Assembly (NCBI GenBank): GCA_023253775.1
Contig: JALRFI010000076.1
Span: 1 to 45,771, forward strand
DNA: 45,771 nucleotides
From: Crocinitomicaceae bacterium
Lineage (GTDB): Bacteria > Bacteroidota > Bacteroidia > Flavobacteriales_D > Crocinitomicaceae
Direction of reading: 5' to 3'
The position numbers and the translations under genes were made by a program. Under the pieces are notes generated by a model. It made no database searches. It saw nothing but the letters and a program-made list of their open reading frames with translations, and was not told the DNA's origin. The first letter of the stretch is position 1, and every line of letters begins with the position of its first letter. Shown one piece after another: positions 1 through 45,771 of this stretch.

Positions 1-62
1 AAGAAACTGAAACGGATACGGACCCACGTTGGGACCAATTAAAAGACTTGTTGAATAAATAA
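1..62 (+). CDS. C-terminal end of an unidentified upstream CDS (...ETETDTDPRWDQLKDLLNK*), truncated by window edge; tail resembles DUF177/YceD-type proteins
   Basis: Frame 3 is open from the window edge to TAA at 60-62; the DPRW-x-x-L-K tail is only suggestive of DUF177. Confidence 0.4.
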   Translation, partial: ETETDTDPRWDQLKDLLNK

Positions 63-73
63 CGAATTGAAAA

Positions 74-289
74 ATGGCATACCCGATCCAGAAGAAATCA
101 ACAGGATTTTATTTCCTAGTTGAATTCCAAGCTGAAGGAAATGTAGTTGCCGATATGGAACTACAAATGAAGCGTGATGAGCGTATCATGAGATTCCTGA
201 CAGTTAGAATGGATAAGGATCACCTAGAATACTCTGAGAAAAGAAGAGCTAAAATGGGTGAAAAGAAAACTGCAGCTGCCGAAGCTTAA
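74..289 (+). CDS. rpsF: 30S ribosomal protein S6, N-terminally truncated (C-terminal ~70 aa only)
   Basis: [18 protein letters not shown]...[18 protein letters not shown]...EKRRAKM matches the second half of S6; followed by rpsR and rplI as in the canonical operon. All frames immediately upstream contain stops. Confidence 0.8.
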
Positions 290-316
290 TTCATTAACCT
301 TTAAAAAAGAAGAATC

Positions 317-580
317 ATGTCACAAAATGATATTCGTTATTTGACTCCGATCAACATTGAGATCAAAAAAGAAAAATACTGCCGATTCAAAAAGAGCGGT
401 ATTAAATTCATCGATTACAAAGATCCTAACTTCCTTTTGAAGTTGGTGAACGAACAAGGAAAGATCCTTCCTCGTCGAATTACTGGAACTTCTGCGAAAT
501 ACCAGAAGAGAGTGAATAAGGCGATCAAAAGAGCTCGTCATTTGGCGATCCTTCCTTACGTAGGCGATATGTTGAAATAA
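317..580 (+). CDS. rpsR: 30S ribosomal protein S18
   Basis: [61 protein letters not shown] is typical S18; synteny with S6 and L9. Confidence 0.97.
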
Positions 581-610
581 AACGATTGTTGAACAGGAAA
601 AAATTGAACA

Positions 611-1057
611 ATGGAAATAATTCTTAAAAAGAACGTAGATAAGTTAGGATATGCGAATGAGATCGTAAAGGTTAAGCCAGGATACGGTCGTAACTTCCTT
701 ATCCCACAAGGATACGCAGTATTAGCTACTGCTTCAGCGAAAAAAGCGCATGAAGAAGTAATGAGACAAAAAGCACACAAAGAGACAAAGATCCTTGCTG
801 AAGCTCAGGAATTGGCTTCTAAGCTGGAAGGTACTTCTGTTACGATCACTACTAAAGCCGGTGAGAACGGTAAGATCTTCGGTTCTGTAAACACAGTTCA
901 GCTTTCTGAAGCTCTTAAGGCTGCAGGTATCGATATCGACCGTAAATCGTTGAAGATCAAAAATGAACCAATCCGTGAGATAGGTTCATTTGAAGCAATG
1001 GCTAATCTTCATAAAGATGTTCAGGCTACAGTAAAGTTTGAGGTTGTTGGAGAATAA
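611..1057 (+). CDS. rplI: 50S ribosomal protein L9
   Basis: MEIILKKNVDKLGYANEIVKVKPGYGRNFLIPQGYAVLAT is the L9 signature; 148 aa. Confidence 0.97.
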   Translation: MEIILKKNVDKLGYANEIVKVKPGYGRNFLIPQGYAVLATASAKKAHEEVMRQKAHKETKILAEAQELASKLEGTSVTITTKAGENGKIFGSVNTVQLSEALKAAGIDIDRKSLKIKNEPIREIGSFEAMANLHKDVQATVKFEVVGE

Positions 1058-1075
1058 TTGAAGTCAAAAAAATAC

Positions 1076-1104
1076 AAGCCCCGGAAATTTCCGGGGCTTT
1101 TTTA
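1076..1104 (+). terminator. Rho-independent terminator of the rpsF-rpsR-rplI operon
   Basis: aagccccgg-aaat-ttccggggctttttt: GC-rich hairpin followed by a T run, directly after rplI. Confidence 0.9.
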
Positions 1105-1137
1105 TTTTAAAGCGTAACCGCTACCTTTACAACCAAA

Positions 1138-2217
1138 ATGAAAGCTCGCTATTCTTTTATGCTATTGATCCTCCTTCTTACATCCTGTGGGGAAAGCACG
1201 AAAAAAAGTACAGAAAAATCAGAGAAAAGCGAAGATATCCCTGTTGAATTTGCGAATTGCTTTATGATCACTCACTCTAATGATCATTACATTCTAACCA
1301 TTCAAAATCCGGACAAAAAAGATCACTTTGAGCTAGTAATTGGCAAAAATTCTACTACCAAGAATTGTGATCTTACAATTCCAACCAATCGAATGGTACT
1401 TCTGTCTGCCAGCATGATCGGTAGGGCTGCTCTTTTAAAAACCTTTGACAAAGTTATCGGAATTTCAGACACCGCATTTCTTTTCAATGAAACTTTCAGA
1501 TCAAGAGCATCAAATGGAATGATCACATCGTTTGGAGATGAAGGAAATTTCCCAATCGAAAAACTGATCAAAAGTGATCCTGACATAGTCATGTTCAGTG
1601 ATTTCGGAAATGAATTTCCCAAGCAAAAAGAATTAAAAAAAATGGGGATCATCCTTATTCCTGACCTTGACTGGCGAGAGGAGCATCCTTTAGGGAAAGC
1701 TGAATGGATTCTTGTCCATGGCTTACTTACCGGAAGATTAAAGGAAGCCCAAAAGATCTTCAATCAAATAAAGACCGATTATCTGCAATTAACCGCTAGA
1801 ACAAAACCCTCTGAGACACGTTGTATGAGTGGATTTTTATATGGCGATACATGGTGGTCTCCATCCGGAGAAAGCTACACGGCAAGACTATTCAACGACG
1901 CAGGAATAAAGTATGTCTACTCAAAAACAAATGGTACCGGGAGTATCCCCAGAAGTATCGAGGAGATCTTATATGATTGTAAATCCGCAGATATCTGGTT
2001 TAACCCAGGATTTGATTCAAAGAAAAAAATACTCCAAATCTCAAGCAAGATAAAACACCTTGAAAGCTTCAAAAAAAATAAGGTATTCTGTTATTCGCAT
2101 AACATGAATTATTTCTGGGAAATGAGCGCCGTGGAACCTCAAAAAGTACTTTCAGACCTGATCTCAATAAGAAGTGGAGACCCTGTAAATTTATACTTTT
2201 ACAAAAAACTGAATTAA
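1138..2217 (+). CDS. ABC transporter substrate-binding lipoprotein (BtuF/FecB-like, PF01497 type)
   Basis: Lipobox LLLTSCGES; body with IEKLIKSDPDIVMFSDFG typical of periplasmic binding proteins; followed by permease and ATPase genes. Confidence 0.85.
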   Translation: MKARYSFMLLILLLTSCGESTKKSTEKSEKSEDIPVEFANCFMITHSNDHYILTIQNPDKKDHFELVIGKNSTTKNCDLTIPTNRMVLLSASMIGRAALLKTFDKVIGISDTAFLFNETFRSRASNGMITSFGDEGNFPIEKLIKSDPDIVMFSDFGNEFPKQKELKKMGIILIPDLDWREEHPLGKAEWILVHGLLTGRLKEAQKIFNQIKTDYLQLTARTKPSETRCMSGFLYGDTWWSPSGESYTARLFNDAGIKYVYSKTNGTGSIPRSIEEILYDCKSADIWFNPGFDSKKKILQISSKIKHLESFKKNKVFCYSHNMNYFWEMSAVEPQKVLSDLISIRSGDPVNLYFYKKLN

Positions 2218-2219
2218 CT

Positions 2220-3212
2220 GTGTCTAGCGCCTACAAGAGAAGCCTCATCTTACTACCTATAACCTTGGGACTACTTGCGTTCACACATGTATTGTCTGGT
2301 AAATTTGATATAACCTTTTCAGAATTGGTATCGAGCTTTACAAGGTTCGACCCTAATGACCTTAATCATGTGATCATTCAGGAATTCAGGGTACCACGAA
2401 CATTAACCGCCATTCTGGCCGGAGCGTCCCTCTCCCTGGCAGGAATGTTAATGCAAACCCTTTTCCAAAACCCACTTGCAGGTCCTTATATCCTGGGGAT
2501 CAATTCTGGTGCAGCATTTACAGTGGCACTGGGAACACTTACCGGAATCTCATTTTTCCAATCAGATGCAGGCTTGCTTGGTTCTGCTCTCATCGGGGCA
2601 TTTATTTTCGGACTGATAATTCTCACATTTTCATTTTTCCTGCGAAATATTGTCTCTTTGCTTTTAATTGGGATCATGATCGGCAGTTTCACCTCAGCCA
2701 TAACCTCTATCCTACTTTCGATCAGTACTCCCGAGAACATGAAGATCTTCACACTTTGGGGATTAGGCTCGTTACAAAAAGTAGAATCCGGTCAGATCGT
2801 TTTCATATTTATCTCATTTGTGATCGGCGTTTTACTCTTGTTAACTCAGCTTAAAGGAATCAATGCACTTGTTTTGGGAGAAAATGCGGCTTCAAGCCTT
2901 GGAATCAATCTCCGTAGCCTAAGAATAGCCATGATCTCAATCACTGCCCTACTTGCTGGAATGGTGACTGCCTTTTGCGGACCTATCAGCTTTGTCGGAC
3001 TTGCAATTCCCAATTTAAGTCGGATCATATTCAAGACAGCGAATCACAGGAAGCTCACTTACGCAAATACCATTCTAGGAGCTCACTTTTTATTGATCGC
3101 CGACCTTATTACCATCTGGTTTGAACCAATTATATTGATTCCAATTAACGCTATCACCGCCTTGATCGGAGCCCCTTTTATTATGTTAATCATCATAAAG
3201 AAATTGAAGTGA
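2220..3212 (+). CDS. Iron-siderophore/cobalamin-type ABC permease (FecCD/BtuC family)
   Basis: RVPRTLTAILAGASLSLAGMLMQTLFQNPLAGPYILGINSGAAF is the BtuC/FecCD signature; GTG start 2 nt after previous stop. Confidence 0.93.
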   Translation: MSSAYKRSLILLPITLGLLAFTHVLSGKFDITFSELVSSFTRFDPNDLNHVIIQEFRVPRTLTAILAGASLSLAGMLMQTLFQNPLAGPYILGINSGAAFTVALGTLTGISFFQSDAGLLGSALIGAFIFGLIILTFSFFLRNIVSLLLIGIMIGSFTSAITSILLSISTPENMKIFTLWGLGSLQKVESGQIVFIFISFVIGVLLLLTQLKGINALVLGENAASSLGINLRSLRIAMISITALLAGMVTAFCGPISFVGLAIPNLSRIIFKTANHRKLTYANTILGAHFLLIADLITIWFEPIILIPINAITALIGAPFIMLIIIKKLK

Positions 3213-3907
3213 TCGAATTGAAAAACATATCAATCGGATACACTTCTACATTGATTGAAGTCAATGAAATGATACTAAGACCAGGTGAAATAAAAGCACT
3301 GATCGGTGCCAATGGAATGGGTAAAACGACGTTTCTAAAGACTTTAATGAATCAAATCCCACCCATAAGTGGAACAGTAACAATTGATGACATTTCTCTT
3401 CACAAACTGGATAGAGCTAAACTCTCAAGCCTTGTGTCTTTTATTGGTCATGGATTCAAAGGAGTGGATGGACTTTCCGTTTTAGATTATATACTGCTCG
3501 GCAGAACACCATATCTCGATCGTTTTGGCTCAATTTCATACGTCGATAAAGAAGTCGCATTTGAAGCGTTAAAATCAGCCGGGATAAAGTCCTTGTCAGG
3601 TCTTAATACATCTGAACTTAGTGACGGTCAACTTCAGTTAGCCTCAATCGCTAGAGCGCTGGCACAGGAGACACCTTATATTATCATGGATGAGCCCACT
3701 ACCTTTCTCGATTATAGAAATAGAGAGATCATATTCAACCTTTTGATCGACCTATCACACAAGGGAAAGGGAATTTTATTTTCCACTCATGAACTTGATA
3801 TGGTTTCAAAGCATCAAATTCCCGTTGCTGCCATTTCTAACGAAAACAAAATGATCCTTTTTGATCATTGTCCCAAAATGGAGAAGCTGATTGAAATATG
3901 CTTCTGA
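3209..3907 (+). CDS. ABC transporter ATP-binding protein (BtuD/FecE-like)
   Basis: Walker A GANGMGKTTF, signature LSDGQLQ, Walker B YIIMDEPTTFLD; GTGA overlap with the permease stop. Confidence 0.93.
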   Translation: MIELKNISIGYTSTLIEVNEMILRPGEIKALIGANGMGKTTFLKTLMNQIPPISGTVTIDDISLHKLDRAKLSSLVSFIGHGFKGVDGLSVLDYILLGRTPYLDRFGSISYVDKEVAFEALKSAGIKSLSGLNTSELSDGQLQLASIARALAQETPYIIMDEPTTFLDYRNREIIFNLLIDLSHKGKGILFSTHELDMVSKHQIPVAAISNENKMILFDHCPKMEKLIEICF

Positions 3908-4057
3908 TACTGACTAATCAAGAATACAGACAGACTAAAGAAGCTGGTAGAAAAGCAGTTCAACGAAAAAAGCAAGATTATCAAAGAGACGTGAACTATT
4001 GAATAATTTTAGGATAAATCGTCATTATTTTCAATAAAAAACTAATTTTTTTATCCC

Positions 4058-7000
4058 TCAAATCACTTCCCAATTCATTAATATTTCCTTTAGATCAGTA
4101 CAAAATTTTGAAGTTAGTTCTGGATTTAATTCTGACTTTTCTAAAGCAATTGCCATTTGATACAGCCCATCAAGTCCAAAAAGATCTAATGAAGGTTTTA
4201 ATTGGTGAGAAAGTCTATTTATTTTCAGTGAATCTCCCATTTTGAGAGCGCCCTCAATTTCTTCGACAATTTTTGAAGTACTCTTGTAAAACGTAGCCTT
4301 AATTGTCTCAACAAATTCTTCATCTCCATCGCTAAGTGCAATCAATTTCGAAAATGAGGGTGTGAGACTAACAGTATTTATTTTATCCTTCAACAAACGA
4401 TTTAGAAGACTTTCTAATTGACTGGAATTGAATGGTTTTCCTAAACAATAAGTCATTCCAACTTTTTTGTAATATTCAACGTCCTTTTGGGAGACATTGG
4501 CAGATAATGCCACTACGGGTATCGACAATTTCAATTCATCTTTAATTATTCTAAAAGCCGTAAGGCCATCCATTACTGGCATCTGAATATCCATCAGGAC
4601 AATATCAAAAGTTTCCTTCTTAAGAATATTAATAGCCTCTTGTCCATTATGGACTACCTGAAAATCAGCATTCATTTTCGTTAATAACGAATGTATCAGC
4701 AATTGATTCATGTCATTGTCCTCAGCAACTAAAATTTTAATTTTCTTAAGATCAATACTTTCTTTTGCTACATCATTTTCATTTTTAATAGATCTTTCAT
4801 CGATCTTTTGGAGCTCTAATTCAAAATGAAAAAAGGATCCCTGACCAAGTTCACTTTCCAATTTTAATTCTCCGCCCATGATTGCCACTAAACTTTGACT
4901 AATCGGTAACCCTAAACCAGATCCCCCAAAATTCCTTGAAATACTTGAATCTTCCTGAACAAAAGTATCGAAGATAATTTTTTGATTTTCAGAACTAATT
5001 CCTTTCCCTGTGTCAAAAACCTTGAAGAATATTTTGTACGACGTTTCACTTTCATCGTTCATCTCTGTCTGAATCCCAACACTGCCTTCAGAAGTAAACT
5101 TTATTGCATTATGCATCAAATTGAATAATACTTGAGTAATTTTCAAGTTATCGGCTAAGACAAAGTTTTTTATTCGATCATCAAAATAAACCTTCAAGTC
5201 AATGTTTTTATCATCTGCCTGTGGCTTGAAACTATTATAAACGTTGGTCACCAGATGTCTGAGATCTACTTCAGCTAGGGAAATTTCCATTTTACCTGAT
5301 TCTATTTTGGAAAAATCCAGTATGTCATTGATCAAACTCAATAGATTATTTGAAGAAGTCTTGATCGCTTGAATATATAATGATTGTTCGTCATTTAGAT
5401 CTGTTTCACTTATTAGCTCTATCATTCCATTAATTGCATGAAGCGGCGTTCTAATCTCATGACTCATATTGGCCATGAAAGCCTCTTTTAATCTTACAGA
5501 TTGTAATGCTTGATTTTTTGCATCAATAAGCTCTTGTTCTGACTCAATTCTTTCTGTAATATCAATATGAATTCCCAAAGAACCAATCACTTCACCACTT
5601 TCGTTAAAAATAGGTGCGCCGGAAATAATCACCCATTTAATTTCTCCTGACTTGCATCTAATACGAACTTCATACACACCAGATTCTCCTCTTGATCGAT
5701 TTGAAAGCTGTATATCCAAAGATTTCAAATCTTCTTCAAATGCTAATATTTCACGTGCATTGTTGCCGATTAATTCTTCTGCTGAATAGCCAACTAATTT
5801 GCAGAATGCTGGGTATGCTTTTATTATTACTTCGTTCTCATCAACCTCAATGAGACCAAAATCGAGATTTTCAATGATTTTGCTGTACTTATCCTCGACT
5901 TTTCGTAAACTCTCTTTATGTTTTACAATTGCTGTAACATCTTCATATCTCCAAATGAAGCCATTCATTTTATTATTTTCAACAACCGGAATAAAATCTC
6001 TTTCTAGTATCCTTCCGTCTTTCATTTCCAATTTCTGGCCATAAACTGGTTTTTCGGATTTAATTATTTCCTCAATATCACTGAGAAAATCAACAGTATT
6101 TTTAAAGAGCTGAGCTGTATTCTTCGCTGCTTCTTTACAATCAGTACCTTCCAATTGATCTGGTCCTATAGGTATGTTGAAAATATCACAGAATAATTGA
6201 TTCGCCATGATCACTCTTCTGTCTTGAGATTCTGCCAATACACCAACTTGCATATTTTCAAGAATTGCAGATAATCGGGAATTTAAATTGATCAGCTCCT
6301 GCTCATATTTTAAAATGTTGGATACATCTTTTAAATAAAAATTGATGTATTTACTATTTGGAAATGGCACTATAGATATTTCATATGTCTCACCTTGGAT
6401 ATCCTTTAATTTAGTGTATGCTTTACCCTCACTTTCTATAATTTCAGACATGAAATCCATCCAGAAAAAGTGAGATTTAATTGATAAGATTTTCTGGGCG
6501 GAAGGATTCCCATACATGATTTGCCCATCATAATTTATTCTAATAATTGGATGGGGACTTTCATCTGGAAATTGAGCTAATCCAAAAATAGTTTCATTCT
6601 TTTCAATGAGCTCATCGCGTTGCCTTAATGTTTGTTCAAGAAGTTTATTCAGATCTTCGTTCACTATTTGTTGTGATTTCAGCAGCTGCAGATGATCGGT
6701 AATTGGGTCATGTATGGCAAAATCTGTAATCAGCAAATTATGAAGGTTAAGGTCGATTATATCTGTGATCCAAGGAGAGTTAACATAAAGAATCTCATCT
6801 CTACTCTCGATAAAAACAAACTGACCCCTAAAACTTGTTTTAATTGGAAATTCTAAAGATTCAAGAATTACAACCATATTTTGGTGTTCTTGAAATGACT
6901 TGAAATGCATTTCAATCGAAAGTCTTGGTCTTGTGAATTTGAATACTTTATCAAAGTCCATTCCTTCAACATCACCAATTATCTTTTTCATTGAAGAACC

Positions 7001-7093
7001 CACATAACCAAGTTTCAAATCTCTGCCAATTGTCAGGCTAAATGGAAAAATCTTATCGATCTCAGATGTGTTGAAGAAAAATTTATTGTGCAT
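4058..7093 (-). CDS. Soluble hybrid sensor histidine kinase: HNOBA (H-NOXA)-like domain, coiled coil, three PAS-like domains, HisKA, HATPase, REC, Hpt
   Basis: N-terminus FPFSLTIGRDLKLGYVGSSMKKIIGDVEGMDFDKVFKFTRPRLSIEM...FRGQFVFIESRDEILYVNSPWITDIIDL...LLITDFAIHDPITDHLQLLKSQQ resembles HNOBA; MSHEIRTPLHAINGMIE (HisKA), NLMHNAIKFTSEG/DTGKGIS/GGSGLGLPIS (HATPase), ILVAEDNDMNQ...VLMDIQMPVMDG (REC), RLSHQLKPSLDLFG (Hpt). No transmembrane stretch seen. Confidence 0.92.
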   Translation of the reverse strand: MHNKFFFNTSEIDKIFPFSLTIGRDLKLGYVGSSMKKIIGDVEGMDFDKVFKFTRPRLSIEMHFKSFQEHQNMVVILESLEFPIKTSFRGQFVFIESRDEILYVNSPWITDIIDLNLHNLLITDFAIHDPITDHLQLLKSQQIVNEDLNKLLEQTLRQRDELIEKNETIFGLAQFPDESPHPIIRINYDGQIMYGNPSAQKILSIKSHFFWMDFMSEIIESEGKAYTKLKDIQGETYEISIVPFPNSKYINFYLKDVSNILKYEQELINLNSRLSAILENMQVGVLAESQDRRVIMANQLFCDIFNIPIGPDQLEGTDCKEAAKNTAQLFKNTVDFLSDIEEIIKSEKPVYGQKLEMKDGRILERDFIPVVENNKMNGFIWRYEDVTAIVKHKESLRKVEDKYSKIIENLDFGLIEVDENEVIIKAYPAFCKLVGYSAEELIGNNAREILAFEEDLKSLDIQLSNRSRGESGVYEVRIRCKSGEIKWVIISGAPIFNESGEVIGSLGIHIDITERIESEQELIDAKNQALQSVRLKEAFMANMSHEIRTPLHAINGMIELISETDLNDEQSLYIQAIKTSSNNLLSLINDILDFSKIESGKMEISLAEVDLRHLVTNVYNSFKPQADDKNIDLKVYFDDRIKNFVLADNLKITQVLFNLMHNAIKFTSEGSVGIQTEMNDESETSYKIFFKVFDTGKGISSENQKIIFDTFVQEDSSISRNFGGSGLGLPISQSLVAIMGGELKLESELGQGSFFHFELELQKIDERSIKNENDVAKESIDLKKIKILVAEDNDMNQLLIHSLLTKMNADFQVVHNGQEAINILKKETFDIVLMDIQMPVMDGLTAFRIIKDELKLSIPVVALSANVSQKDVEYYKKVGMTYCLGKPFNSSQLESLLNRLLKDKINTVSLTPSFSKLIALSDGDEEFVETIKATFYKSTSKIVEEIEGALKMGDSLKINRLSHQLKPSLDLFGLDGLYQMAIALEKSELNPELTSKFCTDLKEILMNWEVI

Positions 7094-7094
7094 T

Positions 7095-7640
7095 TTAACT
7101 AATCTTTATTTCAAATCGATCATGCCACATAATATCATTCGTCGAACTTATAAGCTCAATATTGATTGTCTCTTTGAACATTTCTGCAAGCCCAAAACAT
7201 AGACCTTGTACAAAATGTGTTAATCCTTCACGACTTGAATAATAATGTAGAATTAAATGACCATCACCAAGTTTTTCCACTTTAAACTCAGGTGGATTGA
7301 GTTTTGGATAAATCAGCATTATTCGGCCATGGAAATTCGGAAGGTTGAACAAGAAGGTTTCAAGATTACTACCTCCTGCTTTCATCAGATCTCCATATTT
7401 CTCATATCCGACTTTTAATATCCAATATCTACCAAAGGCTGTAAGTAACTCTTGAGCAGACCAACCTAAAATTTCTGTCGATGCACCTATTAATTCATAG
7501 GTAATGTCATCATCGTATGCTTCGTTATTGAGAAAATACTCATAAGAAACATTTGCCTTTTCTTTAATCTTTACCCATTGTTCAGTTCCAAAATTTTCTT
7601 CAACTAAACCTTGGATTGCTTGGTTCACTATTCCGTACAC
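7095..7640 (-). CDS. H-NOX heme-based nitric oxide/gas sensor protein (HNOB domain)
   Basis: MYGIVNQAIQGLVEENFGTEQWVKIKEKA start, NFHGRI (candidate proximal heme His), YYSSREGL = YxSxR heme-propionate motif; 181 aa. GTG start. Confidence 0.93.
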   Translation of the reverse strand: MYGIVNQAIQGLVEENFGTEQWVKIKEKANVSYEYFLNNEAYDDDITYELIGASTEILGWSAQELLTAFGRYWILKVGYEKYGDLMKAGGSNLETFLFNLPNFHGRIMLIYPKLNPPEFKVEKLGDGHLILHYYSSREGLTHFVQGLCFGLAEMFKETINIELISSTNDIMWHDRFEIKIS

Positions 7641-7650
7641 ACCGGTGAAA

Positions 7651-8994
7651 TTAAATTTTACCTTCTTTTATCATTCTATAAATCGTTGATTTTCCGACTT
7701 GTAATTTATCCGCCACTTTGAGTACATTATTATTATATTTTGCTAAAAAGAACTTAATAATCCTATTGTTATATTCTTCGAGGGACAATTCCTGGTTCAT
7801 AAGATCCTCTATGTCATCTGATCTCATTAATTGAATATCCCCTTCCATAATTGTATTACCATCAGCCAAAACACATGCTACGTCAATGAGAGATTTCAAT
7901 TCTCTTACATTCCCGGGATAATTATACTTCATCAATTTTTCCATGGCCTCTTTGGAAAGAACTTTAACAGCCATTTTATTCTCATCACAAAAAGTCTTAA
8001 TGAAAAATTTAGATAAGAGCAAAATATCCTGTTCTCTGTCCTTTAAATCAGGTAATTGAATTGTTAATCCTGCAAGTCTGTAGTAGAGGTCTTCCCTAAA
8101 ATTACCGTTCTTAACTTCTTTTAAGAGATCTCTGTGAGTTGCGACGATCAGACGTATATCTATCTCTTTTGATTTGTTTGACCCCAGTCTTGTAATTTCC
8201 CTTTCTTGCAAAACTCTGAGTAATTTTGATTGCATGTTTAAATCCATTTCTCCAATCTCATCCAGGAAAAGAGTTCCCCCATCAGCAAGCTCAAATTTAC
8301 CCTCTTTGGATTGATCAGCACCAGTAAACGCTCCTTTATCAAACCCAAATAACTCACTCTCGATCAATTCTTTTGGTATTGCAGCAACATTGATTGCAAT
8401 AAAAGGCTTTTTCATTCGAACCGAGTTATAATGAATTGCCTTCGCTGCTAATTCTTTTCCGGTACCTGTTGCTCCTGTGATCGAAACGGTAATGTTTGTT
8501 TTGGTTGTCTTCTCTAAAAGAGAAAATACCATTTTCATGGCTGAACTAGAACCGACCATATATTCGCTGAAACGATATTTTTCGGATACGACATCACTCA
8601 AATTTTCTAATTCACGGTTCATGTTTGCTTTTTGAATAGCTTTATGAACTACAAGCCAGAGTGTATCTAATGCTTTTTGATCCTTACTTAAATAATCATA
8701 TGCCCCGCCTTTCAGCATTTCGACTGCAGTATCGATTTCATGTTGTCCAGACAACACAATAACCTCCGAATTTGGACAAGAGTCTTTTACTTTATGAAGT
8801 AAATCTATTCCTGAGTAATCGGGTAAACCGCAATCTAATGTCACAACATCGGGATTTTCTACCAACTTTTTTATCAATTCTGCTCCAGTGGTACACAGCT
8901 CAACTTCAAAATCTGGATCCATAGACAATTTATGTCTGATCAATTTGCCATACAGGGGATCATCCTCAACAATGAAAATCTTGGCCTTCTTCAT
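7651..8994 (-). CDS. NtrC-family sigma54-dependent response regulator (REC-AAA+-Fis HTH)
   Basis: REC IFIVEDDPLYG...VVTLDCGLPDYSG; AAA+ GATGTGKELAAKAIH; sigma54-contact motif GAFTGA; C-terminal Fis-type HTH VLKVADKLQVGKSTIYRMIKEGKI. Confidence 0.95.
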   Translation of the reverse strand: MKKAKIFIVEDDPLYGKLIRHKLSMDPDFEVELCTTGAELIKKLVENPDVVTLDCGLPDYSGIDLLHKVKDSCPNSEVIVLSGQHEIDTAVEMLKGGAYDYLSKDQKALDTLWLVVHKAIQKANMNRELENLSDVVSEKYRFSEYMVGSSSAMKMVFSLLEKTTKTNITVSITGATGTGKELAAKAIHYNSVRMKKPFIAINVAAIPKELIESELFGFDKGAFTGADQSKEGKFELADGGTLFLDEIGEMDLNMQSKLLRVLQEREITRLGSNKSKEIDIRLIVATHRDLLKEVKNGNFREDLYYRLAGLTIQLPDLKDREQDILLLSKFFIKTFCDENKMAVKVLSKEAMEKLMKYNYPGNVRELKSLIDVACVLADGNTIMEGDIQLMRSDDIEDLMNQELSLEEYNNRIIKFFLAKYNNNVLKVADKLQVGKSTIYRMIKEGKI

Positions 8995-9016
8995 TCTTCC
9001 AATTTTTGAAAATATT

Positions 9017-9031
9017 TTCCCAAATTAGGAA
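9017..9031. promoter_or_regulatory. Imperfect palindrome TTCCCAAATTAGGAA (TTCC-N7-GGAA), candidate operator upstream of the H-NOX operon
   Basis: 15-bp dyad 23 nt upstream of the regulator start codon; a related dyad lies upstream of the orphan REC gene (34049-34063). Confidence 0.35.
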
Positions 9032-9104
9032 TTTATATCAGTGATTGAACATTAGAGTTGATATTTTATCCCAAAATAACTTTCTGATGATTAAAAGTGA
9101 ACTC

Positions 9105-10646
9105 CTACGAAATATTTTCTGCCCAACCCTTTTTATCGAGAGAACGAAATTGAATCGCCTCAGCAACGTGTATAGACAGAATATCCTCTGAACCATCGAG
9201 ATCAGCAATCGTTCGGGCAACTTTTAAAATCCGATCGTAAGCTCTGGCAGATAGACCCATTTTCTCCATTGCTACTTTTAAAACCTCGCTTACCTCCGAA
9301 GAAATTTTACAATGCAACTCCTGACCTTTTTTATTCATTTGTGCATTGCAATAAATCCTTTCTGAAGAATACCTTTCCTTTTGAATATTTCGAGCTTTTA
9401 TAACTCTTGACTTGATTTCCATTGAATACTCATTAGAGGCTGATGAGATCAATTCCGAATGACCCACTGGAGTTACTTCTACATGGAGATCAATTCGATC
9501 CATCAAAGGTCCTGAAATACGGTTAAGATATCGCTGAACAACACCTGGTCCACATACACATTTTCGGGTCGGATGATTATGATACCCACACGGACAAGGA
9601 TTCATTGCTGCAACCAACATGAATGAGGCCGGATAATCCACAGTAAACTTGGCTCGTGATATTGTTACTTGCCGGTCCTCAAGCGGCTGCCTCATTACTT
9701 CTAATACTGATCTTTTATATTCCGGTAACTCATCAAGAAAAAGCACTCCATTGTGTGCTAAAGAAATCTCACCCGGTTGGGGAATGGTACCTCCTCCGAC
9801 CAGAGCTACATCTGAAATTGTGTGATGTGGTTTTCTGAATGGACGCTCTATCATCAACCCTTTAATCAATCTTTTTCTACCAGCCACCGAATGGATCTTT
9901 GTTGTTTCCAATGCCTCGTCTTCGGTCATTGGAGGTAAAATTGTTGGCAGCCTCTTCGCTAACATTGATTTACCTGCCCCGGGAGGACCTACCAAAATAA
10001 TATTATGCCCTCCAGCTGCTGCAATTTCAAATGCTCTTTTGATATTCATCTGACCTTTCACATCACAAAAATCTAATTCAAATGAATTTAGTAGTCCGCC
10101 ATCTAGATTAAAGTAAGGGGTAATTGGAGAAACACTTTCTTCATTATTTAAAAATGAAACTACTTGCTTCAAGCTTTTTACAGGATAGATCTCGATTCCA
10201 GAAACAACCGCAGCCTCAGAAGCATTTTCCTCCGGGAGTAATATTCCTTTAAAACCATCATTCCTTGCCTGTATTACAATTGGTAAAACACCACGAACCG
10301 GTCTTAACATTCCATCGAGAGACAATTCACCAATCATCAGATAATTTTCCAGTGATTCTGAATTAACCTGCTCACTTGCAGCCAATATTCCAATGGCAAT
10401 AGGAAGATCATAGACGGCTCCTTCTTTGCGTATATCAGCCGGAGCCATATTCACTGTTATTTCCTTACCCGGAAATTTAAATCCATTGTTTGTGAAGGCG
10501 GCTTTTATCCGCTGATTACTTTCTTTGACGGCATTATCAGGCAAACCAACTAAAAAGTAATTGATTCCTTGGCCAAGATTCACTTCAATAGTTATCTTCT
10601 CCGCATTAATCCCAAACACCGCACTACTAAAGGTTTTTACTAACAT
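9105..10646 (-). CDS. comM: YifB/ComM family Mg-chelatase-like AAA ATPase
   Basis: MLVKTFSSAVFGINAEKITIEVNLGQGINYFLVGLPDNAVKES; GPPGAGKSMLAKRLPTILPPM; PCPCGYHNHPTRKCVC signature. Confidence 0.96.
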   Translation of the reverse strand: MLVKTFSSAVFGINAEKITIEVNLGQGINYFLVGLPDNAVKESNQRIKAAFTNNGFKFPGKEITVNMAPADIRKEGAVYDLPIAIGILAASEQVNSESLENYLMIGELSLDGMLRPVRGVLPIVIQARNDGFKGILLPEENASEAAVVSGIEIYPVKSLKQVVSFLNNEESVSPITPYFNLDGGLLNSFELDFCDVKGQMNIKRAFEIAAAGGHNIILVGPPGAGKSMLAKRLPTILPPMTEDEALETTKIHSVAGRKRLIKGLMIERPFRKPHHTISDVALVGGGTIPQPGEISLAHNGVLFLDELPEYKRSVLEVMRQPLEDRQVTISRAKFTVDYPASFMLVAAMNPCPCGYHNHPTRKCVCGPGVVQRYLNRISGPLMDRIDLHVEVTPVGHSELISSASNEYSMEIKSRVIKARNIQKERYSSERIYCNAQMNKKGQELHCKISSEVSEVLKVAMEKMGLSARAYDRILKVARTIADLDGSEDILSIHVAEAIQFRSLDKKGWAENIS

Positions 10647-10731
10647 TAAATTGAGTTTTTAAAATTTATACTCTACTTAAGTTAATAAATATTAGCCTTA
10701 AAAAATTAGCTAAACACGAAAAACATGAAAC

Positions 10732-10760
10732 AAAAAAGGTCGAAGCAATTTGCTTCGACC
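10732..10760 (-). terminator. Rho-independent terminator downstream of rpmH
   Basis: Inverted repeat ggtcgaagcaa-t-ttgcttcgacc; on the minus strand it is followed by a T run (aaaaaa at 10732-10737 on +). Confidence 0.85.
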
Positions 10761-10785
10761 AATATCTTGACAAGGTTAAAATTAA

Positions 10786-10944
10786 TTAACGCTTGTGGAA
10801 AGGCTCATCAGAAACAGTAAGCTTCTTTCTACCCTTGCGACGACGCGAAGCAAGAACTCTACGCCCGTTCTTAGTGGCCATACGGCTTCTGAAACCGTGC
10901 TTGTTTCTTCTTTTTCTTACTGATGGTTGAAACGTTCTTTTCAT
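10786..10944 (-). CDS. rpmH: 50S ribosomal protein L34
   Basis: Reverse complement translates to [52 protein letters not shown]; absent from the ORF track because it is only 52 aa. Confidence 0.98.
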
Positions 10945-10988
10945 GATATATAATCTTTACGCTTGTTCGTTCTCAAAAATTCGGATTG

Positions 10989-10996
10989 CAAAGATA
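10989..10996 (-). promoter_or_regulatory. Bacteroidetes-type -7 element TATCTTTG for rpmH
   Basis: Minus strand TTG-N18-TATCTTTG about 45 nt upstream of rpmH start; matches TTG-N(17-23)-TAnnTTTG. Confidence 0.7.
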
Positions 10997-11094
10997 GGCT
11001 TTTTTTGAAATCTACAATGTCAGAATGCAAAATTCTAAAAAAAAGAAAGAAATCCATCCTAACACCCTATTTTTGTATTCCAATCAGAAAACCA

Positions 11095-12909
11095 GTGTTG
11101 AGTCCAACAAATAAAAAAGAAAAGGAAAAGATCACCAAATCTTCAATTGAAAAAGCTCGGGGTATCTTCGCGTATCTTCGTCCATACGCTGGGATGTATT
11201 TGATCGGGTGGATTTTTCTGGCTTTATCTTCAGCAATAGGACTGATCTTTCCCTACTTAATGGGTAAACTTCTCGGAGGAAGTGAAATTTCCGACAGCAG
11301 TGATGCTGTAAAACTAATCAACCTGGATAATATTAACGGTGTAGCTTTTGCACTGTTTGTATTATTCGCTTTCCAGGCACTATTCTCATTTTTTCGGGTG
11401 GTTATTTTCACGAACGTTACCGAAAATGCACTTCGTGATTTAAGAAACGATGCATTAAGCAAATTGATCTACATGCCAATGGACTTTTTTAATCGAAATA
11501 AGGTTGGAGAATTGACAAGTAGAATCTCATCGGATATTACTCAGATTCAGGATACACTGAAGACAACGATCGCTGAATTCTTCAGACAATTAGTGGTTAT
11601 CATTGGAAGTATTGCTTTTTTGTTCTTTATCTCATGGAAACTTGCCCTGATCATGCTAGGTACAGTTCCAGTGATGGCCTTAATTGCGGTCTTTTTTGGG
11701 CGATTCATTCGTAAACTATCAAAACAGGCCCAAGATTTCTCAGCACAATCCAACTCAATTATAGAAGAGGCGCTTACTGGGATAAGCAATGTCAAGTCCT
11801 TCACCAATGAAATTTTCCTGATAAACAAATACAAAAGTTCCTCACAAGAGATTCGAGACCTGAACGTAAAGAGTGGTATATGGAGAGGAATCTTTGTTTC
11901 TTTCATTATTTTCTGTCTTTTCGGAGCAATTGTCTTCATCATATGGAGAGGACTTTTAATGACATTAGGAACAAATCCGGAATTGAATACTGAAGGATTC
12001 TTTCAATTCATTATGTTTACAATGATGATGGGAGCTTCTGTAGGATCTGTTCCTGAATTGTATGCCGGAATACAGAAGGCTATTGGTGCTACTGAAAACT
12101 TAATGAGCATTATTCATGAGGACACAGAACTCAAATCACATCATGGAAGTAAAACTCCTCCATTAAGCGGAAAGATCGCCTTTGAAAATGTCAATTTCTC
12201 TTATCCACAGCGTAAAGACATTGAAGTTCTCAAGGATATCAGTTTCAGTGTAGAATCAGGCGAAACAATTGCTTTAATCGGCTCATCAGGATCAGGTAAA
12301 TCTACCATAGCCTCTTTGATCTTAAGTTATTACGAGGTAAATAAAGGCAACATATTCTTTGATAATGTTCCTGCGGGAGAAATCGTGCTTGAACACCTGA
12401 GAAAGCAAATGGCGATCGTACCACAGGACGTCATCCTTTTCAGTGGATCAATTAGAGATAATATTCTTTTTGGCCAACCGAACTCAAATGAAGAAGAGAT
12501 CATTGAAGCAGCGAAAAAAGCGAATGCCTGGGAATTCATTGAAAAGTTTCCCAATGGTTTGGATACTGAAGTCGGTGATCGAGGTATTCAACTTTCCGGC
12601 GGGCAAAAGCAACGAATTGCAATCGCCAGAGCTATTATTAAAGATCCAAAGATCCTGATCTTGGATGAAGCTACCAGCGCACTGGACTCAGAGTCTGAAA
12701 AGCTCGTTCAAAGTGCCTTAGATAATCTAATGAAAGGTCGTACCTCAATTGTCATTGCTCACCGGTTATCTACCATCAGAGAGGCGGATAAAATTCTGGT
12801 AATCAAAAACGGAGAGATCAGTGAAGCTGGAAGTCATGATTCGTTAATCGCTTCGAAGGGAGATTACGCAAATCTTGTACAGTTGCAATCCATGGATCTG
12901 ATAGGATGA
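11095..12909 (+). CDS. ABC transporter, fused permease-ATPase (MsbA-like exporter); start uncertain (ORF opens at 10963)
   Basis: Walker A GSSGSGKSTIA, LSGGQKQRIAIARAI, ILDEATSALDSESE; N-terminal TM domain. The 10963 TTG start overlaps the rpmH promoter region, so GTG at 11095 (VLSPTNKKEKEK) is more plausible. Confidence 0.9.
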   Translation: MLSPTNKKEKEKITKSSIEKARGIFAYLRPYAGMYLIGWIFLALSSAIGLIFPYLMGKLLGGSEISDSSDAVKLINLDNINGVAFALFVLFAFQALFSFFRVVIFTNVTENALRDLRNDALSKLIYMPMDFFNRNKVGELTSRISSDITQIQDTLKTTIAEFFRQLVVIIGSIAFLFFISWKLALIMLGTVPVMALIAVFFGRFIRKLSKQAQDFSAQSNSIIEEALTGISNVKSFTNEIFLINKYKSSSQEIRDLNVKSGIWRGIFVSFIIFCLFGAIVFIIWRGLLMTLGTNPELNTEGFFQFIMFTMMMGASVGSVPELYAGIQKAIGATENLMSIIHEDTELKSHHGSKTPPLSGKIAFENVNFSYPQRKDIEVLKDISFSVESGETIALIGSSGSGKSTIASLILSYYEVNKGNIFFDNVPAGEIVLEHLRKQMAIVPQDVILFSGSIRDNILFGQPNSNEEEIIEAAKKANAWEFIEKFPNGLDTEVGDRGIQLSGGQKQRIAIARAIIKDPKILILDEATSALDSESEKLVQSALDNLMKGRTSIVIAHRLSTIREADKILVIKNGEISEAGSHDSLIASKGDYANLVQLQSMDLIG

Positions 12910-13367
12910 AACCAATCAGTTTATTAATAATTTATTTTTTAATTGAAGGATGCAGTAATAACAGGCCTGATCCTGAATTTACAAGCTGGGAAGGAACGTG
13001 GAAATCTTCTTCCGGCTCATCCTCTTTTACTGAAACCTGGACAAGAATAAATACCCAAATGTGGTCGGGCACAGGTACATGGAGAATAAATGATTCGGTC
13101 TCTTATCAGGAAAAATTATCCCTTCGAAAGAATGGAAAAGATTGCGTTTATTCGGCCATAGCTCCGGGGCAGAACAATGAGCAATCCGTTGAGTTTATGT
13201 TGAGTTTATTTACGGACAGCACTTGGGTATTCACAAACCCAAAGCACGATTTCCCAAATAAAATTGAGTATCAATTGCTCTCCTCTCGAATGATGAAAGT
13301 AGACGTTACCGGAATCGAAAAAGGAAAACCCAGATCATTAAGCTTCAGCTTGATCAAAAAGCCCTAA
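12906..13367 (+). CDS. Putative lipoprotein, DUF6265-like
   Basis: Cys-containing signal LIEGCSNN; FTSWEGTWKSS...ETWTRINTQMWSGTGTW...FTNPKHDFPNKIEY pattern of DUF6265; ATGA overlap with the ABC gene. Confidence 0.7.
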   Translation: MKPISLLIIYFLIEGCSNNRPDPEFTSWEGTWKSSSGSSSFTETWTRINTQMWSGTGTWRINDSVSYQEKLSLRKNGKDCVYSAIAPGQNNEQSVEFMLSLFTDSTWVFTNPKHDFPNKIEYQLLSSRMMKVDVTGIEKGKPRSLSFSLIKKP

Positions 13368-13390
13368 AAAGTAGGAATCATTAACAAGTC

Positions 13391-15007
13391 TTAAGGTGCA
13401 ACGAACCTCATCAACTCTGCCGAAATAATTGCTCCGTAAGTTCCCAAGGCATATCCTAAAACGGCTAAAATAGCTCCTACCGAAGCAAGTGATGGATGAA
13501 AAGCTGCTGCCACGATCGGTGCTGATGCAGCCCCTCCAACGTTTGCTTTCGATCCAACAGCGATAAAGAAAAATGGTGCCCTGATCATTTTACCTACAAG
13601 GAATAAAATCCCAACATGAACCAACATCCAAACGATCCCCACAACAATCAGCATTGGTTCCTTGATCGCTTCATGTAGCTCCATCTTCATTCCTATAGTT
13701 GCAACAAGTATGTAGATAAAAACACTCCCCAGTTTTGATGCGCCGGCTCCTTCATATGATCTTAGTTTTGTCAATGACAACAACAAACCTCCGGTTGTTG
13801 AAATAACCACAAGCCAAAAGAAGGATGATGCAAATGGAGACTCCGGGCCTAAACTATTTTCAAAAAAAACAGCCAAGTCCTCCCCAAAGAAATGCGAAAT
13901 TGATACAATTCCGAAGGCAACGCCAAGAATGACCATATAATCTGTTAAGCTTGGATTTCTTGAAATAGACAATTGATAATTACTCACTTTTTGCTTTAAT
14001 TCTTCAATACTGGATGTATCTGCCTTCAACCATTTATCAAACTTTTCTGTTCTCGCTGCTCCCCAAAGTAAAAATGCCATCCAGAGATTTGCTACAACGA
14101 TATCGACTGTGACCATCTTACCATATAGATCCGGATTGTACTTATACGTTTCCAGCATAGCTGCTTGATTAGCACCTCCACCTATCCAGCTCCCCGCTAA
14201 AGTCGAAAACCCCCTCCAAGCAGCATCGTATCCCTCCCCTCCTACTACACTGGGATCTATCCATGAGAACACAATTATCGCTACAGGTCCTCCAAGTATT
14301 ATTCCTACCGTTGCCGTCAGGAACATGATTATTGCTTTAGGACCGAGATTCATTACGGCTTTGAAATCAATACCTATTGTCATCAAAATCAATGCAGCAG
14401 GGAGAAGATAATCCTTCGCTACATTGTATAAAGAAGAGTAATCTTTAGAAATTATTCCCAACGTATTAAACAAAGCCGGCAATAAATAGCAAAGCAATAA
14501 GGATGGAATAATCATATAGAACTTCTTCCAGAATTTATTCTGCAAAGAAGAAGTATAGAATACAATAGCCAATAGAACGGTCAAAATACCAAATACGAGT
14601 TTATCAGAAGAGAACCATGGTTCATTGGGCTCTACCTTTTGTTTCAGATCAAATCCTTTCGCACCCGACCTAAGATTGACTTGCTTTTTTTCTTTTGTAA
14701 CGTAAACTGATACACTATTCTCGTTGTCGTCGGCAATTATCTCAAATGGAACCAGATCTTTCGATCCTAAACGCATTCCTCCCCATTTATAGATTACAGA
14801 ATCGTAAACTCGCGGAACGTCTGACAACGTAAAGTCTACAAAGATCTTTTGACCTGGAACGACTTCGATTTCCTTTGTCTGGCTATAATTAATTATGAGG
14901 TATTCCTCTAAATTAATTTTGTTGACTTCTACACTATCCAATAGCCGCATTTGACCAAACATCGGTAATGAAGACAATAAAGCGAAAAAAAGAATTCTGA
15001 ATTTCAT
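13391..15007 (-). CDS. DUF819 family membrane protein with N-terminal signal and periplasmic extension
   Basis: Multi-TM protein with AWRGFSTLAGSWIGGGANQAAM and FFIAVGSKANVGGAASAPIVAAAFHPSLASVGAILAVLGYALGTYGA characteristic of DUF819. Confidence 0.85.
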   Translation of the reverse strand: MKFRILFFALLSSLPMFGQMRLLDSVEVNKINLEEYLIINYSQTKEIEVVPGQKIFVDFTLSDVPRVYDSVIYKWGGMRLGSKDLVPFEIIADDNENSVSVYVTKEKKQVNLRSGAKGFDLKQKVEPNEPWFSSDKLVFGILTVLLAIVFYTSSLQNKFWKKFYMIIPSLLLCYLLPALFNTLGIISKDYSSLYNVAKDYLLPAALILMTIGIDFKAVMNLGPKAIIMFLTATVGIILGGPVAIIVFSWIDPSVVGGEGYDAAWRGFSTLAGSWIGGGANQAAMLETYKYNPDLYGKMVTVDIVVANLWMAFLLWGAARTEKFDKWLKADTSSIEELKQKVSNYQLSISRNPSLTDYMVILGVAFGIVSISHFFGEDLAVFFENSLGPESPFASSFFWLVVISTTGGLLLSLTKLRSYEGAGASKLGSVFIYILVATIGMKMELHEAIKEPMLIVVGIVWMLVHVGILFLVGKMIRAPFFFIAVGSKANVGGAASAPIVAAAFHPSLASVGAILAVLGYALGTYGAIISAELMRFVAP

Positions 15008-15033
15008 CTGGAAAAGGTAATAATATAAAACAA

Positions 15034-15061
15034 GAACAGTCCTCCTTTCGGGGGACTGTTC
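15034..15061 (-). terminator. Rho-independent terminator after the POT transporter gene
   Basis: gaacagtcctcc-tttc-gggggactgttc: 12-bp stem with one G-T wobble, U-rich tract on the minus strand. Confidence 0.75.
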
Positions 15062-15079
15062 AGTATATTTTCGAAAGAT

Positions 15080-16513
15080 TTACTTCACTCCATGCATCAT
15101 TTTAGAGAGTCTTCTTGACAATAACAACATCAATATTCCTAAAGCAATAACAAATACCGCTATAGAAACAAAGATCGTTGCTGCACCTAATTTTTCTACG
15201 TAGGCTGCAACAAATCCTCCGATGATGTTCGCTGCGAAAGAAGATAACATCCATACACCCATCAGCAAAGAAGCTAATTTAACCGGAGCCAATTTAGTAA
15301 CTACCGAAAGTCCGACAGGTGATAAACACAATTCGCCAATCGTGTGGAAGAAATAAGTAAGAATCAACCAAGCAAGAGCAGCTTTTTGAACAACAACTTC
15401 TTTTCCTGCTTCGGTAGCTGTTTGAACTTCGAAAGTTGCGAACAACATGAAAACAAAACCAACACCCAATAGGATCATACCTAAACTCATCTTAACCGGA
15501 GTAGTTAAGCTCTTTCCATATTTTGATGTCCAGAACCATGCAAAGATTGGGGCCAAAGCAACAATGAACAAAGGATTAACCGATTGGAAGAATGTAGTAG
15601 GAATCTCCCAACCAAAGAAATTACGATTGATATACGTATCTGTGTAAAGCGTCATAGATGAACCAGCCTGTTCGAAACCAGCCCAGAAAAAGATCACAAA
15701 GAATGTAAGAATTGCAATTACGGCGATTCTTTGCTTTTCAATTGTAGACATTCCTTTATCGGAAGTTGAGGGATTATTCAGATCATCATCCTTTGCGGAA
15801 ACTTCAAGATTTTCTGATTTAACTGGTTTAGTTCCGATTTCCAATAAATACTTTTTTGAAAGCATATTAAACAGAATCTGTCCTAACGCCATCCCAATTG
15901 CTGCTGCCAGGAATCCATATTTGAATCCATATGAAAGAATCTCACCATTAGCTCCCTTAGTAGCAAACATATCTTCTGCCAATAAACCAACGATTAATGG
16001 AGCGATCAATGCACCAAGGTTGATCCCCATGTAGAAAATTGAGAATGCAGAATCTCTTTTATCATCACCATCACGGTATAACTGTCCAACCATTGTAGAA
16101 ATATTCGGTTTAAAGAAACCGTTTCCAATGATCAATAGGATCAATCCTAGTCCTAAACCAAAATGAGTATTCATTCCGAATAAAACCAATTGACCGACAA
16201 ACATCGTAATACCTCCAATCGTGATCGCCATTCTTTGACCAATGAAACGGTCAGCGATCCAACCTCCGATAATCGGTGTAAAATAAACGAACCCTGTAAA
16301 GAACCCGTAGATTAGTGAAGCAGACTCCTTCGGTATTTCAAGACCGTTCTCCATCCACAATTTCGTCATGTAAAGCATTAGAATGCCACGCATGCCATAA
16401 TAGGAAAAACGTTCCCACATTTCCGTAAAGAATAAAAGGTAAAGCCCTTTCGGGTGTCCAAGGAAAGTTCCTTGAGCTTCAATTCTGTCTATTAGTTCTG
16501 AATTACTTGCCAT
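15080..16513 (-). CDS. Proton-dependent oligopeptide transporter (POT/PTR family MFS)
   Basis: GHPKGLYLLFFTEMWERFSYYGMRGILMLYM and GNGFFKPNISTMVGQLY are POT signatures. Confidence 0.95.
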   Translation of the reverse strand: MASNSELIDRIEAQGTFLGHPKGLYLLFFTEMWERFSYYGMRGILMLYMTKLWMENGLEIPKESASLIYGFFTGFVYFTPIIGGWIADRFIGQRMAITIGGITMFVGQLVLFGMNTHFGLGLGLILLIIGNGFFKPNISTMVGQLYRDGDDKRDSAFSIFYMGINLGALIAPLIVGLLAEDMFATKGANGEILSYGFKYGFLAAAIGMALGQILFNMLSKKYLLEIGTKPVKSENLEVSAKDDDLNNPSTSDKGMSTIEKQRIAVIAILTFFVIFFWAGFEQAGSSMTLYTDTYINRNFFGWEIPTTFFQSVNPLFIVALAPIFAWFWTSKYGKSLTTPVKMSLGMILLGVGFVFMLFATFEVQTATEAGKEVVVQKAALAWLILTYFFHTIGELCLSPVGLSVVTKLAPVKLASLLMGVWMLSSFAANIIGGFVAAYVEKLGAATIFVSIAVFVIALGILMLLLSRRLSKMMHGVK

Positions 16514-16586
16514 TTCGAATATGCTATTTGTGCCGTGAAAATATAAAATTAATTTAAATATCGGCAGGTTAACTTAATTTCGTTGC

Positions 16587-17219
16587 ATGTTCGTGAATAT
16601 TCACACACATAAAAAATACAGCGAAGTTCCGGGAATCTTGAATGCGGATCTTACGGTCCCTGATTTTGGTGTATTCTCATGTGGTATTCATCCCTGGAAA
16701 AAGGATTCCCTGGAACATTTGAACCGTTTAGAACATTTCCTGACGCATGAAAGATGCGTTGCTATAGGTGAATGTGGATTAGATACATTAAAAGGACCTG
16801 ATCTTTCTCTTCAGAAGACATCCTTCATTACTCAACTTCAACTGGCAATGAAATTCGATCTTCCATGCATCATCCACTGTGTTAGGTCTTACGATGAATT
16901 AATAAGAATCTGTGATCAATTAAATCCCAAGAACCCTCTGATAATTCATGGTTTTGTTAAGTCAAAAATCACAGAACGATTGATCAAAAAAGGGTTCTAT
17001 TTGTCTTTTGGCCATGATTTATTAACCAATAAAGCTCTTCAGGAGGCATTTAAAAATATTCCCATTGACAGGATCTTTTTAGAAAATGATAATTCATCAA
17101 TCGAGATTGAAAAGATCTACGAATGTGCAGCAATCCTCAAAGAATTAACTTTGCAGGAATTGCAGGAATCGATCCTCAACAATACTAAAAAAGTTTTTAC
17201 AAAATGGCAGATTGGTTAG
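16587..17219 (+). CDS. TatD-family metal-dependent hydrolase
   Basis: MFVNIHTHKKYSE, GIHPWKKDSLEHL, AIGECGLDTLKGPDLSLQKTSFITQLQLAMKFDLPCIIHCVRSYDEL. Confidence 0.88.
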   Translation: MFVNIHTHKKYSEVPGILNADLTVPDFGVFSCGIHPWKKDSLEHLNRLEHFLTHERCVAIGECGLDTLKGPDLSLQKTSFITQLQLAMKFDLPCIIHCVRSYDELIRICDQLNPKNPLIIHGFVKSKITERLIKKGFYLSFGHDLLTNKALQEAFKNIPIDRIFLENDNSSIEIEKIYECAAILKELTLQELQESILNNTKKVFTKWQIG

Positions 17220-17929
17220 AACGAACAGAATTACTGATTGGAGGTGAGAGTATCGATAAATTAAAATCCGCTCACGTCATGATCGTGGGATTAGGAGGTA
17301 TCGGTTCTTATGCCGCTGAATTCATTTCAAGATCTGGGGTAGGAACAATAACTTTAATCGATGGAGACGTTTTTGATCTAACAAATAAAAACAGACAGCT
17401 GACTGCAACAGATTCTACAATAGGTAAAAGTAAGGCAAGCATACTAGGCGAAAGACTTCTCGATATTAATCCAGAGATCAAGTTGTCGGTTATCAATGAA
17501 TTTGTTTTGCCGGAACGAGTTTACGAGCTGATCAATGAATATGAACCCGACGTAGTTATGGATTGCATTGATTCAGTTTCAGTCAAAATTGAATGGATCG
17601 TTGCTTGCCTATTGTCCAGAACAAAGATCGTTGCTCATTTCGGTGCGGGTGGAAAAATGGATCCTTCCAAAGTAAAAGTAGCACCAATGCCCCAAGTGAC
17701 CAATTGCACGCTGGCAGCACATGTCAAGAAACGACTAAAAAAGAGAAACATTGACACTAAAAAGGTTAGAGCAGTTTATTCTGAAGAAGTACAACGCAGA
17801 GATTCTCTTAAAATGACTAATGGTCTTCAATTCAAGAAATCCTTTTACGGAACAATTTCTTATATGCCTGCCTTGTTTGGCCTGCATGGAGCGGCAGATG
17901 TTATTGACTACCTTACGAATCGGAAATAA
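17204..17929 (+). CDS. tcdA: tRNA threonylcarbamoyladenosine dehydratase (ThiF/TcdA family)
   Basis: MIVGLGGIGSYAAEFISRSGVGTITLIDGDVFDLTNKNRQL and AHFGAGGKMDPSKVKVAPM; overlaps the TatD gene by 16 nt. Confidence 0.92.
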   Translation: MADWLERTELLIGGESIDKLKSAHVMIVGLGGIGSYAAEFISRSGVGTITLIDGDVFDLTNKNRQLTATDSTIGKSKASILGERLLDINPEIKLSVINEFVLPERVYELINEYEPDVVMDCIDSVSVKIEWIVACLLSRTKIVAHFGAGGKMDPSKVKVAPMPQVTNCTLAAHVKKRLKKRNIDTKKVRAVYSEEVQRRDSLKMTNGLQFKKSFYGTISYMPALFGLHGAADVIDYLTNRK

Positions 17930-17956
17930 TATTATTTTTATGCTCTTGCATGTAAA

Positions 17957-19894
17957 ATGAGGTCAGTATTACTTTTCGGAATCCTATGCATTAGTGCATT
18001 TATCAGCGGCTGTAGTGGACCTGCTACTGAAAAAAAGAACACCAAAGAAATCGAAGACCTTACCGTCGATCGTCATACCTATTCAAATACAAAAGAAGTA
18101 TACACCACTCACCTTCATCTTGAACTCGATGTGAACTTCGATAACAAAACGGTATACGGAGTCGCTCGTCATCAAATGAAAAATATAGGTGCCGACACAG
18201 CAGTTTTCGATATGAAATGGCTGGAAATACAAAAGATCACTCTCGGAAAGAAGAATGAAAAAGAAACTGACTTTATGATTGGTGCATGGGATAAGGATTC
18301 GATCATGGGCCAACCACTAAGAGTGAAGATCGATCCTGAAACTGAGTACATCAATATTTACTATAAAACGACCGAAAGAACGGAAGCTTTGGATTGGCTG
18401 TCACCCGAATTGACCAATGGAAAAATACATCCGTATTTATACACTCAGGGTCAGGCCATTTTGACAAGATCTTGGATTCCAATTCAAGACTCTCCATCAA
18501 ACCGAATCACCTACTCTGCTGATGTTAAGGTGCCGAGCGATCTTATGGCCGTAATGAGCGCATCAAATCCCACTTCAAAAAATACCGAAGGGAAATATCA
18601 CTTTGAAATGAAGCAGCCAATTCCGGCTTACTTAATTTCTCTTGCTGTTGGAGATCTTGCCTACCGAAAGCTTGGACCAAATTGCGGGGTATATTCTGAA
18701 CCTGGTATGATCCAGGCTTGCGCCAATGAGTTTGTTGATCTTCCAAAAATGATCAAAGCAGCTGAAAGGCTCTATGGTTCTTACCTTTGGGAGCAGTACG
18801 ATTTGATCGTATTACCATACTCTTTCCCTTTTGGAGGGATGGAGAATCCACGATTGACTTTCGTTAACCCAACCGTTCTCGCAGGAGACAGAAGTCTTGT
18901 ATCGGTTGTAGCACATGAGCTTGCCCATTCATGGTCAGGTAACCTTGTAACGAATGAGACCTGGAATGATTTCTGGCTGAATGAAGGCTTTACGGTCTAT
19001 TTCGAAAATAGGATCATGGAACAGCTATACGGTAGGGAGGTAGCAGATATGCTTGCTTTGATCGAATTTCACGAGTTAAAGGTAGAAATGGATGACATCT
19101 TAAGTGGAACACATCCAGAAGACACTAAATTGAAACTTGCACTGACCGACAGAAACCCTGATGACGGAATGACACAGATCGCCTACGTTAAAGGAGCATT
19201 CTTCTTAAAAACACTTGAAGAAGTTGTTGGTAGAGTAAAGTTTGATTTGTTCTTGAAATCGTATTTCAAAGAATTTGCATTCAAGACGATCACTACTGAA
19301 AATTTCAGAGATTACCTGAATGAAAAACTTCTGAAACCTAACAATTTGACATTCAACACGGATGAATGGATCTATGAAGAGGGCTTGCCGAAGAATTGCG
19401 TACAGGTCACTTCTTCACGATTCAATGATATGACTGCTTTAGCGAATCGTTTTGCAGTCGGTGAAGATATTTTCAAAAAAGAAGTTACCTACGTTAAGAT
19501 TAAAGGTTCTAAGCGTAAAAAGAGAGTGGTAAAGGAAATCACTCGTGAAAAACACATCACCCAGGAATGGCAAACCTTTATTCGCAATCTTCCAAAAGAC
19601 ATCGGCAAAGATAGAATGAGCGTTTTGGATGATCATTTGAATTTCAAAGCGTGTGGCAATACCGAGATCATGACGGAATGGTATGTTCTTGGAATTAAAA
19701 ATGGTTATACAGAGATCAAACCGGATATCGAAAAGTTCCTTATTAAAATTGGAAGACGAAAGTATTTGATACCAATCTACAAAGCACTGGCAGAAACAAA
19801 AGAAAATAAAAGCTGGGCCAGAAAGGTTTTTGAAAAAGCAAAAAGCGGATATCATTACGTTTCAAGAAGCACAGTTGAAAGTATATTGAAATAA
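17957..19894 (+). CDS. M1 family aminopeptidase (leukotriene A4 hydrolase-like), lipoprotein
   Basis: Lipobox FISGCSGP; GGMENPR exopeptidase motif; HELAHSW...NEGFTVYFE zinc site (HExxH-18-E). Confidence 0.95.
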   Translation: MRSVLLFGILCISAFISGCSGPATEKKNTKEIEDLTVDRHTYSNTKEVYTTHLHLELDVNFDNKTVYGVARHQMKNIGADTAVFDMKWLEIQKITLGKKNEKETDFMIGAWDKDSIMGQPLRVKIDPETEYINIYYKTTERTEALDWLSPELTNGKIHPYLYTQGQAILTRSWIPIQDSPSNRITYSADVKVPSDLMAVMSASNPTSKNTEGKYHFEMKQPIPAYLISLAVGDLAYRKLGPNCGVYSEPGMIQACANEFVDLPKMIKAAERLYGSYLWEQYDLIVLPYSFPFGGMENPRLTFVNPTVLAGDRSLVSVVAHELAHSWSGNLVTNETWNDFWLNEGFTVYFENRIMEQLYGREVADMLALIEFHELKVEMDDILSGTHPEDTKLKLALTDRNPDDGMTQIAYVKGAFFLKTLEEVVGRVKFDLFLKSYFKEFAFKTITTENFRDYLNEKLLKPNNLTFNTDEWIYEEGLPKNCVQVTSSRFNDMTALANRFAVGEDIFKKEVTYVKIKGSKRKKRVVKEITREKHITQEWQTFIRNLPKDIGKDRMSVLDDHLNFKACGNTEIMTEWYVLGIKNGYTEIKPDIEKFLIKIGRRKYLIPIYKALAETKENKSWARKVFEKAKSGYHYVSRSTVESILK

Positions 19895-19920
19895 AAAAGA
19901 GCGGTTTCCCGCTCTTTTTT
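19894..19920. terminator. Bidirectional terminator between the M1 peptidase and valS
   Basis: aaaaaagagcgg-ttt-cccgctctttttt between convergent genes. Confidence 0.88.
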
Positions 19921-19937
19921 GCTTGACTCAATTACAC

Positions 19938-22565
19938 TTAGTTTAAACCAGATAATTTATCCTCGAGGATCGCTATTTTTTCCAAAGCATCCGATTCCTT
20001 TTTCTTTTCTAATGCAACAACTTGTTCAGGAGCACCAGAAACAAACTTCTCATTTTGCAGTTTCTTCTGAACACTCACAAGGAACCCTTTCGTATAATCC
20101 AGCTCTTGCTGCAATTTCTGACGTTCTGCCTCGATATCGATACTATCTCCAAAAGGAATGAAGTACTCATTTCCATCTACGAGGAACGTATTTGCATTAC
20201 CCACTTTGTCGCTTACATACTCCAATTGAGAAAGATTACCCATTTTAAGGATAACAGCATCAAAGGTCTGATCAAGGTCTCTGTTCTTTTTAACATAAAG
20301 GTCGATCTTCACTTTGTTCGCAATTGAATGCTGCTTTCTGATATTTCTGATATTCGTAATAACCTCTTCTGCCTTAGCAAAATTATTCAGCACTTTCTTT
20401 TCAACCGTTTGTGCGAGTGGCCACTCAGAAACAATGATATCATCACCGTTCTCTCGTGTTCTGATCAAGTGCCACAATTCTTCTGCCACGAATGGTGTAA
20501 ACGGATGCATCACTTTCAATAGCTTCTCAAAGAATGATTTTGTTGCCTCCAGAGTTTTCGCGTCAATTGGCTGCTCAAAACCTGGCTTTACCATTTCAAG
20601 GTACCACGAACAGAAGTCATCCCACACCAACTTATAGACAGTCATTAAAGCTTCAGAGATCCTGAATTTATCGAAAAGATCATTGATTTCAATAAGCGCT
20701 GCATTGAATTTAGAATCGAACCATTCAATGGCCACTTGAGCCGATCGTGGTTGTTCCATCTCACGAACTTCCCATGCACTAACCAAGCGATATGCATTCC
20801 AAACCTTGTTGGTGAAATTCCTTCCTTGTTCACATTGGGAACTATCGAACGGAAGGTCGTTTCCAGCAGGTGAAGATATCAAAATACCAACTCTTACGCC
20901 GTCAGCACCGTACTTTTCGATCAATTCGATCGGATCAGGTGAATTTCCTAGGGATTTCGACATTTTTCGTCCCAATTTATCCCTTACGATTCCAGTGTAA
21001 TATACATTTCTGAATGGAAGCTTACCCATATATTCGTATCCGGCAATGATCATTCTAGCCACCCAGAAGAACATGATCTCCGGTGCAGTTACGAGGTCAT
21101 TTGTCGGATAATAATACTTGATCTCCTCATTTTCAGGATCTGTGAGTCCGTTGAATACCGAGATTGGCCATAACCAGCTTGAAAACCAGGTATCAAGTAC
21201 ATCTTCATCTTGCTTCAATTCAGCAGCTGAAATTTTTCGTCCTGCTTTCGCTGTTGCTAATTCAATGGCTTCTTCGATAGTCTTACACACCACGTAATCG
21301 TTCGAATCTGATCCATAATACCATGCTGGAATTCGATGTCCCCACCACAATTGTCTTGAGATACACCAATCTTTGATGTTTTCCATCCAGTGTTTGTATG
21401 TATTCTTGAATTTTTCTGGATGAAAAGCGATGTTTCCATTCATTACATTTTCCAACGCAGGCTGAGATATTTCTTTCATATCCACAAACCATTGCAACGA
21501 TAGCTTAGGTTCGATAACCACATTAGTTCGTTCAGAAAAACCAACTTTATTGATGTGATCTTCTGTCTTTACCAGATATCCTTTGTCGTACAATTCCTTT
21601 TCGATCAGCTTCCTCACCTCAAAACGATCCTTTCCTTCATAGTGAAGTCCCAATGCATTTAGCATTCCGTTGTCGTTAAAGATGTCAATTGTCTCAAGAT
21701 TGTGTTTCTTACCAAGCTCGTAATCGTTTGTATCGTGAGCAGGAGTAACTTTCAAACATCCAGTTCCAAATTCCATATCAACGTACTCATCCAGAATGAT
21801 TGGAACAGTTCTATTCGAAATTGGAACGATCGCCTGTTTTCCATGAAGATGTTTGAATCGATCGTCATTTGGGTTGATGCAGATCGCAGAGTCACCTAAA
21901 ATGGTCTCAGGTCTAGTTGTGGCAATTGTTAGCCATTGGTCATCACTACCTGCAACCTTGTATCGAACGTAGAATAGTTTTGAGTTCACTTCTTTATGAA
22001 GCACTTCTTCGTCTGATAATGCAGTTAAAGCTTCTGGATCCCAGTTCACCATTCTAACACCGCGATAGATCTTGCCTTTTTTATACAGATCAATAAATAC
22101 GTTGATCACAGATTCTGAATATTCCGGATCCATCGTAAAGTTGGTTCTTTCCCAGTCACATGATGCTCCAAGCTTTTTCAATTGCTCAAGAATAATCCCA
22201 CCATGCTTCTCTTTCCACTCGAAAGCATGCATTAAAAACTCATCTCTTGAAAGATCTGATTTTTTTATCCCTTCCTGTCTTAGCTTCTGAACAACCTTAG
22301 CCTCAGTAGCAATTGAAGCATGATCCGTTCCCGGTACCCAACAAGCATTCTTACCAAGCATTCTCGCCCTTCTCACCAAAACATCCTGAATCGTATTGTT
22401 AAGCATGTGCCCCATGTGCAGAACGCCTGTTACGTTAGGTGGTGGAATCACGACCGTATAAGCCTCTCTGTTATCAGGTTCAGAATGAAAATACCCTCTG
22501 TTCATCCAGTGAGCATACCATTTCTCTTCTGCCTTTTGCGGCTCATACGTCTTTGGAATTTCCAT
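19938..22565 (-). CDS. valS: Valyl-tRNA synthetase
   Basis: [43 protein letters not shown]; 875 aa with C-terminal coiled-coil arm. Confidence 0.98.
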
Positions 22566-22582
22566 GCTTAATAATTTGAGGG

Positions 22583-22590
22583 CAAAGATA
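22583..22590 (-). promoter_or_regulatory. Bacteroidetes -7 element TATCTTTG for valS
   Basis: Minus strand TATCTTTG 18 nt upstream of the valS ATG. Confidence 0.65.
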
Positions 22591-22642
22591 GGAATTCTAC
22601 CTGTTTGAGAAGTTACTATCTTGGCAGTTTTGAACGGCTGAT

Positions 22643-22650
22643 TATCTTTG
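22643..22650 (+). promoter_or_regulatory. Bacteroidetes -7 element TATCTTTG for the amidohydrolase gene
   Basis: TTG-N19-TATCTTTG just upstream of ATG at 22665. Confidence 0.65.
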
Positions 22651-22664
22651 ATGAAATCTTTGTC

Positions 22665-24293
22665 ATGAAAAAAGCATTATTCATTCTCGTTAGCATCCTG
22701 ATCTTATCTTCTTGCTACAAAGGGAAATCAGTAGATCTGATAATCCATAATGCAAACATTCACACGATGGATGACACCAATGACCTTTCTCAAGCCATTG
22801 CGATCAAAGATGGAAAAATCGTTGAGCTTGGACCCGAAAGACAAATATTGAATAAGTACAGTGCTGACGAGATCATTGATGCTCAAGGAAAGGATATTTA
22901 TCCAGGATTAACGGATTGTCACGGCCATATTCTCTCCTATGCTGATCAAAAACTTTCTGTTGACCTTGTTGGAGCTAAATCAATGGATGAAGTATTGTTC
23001 CGAACCGAAAAATATCAAAGTAAACATCATCGCAAATTTATTCTGGGTAGAGGTTGGGACCAATCCTTATGGGGAACAGCAGAATTCCCGACGAACGAAT
23101 CCTTAAATAAACAATTCCCAGACATTCCGGTGTGTCTTATTCGAATTGATGGTCATGCATTACTCGCAAATGATAAACTACTTAAAATGGCGGGAATTAA
23201 TTCTGAATCCAATATCGAAGGAGGAATTATTCATTTGAAAAATGGAAAGTGTACGGGTTTCCTGGTTGATAATGCTATGCTACCAGTGCAAAATCTTGTT
23301 CCTGAATACCCTGTAAAAGAAAAAATTTCAGCGATTCTTGAGATCCAGGAAGAATTACTGCAATATGGAATCACCGGAGTACATGAAGCAGGAATTGATT
23401 TTGAAGACATTGAACTATTCAAGAATTTGATCGATCAGCATGGTCTTTCAATTAACGTTTACGCCATGTTAATGCCTTCAGAGAAGAACATTTCTTTTGC
23501 TGAGAAACACGGAATCTATTCGTACAAAAATCTTCTTATTAGGAGTTTCAAAGTTATGGGAGACGGAGCCCTTGGATCGCGAGGAGCCTTTCTTAAACAT
23601 GATTACGAGGATGATCCTGGACACAAAGGAGTATTGACTAACAGTGTTGAATTTATGAATCGAGTTGCCTCTATAGCCATGAAGTTTGGCTACCAAATGA
23701 ATACACATGCTATCGGAGACTCAACCAATAAGATCATGCTTAAAATGTATGAACGCATCTTTTCTGAGAATCCAGATCATCGTTGGAGGATCGAACATGC
23801 TCAAGTGGTGGATCCATCAGATTTTTCCCTATTCAGCAAGTACGGTGTCTTCCCTTCAGTTCAACCTTCGCATGCAGTTTCAGATCAGCGCTGGGCGGAA
23901 GCAAGAATTGGAGTGAACCGAATGAAGGGTGCTTATGCTTATCGAACACTTCTAGATCAATACGGAATGCTCGCAATAGGTACTGATTTCCCAATAGAGT
24001 ATATCGATCCATTCAATACAATTCATGCTGCCGTAAGAAGACAAAACCAGGAAAATTATCCGGCTGGCGGTTTTTATATTGATCAATCTATAACTCTCGA
24101 ACAATGTTTGAAAGGAATGACCATCTGGGCTGCATTCGCTTCTTTTCAGGAAAATGAATTAGGCTCACTTGAAAAAGGGAAAGATGCTACCCTCGTGATC
24201 TTTGATGAACCAATCGTAGATCGTTCAGAATACAAAGCAAATTTTGCGTGGAAAACGTTCGTCAAGGGTAGACAAAAATATTCTGTGAATTAA
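22665..24293 (+). CDS. Amidohydrolase family (YtcJ-like) lipoprotein
   Basis: [20 protein letters not shown] lipobox from ATG 22665 (ORF-track start at 22605 precedes the promoter); DVYPG-like [35 protein letters not shown] motifs. Confidence 0.92.
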
Positions 24294-24339
24294 AAAAAGG
24301 GAACAATACTCTCCTTTATGATCATATTATCTCTTCACT

Positions 24340-25308
24340 TTAGAATGAAGGACACGAAATCGTTTTAAACGAAACAGGTCTTGTTTTACAACTTAAGTTA
24401 ATTCCCATTGATACTTCGTGAGAACCACCTGAAACACCATTGTTTAGTTTAGAAACTGTAACATCATAACTGTATCCCAGCTTGAATTTCCCTGTATTGA
24501 TCCCGATGGTCATAATGAACGCATCTCTGTTACGATACCATACGCCAACGTTGAAAGAACCATACTTTATATATGTACCTAAATTCAATTCAGTAAATCC
24601 ATTTTGATATTGAAAAATAACATTCGGCATAATGTTCGTGCCGCTTGAATACTTAGAACGCTTTCCAACTTCGATATCAGCGCCAACGTGACCAGTGAAT
24701 CTCCATGGTAGCGGAGAGTCTCCAATGATCATTGATTCGTTTGGTCTGTTCATGTGATGCCATGCTGCTCCACCGTAGAAATGCTTGTTGAAAACAACGA
24801 TACCTGTAGAAGCATCAAAGAATCCTCTTGAACCTCCTCTTGGAACGTCACCTGTAGAATAGATAAATCCTCTTCTTGGGTCGATCATATCACCGAACGT
24901 TAGCTTATCCCAATCAAGAGATTTTTGGAACCACGAAGCACGTGCTCCAAACATCAACTTCCATTTTCTTCCTAAATTCAAGTGATATGAGTAGAACAAT
25001 CCAAGCATTGACGTCTTTATCGTTCCCTGACCTTGCTGATCATGCAAAGCCAAAACTCCAAAACCTCCCGAGATCTGCTTGAAATACTGATCGTATGATG
25101 CACTGTAAGTGACATAGTTCCCAGAAAGATTTGGCCACTCATTACGATAATTTAACGCAAATCGTGGACATCCGTATGATCCCGTCAAAGCTGGATTCAG
25201 ATATAATGGATTTGCATAAAACTGAGTGAAGTTAGGGTCCTGTGCCATAGCTTGCTGGCTTATAAAAGCCAAAACACACACTGATAATAACCGACTTAGT
25301 CCTTTCAT
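24340..25308 (-). CDS. PorP/SprF family type IX secretion membrane protein
   Basis: QDPNFTQFYANPLYLNPALTGSYGCPRFALNYRNEWPNLSGNYVTYSASYDQY is the PorP/SprF signature. Start taken at MKGLSRLL (25308). Confidence 0.95.
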   Translation of the reverse strand: MKGLSRLLSVCVLAFISQQAMAQDPNFTQFYANPLYLNPALTGSYGCPRFALNYRNEWPNLSGNYVTYSASYDQYFKQISGGFGVLALHDQQGQGTIKTSMLGLFYSYHLNLGRKWKLMFGARASWFQKSLDWDKLTFGDMIDPRRGFIYSTGDVPRGGSRGFFDASTGIVVFNKHFYGGAAWHHMNRPNESMIIGDSPLPWRFTGHVGADIEVGKRSKYSSGTNIMPNVIFQYQNGFTELNLGTYIKYGSFNVGVWYRNRDAFIMTIGINTGKFKLGYSYDVTVSKLNNGVSGGSHEVSMGINLSCKTRPVSFKTISCPSF

Positions 25309-25338
25309 TTCTTTTCTTGTGGAACGATATAAAGTGAC

Positions 25339-25346
25339 CAAAGATA
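25339..25346 (-). promoter_or_regulatory. Bacteroidetes -7 element TATCTTTG for the PorP/SprF gene
   Basis: Minus strand TTTG-N23-TATCTTTG upstream of the 25308 start. Confidence 0.65.
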
Positions 25347-25467
25347 ACGTAAAAATTAATTTAAGGTTACAAATTTCAGTTTTCGAACAAAATAATCAAA
25401 ACCTTGTTCCGTTTTTTAACCGTGTGTATTTTTACAAGCGAAACTTATTTTACATACTTTTTTTCAA

Positions 25468-28400
25468 ATGAGATTTAATAGCTTCATTCTTTTTCTGATT
25501 ATCTGGGTTGCTAATTTTAGTTATGGGCAAAAGAAAATCTCATTTGAAATCCTTTGGGAAAATCCTGTAGAGGTAATGCGTGATGGGAATTTAATTGTGA
25601 TTCCAGTTCTAAAAGATCAAGGCTTAAATAACGGGATTCCAAATTATTTTAATACGATTCCATTGTCCAACGACAAGTTCAAAATGCTCCTTTCAGATGT
25701 GCAGACAACTCCTGCATTACAGGAGGAGATTAATTACCTGAAATTAAATAACATCGAAGTTTCAGAAAATTTGGAAGGTGAATTTAAAGTAACGAAAGGA
25801 GGCAATGAATCCTATGCAGTTGTAAGTGTTTTACCATTTATTCGACAAGGAAAATCGATTCGAAGAATTACTAATCTTACTTTCGATCTAAGCGTCAGCA
25901 CTGCAGTTGAATTTCAAAAAGACTTTGTGACATCTTCAGTTTTGAATGAAGGAAGTGGTATTTGGTACAAAATAAGTGTGAAGGAAGATGGTATTTATAA
26001 AATAGATAAAGCTTTCCTCGAGTCATGTGGTATCAATGCTGATGGACTCTCCTCATCAAGCATTCATATTTTCGGGAATGGAGATGGAAGATTACCAGAG
26101 AGCAATAATGTTTCGAGAACAGATGACCTGGCTCAAAATGCCATTTTTATGAATGATGGTGGTGATGGTACTTTTGACGATGGAGATTTCCTGCTCTTCT
26201 ATGGTTGGGGACCGGATCGACTCTATGCAAACGGTCTTTCGTCATTGGATCAAGATAGACATATATACAGTGATATTTCTTGTTACTTTATTAATATAAA
26301 TTCTGGAACACTTCCTCTATATGTTTCTAGTATTTCACAGAGTGGCCTAACAGAAACACATTTCATAGACAGTTACAGTTATTATGACCAACATGAACTG
26401 GACCTTGTATCCCTGGTTGGCGGAGGCCAGCGTTGGTATGGTGAATTATTTGATACTGATCTTGAAAGAACGTTCAACTTTAGTGTTCCGGATATCGAAC
26501 CTACAAGCCCTGCTTCTTTTAATGTTTCTATTGCTACCAATGCTACAAGCTCAGTAGGGACTGAACAGCGTTATTCAGTTAATGGTACGTCATACCATAA
26601 TTCATTGTTGCCTTCAGTTTCAGCAGATTATGTTCGAAACGTGAAGTCATTTGATGTACCGAGTCCTTCCTCGACATTATCTTTCAAGGTAAACATAACA
26701 AGGAATAATCCCAATGTTCTCGTTTACCTGGATAGAATCGCTCTTAATGCTCGTAGAAAGTTGAAATTTTACAGTTCACAGTTCAATTTTAGAGACCTTC
26801 AATCTGTCGGTGCCGGAAATGTAGGCAAGTTTGAGATTTCTAACTTTCCAACCAACGGCTTTGTCTGGGATGTTACCGACAGGCACATCCCAAAAATTAT
26901 TGAGGGATCACTATCGGGTAGTGTTTATGCATTCGTTCAGGAGATCGATTCATTGAGAGAATTCGTAGTCTCCAACGGATTCAGTTATTTCCTTCCTGAA
27001 AAGGTGGGAGATGTAAGTTATCAAAATTTACATGGGTTGGATAATGCTGAGTTGTTGATCGTTTCTCACAGGAATTTTATATCTCAGGCAGAAAGGTTAG
27101 CAGAGCTTCATCGTTCAGAAGGATTAACGGTCAATGTTGCGAATCTTGACCATGTGTATAATGAATTCAGTTCAGGAATGCAAGATCCTACCGCGATCAA
27201 GATGATTGCCAAAATGTTCTACGATCGTTCATTGGTCGATCCCACGAATGGAATAAAACAATTGTTGCTGTTTGGTGATGGTACCTATGATCCAAAAAAT
27301 AGGGTAGCGAATAACAATTATTTTATTCCAACGTTTCAACTACTGAATTCTGAGAATCATATTTCTGCCATGGTAACAGATGATTATTATGGAATGCTTT
27401 CAGATGATGATGCTATCAGTCCTTCAGATCTGCAGGACATTGGAGTTGGTCGTTTGCTAATATCTGATGTTCTGACTGCAAAACAGCAAGTTGACAAGAT
27501 CGAGCATTACATGAAAAATGGTTCGGGTTTATTTCCAAATACTTCAACCTGCTCAAACGATGCCTTGACCGTAGGAAATACGTTTGGTGATTGGAGATTA
27601 AAATATGTCCAAATTGCTGATGATGAGGAAACAGGATATTTTTTGGTTAATGATACAGAACCTCAGTTTGAGCATGTTAAGGCCAATCATCCTGACATGA
27701 ATTGTGATAAACTGTATACCGACGCCTACATGCAGGTAACTACGGCTGGGGGTCAGAGATATCCGGATGTTTATGATGGAATAACGAACAGAGTTGAAAG
27801 AGGGGCTTTGGTTGTAAATTATGTAGGACATGGTGGCGAGGTGGGCCTTGCAGAGGAACGAATTGTAACTGTACCTCAAATTCAATCCTGGAATAATATT
27901 GATCATCTAAATGTTTTTGTTTCAGCGACATGTGAATTTACCAAATATGATGATCCGGCTCGTGTCTCAGCTGGAGAGTGGGCATCATTGAATCCTACGG
28001 GAGGGGCTATTGCTTTGATGACCACTACTAGATCTGTATTCTTTGGAGTTAATTCAATTACTGGGAAAAGATTTTTTGAAACAGTTTTCATGCTTGATGC
28101 AAATAACGAACCTTTGAGTTTTGGTGAGATCATGAGGCTAACCAAAAACGCCTCAGGATCTTCCGACAATAAAAGAAGCTTTACGCTTATAGGAGACCCA
28201 GCCCTGAAATTGGCAATGCCTAGACTGAAAATTGTGACGGATAGCATTAATGGGTTGGACCCTTCAATTGAAATGGACACAGTCCGAGCACTAAGTATGG
28301 TAACTATTAAAGGACATGTTGAGGATCAGTCGGGAATGGTGTTGAACGGATTCAATGGAATTCTAGCACCTTCGGTTTTTGATAAGCCCAAAGTTCAGAA

Positions 28401-29304
28401 CACATTAGGACAGGACCCTGATTCTCCGGTTATTCCATTTGAGATTCAGCGAAATATCGTTTACAAAGGACAAGCAAGTATCAATAACGGGTATTTTGAG
28501 TTTAGCTTTGTTGTTCCGAAGGATATCAATCTATCCTATGGTCAGGGTAAAATTTCTTATTATGGGGACAATAATCAAACTGATGCTTCTGGGTCTGACA
28601 TTCGGTTTTTTATTGGCGGTATCGATCCAAATGGTATAAATGATAATCAAGGTCCAACAATTGAGTTGTACCTAAATGATGAGTCTTTTGTCGACGGAGG
28701 ATTATCTGATGAAACTCCAATACTTTTGGCGAATATTTTTGATCAAAATGGAGTGAACACTGTTGGGAACGGTATTGGTCATGACATTACGGCTATAATT
28801 GACGCAGAATCATCAAATCCTTATGTGTTGAATGATTATTACACTTCTGACGTGGACTCTTATCAAAGTGGTTCAATTCGATATCAGTTGCCTTCTCTGT
28901 CGGCTGGCGAACATACCTTAACATTAAAAGTTTGGGACGTTAATAATAATTCATCTGAAAAGTCAATAGATTTTGTGGTTCAAGCAAAAAATGAGATATT
29001 CTTGGAGCACGTTTTGAATTATCCGAATCCCTTTACGACACATACTGAATTCTATTTTGAACATAATCAAGCTTGTGATCAGATGGAAGTTCAATTGCAA
29101 ATCATGACAGTATCCGGAAAGCTGGTAAAAACGATAAATAAATATGTTCATACGGAAGGTTTTCGCAGTGAAGGCATTCCTTGGGATGGAAAAGATGATT
29201 TCGGCGATCAGCTTGCAAAAGGAGTTTACATATATCGTCTTTCAGTAAAAACCACTGATGGCGAGAAAGCTGAAAAACTTGAAAAATTAGTTTTATTAAA
29301 ATAA
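25468..29304 (+). CDS. porU: Type IX secretion system sortase PorU (C25-like protease, FlgD-like C-terminal domain)
   Basis: VVNYVGHGGEVGLAEERI...VFVSATCEFTKYDDP catalytic His/Cys region; LTLIGDPALKLAMP-like FTLIGDPALKLAMP; YPNPFTTHTEFYF...GKDDFGDQLAKGVYIYRL end; followed by porV. Confidence 0.95.
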   Translation: MRFNSFILFLIIWVANFSYGQKKISFEILWENPVEVMRDGNLIVIPVLKDQGLNNGIPNYFNTIPLSNDKFKMLLSDVQTTPALQEEINYLKLNNIEVSENLEGEFKVTKGGNESYAVVSVLPFIRQGKSIRRITNLTFDLSVSTAVEFQKDFVTSSVLNEGSGIWYKISVKEDGIYKIDKAFLESCGINADGLSSSSIHIFGNGDGRLPESNNVSRTDDLAQNAIFMNDGGDGTFDDGDFLLFYGWGPDRLYANGLSSLDQDRHIYSDISCYFININSGTLPLYVSSISQSGLTETHFIDSYSYYDQHELDLVSLVGGGQRWYGELFDTDLERTFNFSVPDIEPTSPASFNVSIATNATSSVGTEQRYSVNGTSYHNSLLPSVSADYVRNVKSFDVPSPSSTLSFKVNITRNNPNVLVYLDRIALNARRKLKFYSSQFNFRDLQSVGAGNVGKFEISNFPTNGFVWDVTDRHIPKIIEGSLSGSVYAFVQEIDSLREFVVSNGFSYFLPEKVGDVSYQNLHGLDNAELLIVSHRNFISQAERLAELHRSEGLTVNVANLDHVYNEFSSGMQDPTAIKMIAKMFYDRSLVDPTNGIKQLLLFGDGTYDPKNRVANNNYFIPTFQLLNSENHISAMVTDDYYGMLSDDDAISPSDLQDIGVGRLLISDVLTAKQQVDKIEHYMKNGSGLFPNTSTCSNDALTVGNTFGDWRLKYVQIADDEETGYFLVNDTEPQFEHVKANHPDMNCDKLYTDAYMQVTTAGGQRYPDVYDGITNRVERGALVVNYVGHGGEVGLAEERIVTVPQIQSWNNIDHLNVFVSATCEFTKYDDPARVSAGEWASLNPTGGAIALMTTTRSVFFGVNSITGKRFFETVFMLDANNEPLSFGEIMRLTKNASGSSDNKRSFTLIGDPALKLAMPRLKIVTDSINGLDPSIEMDTVRALSMVTIKGHVEDQSGMVLNGFNGILAPSVFDKPKVQNTLGQDPDSPVIPFEIQRNIVYKGQASINNGYFEFSFVVPKDINLSYGQGKISYYGDNNQTDASGSDIRFFIGGIDPNGINDNQGPTIELYLNDESFVDGGLSDETPILLANIFDQNGVNTVGNGIGHDITAIIDAESSNPYVLNDYYTSDVDSYQSGSIRYQLPSLSAGEHTLTLKVWDVNNNSSEKSIDFVVQAKNEIFLEHVLNYPNPFTTHTEFYFEHNQACDQMEVQLQIMTVSGKLVKTINKYVHTEGFRSEGIPWDGKDDFGDQLAKGVYIYRLSVKTTDGEKAEKLEKLVLLK

Positions 29305-29331
29305 GGATGCAATAAAACAAAGGTTTAAGCG

Positions 29332-29339
29332 TATATTTG
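29332..29339 (+). promoter_or_regulatory. Bacteroidetes -7 element TATATTTG for porV
   Basis: TATATTTG 20 nt upstream of the 29360 ATG; no clear -33 TTG. Confidence 0.5.
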
Positions 29340-29359
29340 CATTTCTGTCATTGAGTATT

Positions 29360-30667
29360 ATGATTAACAAAATAACAATTTTAGTTGCTTTTTTAGCTGG
29401 TAGTTTCACAACGTACGCTCAGCCTACTTCAGGTAGCGGAGTGACTCAAAATGACCTTCAATTAAACACAATTACTACGGCCGTTCCGTTCATGTCGATA
29501 ACCCCGGATTCGCGTTCCGGTGGTATGGGAGATGCAGGAACAGCATTAAGTCCTGATGGAAATTCAATCTATTGGAATACTTCTCTTTTGAATTTTGCAA
29601 AACAAAAGTCTGAGTTGAGCCTCTCTTACACCCCTTGGTTAAGGCAACTTACTAACGATATACATCTTTCATATTTGTCAGGTTATTACAGGGTGAATGA
29701 CAAGCATTCCATTGCTGGGGCGCTTCGTTACTTTAGTTTGGGTGAGATTACATTCACTGACCCAAGCGGGAACGTTATCAGAGATGATAAACCAAGTGAA
29801 TTTGAAGTAACTGGAGGGTACGCTTTCCGACTAAGCGAACGATTGTCGATTGGTATTAATGGTAAATTTGTTTATTCAAATCTTACGGGAGGATTGACCG
29901 TTCAGGGTGTAAACACAAAGGCAGGTGTCGCAGGAGCATCAGATATTTCATTTTCTTACTTTAACGATGATGCCAAAATTGGCAAAACAAGTGGTACTTA
30001 TACTTTTGGAGCAACCATTAATAACATCGGGAATAAGATCGCATATTCTCAGTTGGGATCAAGAGATTTTCTTCCGATGAACCTTAAAATTGGTAATTCA
30101 TTCAATGCTGATCTTGATAAGTATAACAAGTTATTATTCGCTTTTGATCTTCAAAAATTACTAGTACCGACACCAGCAATTTATGAATTTGATCCTTCTA
30201 CCAATTCATACAATTTGATAAGCGGAAGAACAAATGATGTAGGAGTGATTTCTGGTATGCTTCAGTCGTTTTATGACGCTCCTGGGGTTGCGCTGAAGGA
30301 TGAAGATGGCGATTATATCCTGAATTCTGATGGATCATATCAAATCAAGAAGGGATCAAAGCTTAAGGAAGAGCTGAATGAGATCAATATCGCAACGGGT
30401 CTTGAATATTGGTACAACAATGTTTTGGCAATTCGTGGAGGATTCTTTTATGAGGCTAAAACCAAAGGAAACAGACAATATCTAAATTTTGGAGTAGGCT
30501 TTAAATACAATATGTTTGGAATTGATATCTCCTATTTGGCTTCAGTATCAGGAAGACAAAGTCCATTAGCGAACACACTTAGATTCACGCTTCGTTTAAA
30601 TCTAGACGGAGGGGGTAAGTCTTCAGGAGGATCTACTCCAAAAACAGATATAGATAACACCAAATAA
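29360..30667 (+). CDS. porV: Type IX secretion outer-membrane shuttle protein PorV
   Basis: ITTAVPFMSITPDSRSGGMGDAGTALSPDGNSIYWNTSLLNFAKQKSELSLSYTPWLRQL is the PorV signature; start at MINKITILV. Confidence 0.95.
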   Translation: MINKITILVAFLAGSFTTYAQPTSGSGVTQNDLQLNTITTAVPFMSITPDSRSGGMGDAGTALSPDGNSIYWNTSLLNFAKQKSELSLSYTPWLRQLTNDIHLSYLSGYYRVNDKHSIAGALRYFSLGEITFTDPSGNVIRDDKPSEFEVTGGYAFRLSERLSIGINGKFVYSNLTGGLTVQGVNTKAGVAGASDISFSYFNDDAKIGKTSGTYTFGATINNIGNKIAYSQLGSRDFLPMNLKIGNSFNADLDKYNKLLFAFDLQKLLVPTPAIYEFDPSTNSYNLISGRTNDVGVISGMLQSFYDAPGVALKDEDGDYILNSDGSYQIKKGSKLKEELNEINIATGLEYWYNNVLAIRGGFFYEAKTKGNRQYLNFGVGFKYNMFGIDISYLASVSGRQSPLANTLRFTLRLNLDGGGKSSGGSTPKTDIDNTK

Positions 30668-30670
30668 TCT

Positions 30671-31150
30671 ATGGATATTCGGATCGGGTTTGGCGTTGAT
30701 GTTCATCAACTTGCTTCGACTCATGAACTTTTTATAGGCGGACTAAAGATTGAATCAGATCTTGGGGCTGTTGGTCATTCAGATGCAGATGTTTTGCTCC
30801 ATGCTATTTGTGATGCAATGCTGGGGGCGTTAAATTTGAGAGATATCGGGTATCATTTCTCTGATCAGGATCTCAAATACAAAGGCATCGACTCGAAGAT
30901 CTTATTAAAGGAAACCTACGCATTGATAAAAGATCGAGGATACAAAATAATCAATATTGATTCGACCGTAATCCTGGAATTACCGAAACTTAATCCTTAT
31001 ATACCGGGAATGCAGGCCATCATCGCTGACATTTTGGAGATGTCAAAAGATAGAGTGTCCATAAAGGCGACAACGCACGAAAAAGTTGATTCTTTTGGAT
31101 TGAGAATGGCAGTAAAAGCTTATGCTGTTTGCTTGTTGTCCTCTATTTGA
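30671..31150 (+). CDS. ispF: 2-C-methyl-D-erythritol 2,4-cyclodiphosphate synthase
   Basis: IRIGFGVDVHQL, GHSDADVLLHAICDAMLGALNLRDIGYHFSD, KATTHEKVDSFG. Confidence 0.97.
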   Translation: MDIRIGFGVDVHQLASTHELFIGGLKIESDLGAVGHSDADVLLHAICDAMLGALNLRDIGYHFSDQDLKYKGIDSKILLKETYALIKDRGYKIINIDSTVILELPKLNPYIPGMQAIIADILEMSKDRVSIKATTHEKVDSFGLRMAVKAYAVCLLSSI

Positions 31151-31317
31151 TTGCTCGCAGTTACGGTTCAAAGTTAAAGATACAAAATAATAGATTTTAC
31201 TAGGGTAGGATATGTTGAGATCGTTAAGCTGAATTCAACCTTCAGTTTCTAAATCCTTCAGAGCTAAAATGTTTTCAATGAAATGTATATCTATTCAGTC
31301 AAGTGCTACTGATTCAG

Positions 31318-31325
31318 TATATTTG
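31318..31325 (+). promoter_or_regulatory. Bacteroidetes -7 element TATATTTG for bioB
   Basis: TATATTTGC 8 nt before ATG 31333 and 17 nt before ATG 31342. Confidence 0.5.
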
Positions 31326-31332
31326 CTTTCAA

Positions 31333-32445
31333 ATGACCAATATGAAGATTAATCCTACATATTCCACGAAAGAACAGCTGCTCGAACTATACAACAAGCC
31401 TTTACTGGAACTTGTTTTTGAGGCTGCCACTATTCATAGGCAATTTCATAATCCAAGAGAGGTCCAAATGTCCTCTTTGTTAAGTATAAAAACAGGTGGT
31501 TGTCCTGAAGATTGCGGCTATTGTCCTCAGGCCGCGAGATATAGCACTGATGTTGAAGCTCATAAAATACTTTCTGTTGATTCTGTAATAGAGCAAGCCA
31601 ATAATGCAAAATCTAACGGATCAAGTAGATTATGCATGGGGGCTGCCTGGAGGGAAGTTAGAGATAACAGAGATTTCGATACAGTAATTGAAATGGTTCA
31701 GGCGGTGAACAATATGGGTATGGAAGTTTGCGCGACCTTAGGAATGATGTCCGAAGATCAAGCAAAAAGATTAAAAAATGCTGGATTGTTCGCCTACAAT
31801 CACAATCTTGATTCTTCAAAGGAGTTTTACAGTGATATCATATCTACAAGAGAGTATGATGAGCGACTGGAAACGATCGAGAATGCCAGAAAAGCAGGAC
31901 TTACCGTATGCTCAGGTGGTATTATTGGAATGGGAGAAGCCGTGGAAGATAGAATTGGATTATTGATGTCTTATATGGCCATGGAAACTCCTCCTGAATC
32001 AATTCCAATTAATGCTTTGGTTGCTGTTGGAGGCACTCCCCTTGAGGATCAGAAACCTATTGAGCAATGGGAGATGATCAGAATGGTAGCAACTTCAAGA
32101 ATTGTATTCCCTCAGTCTGTAATCAGGTTATCTGCAGGACGCACGAAAATGAATATGGAAGGTCAGGCCATGTGTTTCCTTGCCGGAGCAGGTTCTATTT
32201 TTGCAGGAGATAAATTGTTGACAACACCAAATCCTGAGTTTAATGAGGACAAGGAAATGTTTGATATTCTTGGATTGATCCCTAAGGCACCATTCATAGA
32301 AGGTGAACAACCAATCTCTTATCCTGACGAAAAGATTGAAGCCAGAAAAGCGATGGAGGCAAAGCGTAAAGAAGAATTGGAGGAAGCTTCAAGAGAGGCG
32401 CGTTACACTGGTTTTGAGCCAAGAAAAATTATCGTGAATTCGTGA
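31333..32445 (+). CDS. bioB: Biotin synthase
   Basis: Radical SAM CxxxCxxC: TGGCPEDCGYCPQAARYSTD; SAGRTKMNMEGQAMCFLAGAGSIFAGDKLLTTPNP. ORF-track start 31303 lies upstream of the promoter element. Confidence 0.97.
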   Translation: MTNMKINPTYSTKEQLLELYNKPLLELVFEAATIHRQFHNPREVQMSSLLSIKTGGCPEDCGYCPQAARYSTDVEAHKILSVDSVIEQANNAKSNGSSRLCMGAAWREVRDNRDFDTVIEMVQAVNNMGMEVCATLGMMSEDQAKRLKNAGLFAYNHNLDSSKEFYSDIISTREYDERLETIENARKAGLTVCSGGIIGMGEAVEDRIGLLMSYMAMETPPESIPINALVAVGGTPLEDQKPIEQWEMIRMVATSRIVFPQSVIRLSAGRTKMNMEGQAMCFLAGAGSIFAGDKLLTTPNPEFNEDKEMFDILGLIPKAPFIEGEQPISYPDEKIEARKAMEAKRKEELEEASREARYTGFEPRKIIVNS

Positions 32446-33533
32446 AAAGATCGTTACAGGATAAATTGAATCAAAGAAAAAAGGAGGGAACGTTACGTTC
32501 CCTTATTTGTTTGGATGATTTGGTTGATTTCTGGTCCAACGATTATTTAGGTGTTTCTAAGAAAAAAATCAGCGTTGAGTATCAAGAGAAGACCCACGGA
32601 TCTACAGGTTCTCGATTGATCTCTGGAAATTCAGATGTAATAGTTTCTTTTGAGGGTTTTTTGTCCCGATATTTTCGCAGCGAAGCGGCGCTTTGTTTTA
32701 ATTCAGGATATGACGCTAATCTTGGGTTTTTCAGTGCTGTTCCTCAAAAGGGTGATTTAGTCCTTTATGACGAACAAATTCATGCCAGTATTCGTGATGG
32801 AATTCGATTGAGTTTTGCTTCAGGAATTGGTTTCAGGCATAACGATTTGAATGATCTAACTGACAAATTGAGAAGGGCATCTGAAAAGTACGATTGCATT
32901 TATATTGTCGTTGAAAGTCTGTATTCCATGCATGGTGATTTTGCACCATTATCAGAATTGACAAAAATATGTGATAATGAAAGAGTTTTTCTCGTTGTAG
33001 ATGAGGCACATTCAATTGGAATTTTTGGTGAAAATGGGGTAGGACTGTCAGCTGAATTCTGTAAGGAGATCTTTGCCAGAATTATAACGTTTGGAAAGGC
33101 ATTTGGGGCACATGGTGCAGCAGTTTTGGGTACTGATGACCTTAGAGAATATTTGATTAATTTTTCTCGTCCATTCATTTACACGACTGCTCTACCTGTT
33201 TCAAATTGGCAACGCTTAGAAAAGATATTGAAGTCTGACCTCACTGAAGAACGGGAAATATTAAAGAAGAATATTGAAATCTTCAACACATTAACGGACG
33301 GCATTTGGATGTTTTCATCAAAGGAATCTCAGATTCAGGGATTAAGATTGGGAAATCGAGAAAAACTTCAAAAGGGGCAAGAAGATTTAAGAAAGAAGGG
33401 ATTCGCAGTCAAAGCGATTTATTCCCCAACTGTTTCCGAAGCGAACGAATGCCTTCGAATTAATCTTCATTCATTTAATACGCCTGCAGAAATCTGTCAA
33501 TTGGCAAAAGAAATAAGACGCTTATACAGCTAA
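32442..33533 (+). CDS. bioF: 8-amino-7-oxononanoate synthase-like alpha-oxoamine synthase
   Basis: FWSNDYLGVSKK, HGSTGSRLISGNSDVIVSFE, LVVDEAHSIGIFGENGVGL, TFGKAFGAHGAAVLG; GTGA overlap with bioB stop. Confidence 0.9.
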   Translation: MKRSLQDKLNQRKKEGTLRSLICLDDLVDFWSNDYLGVSKKKISVEYQEKTHGSTGSRLISGNSDVIVSFEGFLSRYFRSEAALCFNSGYDANLGFFSAVPQKGDLVLYDEQIHASIRDGIRLSFASGIGFRHNDLNDLTDKLRRASEKYDCIYIVVESLYSMHGDFAPLSELTKICDNERVFLVVDEAHSIGIFGENGVGLSAEFCKEIFARIITFGKAFGAHGAAVLGTDDLREYLINFSRPFIYTTALPVSNWQRLEKILKSDLTEEREILKKNIEIFNTLTDGIWMFSSKESQIQGLRLGNREKLQKGQEDLRKKGFAVKAIYSPTVSEANECLRINLHSFNTPAEICQLAKEIRRLYS

Positions 33534-33938
33534 TCTATTATATTCTTTGGAATCTTCATATCCTGAATCAATCACGAAATTGAGAATCTTATCAAGGTCA
33601 CTGAGGGTTGAATTGTTTTTTTCAATGTAGTCTGTTGCACCTTCTCTCAAGGCTTTAATCGCAATATGACAATATTCTTGTCCTGACAAGAAAATAAACA
33701 CAGCCTTATTATTGATCTTCTGAATCTCTTTCATGATTTCAATTCCTGAGGTAGCATCTAATTCCTGATCTAGAATGTAAATGCAATACAAATCTTCCTG
33801 AGCCTCTGCCAAACATTCATCCTCATTAATGAAATGAGTAATATCTGAATAGCCAAGATTCGCTAAAAATCGACTGATCAGCGTTCCGAAAAACAGATCG
33901 TCGTCTAGAATAGTAATTTTGATATTTCTATTTTGCAT
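33522..33938 (-). CDS. Stand-alone receiver-domain response regulator
   Basis: ITILDDDLFFGTLISRFLANLGY...CIYILDQELDATSGIEIMKEI...FLSGQEYCHIAIKALREGATDYIEKNN; no output domain. ATG at 33938; 3' end converges with bioF and overlaps it by 12 nt. Confidence 0.88.
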   Translation of the reverse strand: MQNRNIKITILDDDLFFGTLISRFLANLGYSDITHFINEDECLAEAQEDLYCIYILDQELDATSGIEIMKEIQKINNKAVFIFLSGQEYCHIAIKALREGATDYIEKNNSTLSDLDKILNFVIDSGYEDSKEYNRLAV

Positions 33939-34048
33939 AGCGAAGATTTCTTTGAACTCGATAAAAAATATGCCATAAGTAAATACTCGATGACTCAAAT
34001 AGAATTCTCATCAATCATGCGGAAATGTTAAAGTTAGTGAGTAATAAA

Positions 34049-34063
34049 TTCCTAATAATGGAA
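34049..34063. promoter_or_regulatory. TTCCTAATAATGGAA dyad (TTCC-N7-GGAA), candidate operator upstream of the orphan REC gene
   Basis: Shares 12/15 positions with the reverse complement of the 9017-9031 dyad; overlaps a second dyad ATAATG-GAAT-CATTAT (34055-34070). Confidence 0.3.
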
Positions 34064-34319
34064 TCATTATCTCAATTTGGGAATAAATAAATTAATCAAA
34101 AGTTATCCCAATATACTTTGCTCTTATTACAGGAGAAGACCAACTCACCCTTGACAACAATTACTCGAAGGTATGGTATAGTAATTTTGAGATATTGAAT
34201 AAAATGTATTTTGAATGATTATGAGCACAGAAAAGAACTTGACATGAAAGAAGAAGGTGGACTGTAGTTCCATGTGCTGAAATTCGGTACACAAGTGATG
34301 CAAAAAAATATTCTATAAA

Positions 34320-34346
34320 AAAAAAAAGCCCCAATCGGGGCTTTTC
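34320..34346 (-). terminator. Rho-independent terminator downstream of the alpha-oxoamine synthase gene
   Basis: aaaaaaagcccc-aat-cggggctttt with a long U run on the minus strand. Confidence 0.88.
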
Positions 34347-34366
34347 TATTTATTCAAAAACCGTAA

Positions 34367-35614
34367 TTATACGGATGCAATCTTATCTGACATGTATTCT
34401 CCAGCCTTGAGCTTGCCAACAATCTTAGAGAAAGATTCAATGGTGTACTGAACATCTTCCATTGTGTGTACCGCTGTAGGGATCAATCTAAGAATGATCA
34501 TTCCTTTGGGAACAACAGGATAAACCACCATTGAACAGAAAATATTGTAATTCTCGCGTAGATCGAAGATCAGGTTCGTAGATTCAGGAATAGAACCATT
34601 CATATAAACCGGAGTAACACAAGAGTCAGTTGGTCCAATCTCAAAACCTGCTTCTTTCAAACCTGATTGAAGAGCATTTGTTATTGTCCAAAGCTTTTCT
34701 TTGAATTGAGGTTGAGTTCTCATCAACTCAAGTCTTTTCAAAGCTCCATATACTAGAGGAAGAGGTAATGCCTTAGCAAAGATTTGAGAACGCATGTTGT
34801 ATCTTAAATATTCTACAACTTGCTCCTCACTGGAAATGAATCCTCCAACAAGAGCAAAAGACTTAGCGAAAGTTCCAAAGTAAACATCCACACCATCCTG
34901 ACATCCTTGCTCTTCACCTGTACCAGCACCTGTCGCACCAAGAGTCCCGATGCCATGAGCATCATCCACGAATAGTCGGAAATTGAACTTCTTCTTTAGA
35001 TCAACGATCTCCTTTAATTTTCCTTGATCTCCGCGCATTCCGAAAACACCTTCTGTGATCACGAGAATACCACCTCCGGTTTCTTCAACTAATTTTGTTG
35101 CTCTTTGAAGCTGCTTTTCACAATCTTCTACATCATTGTGTTTGAATACATATCTCTTTCCCATGTGTAGGCGAACTCCATCAAGGATACAAGCGTGTGA
35201 TTCAGCATCATAAACGATAACGTCTCTTCGGTCAACCAAACAGTCGATGGCTGACACCATTGCCTGATAACCGAAGTTACACAGGATCGTATCTTCTTTT
35301 CCTACAAATGAAGAAAGTTCATTCTCTAATTGTTCATGATAATTAGAGTTACCACTCATCATACGTGCACCCATTGGAGCTGCTAATCCAAATTGTGCAG
35401 CACCATCGGTATCTGCTTTTCTAACTTCAGGATGGTTGGCTAATCCCAGATAATTGTTCAAACTCCAGTTTAGTCTCTTCTTTCCTCTGAATATCATGTG
35501 AGGACCAATGTCACCTTCCAATTTGGGGAATGTAAAATATCCATGCGACTCTTTCGCATGGATACCAATTGGACCTCTGTCTTTCTTGATTCTTTCAAAA
35601 ATATCTTGCGCCAT
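34367..35614 (-). CDS. Alpha-oxoamine synthase, serine palmitoyltransferase / cysteate acyltransferase-like (sphingolipid or sulfonolipid base synthesis)
   Basis: MAQDIFERIKKDRGPIGIHAKESHGYFTFPKLEGDIGPHMIFRGKKRLNWSLNNYLGLANHPEVRKAD; LFVDDAHGIGTLGATGAGTGEEQG; GTFAKSFALVGGF. This N-terminal style is typical of flavobacterial lipid AOS enzymes rather than Kbl or BioF. Confidence 0.8.
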   Translation of the reverse strand: MAQDIFERIKKDRGPIGIHAKESHGYFTFPKLEGDIGPHMIFRGKKRLNWSLNNYLGLANHPEVRKADTDGAAQFGLAAPMGARMMSGNSNYHEQLENELSSFVGKEDTILCNFGYQAMVSAIDCLVDRRDVIVYDAESHACILDGVRLHMGKRYVFKHNDVEDCEKQLQRATKLVEETGGGILVITEGVFGMRGDQGKLKEIVDLKKKFNFRLFVDDAHGIGTLGATGAGTGEEQGCQDGVDVYFGTFAKSFALVGGFISSEEQVVEYLRYNMRSQIFAKALPLPLVYGALKRLELMRTQPQFKEKLWTITNALQSGLKEAGFEIGPTDSCVTPVYMNGSIPESTNLIFDLRENYNIFCSMVVYPVVPKGMIILRLIPTAVHTMEDVQYTIESFSKIVGKLKAGEYMSDKIASV

Positions 35615-35654
35615 ACTCTTTTTTTATTCTCCTAGCAGAGAAGCTTTACAGCCG

Positions 35655-35662
35655 CAAAAGTA
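35655..35662 (-). promoter_or_regulatory. Bacteroidetes -7 element TACTTTTG for the alpha-oxoamine synthase gene
   Basis: Minus strand TACTTTTG (TAnnTTTG) 41 nt upstream of the start. Confidence 0.45.
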
Positions 35663-35763
35663 GTGGAAAAATTCTGTTTTTAAAGTAGATAATGCTATGA
35701 ACTTATTAACACGCTTTAAGTGAATAGCAGCCTGTTAAGGTAAGCTGAAAAGCCTTTTGTCAG

Positions 35764-37128
35764 TTATAAGTTTTTATCGAGAAGATAGATCATCGCCGCA
35801 ATTGCTGCTGCACCAAGTTCGAGTTCTCGCTTGTTTACGTTTTCGAACACATCGCTTGGAGCATGATGAAAATCGAAATAACGCTGACTATCAGGCACAA
35901 AACCAAATAAAGGAATTCCCTCAAACTCCGATTTTAACGGACCAATATCAACTCCTCCATATCCTTTTTCGAATATGTGAAGTTCATAGTCTTTGAAATG
36001 AGGTGCAAAACTTTCAAGGAATTTTATCTGTTCTTCAGTTCCATCACATTGAAATCCCCTTGGGGAGAAGCCTCCGCGGTCACTCTCTAATGCAGCGATC
36101 TGAAGTTCTCCTTTTTCTTTTGACCACTTTGCATAAGTTTTACCACCCATATTTCCATTTTCTTCATTCATGAAAAAGACCACACGCAGTGTATGCTTTG
36201 GTTTGTATCCCAGCGTTTTCAGAATTCTTAGTGCTTCCAAACAGTGAATTACACCAGCACCATCATCGTGAGCCCCTTCTCCTGTGTCCCATGAATCCAA
36301 ATGACCTCCAAATGTGATGATCTCTTTGGAAGCTTCTGTTCCGGTTAACTCAGCAATAACATTGAAGGATGGAGCATCCTCGTAGTTTCTGCAATCCATT
36401 TCTAATGACAGATTCGCTTTTTTCATTGCTAATATTTCTGAAATCATTTCTGCATCTATTGTAGAAACAGCAGCAGCAGGAATTCTCGGAACACTGTCTT
36501 CGTAATGCATCGATCCAGTATGTGGGTGGTCATCCACAGGCAATCCAAGAGACCGGATGACAACTGCTTTTGCTCCAAGTTTTGCTGCTTCAACAGCACC
36601 AAATCCCCTTATGGCGTAACATCCCCCGTAAGCTTTGAATGTGTTGATCTCTTGTTCATTCATCGGCTGGTTGAGGAAGACAATTTTCCCTTCTACCTGA
36701 GATCTTTTAGCTTTTTTCAGTTCATCCAGATGACTAAATTCTATAACCTCACCCTTCAGTAATCCATTTGTTCCAATCGATCCACCCAGAGCCAGCACAT
36801 TTATTTTGATCATGTTACCCTTCTCAGGAGTGATCCACGCAGCTTCTGTTGTTCCTCTTTCCCAGTGAGGGACCATGATCTCTTGCTTGTATACTTTATC
36901 AAAACCATACTCTTTCATCTTCTGAAAAGACCATTCTACAGCCATTTCTGCTTCAGCACTTCCTGATAGACGAGCACCCACATCTTTGCAAAGACTTCTA
37001 AGGTTATCGTAAGACATTCCATGGCTTAATGCCTCATTGTATATCGATCGAATAAAAAGACTATCTGAAGTTTGTTGTCCTATTGACAAGAAAGAGGTCG
37101 ATAAAAAGGTAAACAATAAATGTCTCAT
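35764..37128 (-). CDS. M28-family metallopeptidase (carboxypeptidase Q-like), signal peptide
   Basis: EIITFGGHLDSWDTGEGAHDDGAGVIHCLEALRIL...LRVVFFMNEENGNMGGKTYA is the M28 zinc-binding core. Confidence 0.92.
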   Translation of the reverse strand: MRHLLFTFLSTSFLSIGQQTSDSLFIRSIYNEALSHGMSYDNLRSLCKDVGARLSGSAEAEMAVEWSFQKMKEYGFDKVYKQEIMVPHWERGTTEAAWITPEKGNMIKINVLALGGSIGTNGLLKGEVIEFSHLDELKKAKRSQVEGKIVFLNQPMNEQEINTFKAYGGCYAIRGFGAVEAAKLGAKAVVIRSLGLPVDDHPHTGSMHYEDSVPRIPAAAVSTIDAEMISEILAMKKANLSLEMDCRNYEDAPSFNVIAELTGTEASKEIITFGGHLDSWDTGEGAHDDGAGVIHCLEALRILKTLGYKPKHTLRVVFFMNEENGNMGGKTYAKWSKEKGELQIAALESDRGGFSPRGFQCDGTEEQIKFLESFAPHFKDYELHIFEKGYGGVDIGPLKSEFEGIPLFGFVPDSQRYFDFHHAPSDVFENVNKRELELGAAAIAAMIYLLDKNL

Positions 37129-37652
37129 TTTTCGATTGTGTTTTTAAGGTTGTTTAATCCAAGAGAGAAATCCCTGCCAATGAAATTATCCATCATGCTT
37201 CCCATTAATTTTGATGTTGGGTTACTACCCATATCCATATCGAATGACCAAATGACTTTTGTACCTGTTTCTTCAGTTATCAATTCAAAAGAGGTCAATG
37301 AGTTGCCCCTTGGACCAAAATTAAGATCAATATTCAGCTTTCGATTCGCTTCAATATGGCTGATCTCCATGCTTCCGACTCCAACTTTTCTGTTTCCTTT
37401 CCATTCGTAACGATGTCCGACCGAAAATTGGTCTCCTGAAAAAGTGGTTTTCATTGCAGGGTCTTTTCCCGACCATGGACTCCAGATCACAAACATTTCA
37501 AAGTCTCCTAAATGTTTAAAAACGGTCTCCGGTTCAGCACGAATCGAGATCGACCTTTCGACGTGCACGTCTGAAGGTAACATCCATCCAATCGCCAATG
37601 TTAGCAAGATTAAAACTGCTAAAACTAGGAGTAGAATAGGTGAAACAGACAT
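37125..37652 (-). CDS. SRPBCC/START-like polyketide cyclase family protein
   Basis: N-terminal TM helix then VERSISIRAEPETVFKHLGDFEMFVIWSPWSGKDPAM...TKVIWSFDMDMG; 4-nt overlap with the M28 gene. Confidence 0.85.
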   Translation of the reverse strand: MSVSPILLLVLAVLILLTLAIGWMLPSDVHVERSISIRAEPETVFKHLGDFEMFVIWSPWSGKDPAMKTTFSGDQFSVGHRYEWKGNRKVGVGSMEISHIEANRKLNIDLNFGPRGNSLTSFELITEETGTKVIWSFDMDMGSNPTSKLMGSMMDNFIGRDFSLGLNNLKNTIEK

Positions 37653-37724
37653 AAAGTGTTTTTTACGAAGATAGAAGAATTGGATGAGAACATTTCAAAT
37701 CCTTTTTAATCCTTAATGAATAGT

Positions 37725-37732
37725 TATCTTTG
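37725..37732 (+). promoter_or_regulatory. Bacteroidetes -7 element TATCTTTG for ychF
   Basis: TATCTTTG 19 nt upstream of ATG 37751. Confidence 0.6.
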
Positions 37733-37750
37733 CCCAAAAATAATCGAAGC

Positions 37751-38848
37751 ATGTCATTAAAGTGTGGAATTGTAGGTTTACCAAATGTGGGGAAATCAAC
37801 TCTTTTCAATTGTCTTTCAAATGCAAAGGCACAATCAGCAAATTTTCCCTTTTGCACGATAGAACCGAATATAGGAACCATCTCAGTTCCTGATACCCGT
37901 CTGGAGGTCTTGGAGAAGATCGTCAATCCGGAAAAAGTGGTGCCAACAACGATGGAAATCGTTGATATTGCCGGATTGGTGAAAGGGGCTTCAAAAGGTG
38001 AAGGTTTAGGGAATCAATTTCTTGCGAACATCAGAGAGACGGATGCGATCATTCATGTTTTGAGATGCTTTGATGACGGTAATATCGTTCACGTTGACGG
38101 AAGTGTTGATCCGGTTAGGGATAAAGAGATCATTGATATTGAACTTCAGCTGAAAGATCTTGAGACGATCGAAAAAAGAATTACTTCGATTGCCAGACAA
38201 CTTAAATCTGGAGATAAAGAGATCGTTAAGGAAAATGACGTTGCTCAAAGGATCAAACTGGAACTTGAAAAAGGGAATTCTGTGCGTTCAATTCCGTTCG
38301 ATGAAAAAGAGAAGGAGATTGTTGGTAGATTCCAGCTGATTACTTCAAAACCTGTGCTTTACTTGTGTAACGTAGAGGAGTCAGCTGTGAAAACTGGTAA
38401 TAAATATGTCGATCTTGTTAAAGAAGCAGTAAAAAATGAAGATGCCGAGGTATTGGTCATCGGAGCAAAGATCGAAGCTGATATCACTGAATTGGATACG
38501 TATGAGGAGCGACAAATGTTCCTTGAAGAATTAGGACTGGATGAGCCAGGAGTGAACCGTTTGATCAGATCTGCATATGCCCTTTTGAATCTTCAAACAT
38601 ATTTCACTGCAGGAGTTAAAGAAGTGCGTGCCTGGACTATCAGAAAAGGGATGACAGCACCGCAAGCTGCTGGAGTTATCCATACGGATTTTGAAAAAGG
38701 ATTTATTCGTGCTGAAGTCATGAAATACAATGATTTCACAACACTTGGTTCTGAAGCTGCTGTCAAAGAAGCAGGGAAATTTAAAGTAGAGGGGAAAGAG
38801 TACGTTGTCGAGGATGGAGACGTCATGCATTTCCGTTTTAATGTTTAA
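37751..38848 (+). CDS. ychF: Redox-regulated ATPase YchF (OBG-family GTPase)
   Basis: MSLKCGIVGLPNVGKSTLFNCLSNAKAQSANFPFCTIEPNIG; DIAGLVKGASKGEGLGNQFLANIRETDAIIHVLRCF. ORF-track start 37730 lies in the promoter. Confidence 0.98.
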   Translation: MSLKCGIVGLPNVGKSTLFNCLSNAKAQSANFPFCTIEPNIGTISVPDTRLEVLEKIVNPEKVVPTTMEIVDIAGLVKGASKGEGLGNQFLANIRETDAIIHVLRCFDDGNIVHVDGSVDPVRDKEIIDIELQLKDLETIEKRITSIARQLKSGDKEIVKENDVAQRIKLELEKGNSVRSIPFDEKEKEIVGRFQLITSKPVLYLCNVEESAVKTGNKYVDLVKEAVKNEDAEVLVIGAKIEADITELDTYEERQMFLEELGLDEPGVNRLIRSAYALLNLQTYFTAGVKEVRAWTIRKGMTAPQAAGVIHTDFEKGFIRAEVMKYNDFTTLGSEAAVKEAGKFKVEGKEYVVEDGDVMHFRFNV

Positions 38849-38877
38849 TTTAGGTCTTATTCGAAAAAAAACGAAAA

Positions 38878-40155
38878 ATGAATATTGCAGCCAATAATCC
38901 TGAACTAAGATCATGGGTTGAGGTAAAACAAGGGTCAGATTTCCCGATACAAAACCTTCCATTCGGAATTTTCAAAACAAATGGATTAACTCCAAGAGTA
39001 GGTGTTAGGATTGGTGATTTTGTATTGGATCTGAAAACTCTTTTTGTTCTTGGATATCTTGAGAACCTGGCATTCGAACTTTCTGACTTTGATTCTCAGT
39101 ATTTGAATCCAATGATGAAAAAGGGAAAAAAAGCTACAAGAGAGTTGCGTAACAGGATTTCCAAATTACTAGATGTGAGGCATGATGATCTGAAGAAGAA
39201 TGAGCACCATGTAGTACAAGTATTAATTCCAATTGATCAGGTCGAAATGTGTATGCCAATTCAAATTGGTGATTACACCGACTTCTACTCCAGTAAAGAG
39301 CACGCCACAAATGTTGGGGTTATGTTCAGAGACCCTGCTAATGCGCTTCTTCCGAATTGGCTTTGGATTCCTGTTGGATATCATGGGCGTTCAAGCTCGA
39401 TCATCATTTCAGGTGAAGCGATTCATCGACCAAAAGGTCAGATCAAACCAGTTGATAATGAGGATCCAATCTATGGACCTTCCAGACAATTGGATTTCGA
39501 GTTGGAAATGGGCTTTTTCACGTTTGACGGAAAGCCTCTTGGTGATTCGGTTTCGACTGAAGAGGCTGAAGATTATATTTTTGGAATGTGCTTGTTCAAT
39601 GACTGGTCGGCAAGAGATATTCAGAAATGGGAATATGTTCCTCTAGGACCTTTCCTGGCGAAGAACTTTGCTTCTAGTATTTCATCCTGGATCGTTACTT
39701 TGGATGCATTACAGCCTTTTAAAACAGAAACACCGAAACAAGAGCCTGAAGTTCTTGAATACCTAAAATTCACTGGAGAGAAATCATATGACATTCATCT
39801 TGAAGTAGCGATCAAACCCGATAATTCTGAAGAGACGATAGTTAGTAGATCAAATTTCAAATACATGTATTGGAATATGGCTCAGCAATTAGCGCATCAT
39901 ACAGTTAACGGGTGCAACGTTCGTTGTGGAGATCTAATGGGTTCTGGTACTATTTCAGGTCCGACTGAAGACTCTTATGGCTCAATGCTTGAGCTAGCAT
40001 GGAAAGGAACCAAACCACTTCCAATGAATGACGGTTCAGATCGTAAATTCATTATAGACAATGATACGGTAACCATGAGAGGATTTTGCGAAAAGAATGG
40101 AATTCGAATTGGTTTTGGTGAGGTATCTACTAAGGTACTACCGTCAAAGAAATAA
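38878..40155 (+). CDS. fahA: Fumarylacetoacetase
   Basis: LRSWVEVKQGSDFPIQNLPFGIF, DYTDFYSSKEHATNVGVMFRDP, GSGTISGPTEDSYGSMLELAWKGTKPL. Confidence 0.95.
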   Translation: MNIAANNPELRSWVEVKQGSDFPIQNLPFGIFKTNGLTPRVGVRIGDFVLDLKTLFVLGYLENLAFELSDFDSQYLNPMMKKGKKATRELRNRISKLLDVRHDDLKKNEHHVVQVLIPIDQVEMCMPIQIGDYTDFYSSKEHATNVGVMFRDPANALLPNWLWIPVGYHGRSSSIIISGEAIHRPKGQIKPVDNEDPIYGPSRQLDFELEMGFFTFDGKPLGDSVSTEEAEDYIFGMCLFNDWSARDIQKWEYVPLGPFLAKNFASSISSWIVTLDALQPFKTETPKQEPEVLEYLKFTGEKSYDIHLEVAIKPDNSEETIVSRSNFKYMYWNMAQQLAHHTVNGCNVRCGDLMGSGTISGPTEDSYGSMLELAWKGTKPLPMNDGSDRKFIIDNDTVTMRGFCEKNGIRIGFGEVSTKVLPSKK

Positions 40156-40157
40156 AT

Positions 40158-42398
40158 ATGAGTCAGGCAGTAGATCCAAGATTTCCGGATATTGATCTGG
40201 AAAAGGAACGCAGGGAGATCCTTAATGCGTTTCGTGGTTTACTTCGATCTGTCAAAAACCGAAACAGGGAAGATACGAAAATGATCCGTAAGGCGTTCGA
40301 CGTTGCAGTTGAAGCCCACAAGGATATGCGACGAAAGTCTGGCGAGCCCTATATTTATCATCCGATTGCCGTAGCAAGAATTTGTTCTGAAGAGATGGGA
40401 TTGGGCGCTACTGCAATCGCATGCGCTCTTTTGCATGACACAGTCGAAGATACTTACATCACTCTTCAAGATGTTGAAGATCTTTTCGGAAAAAAAGTAC
40501 GGATCATCATTGACGGGTTGACAAAAATCCCTGAAGTATTTGATGAGAATGCTTCAATTCAGGCTGAGAATTTCAGAAAAATGATCTTGACGATCTCTGA
40601 TGACCTTAGAGTAGTTTTGGTGAAACTCGCGGATCGACTTCACAACATGAGGACTCTCGGTTCAATGAGGCCAGACAAACAATTAAAGATTGCATCAGAG
40701 ACCAAATTCCTTTACGCGCCGCTTGCTCATCGTCTTGGATTATACTCCATTAAAAGTGAATTGGAAGATCTGGCATTGATGTACAGTGAGCCTGAGACCT
40801 ATAATGGCATTGAAGAGAAATTGAAGTCTACCAAGGATGCCAGAAATCGATTCATACGACGATTTATTCACCCCGTTAAAGAGTCTTTAATTCAAGAAGG
40901 CTATGTATTTGATATAAAAGCACGCACGAAGTCGATTTCTTCGATCCAACGGAAAATGTCTTCCAAAGATGTTCCTTTTGAAGAAGTTTTTGATGTTTTT
41001 GCAATTCGAATAATTGTTGATACTCCTGTAGAACTAGAAAAACCGGATTGTTGGAGGATCTATAGTATTGTCACTGATTTTTATCAGCCAAGCCCAGACA
41101 GATTGCGTGACTGGATATCTACGCCTAGAGCAAACGGCTATGAATCTTTGCATACGACGGTAATGTCTCCTCAAGGAAAGTGGGTTGAAGTTCAGATCCG
41201 TTCCAAAAGGATGGACGAGATCGCTGAAAAAGGACTTGCCGCGCATTACAAATACAAAGAGTCTAACTCTGAGGAGAGTAAATTTGACAGATGGATAGCT
41301 GAAGTAAGAGAATTGCTTGAAAATCCCGATCTAAATGCCATGGATTTTGTGAATGAGTTCAAACTGAACTTGTTCAATGACGAGATATATGTTTTTACAC
41401 CAAGAGGGGAACTTAGAGTTCTACCGACTGGTTCCACGATACTTGATTTCGCTTACGATATTCACACGGACATAGGAGACAAGTGCATCGGAGCAAAGGT
41501 GAATAATCGACTGGTGCCTTTAAGTTATCAGTTGCAAAATGGAGACCAGTTAGAGATTATTACCTCAGCTAAACAAAAACCGAATGAGGAATGGCTTCGT
41601 TTTGTGGTTACAGCACGCGCAAAACAGAAGATCAAGTCTTCATTGAACGAAGAGAAAAAGCTCATTGCACTGGATGGTAAGGAAATTTTGGAGCGTAAAT
41701 TCAAGCAATACAATATTCGATTTGTATCTGAAAATATTTCCTTCCTTGAAAAACACTATGGTCTTAGCTCAGCTACCGATCTTTATATACGCATTGCAAA
41801 AGGAAAAGTAGAGTTATCGAAATTGAGAGATATTGATACCGAGCATGGTATGTTCCAACTTCCAAAGAAATCAAATGTTCCGAAGGAGAAACATGAAAAG
41901 CAGATTTACACCAAGTTGGGAAGCAAGGCCGACACGATAATCATCGGAGAAGACTTTAAGAATATTCAATACCAGCTGGCTAAGTGTTGCAATCCACTAC
42001 CTGGAGATAAAGTGTTCGGTTTCATTACGATCAATGAGGGGATTAAAATCCATCGATATAATTGCCCAAATGCTGAGCATCTGATGTCTAAAATGGCCTA
42101 TCGCTGTATCAAATCAAGATGGAAGTCTCAGGAGTTGATTGAGCGCATTGCGGCGATTCGCATCTCAGGTATAGATACCCTAGGACTAGTAAATAAGCTT
42201 ACCGAGATAATCTCCAATCAGCATAATGTCAACATGAGATCTATTTCCTTTGAAACAGATGATGGAATATTTGAAGGGAAGATCAAAGTACTCGTATATG
42301 ATACTGAGCATCTTGAGCAGCTAATGCGAAAATTTGAACAGGTCGAAGGGGTGAAAAGTGTTTCTCGTTGGGATACAGACGAGGAGCTAATTAATTGA
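40158..42398 (+). CDS. Bifunctional RelA/SpoT family (p)ppGpp synthetase/hydrolase
   Basis: HD domain ALLHDTVEDT; synthetase RTKSISSIQRKM...ANGYESLHTTVMSPQGKWVEVQIRSKRMDEIAEKGLAAHYKYK; TGS VFTPRGELRVLPTGSTILDFAYDIHTDIGDKCIGAKVN; C-terminal ACT. Confidence 0.97.
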   Translation: MSQAVDPRFPDIDLEKERREILNAFRGLLRSVKNRNREDTKMIRKAFDVAVEAHKDMRRKSGEPYIYHPIAVARICSEEMGLGATAIACALLHDTVEDTYITLQDVEDLFGKKVRIIIDGLTKIPEVFDENASIQAENFRKMILTISDDLRVVLVKLADRLHNMRTLGSMRPDKQLKIASETKFLYAPLAHRLGLYSIKSELEDLALMYSEPETYNGIEEKLKSTKDARNRFIRRFIHPVKESLIQEGYVFDIKARTKSISSIQRKMSSKDVPFEEVFDVFAIRIIVDTPVELEKPDCWRIYSIVTDFYQPSPDRLRDWISTPRANGYESLHTTVMSPQGKWVEVQIRSKRMDEIAEKGLAAHYKYKESNSEESKFDRWIAEVRELLENPDLNAMDFVNEFKLNLFNDEIYVFTPRGELRVLPTGSTILDFAYDIHTDIGDKCIGAKVNNRLVPLSYQLQNGDQLEIITSAKQKPNEEWLRFVVTARAKQKIKSSLNEEKKLIALDGKEILERKFKQYNIRFVSENISFLEKHYGLSSATDLYIRIAKGKVELSKLRDIDTEHGMFQLPKKSNVPKEKHEKQIYTKLGSKADTIIIGEDFKNIQYQLAKCCNPLPGDKVFGFITINEGIKIHRYNCPNAEHLMSKMAYRCIKSRWKSQELIERIAAIRISGIDTLGLVNKLTEIISNQHNVNMRSISFETDDGIFEGKIKVLVYDTEHLEQLMRKFEQVEGVKSVSRWDTDEELIN

Positions 42399-43949
42399 CT
42401 ATCGATACTTTTCAATTAGGATTTCTCTTGGACGCAGTCCAGGAGACCAGTTGAAACCTTTCAAAAGCCATTCTTTTTCATTGATCTGATCCATGGGGTA
42501 GAAAACACCGTCGGGATGATCAAAATAAGTGATTCCCGAAATTTCTCCACTATCTAAGTAGAATTTGAGATCACTTGAGTACAGTCGGTTCATACCGATT
42601 CGCTGCACAATCAAAGCAGAATCTTCATTTTTCTCTTTTAAAGGGAAGAAGATGGTTGAGGCATTTCCTGAAACATCCGCTCTGTAAAGGTTATTATCAT
42701 TATTGAAATATGCGAAAAGCTCCTTTCCGCCAATCTGATTATAATACAAGCCAGAGTCTACTTCCATTATAGTAATTGAGTTATTTCTGATGTGGATCCA
42801 GTCCAAAATAGTATCCTTAAAATATAGGGTCAGAGTATCGCCAGAGAGCTGAGCATTTTCATGCCAAACCATGGGTTGATGGAATAAATGAAAAACATCA
42901 GCTGTTTCGTTAAAAAGGAGACTATCACATGCAGCGGTGGTAGGTCCATTGAAAATAGATACATTATGATACCCTTTGATCAAGTTCACATTCCCTGCAG
43001 TATCTACAAATAGCTCAAGTGTATCGGCAAGCACGAAGGTGGTATCATTTTTCGAGATCCTTCGACCAACAGCATTTTCGTTTATCCTGAAATAATGATC
43101 CTTTTCGGCACTATATCCTTTTTGTCCATAAAAGGTATTTCCCTCAGTCGTATCAGTGAAACAAATATTTCCAAAGGCTTTTGTTATTCCTTCCTGTGAA
43201 ATGTAATGTATGGTATCGGCAGATAAAATCTCCGGGCCATTCGTCACTTTTGCATTTTTGTGAATGAAGGATTCTTCTGTATTTACATTGAACCAACCTC
43301 TTTCACACTCGATTAATACAGTATCTTTTTTTATCCTTGAAGGACCATAGAAATAGGTCTTTTGCTCCTGATAGCTGTAACGAAGTGTATCTGTTGTCAT
43401 CGTCACTTGATCATTCGTATATTTCACTTTCCCACCAACAGTGAAACTTCTGGTTTCGGGATAAAAATATCCTGTTCTGCTGGTTAGAACCTCTGACGAG
43501 GTGATACTCTCAATCTTTCCACCATGACGATAAATCCCTAATCCTTTTTTTGCATCATATTCGAGTGTGTCTGTTGTAAGTTTGTATTCAAGATCTCTCA
43601 CGCGAACGTGTCCCCAGAGCTTTGCTCTTTTGAGTTTTCCATTGTAATGCAGTGAATCGCAATAGAGATTGATGTCATCTTTTGTAATATGGACATTACC
43701 GTATGCTTTAACGATCTGAGTCTTATCAAAGTAATGCGCTGAATCACAATACATCGTATTTCCCTGATACTTAAAGTTTACTGTACCAACCAAACGATGG
43801 GCCCCGGTCTTTTCGTCATAGCCCAATTTTTCAGAGCCTGGCATTAATTCCAATATCGAACTCTGAGAGATACCCTTGTCTGGATTCAAAAAAAATGCGC
43901 TTAATACAATAAGCGCAAGTTTTACGATATGGAAATTTTTATTGATCAA
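42399..43949 (-). CDS. OstA-like protein (LptA/OstA N-terminal domain family)
   Basis: GTVNFKYQGNTMYCDSAHYFDKTQIVKAYGNVHITKDDINLYCDSLHYNGKLKRAKLWGHVRVRD repeats typical of Bacteroidetes OstA-like proteins; signal peptide. Confidence 0.9.
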   Translation of the reverse strand: MINKNFHIVKLALIVLSAFFLNPDKGISQSSILELMPGSEKLGYDEKTGAHRLVGTVNFKYQGNTMYCDSAHYFDKTQIVKAYGNVHITKDDINLYCDSLHYNGKLKRAKLWGHVRVRDLEYKLTTDTLEYDAKKGLGIYRHGGKIESITSSEVLTSRTGYFYPETRSFTVGGKVKYTNDQVTMTTDTLRYSYQEQKTYFYGPSRIKKDTVLIECERGWFNVNTEESFIHKNAKVTNGPEILSADTIHYISQEGITKAFGNICFTDTTEGNTFYGQKGYSAEKDHYFRINENAVGRRISKNDTTFVLADTLELFVDTAGNVNLIKGYHNVSIFNGPTTAACDSLLFNETADVFHLFHQPMVWHENAQLSGDTLTLYFKDTILDWIHIRNNSITIMEVDSGLYYNQIGGKELFAYFNNDNNLYRADVSGNASTIFFPLKEKNEDSALIVQRIGMNRLYSSDLKFYLDSGEISGITYFDHPDGVFYPMDQINEKEWLLKGFNWSPGLRPREILIEKYR

Positions 43950-45232
43950 ATTACCTGAGGTACTTCTTTCGTTAGTGTTTGTTTTCTATCCGGTCCGACT
44001 GAAACTACAGTGATCGGCACTTCCAATTTTTGTTCCAGATATTTCACATAATCTGTCAAAGCCTTCGGTGATTGATCCAATTCAGTAAGCTTAGTTAGAT
44101 CACTGTTCCAACCTGGAAGTTCTTCATAAACGGGAAATACCTCTGTATCGTTTATATCGAATGGGAAATAATCTACTTTTTCTCCATTAATGATATAATG
44201 TGTACAAGCTTTGATACTTTCAAAACAACCAAGTACGTCAGCCTTCATCATCGAAAGCTCTGTTACACCATTGATCATGATCGCATATTTCAGCTGTGGT
44301 ATATCGATCCATCCACAACGACGAGGCCTACCTGTTGTTGCCCCAAATTCATGTCCTTCTTTACGGATCAATTCTCCAACCTCATCATCCAATTCAGTTG
44401 GGAAGGGTCCGCTACCGACCCTTGTACAATATGCCTTGAAAATACCGATCACTTTGCCAATTTTGTTTGGAGCAACACCCAATCCTGTGCACGTACCTGC
44501 GGTCACAGTATTCGAAGAGGTAACAAATGGATAAGTTCCAAAGTCAATGTCTAGCATGGTTCCTTGAGCTCCTTCAGCAAGGATCTTTTTCCCAGATTTG
44601 ATCGCCTCATTTAAATAGTGCTCACTATCAACAGCCGTAAGTTGACGCAGTGTTTCAATGCCTTCCATCCAGGGACCTTCAAGTTCTTGCAAACTGTACT
44701 CAAAACCTTGGTAATGCTTTAGGATGCCGACATGTTTTTCAACGAGTGAATCATATTTTTCCTTGAAGTTATCAGAGAAAATATCCCCAACTCGTAGACC
44801 GTTTCTTCCTGTTTTGTCCATATACGTCGGTCCAATTCCTTTCAGTGTAGAGCCGATCTTGTTTTTGCCTTTTGAATTTTCTGAAGCAGCGTCAAGCAAA
44901 CGATGCGTTGGAAGAATCAAGTGTGCCTTTTTCGAAATCAGCAATCTGCTTTTGATGTCAATATTGAAAGGCGCCAGTTTCTCAAGTTCTTTCTGAAAAA
45001 TCACAGGATCGATAACTACACCATTTCCTACCAGATTAATAACACCCTCACGAAAAATTCCAGAAGGAATCGTGTGAAGAACATGCTTGATTCCCTCAAA
45101 TTCAAGTGTATGGCCTGCATTCGGCCCACCCTGGAAACGAGCAATGATATCGTACTGGGGGGTAAGAACATCTACGATCTTTCCTTTTCCTTCGTCACCC
45201 CATTGTAATCCTAATAATACGTCTACTTTCAT
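43946..45232 (-). CDS. purA: Adenylosuccinate synthetase
   Basis: VDVLLGLQWGDEGKGKIVDVL...FQGGPNAGHTLEFEG; GSTLKGIGPTYMDKTGRNGLRVGDI; TGRPRRCGWIDI. Confidence 0.98.
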   Translation of the reverse strand: MKVDVLLGLQWGDEGKGKIVDVLTPQYDIIARFQGGPNAGHTLEFEGIKHVLHTIPSGIFREGVINLVGNGVVIDPVIFQKELEKLAPFNIDIKSRLLISKKAHLILPTHRLLDAASENSKGKNKIGSTLKGIGPTYMDKTGRNGLRVGDIFSDNFKEKYDSLVEKHVGILKHYQGFEYSLQELEGPWMEGIETLRQLTAVDSEHYLNEAIKSGKKILAEGAQGTMLDIDFGTYPFVTSSNTVTAGTCTGLGVAPNKIGKVIGIFKAYCTRVGSGPFPTELDDEVGELIRKEGHEFGATTGRPRRCGWIDIPQLKYAIMINGVTELSMMKADVLGCFESIKACTHYIINGEKVDYFPFDINDTEVFPVYEELPGWNSDLTKLTELDQSPKALTDYVKYLEQKLEVPITVVSVGPDRKQTLTKEVPQVI

Positions 45233-45567
45233 TATTTACTGAAATAGTTTATTGATTCATTTTTTGAGTCGAAAATGGTGAACAAGCTGTTCACTTTTGA
45301 CAGCTCGAATATTTTTTGGACATTGCCCCCTAATCCACAAAGAATAAGTTCTCCATTTTCAATTCTGCTTCGTGTGAGGTTTTTCACTATAAAATTGATC
45401 CCATTCGAATTGATATGAGTTAATTCACTTAAATCGAACACAAGTTTTGAAGATTGGATCAATCCTTGCTCATTTAGCTTTTCCAGGTCGGAGTCCGAAA
45501 GAATCTTTCCTGAAAATGAAATGACCTGCACATTTGAGTGCTTTTCACTGTTGATCTTTAAATTCAT
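45232..45567 (-). CDS. STAS-domain protein (anti-sigma factor antagonist-like)
   Basis: VQVISFSGKILSDSDLEKLNEQ...LVFDLSELTHINSNGINFIVKNLTRSR...LILCGLGGNVQKIFELSKVNSLFTIFDSKNESI. Confidence 0.85.
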   Translation of the reverse strand: MNLKINSEKHSNVQVISFSGKILSDSDLEKLNEQGLIQSSKLVFDLSELTHINSNGINFIVKNLTRSRIENGELILCGLGGNVQKIFELSKVNSLFTIFDSKNESINYFSK

Positions 45568-45771
45568 TACTCTTCGCCTTGATTTTTGTTACGGACTCCA
45601 TAGAAATAAAGAGAATGATGTTGGATTTGCACTCCAAAAACTTCTTCGATGGTTGATTTTATATGCTGAATCCTCGGATCACAGAACTCGATCACCTCGC
45701 CAGTATCAGTACAAATCACATGGTCGTGCTGTTTTGAACCATGTGATTTTTCAAATTGAGCAATGTTTTTT
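45567..45771 (-). CDS. Fur-family transcriptional regulator, C-terminal part (truncated by window edge)
   Basis: Reverse complement reads KNIAQFEKSHGSKQHDHVICTDTGEVIEFCDPRIQHIKSTIEEVFGVQIQHHSLYFYGVRNKNQGEE*, a Fur-type metal-binding/dimerisation domain. Confidence 0.9.
   Translation of the reverse strand, partial: KNIAQFEKSHGSKQHDHVICTDTGEVIEFCDPRIQHIKSTIEEVFGVQIQHHSLYFYGVRNKNQGEE

Follow-up and report, generated by a model that had tools for sequence, protein, structure and literature searches.

The window analysed here, a 45,771-nucleotide stretch of DNA from an uncultured aquatic Bacteroidota bacterium, contains three genes which probably encode a NO-responsive phosphorelay, made up of an H-NOX heme sensor, a hybrid kinase and an NtrC-type sigma54 activator (EBP), that controls surface and matrix genes; the predicted sigma54 regulon is the exterior of the cell. 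The logic of the locus is already known from the Vibrio HnoX-HahK-SypG and H-NOX-HqsK-LuxU-LuxO pathways, which work alike. Our computational analysis suggests that the novel part is the proposed target of an H-NOX-EBP locus, namely surface genes and, in relatives, a polysaccharide coat.

Table 1. Coordinates of the sensor-kinase-activator locus and its predicted operator in the window.
Feature	Position	Strand	Description
EBP (NtrC-type sigma54 activator)	7651..8994	-	ORF, 447 aa; REC (residues 6-107), AAA+, lid, C-terminal HTH
H-NOX (HNOB) heme-NO sensor, type A	7095..7640	-	ORF, 181 aa, GTG start
Soluble hybrid kinase, HNOBA-PAS-PAS-HisKA-HATPase-REC-Hpt	4058..7093	-	ORF, 1011 aa
HNOBA (H-NOX-associated) stretch of kinase, residues 8-80	6854..7072	-	PF07701, 65.2 bits (cut-off 23.4)
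HisKA phospho-acceptor domain of kinase, residues 536-600	5294..5488	-	Pfam
Internal REC domain of kinase, residues 787-897	4403..4735	-	Pfam
C-terminal Hpt domain of kinase, residues 933-1003	4085..4297	-	Pfam, 28.6 bits (cut-off 24.6)
Gap downstream of kinase gene	3907..4057	-	Stand-alone REC gene (147-149 aa) at this place in close relatives
Palindrome TTCCTAATTTGGGAA (minus-strand reading), predicted EBP operator	9017..9031	.	22 nt upstream of the EBP start codon

The first-pass annotation had placed the EBP, H-NOX and kinase genes in this order on the minus strand, separated by 10 nt (EBP/H-NOX) and 1 nt (H-NOX/kinase), and both the ORF coordinates and the gaps are exactly as it claimed. 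It had also called for a survey of genome neighbourhoods. Among 121 H-NOX-bearing regions the same order with near-zero gaps was found in 31 Bacteroidota loci (window included), each with the EBP gene directly upstream of H-NOX; these are referred to below as EBP loci, the remaining 90 being other H-NOX loci. Since order and gaps recur in this manner, the linkage of the three genes is not due to chance. We consider them to be a single operon, probably co-transcribed. In two of the surveyed loci (L186 and L193) the synteny is nearly identical to that of the window.

The heme sensor and the kinase had been assigned to PF07700 and PF07701, and both HMMs match, the former with 158.3 bits (cut-off 25.5; positions 1-162 of 163) and the latter as listed in Table 1. 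The start codons are right: alignments of the H-NOX protein with solved structures of the family and with its relatives begin at residue 1. Its heme residues, the proximal H104, P117 and the YxSxR motif at 133-137 (Y133-S135-R137), are invariant in 14 aligned members. In H-NOX proteins a distal Tyr stabilises O2. Here the distal position, which corresponds to I145 of sGC beta1 and is nearly invariant in alignments across both H-NOX types (see below), is Phe143, not Tyr; together with H104 and YxSxR this residue is consistent with NO as the presumptive ligand. O2 binding and responses to oxidation are reported for H-NOX proteins in other lineages (PMC7108781, V. cholerae), but it is improbable that the gas sensed here is O2 or CO, or that the protein is a heme-free redox sensor: Phe143 sits where the O2-stabilising residue would be, a single Cys leaves no Cys-cluster redox site, and the closest solved relative is Alr2278 of Nostoc.

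Besides HNOBA and Hpt, the kinase contains PAS domains as well as HisKA, HATPase_c and Response_reg, the last three above the Pfam cut-offs, and its catalytic residues (H545, the N and G boxes, D835, H963) are intact. Its peak 19-residue hydropathy of 1.16 argues against a membrane helix, and we take the relay to be cytoplasmic. The annotation's chain from heme sensor through a REC/Hpt relay to the EBP holds in its structural parts: at the sequence level H545, D835 and H963 of the kinase and D54 of the EBP make up a complete His-Asp-His-Asp relay, and the components of an H-NOX/HqsK-type relay, with H-NOX adjoining the hybrid kinase plus an Hpt domain and an EBP, all lie in the one operon.

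We would expect NO to bind the ferrous heme of H-NOX, and the NO-bound protein to alter the activity of its partner kinase via the HNOBA/PAS region. Phosphate would then travel from H545 to D835, H963 and, in the predicted last step, D54 of the EBP, which once phosphorylated would bind palindromes of the form TTCC(C/T)-N5-GGGAA, its putative operators, and drive sigma54 promoters situated approximately 70-110 nt downstream of them. In the Vibrio H-NOX-HqsK system NO-bound H-NOX inhibits the kinase (PMC6759604). With the sign taken from Vibrio, NO would most likely lower kinase output and turn the regulon off (dispersal); that is, NO probably switches the surface and matrix genes off.

The EBP matches Response_reg, Sigma54_activat (234 bits) and the AAA lid in Pfam. 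Its REC acceptor is D54, the Walker A and B sequences are GATGTGKE and GGTLFLDEIG, the GAFTGA loop occupies residues 221-226, and the recognition helix of the C-terminal HTH reads KSTIYRM (M441). The genome also carries a sigma54 gene (PF04552 at C13, E = 6e-53). Three named regulators were considered and rejected, as the EBP scores below the curated cut-offs for NtrC (TIGR01818; 386.8 vs 558.6 bits), for the exopolysaccharide regulator PrsR (TIGR02915; 378.3 vs 502.6 bits) and for the direct NO-sensing EBP NorR (NF003451; 312.4 vs 476 bits), and it has REC instead of the GAF domain of the last.

A palindrome, TTCCC-N5-GGGAA, is found upstream of the EBP gene or downstream of the kinase gene much more often than chance would allow, and the copy in the window has similarly placed counterparts in L052, L186, L193, L198 and L203. 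With at most one mismatch it precedes the EBP in 17 of 31 loci (0.5 in shuffles) and follows the kinase in 14 of 27 (0.3 in shuffles), 11 of the latter being exact (shuffles, 0.005). The exact TTCCC form occurs at five places in 255 kb of EBP loci vs none in the 1.12 Mb covered by H-NOX loci that lack the EBP. The sequence of the recognition helix goes with that of the palindrome: YRM is paired with TTCC(C/T)-N5-GGGAA in 18 loci and YR(L/I) with TTCTC-N5-GAGAA in seven, while the palindrome is absent from EBP loci with the helices IYKM, IYLL and IYNL. A point that counts against the weight of this covariation is that the palindrome shift and the helix change fall in one clade of the EBP tree and so probably represent one event. 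In ten regions a sigma54-like TGGCAY element lies 68-71 nt from the start of the palindrome; in the window's genus the -24 element (TGGCA) is strong, but its -12 partner is weak or displaced, which counts against the model. Palindromes are also present in genomes where no H-NOX-EBP locus was found, as would be the case if they belonged to another DNA-binding protein and were near the EBP operon incidentally. However, such genomes, where tested, do have an EBP ortholog, and this together with the covariation with the recognition helix and the absence alongside the other three helices makes ownership by another protein very improbable.

In relatives the palindrome lies 69-71 nt ahead of a TGGCAY element, and exopolysaccharide genes come after it; in related genera a cluster for exopolysaccharide export and synthesis directly follows the kinase gene. 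Polysaccharide export genes were found within about 10 kb of 9/31 EBP loci vs 1/90 of the other H-NOX loci, and Wzz-like genes within the same distance of 12/31 vs 4/90. A gene of approximately 750 aa after the operon in several relatives was entertained as the NO reductase NorZ; Pfam identifies its products as Wzz/GNVR chain-length proteins. In the window's own genome exopolysaccharide was dropped as a target, as a single Poly_export gene was found there (C141) and the contig that carries it is without the palindrome. There, the palindrome precedes operons for surface proteins (sites on C100, C111, C153 and C157), and all four sites are matched at orthologous genes in the close relative G649. 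The regulon in this genome would comprise the EBP operon itself and at least three others, whose products are folding factors and surface proteins that are secreted or sorted by the T9SS. Genome-wide counts were discarded as evidence in themselves: since 66 one-mismatch sites were obtained vs 59 for a reversed control, single sites are credible only through position and orthology. Only one site in the genome is an exact palindrome (C169:9001); as it falls within a coding region and has a GC-rich centre, it was taken as a chance occurrence.

In every EBP locus where the kinase is complete, a kinase with REC and Hpt comes after H-NOX, the Hpt in some loci being a separate gene. HNOBA is found in all EBP loci with a type A H-NOX and in none with type B. 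The two types are fully separate in the H-NOX tree and intermixed in the EBP tree; two deeply diverged H-NOX types thus appear to act on a single family of EBPs. Congeners without this H-NOX locus still have an ortholog of the EBP (62-64% identical), and some of them have a palindrome-promoter pair of the same kind; the EBP regulon is therefore not strictly tied to NO. Orthologs with no H-NOX found beside them, the pairs in the same congeners, and an EBP tree mixed in the way that an exchange of sensors on a pre-existing output module would produce all favour another reading. On this view the EBP does have its surface-gene regulon, but the main inputs to the kinase are other signals perceived by its PAS domains, and H-NOX is a minor or facultative insertion into an older EBP/kinase pair. 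Against this, the H-NOX gene in these loci is flanked immediately by those for EBP and kinase, with almost no spacing, and the H-NOX type agrees with how the kinase begins (A with HNOBA, B without); this favours a functional pairing of H-NOX and kinase. We regard the facultative role as a serious, though doubtful, possibility and prefer the NO-responsive relay. Its broadest form, to which we give even odds, is a self-contained NO-to-sigma54 circuit for surface and matrix genes, widespread in Bacteroidota, whose output module (EBP, operator, regulon) is constant and onto which two diverged H-NOX/kinase cassettes were exchanged, converging on the NO-to-polysaccharide logic of V. fischeri syp; operator and helix, having changed together, would form a readable specificity code.

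Most of what is known about biofilm dispersal in response to NO comes from Proteobacteria. For Bacteroidota, a major group among the aquatic bacteria that live on particles and surfaces, the locus offers a complete candidate route from NO to named promoters of surface and polysaccharide genes. It further suggests repeated origins for circuits that run from H-NOX through kinase, Hpt and sigma54 EBP to matrix polysaccharide, in which the H-NOX sensors can be exchanged as input modules. The predictions of operator, promoter and helix are simple to assay.

Among the systems with which the locus can be compared, LuxO of Vibrio is a sigma54 EBP, and the H-NOX/HnoK network of Shewanella oneidensis has c-di-GMP enzymes as its other outputs. 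HnoX-HahK-SypF-SypG-syp of the squid symbiont V. fischeri (PMC12369376) has the same pathway logic as the window, with biofilm matrix as the output, but its hnoX-hahK operon is apart from the regulator gene, whereas EBP, H-NOX and kinase here share an operon. The window further differs in having HNOBA on the kinase (as in type A loci), a Bacteroidota lineage and a distinct predicted operator; its kinase has its own Hpt, which in Vibrio is carried on SypF or LuxU. In V. harveyi and V. parahaemolyticus signals likewise pass from H-NOX to a hybrid kinase (HqsK), an Hpt protein (LuxU) and LuxO, but LuxU and LuxO also serve quorum sensing, the output is small RNAs and no dedicated EBP lies beside H-NOX (PMC6759604). 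S. oneidensis is alike in that H-NOX regulates a kinase with a transcription factor of its own (HnoC) and the network feeds back on its own regulon (PMC8738867); repression by HnoC is lifted when it is phosphorylated, whereas the window's EBP is a sigma54 activator. The PrsK/PrsR system of exopolysaccharide/PEP-CTERM clusters (TIGR02915; PMC1569441, PMC9850573) also links a REC-AAA-HTH activator to polysaccharide genes and, unlike the window, is without H-NOX. Flavobacterium psychrophilum has sigma54 promoters before genes for protein quality control, exported proteins and the T9SS adhesin SprB operon, a regulon like the one predicted here but with no NO link (PMC9723704). Lastly, where close relatives of the window have the stand-alone REC gene (Table 1), the window retains just a weakly similar, non-coding remnant.

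The three minus-strand reading frames of the first-pass annotation lie exactly where it had placed them, separated by 10 and 1 nt as claimed, and Pfam bore out what each had been called. The enhancer-binding protein (EBP) is an NtrC-type sigma54 activator (REC, Sigma54_activat and AAA lid) with Walker A, GAFTGA and a C-terminal HTH; the H-NOX matches HNOB (158.3 bits); and the hybrid kinase carries HNOBA (65.2 bits), PAS, HisKA, HATPase_c, REC and Hpt. All residues of the proposed REC/Hpt phosphorelay into the EBP are intact (H545, D835 and H963 of the kinase, D54 of the EBP). The H-NOX retains the heme-pocket residues H104, YxSxR and P117, has Phe143 as its distal residue, and contains a single Cys. 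No likely membrane helix was found in any of the three proteins. The genome, a 2.5 Mb MAG of 240 contigs (85.7% complete), contains one H-NOX and a sigma54 gene. The operon is bordered by FecB/FecCD/ABC-type genes for iron or cobalamin uptake, in convergent orientation, and three related loci (L051, L186, L193) retain this neighbourhood.

Operon, predicted EBP sites and bordering genes in the Crocinitomicaceae genome
Feature	Location	Remark
EBP	window, 8994-7651 (minus)	
H-NOX	window, 7640-7095 (minus)	
HNOBA hybrid kinase	window, 7093-4058 (minus)	
Uptake genes	window, 1138-3907	convergent with operon
Palindrome	window, 9017-9031	22 nt before EBP start codon
AT-centred near-palindromes (two, 31 nt apart)	contig C100	before GEVED-type surface protein
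AT-centred near-palindrome	contig C153	before FKBP-repeat protein
AT-centred near-palindrome	contig C111	before large Ig_7/CHU_C-type secreted protein
AT-centred near-palindrome	contig C157	before 180 aa secreted protein and 1195 aa protein

The signalling logic of this operon is already known from Vibrio and Shewanella. V. parahaemolyticus and V. harveyi signal from H-NOX through HqsK and LuxU to LuxO, in a pathway whose kinase is inhibited by NO-bound H-NOX (PMC6759604); V. fischeri runs from HnoX through HahK and SypF/LuxU to SypG and the syp polysaccharide (PMC12369376); and Shewanella possesses a dedicated transcription factor, HnoC (PMC8738867). A literature search covering few subscription journals found neither a one-operon version in which a dedicated sigma54 EBP accompanies an HNOBA hybrid kinase with its Hpt fused on nor a description of the EBP operator proposed below. 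What is new here is this one-operon version, together with a testable predicted regulon. Arguing by analogy, we lean slightly towards NO switching that regulon off, the sign being the least certain step of our reading.

At phylum level, 27 of 396 sampled genomes contained H-NOX; at order level 50 of 199 did, and at family level 83 of 240. Among the neighbourhoods analysed (120 H-NOX regions plus the window), 31 loci, the window included, have a same-strand EBP of this kind directly upstream of H-NOX. The next gene is a kinase, and complete ones end in REC and Hpt or have a separate Hpt, which directly follows the kinase in L052, L084 and L203. The window locus has the same flanks as its closest relatives, L186 and L193: a YifB-like gene lies upstream and an ABC transporter downstream. 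Both relatives possess a fourth gene, lost from the window, which encodes a REC of 147-149 aa that has a hydrophobic tail. Such a C-terminal segment (hydropathy 2.0-2.4) occurs in the stand-alone REC after the kinase in L051, L052, L084, L186, L190, L193 and L203, suggesting a membrane-anchored receiver. In L188 (genome G643) the EBP gene is tandemly duplicated before H-NOX, and two H-NOX copies with in-frame TGA stops (G640:C118, G447:C8) are possibly pseudogenes or assembly errors. The triad may extend beyond Bacteroidota, since a REC-AAA54 activator adjoins H-NOX and an HNOBA kinase in L297, L299 and L301 (Myxococcales and other records) and in L293 (Acidobacteria).

Several relatives have a palindrome, TTCCC-N5-GGGAA, inside the 115-140 nt gap 3' of the kinase. 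In counts which include the loci that suggested the motif, in some of which it was first spotted by eye, this or the TTCTC-N5-GAGAA form (≤1 mismatch) precedes the EBP in 17/31 loci (0.5 in shuffles) and follows the kinase in 14/27 (0.3 in shuffles); exact palindromes after the kinase number 11, with 0.005 expected. The 255 kb of EBP loci contain five exact TTCCC palindromes; none was found in 1.12 Mb of H-NOX loci lacking this EBP. The form follows the EBP recognition helix: KSTIYRM (or VYRM) pairs with TTCC(C/T)-N5-GGGAA in 18 loci and KS(T/S)IYR(L/I) with TTCTC-N5-GAGAA in seven, while neither form was found in EBP loci with other helices (IYKM, IYLL, IYNL). One YRM locus, L188, lacks a site immediately in front of the EBP linked to its H-NOX and has an exact TTCCC palindrome farther up the gene string, upstream of the preceding PAS-domain gene. 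Since the YR(L/I) EBPs form a single clade in the EBP tree, the shift in helix and palindrome probably happened once, the seven loci all showing that single change. The nearness of the window palindrome to the EBP start codon suggests autoregulation, and its position makes us consider that this is perhaps repression.

Two kinds of H-NOX occur in the EBP loci: type A (MYGIVN..., Nostoc Alr2278-like), whose partner kinase has HNOBA, and type B (MKGIVFTEF...), in whose partner kinases HNOBA was not detected. They form two fully supported clades in the H-NOX tree and interleave in the EBP tree, with four changes of type on the best tree and 3-5 in bootstraps; strongly supported branches force only one. 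From these two topologies, sensor cassettes have likely been exchanged on a standing output module. Family f6 (L102 4538-5671, L103, L115, L116, L119-L121 and others) seems to be another Bacteroidota design, in which a single gene string unites two NO-sensor families: REC, H-NOX, PAS kinase, a NosP-like 377 aa FIST_N/FIST_C protein (131.6 and 124.2 bits in L102), second kinase, Hpt and REC.

A sigma54-like -24 element, TGGCAY, starts 69-71 nt past the palindrome start in L054, L065, L068, L069, L216, L217 and L218; the distance is 68-69 nt in L057, L204 and G643:C54, and 88-109 nt in other cases. Most type B loci also have G(C/T) at -12, a combination resembling a sigma54 promoter. A recurring GATTATCAACA-like stretch between palindrome and TGGCAY, seen by eye in several loci (e.g. 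L151, L216, L316), resembles an IHF/HU site; such sites are common between sigma54 enhancers and promoters. In several loci these candidate promoters are followed by an orphan protein of ~127 aa, a stand-alone REC and then genes for a Wza-like Poly_export/SLBB lipoprotein, Wzz/GNVR, a flippase-like protein and a GT4 glycosyltransferase. Polysaccharide export genes are enriched in EBP loci (9/31 vs 1/90 others), as are Wzz-like genes (12/31 vs 4/90). The ~127 aa protein, conserved and without a match in Pfam, is found in 7/31 EBP loci and 0/90 other H-NOX loci; it lies between kinase and REC in L054 (12546-12929), L065, L068, L069, L216, L217 and L221. Exopolysaccharide control is a prediction supported by these related loci, not by the window's own organism.

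The candidate regulon of that organism comprises surface and secreted proteins (see table), and the FKBP-repeat gene of C153 looks like part of the same operon as the surface-protein gene of C100. Flavobacterium psychrophilum has sigma54 targets of the same sort (PMC9723704). TGGCAY follows the near-palindromes at C100, C111 and C157; the -12 element is weak in the window's genus. The congener G649, whose EBP is 96% identical, has palindromes at the positions orthologous to all four sites, tandem pair included, with identical TGGCAY spacings (102, 103 and 109 nt), and its counterpart of the 1195 aa protein has PKD and Por_Secre_tail (T9SS) domains. Among 18 congeners the FKBP-repeat protein was found only in the window's genome, G649 and G653, all of which have EBP and H-NOX together; palindromes are also present at this gene in G653. 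An EBP ortholog (62-64% identical) is still present in congeners without the H-NOX locus, some of which show palindrome-promoter pairs of a similar kind; the EBP regulon therefore predates or outlives its link to NO.
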